From Bacillota bacterium (GTDB taxonomy: Bacteria > Bacillota_E > Sulfobacillia > Sulfobacillales > Sulfobacillaceae), in NCBI GenBank assembly GCA_021802375.1, contig JAKAAL010000385.1, positions 1 through 5,251 on the forward strand: a DNA stretch of 5,251 nt. The letters run 5' to 3'. The notes below the pieces were generated by a model that searched no databases, was not told where the DNA came from, and saw only the letters and a list, made by a program, of their open reading frames with translations. The position numbers and the translations under genes are program-made. Of this stretch, positions 1 through 5,251 are shown in pieces. How positions within the stretch are numbered: the first letter of the stretch is position 1; every line of letters starts with the position of its first letter.

Positions 1-515
1 ACCAGAAGCCCGCGTCAGTCCATTTTAGCAAAGTGGTCAACGGGGAGAAAACCGACCGCTATTTATGCGAAGACTGTGCCAAAGAGGAGGGGGCTTATCA
101 TTTCATGCTGGGTCCTCAGTTTACGGTTCAGCATGTGCTTGGTGGCTTGATTGGGCAGGAACCTCTGGGGTCTCAGCGCAGCGAGACCTCAACCAAGCGT
201 TGCCCCCATTGCGGTTACACCTACCAAAGATTTGCGGAAACTGGACGTCTGGGGTGTGACTATTGCTATCAAACATTTGCTCCTGAGTTGGAACCCCTGG
301 TGCGTCGATTGCATGGCAGTGTAGACCACCATGGCAAAGTTCCGGTACGGGGGGGGCGCCAATGGATTCAGCAACAAACCTTGGCTAATTTGCGTCTGCA
401 AATGAAGAAGGCAGTAGAGCGCGAGGCGTTTGAAGAGGCTGCAAAATTACGTGACGAAATAAGGCAAATAGAAGCTGGCCTGGAATCCGATAGGGGGAAT
501 GACCATGAAATATAG
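1..515 (+). CDS. mcsA: McsA, zinc-finger/UVR activator of the McsB arginine kinase (5' end missing)
   Basis: McsA is a small cytoplasmic zinc-binding protein that binds and activates McsB and helps control the CtsR repressor and ClpC. The frame is already open at position 3, and its first codons (QKPASVHFSKVVNGEK) align with McsA just after the first CxxC, so only the start and first cysteine pair are missing. GTG at 33 is therefore an internal valine, not the start. From GTG 33 as residue 1, CEDC lies at about 12-15, and a second zinc pair, CPHC and CDYC, at about 57-60 and 75-78. The family motif HHGKVP follows, and the end is a charged coiled UVR domain (about 115-150; EREAFEEAAKLRDEI). 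About 170 residues are visible, close to full family length. The stop lies inside mcsB, implying coupled translation. ctsR is expected upstream. The family assignment is secure. Confidence 0.95.
   Translation, partial: QKPASVHFSKVVNGEKTDRYLCEDCAKEEGAYHFMLGPQFTVQHVLGGLIGQEPLGSQRSETSTKRCPHCGYTYQRFAETGRLGCDYCYQTFAPELEPLVRRLHGSVDHHGKVPVRGGRQWIQQQTLANLRLQMKKAVEREAFEEAAKLRDEIRQIEAGLESDRGNDHEI
492..498 (+). promoter_or_regulatory. Ribosome binding site deciding the mcsB start
   Basis: AGGGGGA sits inside the 3' end of mcsA. Two in-frame ATG codons follow, at 499 and 505. The first touches the Shine-Dalgarno sequence, leaving no room for initiation. The second has about 6 nt of spacing and is the better start. 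The site lies within translated mcsA sequence, which suits translational coupling. Confidence 0.75.
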
Positions 516-1548
516 CCAATGGATGGATGGTACAGGACCGGACGCAGATATTGTCTTGTCGTGTCGTGTGCGTCTTGCCCGCAATTTATTGGCAACCCCA
601 TTTCCCCATCGTATGGATGACGGGCAGGCGCAAACTATGTTGGCCCGAGTGGAAGAAGCCGTGCATCATTTGGAAACCGGTTGGCACTTAACCTTTTCCC
701 GACTTTCTAATTTAACGCCTATCACGCGGCAGGTTTTAGTGGAAAAACACCTCGTAAGCCCTCTTTTAGCACAAGATCCGATTCGTTATGAAGCCGTGGC
801 TATCGATGATCGGGAGAGTATCAGTATTATGATTAACGAAGAAGACCATCTGCGAATTCAAGTGGTCTTGCCTGGCTTGCAACTGAATGAATGCTGGAAA
901 GTGGCTAACCAATTGGATGATGCAATGGAGCAACATCTTGATTATGCATTTGACCCTAAATCAGGGTATATTACTGCTTGTCCAACCAATATTGGTACAG
1001 CGATGCGGGCTTCGGTGATGATTCATTTGCCTGCGCTGGTGCTCACACATCAAGCCTCCCAGGTCTTTACCACGCTAGCCCAACTAGGAATGGTGGTGCG
1101 GGGTCTGTACGGAGAGGGATCGGAAGCGTTAGGCAATATCTTTCAAATCTCCAATCAGGTTTCACTAGGATTGAGTGAAGAGGAGTTCATTCATAATCTT
1201 ACCGTGGTGACCCAGCAAATAGTTGGACGAGAGCGTCATGCTCGGCAACACTTGTTGCAAAATGCTGGCACTGCATTAGCGGACCGGGTGGGAAGAGCTT
1301 GGGGACTACTGACCCATGCCCGTATTATGTCTTCCGAAGAGGCCTTGAGGCTACTTTCCGAAGTCAAATTGGGCGCCGACCTCGGTCTTATTGAGGCTCC
1401 GAACGCTGCTACCTATGCCCAGTTGATTGTGGCGACACGTCCAGGATTTCTGCAAGTGGAGGCAGGACGCGAATTAAACCCTATTGAGCGTGATCAGTTG
1501 CGGGCAGATAATCTTAGGCGGTTACTTGGAGAGCAAAACAGGGTATAA
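505..1548 (+). CDS. mcsB: McsB protein-arginine kinase
   Basis: McsB transfers phosphate from ATP to arginine side chains of misfolded proteins and CtsR; phosphoarginine acts as the degradation tag read by ClpC-ClpP. The product is 347 residues, slightly short of the usual 355-363. It has the phosphagen/guanidino kinase fold: nucleotide-binding SCRVRLARN at about 19-27, the catalytic acidic loop [10 protein letters not shown] at about 110-119, TACPTN with the conserved cysteine near 159, followed by [11 protein letters not shown], and the glycine-rich [13 protein letters not shown] at about 199-211. RDQLRA at about 329-334 matches the RDxxRA allosteric phosphoarginine site that separates McsB from creatine/arginine kinases. 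ATG 505 was chosen over ATG 499 for ribosome binding site spacing; it yields MKYSQWMDG, as expected. It overlaps mcsA by 11 nt and ends 19 nt before clpC. All motifs are intact, so it should be active. Confidence 0.96.
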
Positions 1549-1554
1549 CAGGAT

Positions 1555-1562
1555 AGGGGGGA
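1555..1562 (+). promoter_or_regulatory. Ribosome binding site for clpC
   Basis: AGGGGGGA lies in the 19-nt gap after the mcsB stop, 5 nt before GTG 1568. It supports the GTG start over the longer upstream in-frame extension to ATG 1484, which overlaps mcsB and encodes residues absent from ClpC proteins. There is no room for a terminator or separate promoter in the gap. Confidence 0.8.
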
Positions 1563-1567
1563 TTACC

Positions 1568-4024
1568 GTGTTTGGACAATTTACCGAGAAAGCACGTCGG
1601 GTGGTTATTCATGCTCAGGACGAAGCCCGACGTATGGGACATAACTTCGTTGGCACCGAACATTTATTGTTGGGACTCATCCGAGAGAGCAATTCATTGC
1701 CAGCCAAAGTGTTGCAATCGATAGGGCTAGATTTGGACACGGTGCGCGCTGAAGTGTTGAAGGCTACCGGACGCGGACCGGCTATTGGGCCTAATGATGA
1801 AGTGACCTTCACCCCGCGCGCTAAAAAAGTGGTCTTGGAGTTAGCGGGACAGGAAGCGCGTGCACTGAACCAAAATTATATTGGACCTGAGCACCTGCTC
1901 TTAGGATTGATTCGCGAAGGAGAAGGCGTGGCGGCGCAAGTGTTACTTTCGGCGGGGGCAGATCTGAATAAAGTGCGGCACCAACTGGTTCACAGTAACG
2001 GTGCCCAGGGGGCGGGCCAGGGACCATCTTCCGAAACTCCGGCCCCGGTCAACACACCGACGCTAGACTTGTACGGTCGGGATCTTACCCAGATGGCTCG
2101 AGACGGGAAGTTGGACCCGGTCATTGGTCGCGACAAGGAGGCTGAGCGGGTCATTCAAATTTTGAGTCGGCGCACCAAGAACAATCCCGTATTAATTGGG
2201 GAGCCGGGGGTGGGGAAAACCGCTGTGGTGGAGGGTTTGGCGGAACGGATTGTCGAAAACAAAGTGCCGGAAATTTTAAAGGACCGGCGGGTGGTGGCCT
2301 TGGATCTTGGAGCCATGTTGGCGGGGTCTAAATATCGTGGCGAATTTGAAGATCGGCTGAAAAGGGCTATGAACGAAATCCGGGAAGCGAAAAATGTCAT
2401 TTTGTTCATCGATGAGATGCACACCATTGTAGGCGCTGGAGCTGCCGAGGGCGCTATTGATGCCGCAAACATACTGAAACCAGCCTTAGCCCGAGGAGAA
2501 TTGCAAGCTATTGGTGCCACCACCTTGGATGAATACCGCAAATATATTGAACGGGATCCAGCTTTGGAACGACGCTTTCAACCTATCATGGTGGAAGAGC
2601 CGTCGGCGGACGAAGCGGTTCAGATTCTCGAGGGGTTGCGCGATCGTTATGAAGCCCACCACCGGGTGAACATAACTCAGGAGGCGATTGAAGCAGCGGT
2701 ACGGCTGTCGGACCGTTATGTGTCGGATCGGTTTTTGCCTGACAAAGCGATTGACCTAGTTGATGAAGCCGCGTCTCGTGTGCGGTTAAAAAGTTACGTT
2801 GCCCCTCCCGATCTCAAAGACTTGGCCGGGAAACTCGAAGAATTGCGAAAAGAAAAAGAGGCGGCGGTTCAGGCTCAAGAATTTGAAAAAGCTGCGCAAA
2901 TGCGAGACGAAGAACAAAAACTTCGCGAAGAGCTGGATCAGCAAACTCAGCAATGGCATGCTCGACAAGGGAAAGAAGCGATTAATGTAACACCGGAAGA
3001 TATCGCTCACATAGTGTCGTCGTGGACGGGCATTCCAGTGGAGAAACTAGCCAGTGAAGAGTCCGAGCGGCTTTTGCATTTGGAGACCGAATTGCATCAA
3101 CGGGTGGTCGGGCAAGATGAAGCGGTGCAGGCTGTAAGTCGAGCAATCCGTCGGGCCAGAGCGGGTTTGAAAAATCCCCGGCGCCCCATTGGTTCGTTTC
3201 TTTTCTTGGGGCCGACCGGTGTTGGTAAGTCGGAACTGGCCAAAGCTTTGGCTTCTTCATTGTTTGGAGACGAAGATGCCATGATTACAATTGACATGTC
3301 TGAATACATGGAACGGCATGCAGTGTCACGTTTGATGGGAGCTCCTCCGGGATATGTTGGATATGAGGAAGGCGGGCAATTGACTGAAGCGGTTCGCCGT
3401 CATCCCTATTCTGTGGTGCTTCTGGATGAGATTGAAAAAGCCCATCCGGAAGTTTTCAATATTTTGTTGCAGGTACTGGAGGAGGGTCGGCTTACCGAAT
3501 CGAAGGGGCGAACAGTGGATTTTCGCAATACCGTGATCATCATGACATCAAACGTCGGCGCTGAAGTCATTAAACGTCAGGCAACCATTGGCTTTCGACG
3601 CGATAGCGAAGACGGCCAATACCGAGAAATGAAAGATCGCCTGATGGATGAAGTGAAGCGTACTTTTCGTCCGGAATTTCTTAATCGTGTCGACGACATT
3701 ATCGTGTTCCACGAATTGAGCCAGGACCAACTGGCTCACATTGTGGGGATCATGCTGAAGGAAGTGGAAGAGCGGATTGCGCAAAATGGATATCACTTAG
3801 AAGTGACGGAGAGTGCAAAGCTTTTGATTGCCAAAGAGGGATTTGATCCCGTGTTCGGGGCGCGGCCGCTGCGTCGTGCCATCCAACGCATGGTCGAAGA
3901 CCAACTAGCCGAGGAGATTTTGGCGGGCCGCTTTCCTCAAGGGGTAAGGATCTTAGTCGGTGCGTCTGATGGTCGCATGGAATTTACCCGACTAGATGAT
4001 TCTGTGATAGAGCACGGGAGGTGA
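1568..4024 (+). CDS. clpC: ClpC, AAA+ unfoldase of the ClpCP protease
   Basis: ClpC is a hexameric ATPase that unfolds phosphoarginine-marked and adaptor-delivered proteins and threads them into ClpP. The 818 residues match the family length. Order: N-domain of two Clp repeats (about 5-65 and 80-140) with the GTEH and GPEH motifs whose glutamates (about E31 and E108) align with phosphoarginine contacts; AAA+ D1 with Walker A GEPGVGKT (211-218), pore loop KYRG (255-258) and Walker B ILFIDE (278-283); coiled UVR/middle domain (about 416-457, [13 protein letters not shown]); AAA+ D2 with Walker A GPTGVGKS (548-555), pore loop GYVG (595-598) and Walker B VVLLDE (616-621); IGF tripeptide (674-676) for ClpP docking; sensor-2 GARPLRR (764-770). 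Start GTG 1568 gives VFGQFTEKA, matching the canonical MFGRFTERA. The first N-repeat reads RESNSLPAK where homologues usually have REGEG-IAAK. The assignment is firm. Confidence 0.98.
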
Positions 4025-4025
4025 T
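4016..4025 (+). promoter_or_regulatory. Strong ribosome binding site for radA containing the clpC stop codon
   Basis: GGGAGGTGAT is an almost ideal match to the anti-Shine-Dalgarno sequence. The clpC TGA (4022-4024) is embedded in it, so terminating ribosomes sit on the radA initiation region. The site points to initiation within about 5-10 nt, where the radA frame offers only ATC (4028) or ATT (4031). This supports a non-ATG start for radA. Confidence 0.8.
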
Positions 4026-4030
4026 ACATC

Positions 4031-4682
4031 ATTCGAGAACAACGACGCTTTGTCTGTCAGGTATGCGCAACAACTAGCGTGCGATGGATTGGCCGTTGCC
4101 CTGGATGTGGGGGGTACAGCACAATGCAGGAAGAAATTGTCAAGGAGCAATCTGCTCCGACCGCAGGTCCTCCAGCCCGTGAACCGGTAGCCTTAAACCG
4201 AATCCAAACCGAAACAGTTTCTCGTTTTTCCTCCGGGTTGCCTGAAGTAGACCGCGTGCTCGGAGGCGGTATCGTGCCTGGAAGTTTCGCATTGCTGGGA
4301 GGAGATCCGGGTATCGGAAAATCGACTCTACTATTGCAAATTGCAGCGTTCACCAGTCAAAGTGGCCCAGTTCTATATGTGACGGCTGAGGAGTCTGCCT
4401 CTCAGACACGGCTGCGCGCAGAACGGCTACAAACTGCGGGGGACAACTTGTTTGTACTGGCGGAGGGAGATATCAATCGAATTGTACAAGCGATTACTGC
4501 CCGCCGTTGGCGGTTGGTGGTGGTAGATTCCTTGCAAACCGTCTTCAATCCGGGATTGGAGTCGGCTCCGGGTAGTGTGGGGCAGGTGAGGGATGTCGCT
4601 TCGCGGCTGATGCGGGTAGCCAAGGGAGAAGAGTCGCAAGAATGTCCGATATTTCTGGTAGGACATGTCACAAAAGAAGGGT
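4031..4682 (+). CDS. radA: RadA (Sms) DNA repair ATPase, 5' exon or N-terminal fragment
   Basis: RadA is a RecA-like ATPase that drives branch migration of recombination intermediates and is commonly encoded next to clpC. Seen here: a C4 zinc finger (C9, C12, C23, C26: FVCQVC...CPGC), a linker, Walker A GDPGIGKST (about 91-99), the AEES segment, Walker B LVVVDS (about 162-167), and VGHVTKEG at the end (about 210-217). The zinc finger lies upstream of every ATG/GTG/TTG in frame (first GTG at 4079), and the frame is closed by the clpC stop at 4022-4024. Initiation must therefore be at ATT 4031 or ATC 4028; ATT has the better spacing. After VTKEG the family continues S/A-I/L-AGPRVLEH and later KNRFG plus a Lon-like domain. 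Here it reads SLRPVA and stops at TAA 4700-4702. Reading the break as a phase-1 intron boundary after T4682 is inference. Otherwise it is a truncated pseudogene of about 223 residues. Confidence 0.88.
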
Positions 4683-4831
4683 CATTGCGGCCCGTAGCCT
4701 AAGGTAACTTGGGCTAAGGCACTGGGCTGTATGCATGAATGGTTGGAGATGCGGTGCGCGAGAGCCCACCGTGGCAACCGGATGTGCAGGAAACGAGGGC
4801 AACAACTTGGATCCTCAGAGACAACACGCCC
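4679..4831 (+). ncRNA. 5' half of a putative group I ribozyme (P1 to P3')
   Basis: Pairings found by eye. P1: exon GGGU (4679-4682) with GCCC (4690-4693), placing a U4682.G4690 wobble at the splice site. P2: GCCUAAG (4697-4703) with CUUGGGC (4708-4714), capped by a GUAA (GNRA) tetraloop. P3: GGGCUGU (4724-4730) with ACACGCCC (4824-4831), one bulged C. P4-like: GGUUG (4741-4745) with CAACC (4775-4779). P5-like: GCGGUG (4751-4756) with CACCGU (4767-4772), with GAGA as the joining strand. P6-like: GGAU (4780-4783) with AUCC (4811-4814). Then CAGAGACA (4816-4823) resembles the conserved R element / 5' strand of P7. This order, P1-P2-P3-P4-P5-P6-P7-P3', is that of group I introns. The weak points are the lack of a classical A-rich J5/4 and the unseen P7' partner. 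A UCCUG/CAGGG pairing (4835-4839 with 4852-4856) could be P8. Confidence 0.5.
4795..4799 (+). promoter_or_regulatory. Ribosome binding site for the intron reading frame
   Basis: GAGGG lies 7 nt before TTG 4807, the best-spaced initiation signal in this frame. The upstream in-frame ATG 4735 and GTG 4771 have no good Shine-Dalgarno sequence and would translate the structured RNA region. In the folded ribozyme this site falls in the P6 loop region, so translation and folding might compete. Confidence 0.45.
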
Positions 4832-5251
4832 AGCTCCTGACCGTGTGGGCACAGGGAAACAAAATATTTCGTCGATGGCAACACTTTCGTCGTGATGAGT
4901 ATGCGCCGTGGAGCACATTTGAGATGTGGTGGAACTTAGCACGTAGACTAACTGAGCGTGGTCTTGTGGCCCAAATGTTTCCGGGACCGGGACCGATTAT
5001 CGTGGTAGGCGGTCTGGGAAGAAAACAGGACCAATGGTTGGTTTTAGTGACACCGGAACAGTATTGGCCCGAAGTGTTTTCTCATCTAGTGGTAGTGCAC
5101 TTGCAGACGCCAGCAATGACGTGGTCGGACCATATTAGTTTGTCTTATGACTGTGCTGTGCGATTGGGAAATCGTCACTGGAATGTGCTGTTGCGGTTGG
5201 CTGACAAGATGGCAGAAGATAATGGCATATCTTGGTCATCTATTCAAGATC
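4807..5251 (+). CDS. Unrecognised tryptophan-rich protein encoded inside the element (3' end missing)
   Basis: The frame is open from 4708 to the window edge. With the TTG 4807 start, 148 residues are visible. I do not recognise the family. The first part (about 8-58) is predicted by eye to be helical, with LLTVWAQG, a basic FRRWQHFRRDE segment and FEMWWNLARRLTERGLVAQ, which ends like the recognition helix and wing of a winged-helix DNA-binding domain. PGPGP (59-63) is followed by strand-like IIVVGG and QWLVLVTP, then a VFSHLVVVHLQTP segment and a last helical part (HWNVLLRLADKMAEDNG). Ten of 148 residues are tryptophan. Its place inside a putative intron suggests a homing endonuclease or maturase-like role, but no LAGLIDADG, GIY-YIG or HNH motif is visible in this part. 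The real start could be ATG 4735 or GTG 4843. That it is translated is likely; its function is unknown. Confidence 0.55.
   Translation, partial: MDPQRQHAQLLTVWAQGNKIFRRWQHFRRDEYAPWSTFEMWWNLARRLTERGLVAQMFPGPGPIIVVGGLGRKQDQWLVLVTPEQYWPEVFSHLVVVHLQTPAMTWSDHISLSYDCAVRLGNRHWNVLLRLADKMAEDNGISWSSIQD

Follow-up and report, generated by a model that had tools for sequence, protein, structure and literature searches.

The window, the whole 5,251-nucleotide stretch analysed here, corresponds to C93:5230-10480 (minus strand) of a 4.39-Mb genome in 196 contigs. It carries what we take to be an mcsA-like frame, mcsB and clpC, followed by the beginning of radA. As stated in a preliminary description of this DNA, radA reads normally from its zinc finger to VGHVTKEG and meets a stop 18 nt later. 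The GGG codon occupies 4679-4681, the 18 nt past KEG code for SLRPVA, and the TAA was found at 4700-4702. The sequence changes character at 4683, making T4682 the inferred final base of the exon and position 1 of a Ser codon. The two features that meet at this boundary are as follows.

4031-4682, forward strand: radA exon 1, running from the zinc finger through KEG and one base into the Ser codon (Pfam AAA_25 and zinc-ribbon; TIGR00416 positions 3-227).
4683-5251, forward strand, continuing to C93:4992 (locus L006, minus strand): putative group I intron, first 569 of 807 nt (junctions from 31 complete introns of the window's class).

The exact start codon of radA is uncertain. At 4022-4031 an in-frame stop directly precedes the zinc finger, with no ATG, GTG or TTG between them. 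The same arrangement, a stop and no usual start, was seen in the window's genome, in two relatives of the genus (L077 and L078) and in L095; the start there could be ATC or ATT. In most relatives the radA start region holds an in-frame GTG or ATG. Separately, the window and the genome contig differ at base 1023 and at four of the five bases at 5247-5251, and the window seems to end in a faulty contig tip.

A second radA exon had been predicted downstream, and it was present in the predicted register. A match to the RadA C-terminal domain lies at C93:4381-4557 (minus strand), ~0.7 kb past the window end on the same contig, in a frame (...EALAGPRVVEH...KNRFG) open to its natural stop. The TIGR00416 model aligns to the source genome as two separate segments (3-227 and 226-434), and in relatives too the match breaks near 226/227 (among the carriers listed). 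Chance and a single assembly error are ruled out because the identical break recurs in dozens of separate genomes.

The insert spans 807 nt, from window position 4683 to C93 base 4992, and the window ends inside it. Exon 1 closes with ...AAA GAA GGG U and exon 2 opens with CG CUA GCA GGA CCU. Joining them restores GGG UCG CUA GCA GGA, or K-E-G-S-L-A-G-P(R), as in uninterrupted RadA; the uninterrupted relatives L110 and L111 read KEGSIAGP and KEGAIAGP. A spliced radA message would thus read through GGGTCGCT.GC at the junction. The same joining gave GS[L/I]AGP in all 31 introns of the class that are complete and in both complete introns of a distant family, and the terminal base was G in all 33. 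Two of the 33 class introns, L090 (no 5' end) and L107 (no 3' end), are cut by contig ends and fall outside the complete-intron counts; L116, partly masked, was also left out. Lengths ranged from 678 to 817 nt in the class; the two distant-family introns measure 911 and 866 nt.

RNA structure and the predicted splicing reaction

Alignment of the introns yielded a proposed secondary structure with the following elements in the window, all on the forward strand.

4679-4693: P1, exon GGGU(C) at 4679-4683 with internal guide GGCCC at 4689-4693 (invariant in 31 of 31 distinct rows).
4695-4716: P2 hairpin (two-sided changes at 6 of 7 pairs, 93.5% of cells paired).
4700-4702: TAA ending exon-1 translation, inside P2 (stop positions compared in 33 radA introns).
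4722-4833: P3, 4722-4730 with 4824-4833, enclosing P4, P5 and P6/P6a (covariation; positions converted from the alignment).
4733-4737 with 4783-4787: P4 (covariation analysis).
4788-4798 with 4805-4815: P6/P6a (covariation analysis).
4816-4824: R element, CAGAGACAA, containing the 5' strand of P7.
4820-4823: P7 5' strand, GACA (four pairs standard in 35 of 35 introns).
4835-4838: P8 5' strand, UCCU (all 33 radA introns have 4-10 contiguous pairs).

In P1 the exon pairs with the internal guide, placing a U4682.G pair at the 5' splice site. The P7 partner, UGUC, lies past the window end, near the 3' end of the intron. The P8 partner, AGGA, is likewise outside the window, beyond the far end of a reading frame described below; P8 exceeded four contiguous pairs in 22 of the 33 introns.

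Across the 31 distinct rows, 95.8% of 1487 cells were paired; shuffles gave 84.5%, and sliding the partners left no more than 44.0%. This score is favoured by derivation of the structure from the same alignment, and two-sided changes are the stronger sign. They were found at 25 of 48 pairs, in the P2, P3, P4, P5 and P6 helices, and none of 500 shuffles scored as high on any of five measures. P2, P3, P5 and P6a vary and covary, while P4 is nearly invariant. The conserved G-C pair of P7 is the guanosine site, and a GC first pair was present in 35 of 35 introns, with compensatory changes among the types GACA/UGUC (30), GGCC/GGUC (3), GACC/GGUC (1) and GGCC/GGCC (1). A fifth P7 pair fails in 18 of these introns, and slid controls for P7 paired 19-52 of 140 cells. 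Only 5-12 nt remain 3' of P7, and there is therefore no P9. The preliminary description read the insert as a group I intron; covariation, the splice-site rules and one ORF-less relative matched by RF00028 at a score under its gathering threshold (see below) strongly support this reading at the level of sequence comparison.

In the reaction we propose, guanosine bound at P7 would attack after GGG-U, and the freed exon end would then attack after the terminal G of the intron, giving a joined KEG-SLAG message from which RadA would be made. That the intron does splice we regard, from its sequence, as close to certain, and the carriers seem to depend on RNA splicing to make this DNA-repair protein. 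Of 33 introns, 27 have their first in-frame stop after exon 1 at intron nt 18-20, five at nt 33-35 and one at nt 63-65. Ribosomes leaving exon 1 would halt at the TAA in P2, which would keep them from entering the ribozyme core. Stops on the exon-1 reading frame are noted for many group I introns in the part of PMC3984707 that deals with them.

Both halves of radA and the frame between them are open, as they would be if radA were split into two separately made, assembling chains with the insert as a spacer carrying a third gene. A possible start in the exon-2 frame was found within 10 of the 33 introns, including an ATG in the window's genome. The other 23, however, have no ATG, GTG or TTG in that frame, so separate translation cannot be the general answer. 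Moreover, intron lengths in the class fall into all three frames (14, 10 and 7 of 31), and a split gene would leave the covarying RNA and the exact splice register needing another explanation. We consider a split radA very improbable.

Distribution and inheritance

The distribution was assessed with R1, a covariance model of the 5' core (32 sequences). R1 matched 34 of 154 genomes of the class: 27/34 in the window's family, five in family f2 and one each in f3 and f19. One f2 match, in G041, lies outside radA, leaving 33 class genomes with a radA intron, all at the same base. Within the window's family the intron was present in 27 of the 27 genomes where radA was found; the seven family genomes without an R1 match gave no clear radA among the matches listed. 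A search for disA in those seven and G041, run without a positive control, gave a clear match in none of the eight (G030 reached only E 6e-5). The eight genomes in which radA was not found were not counted as intronless. Six of them (G013, G019, G021, G030, G031 and G041) are 86-98% complete and show neither a clear radA (among the matches listed) nor disA, reflecting either a gap at the locus or true loss of both genes. In f2 the intron occurs in four g12 genomes, and radA is uninterrupted in two g14 genomes (among the matches listed).

In a phylum-wide sample, 6 of 398 genomes matched R1. Three of these belong to family f82, outside the class, where the intron interrupts radA at the identical base. 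Another f82 genome, G429, has an intronless radA. At this locus (L187) the frame breaks soon after the empty site; G429 shares its genus with two carriers, G162 and G387.

These data bear on the simplest reading of the window alone, a gene that stops in a conserved motif after being knocked out by an insertion sequence or other dead insert. Such an insert would not account for the same base, core and protein family in many genera, and each matching genome in the class tally had a single R1 match. Exon 2 is intact, and no transposase family was found on the encoded protein (1 of 28 gave an rve match, at chance level, E 0.04). The site common to many genera excludes a dead insert, to which we attach virtually no probability.

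Divergences of exon, core and protein were correlated across 31 introns (r 0.80, 0.86 and 0.78; p 0.0001), the pattern expected of an intron that is passed on together with radA; it may also have moved between close relatives. A RadA tree of 55 genes, 32 with the intron and several on long branches, called for four changes of intron state, at least three of them forced by well-supported branches. The best fit is an early mobile phase, after which the intron was kept by vertical descent for a long time.

The intron-encoded protein

P8 opens onto a frame of 175-244 codons, whose start lies within the core and whose stop is close to the 3' splice site. In the window it is:

4807-5251, forward strand, continuing past the window: intron-encoded protein, 226 codons, TTG to TGA (frame compared in 31 introns; dN/dS; homologues).

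The TTG start is conserved, the TGA lies 2 nt before the intron end, and a further in-frame ATG is found upstream, at 4735. The protein also occurs in MAGs named S. benefaciens and S. acidophilus. Among 12 hand-chosen pairs, of which two saturated and five with dS >1 were not relied on, the five with dS <1 gave dN/dS of 0.089-0.425, indicating purifying selection. R203 is present in 22 of 22 proteins and H204 in 21 of 22, and a basic pI was found for 25 of 31 proteins as against 8 of 18 of the distant type.

Searches of Pfam, PHROGs and PDB by sequence turned up nothing common to more than one of the intron proteins, and no relative of the protein or of an exact core pattern was found in viral contigs. 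Predicted models weakly resemble PD-(D/E)XK homing endonucleases, with I-Ssp6803I and I-Bth0305I among the structural matches, and Foldseek on PDB gave no match at E <=0.001 for either model. A single viral model came within that limit, an uncharacterised Heterosigma akashiwo virus 01 protein (E 9.2e-4), and was given no weight.

This resemblance to homing and other nucleases raises the question of whether the protein is a working, unusual PD-(D/E)XK homing endonuclease, its group I intron having spread by repeated homing into one site. In all 18 distant-type proteins the PD position is an aspartate (D64 of P0024), which is consistent with activity, as are the four intron-state changes on the RadA tree and the mixed presence in the distant-type genus that contains G162 and G387 (with) and G429 (without). 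That aspartate was not seen in the window's group, however, where only a single column across residues 52-250 is >=80% acidic, and a conserved (D/E)xK is absent from both groups. Intron divergence tracks that of the exons, and no intronless radA that could serve as a homing target was found in the window's family. On balance a working endonuclease appears unlikely.

We favour the view that the protein is a dead homing enzyme kept as a maturase. Its ancestor would have been a PD-(D/E)XK homing endonuclease with a winged-helix tail, which once brought the intron to the radA site; the (D/E)xK residues would since have been lost, and the protein would now probably be a maturase aiding the folding of its own intron. 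Homing ancestry is the likelier part of this proposal, with good odds in its favour; for the maturase role the odds are about even. A maturase role would explain why the protein has been kept and inherited with radA. The whole explanation, a self-splicing group I intron in radA with an ex-homing, maturase-like protein, we hold with a probability of roughly 85%.

The protein's UUG start, in the window's group, is at the same time the 3' strand of P6a, and the frame then passes through P7, P3 and P8 almost to the 3' splice site. A single transcript would therefore either fold and splice or be translated, and it is somewhat probable that folding and intron-protein translation exclude each other. 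A more speculative extension, which we think rather doubtful, is that the domesticated ex-homing intron is a DNA-repair switch: with the start codon buried in the ribozyme core, splicing and protein translation would be exclusive, RadA level would be set by temperature, acidity or GTP, and the dead nuclease, turned RNA chaperone, would tune it.

cheY relatives and comparison with known introns

The preliminary description proposed the Rfam group I models as a check on the radA intron itself; no group I match was obtained for the window, the source locus, the bare 5' core or 11 relatives. Matches to CRISPR-DR4, P26, a microRNA and others were dismissed as chance. The radA copies were probably missed because a reading frame of ~600 nt fills the P8 loop, so similar introns may pass for broken genes in annotation.

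R1 also found second copies in f82 genomes (G123 and G162; E 9e-10 with the whole model and 2e-4 with positions 43-157). Their host gene is presumably cheY, in a flagellar gene cluster.

L118 1509-1682 (G123): ORF-less group I intron of 174 nt in cheY (R1; RF00028).
L119 1480-1641 (G162): ORF-less group I intron of 162 nt in cheY (R1).

In these copies P1 pairs GAGGAU with GUCCUC, and the joined exons read FMRMMIKDIL. The joined cheY is complete in G162; in G123 an in-frame TAA follows further on, so the 174-nt copy may be damaged or misread. RF00028 matched the 174-nt copy over positions 1-253 of 253 (37.3 bits, E 3e-8; gathering score 50) and gave no match to the 162-nt copy. The G041 match outside radA (L171, G041:C44:112214-112353, minus strand) is weak (E 2e-7) and falls within a long reading frame of phage-like character, where R- and S-like elements are present; it is probably another group I intron, and Rfam gave nothing there at E <=1.

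Group I introns are described as uncommon in bacterial chromosomal protein genes in the passages of PMC3984707 that treat them, which name recA, nrdE/nrdF and flagellin of Bacillus and nrdE of cyanobacteria. No report of a group I intron in radA, cheY or Sulfobacillus was found in the open-licence PMC literature, covered mostly by title. The same literature yielded no paper on the smallest group I intron, and we claim no size record for the 162- and 174-nt copies. Three features go beyond the preliminary description: the insertion occurs across much of an order, it codes for an unclassified protein, and relatives of it without an ORF lie in cheY. Its unusual traits are this protein overlapping the ribozyme core, the almost complete lack of sequence 3' of P7, and relatives of only 162 and 174 nt.

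The radA intron differs in gene and site from the Bacillus and cyanobacterial introns named in those passages. The recA, nrdE and nrdF introns of Bacillus are described there as similar to phage introns (PMC3984707), whereas the radA intron keeps with its host gene throughout an order, and viral contigs yielded no relative. With respect to RF00028 (Rfam 15), the 174-nt cheY relative matches the full model below the gathering score, while the radA introns have an ORF in P8 and no P9, and the tested copies were unmatched. The encoded protein showed no sequence similarity to I-Ssp6803I (PDB 2ost) or to the EDxHD enzyme I-Bth0305I (PDB 3r3p), from which it differs in the absence of a conserved (D/E)xK and in an extra C-terminal, winged-helix-like part. 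A parallel in function may be the 23S intron of Thermotoga neapolitana, whose LAGLIDADG protein is proposed as a maturase in the corresponding passage of PMC3984707. The host gene is different and LAGLIDADG is absent from the matches of the radA-intron protein, whose maturase role is likewise a proposal; in both cases, as far as that passage describes the first, a protein is proposed to help its own bacterial group I intron.
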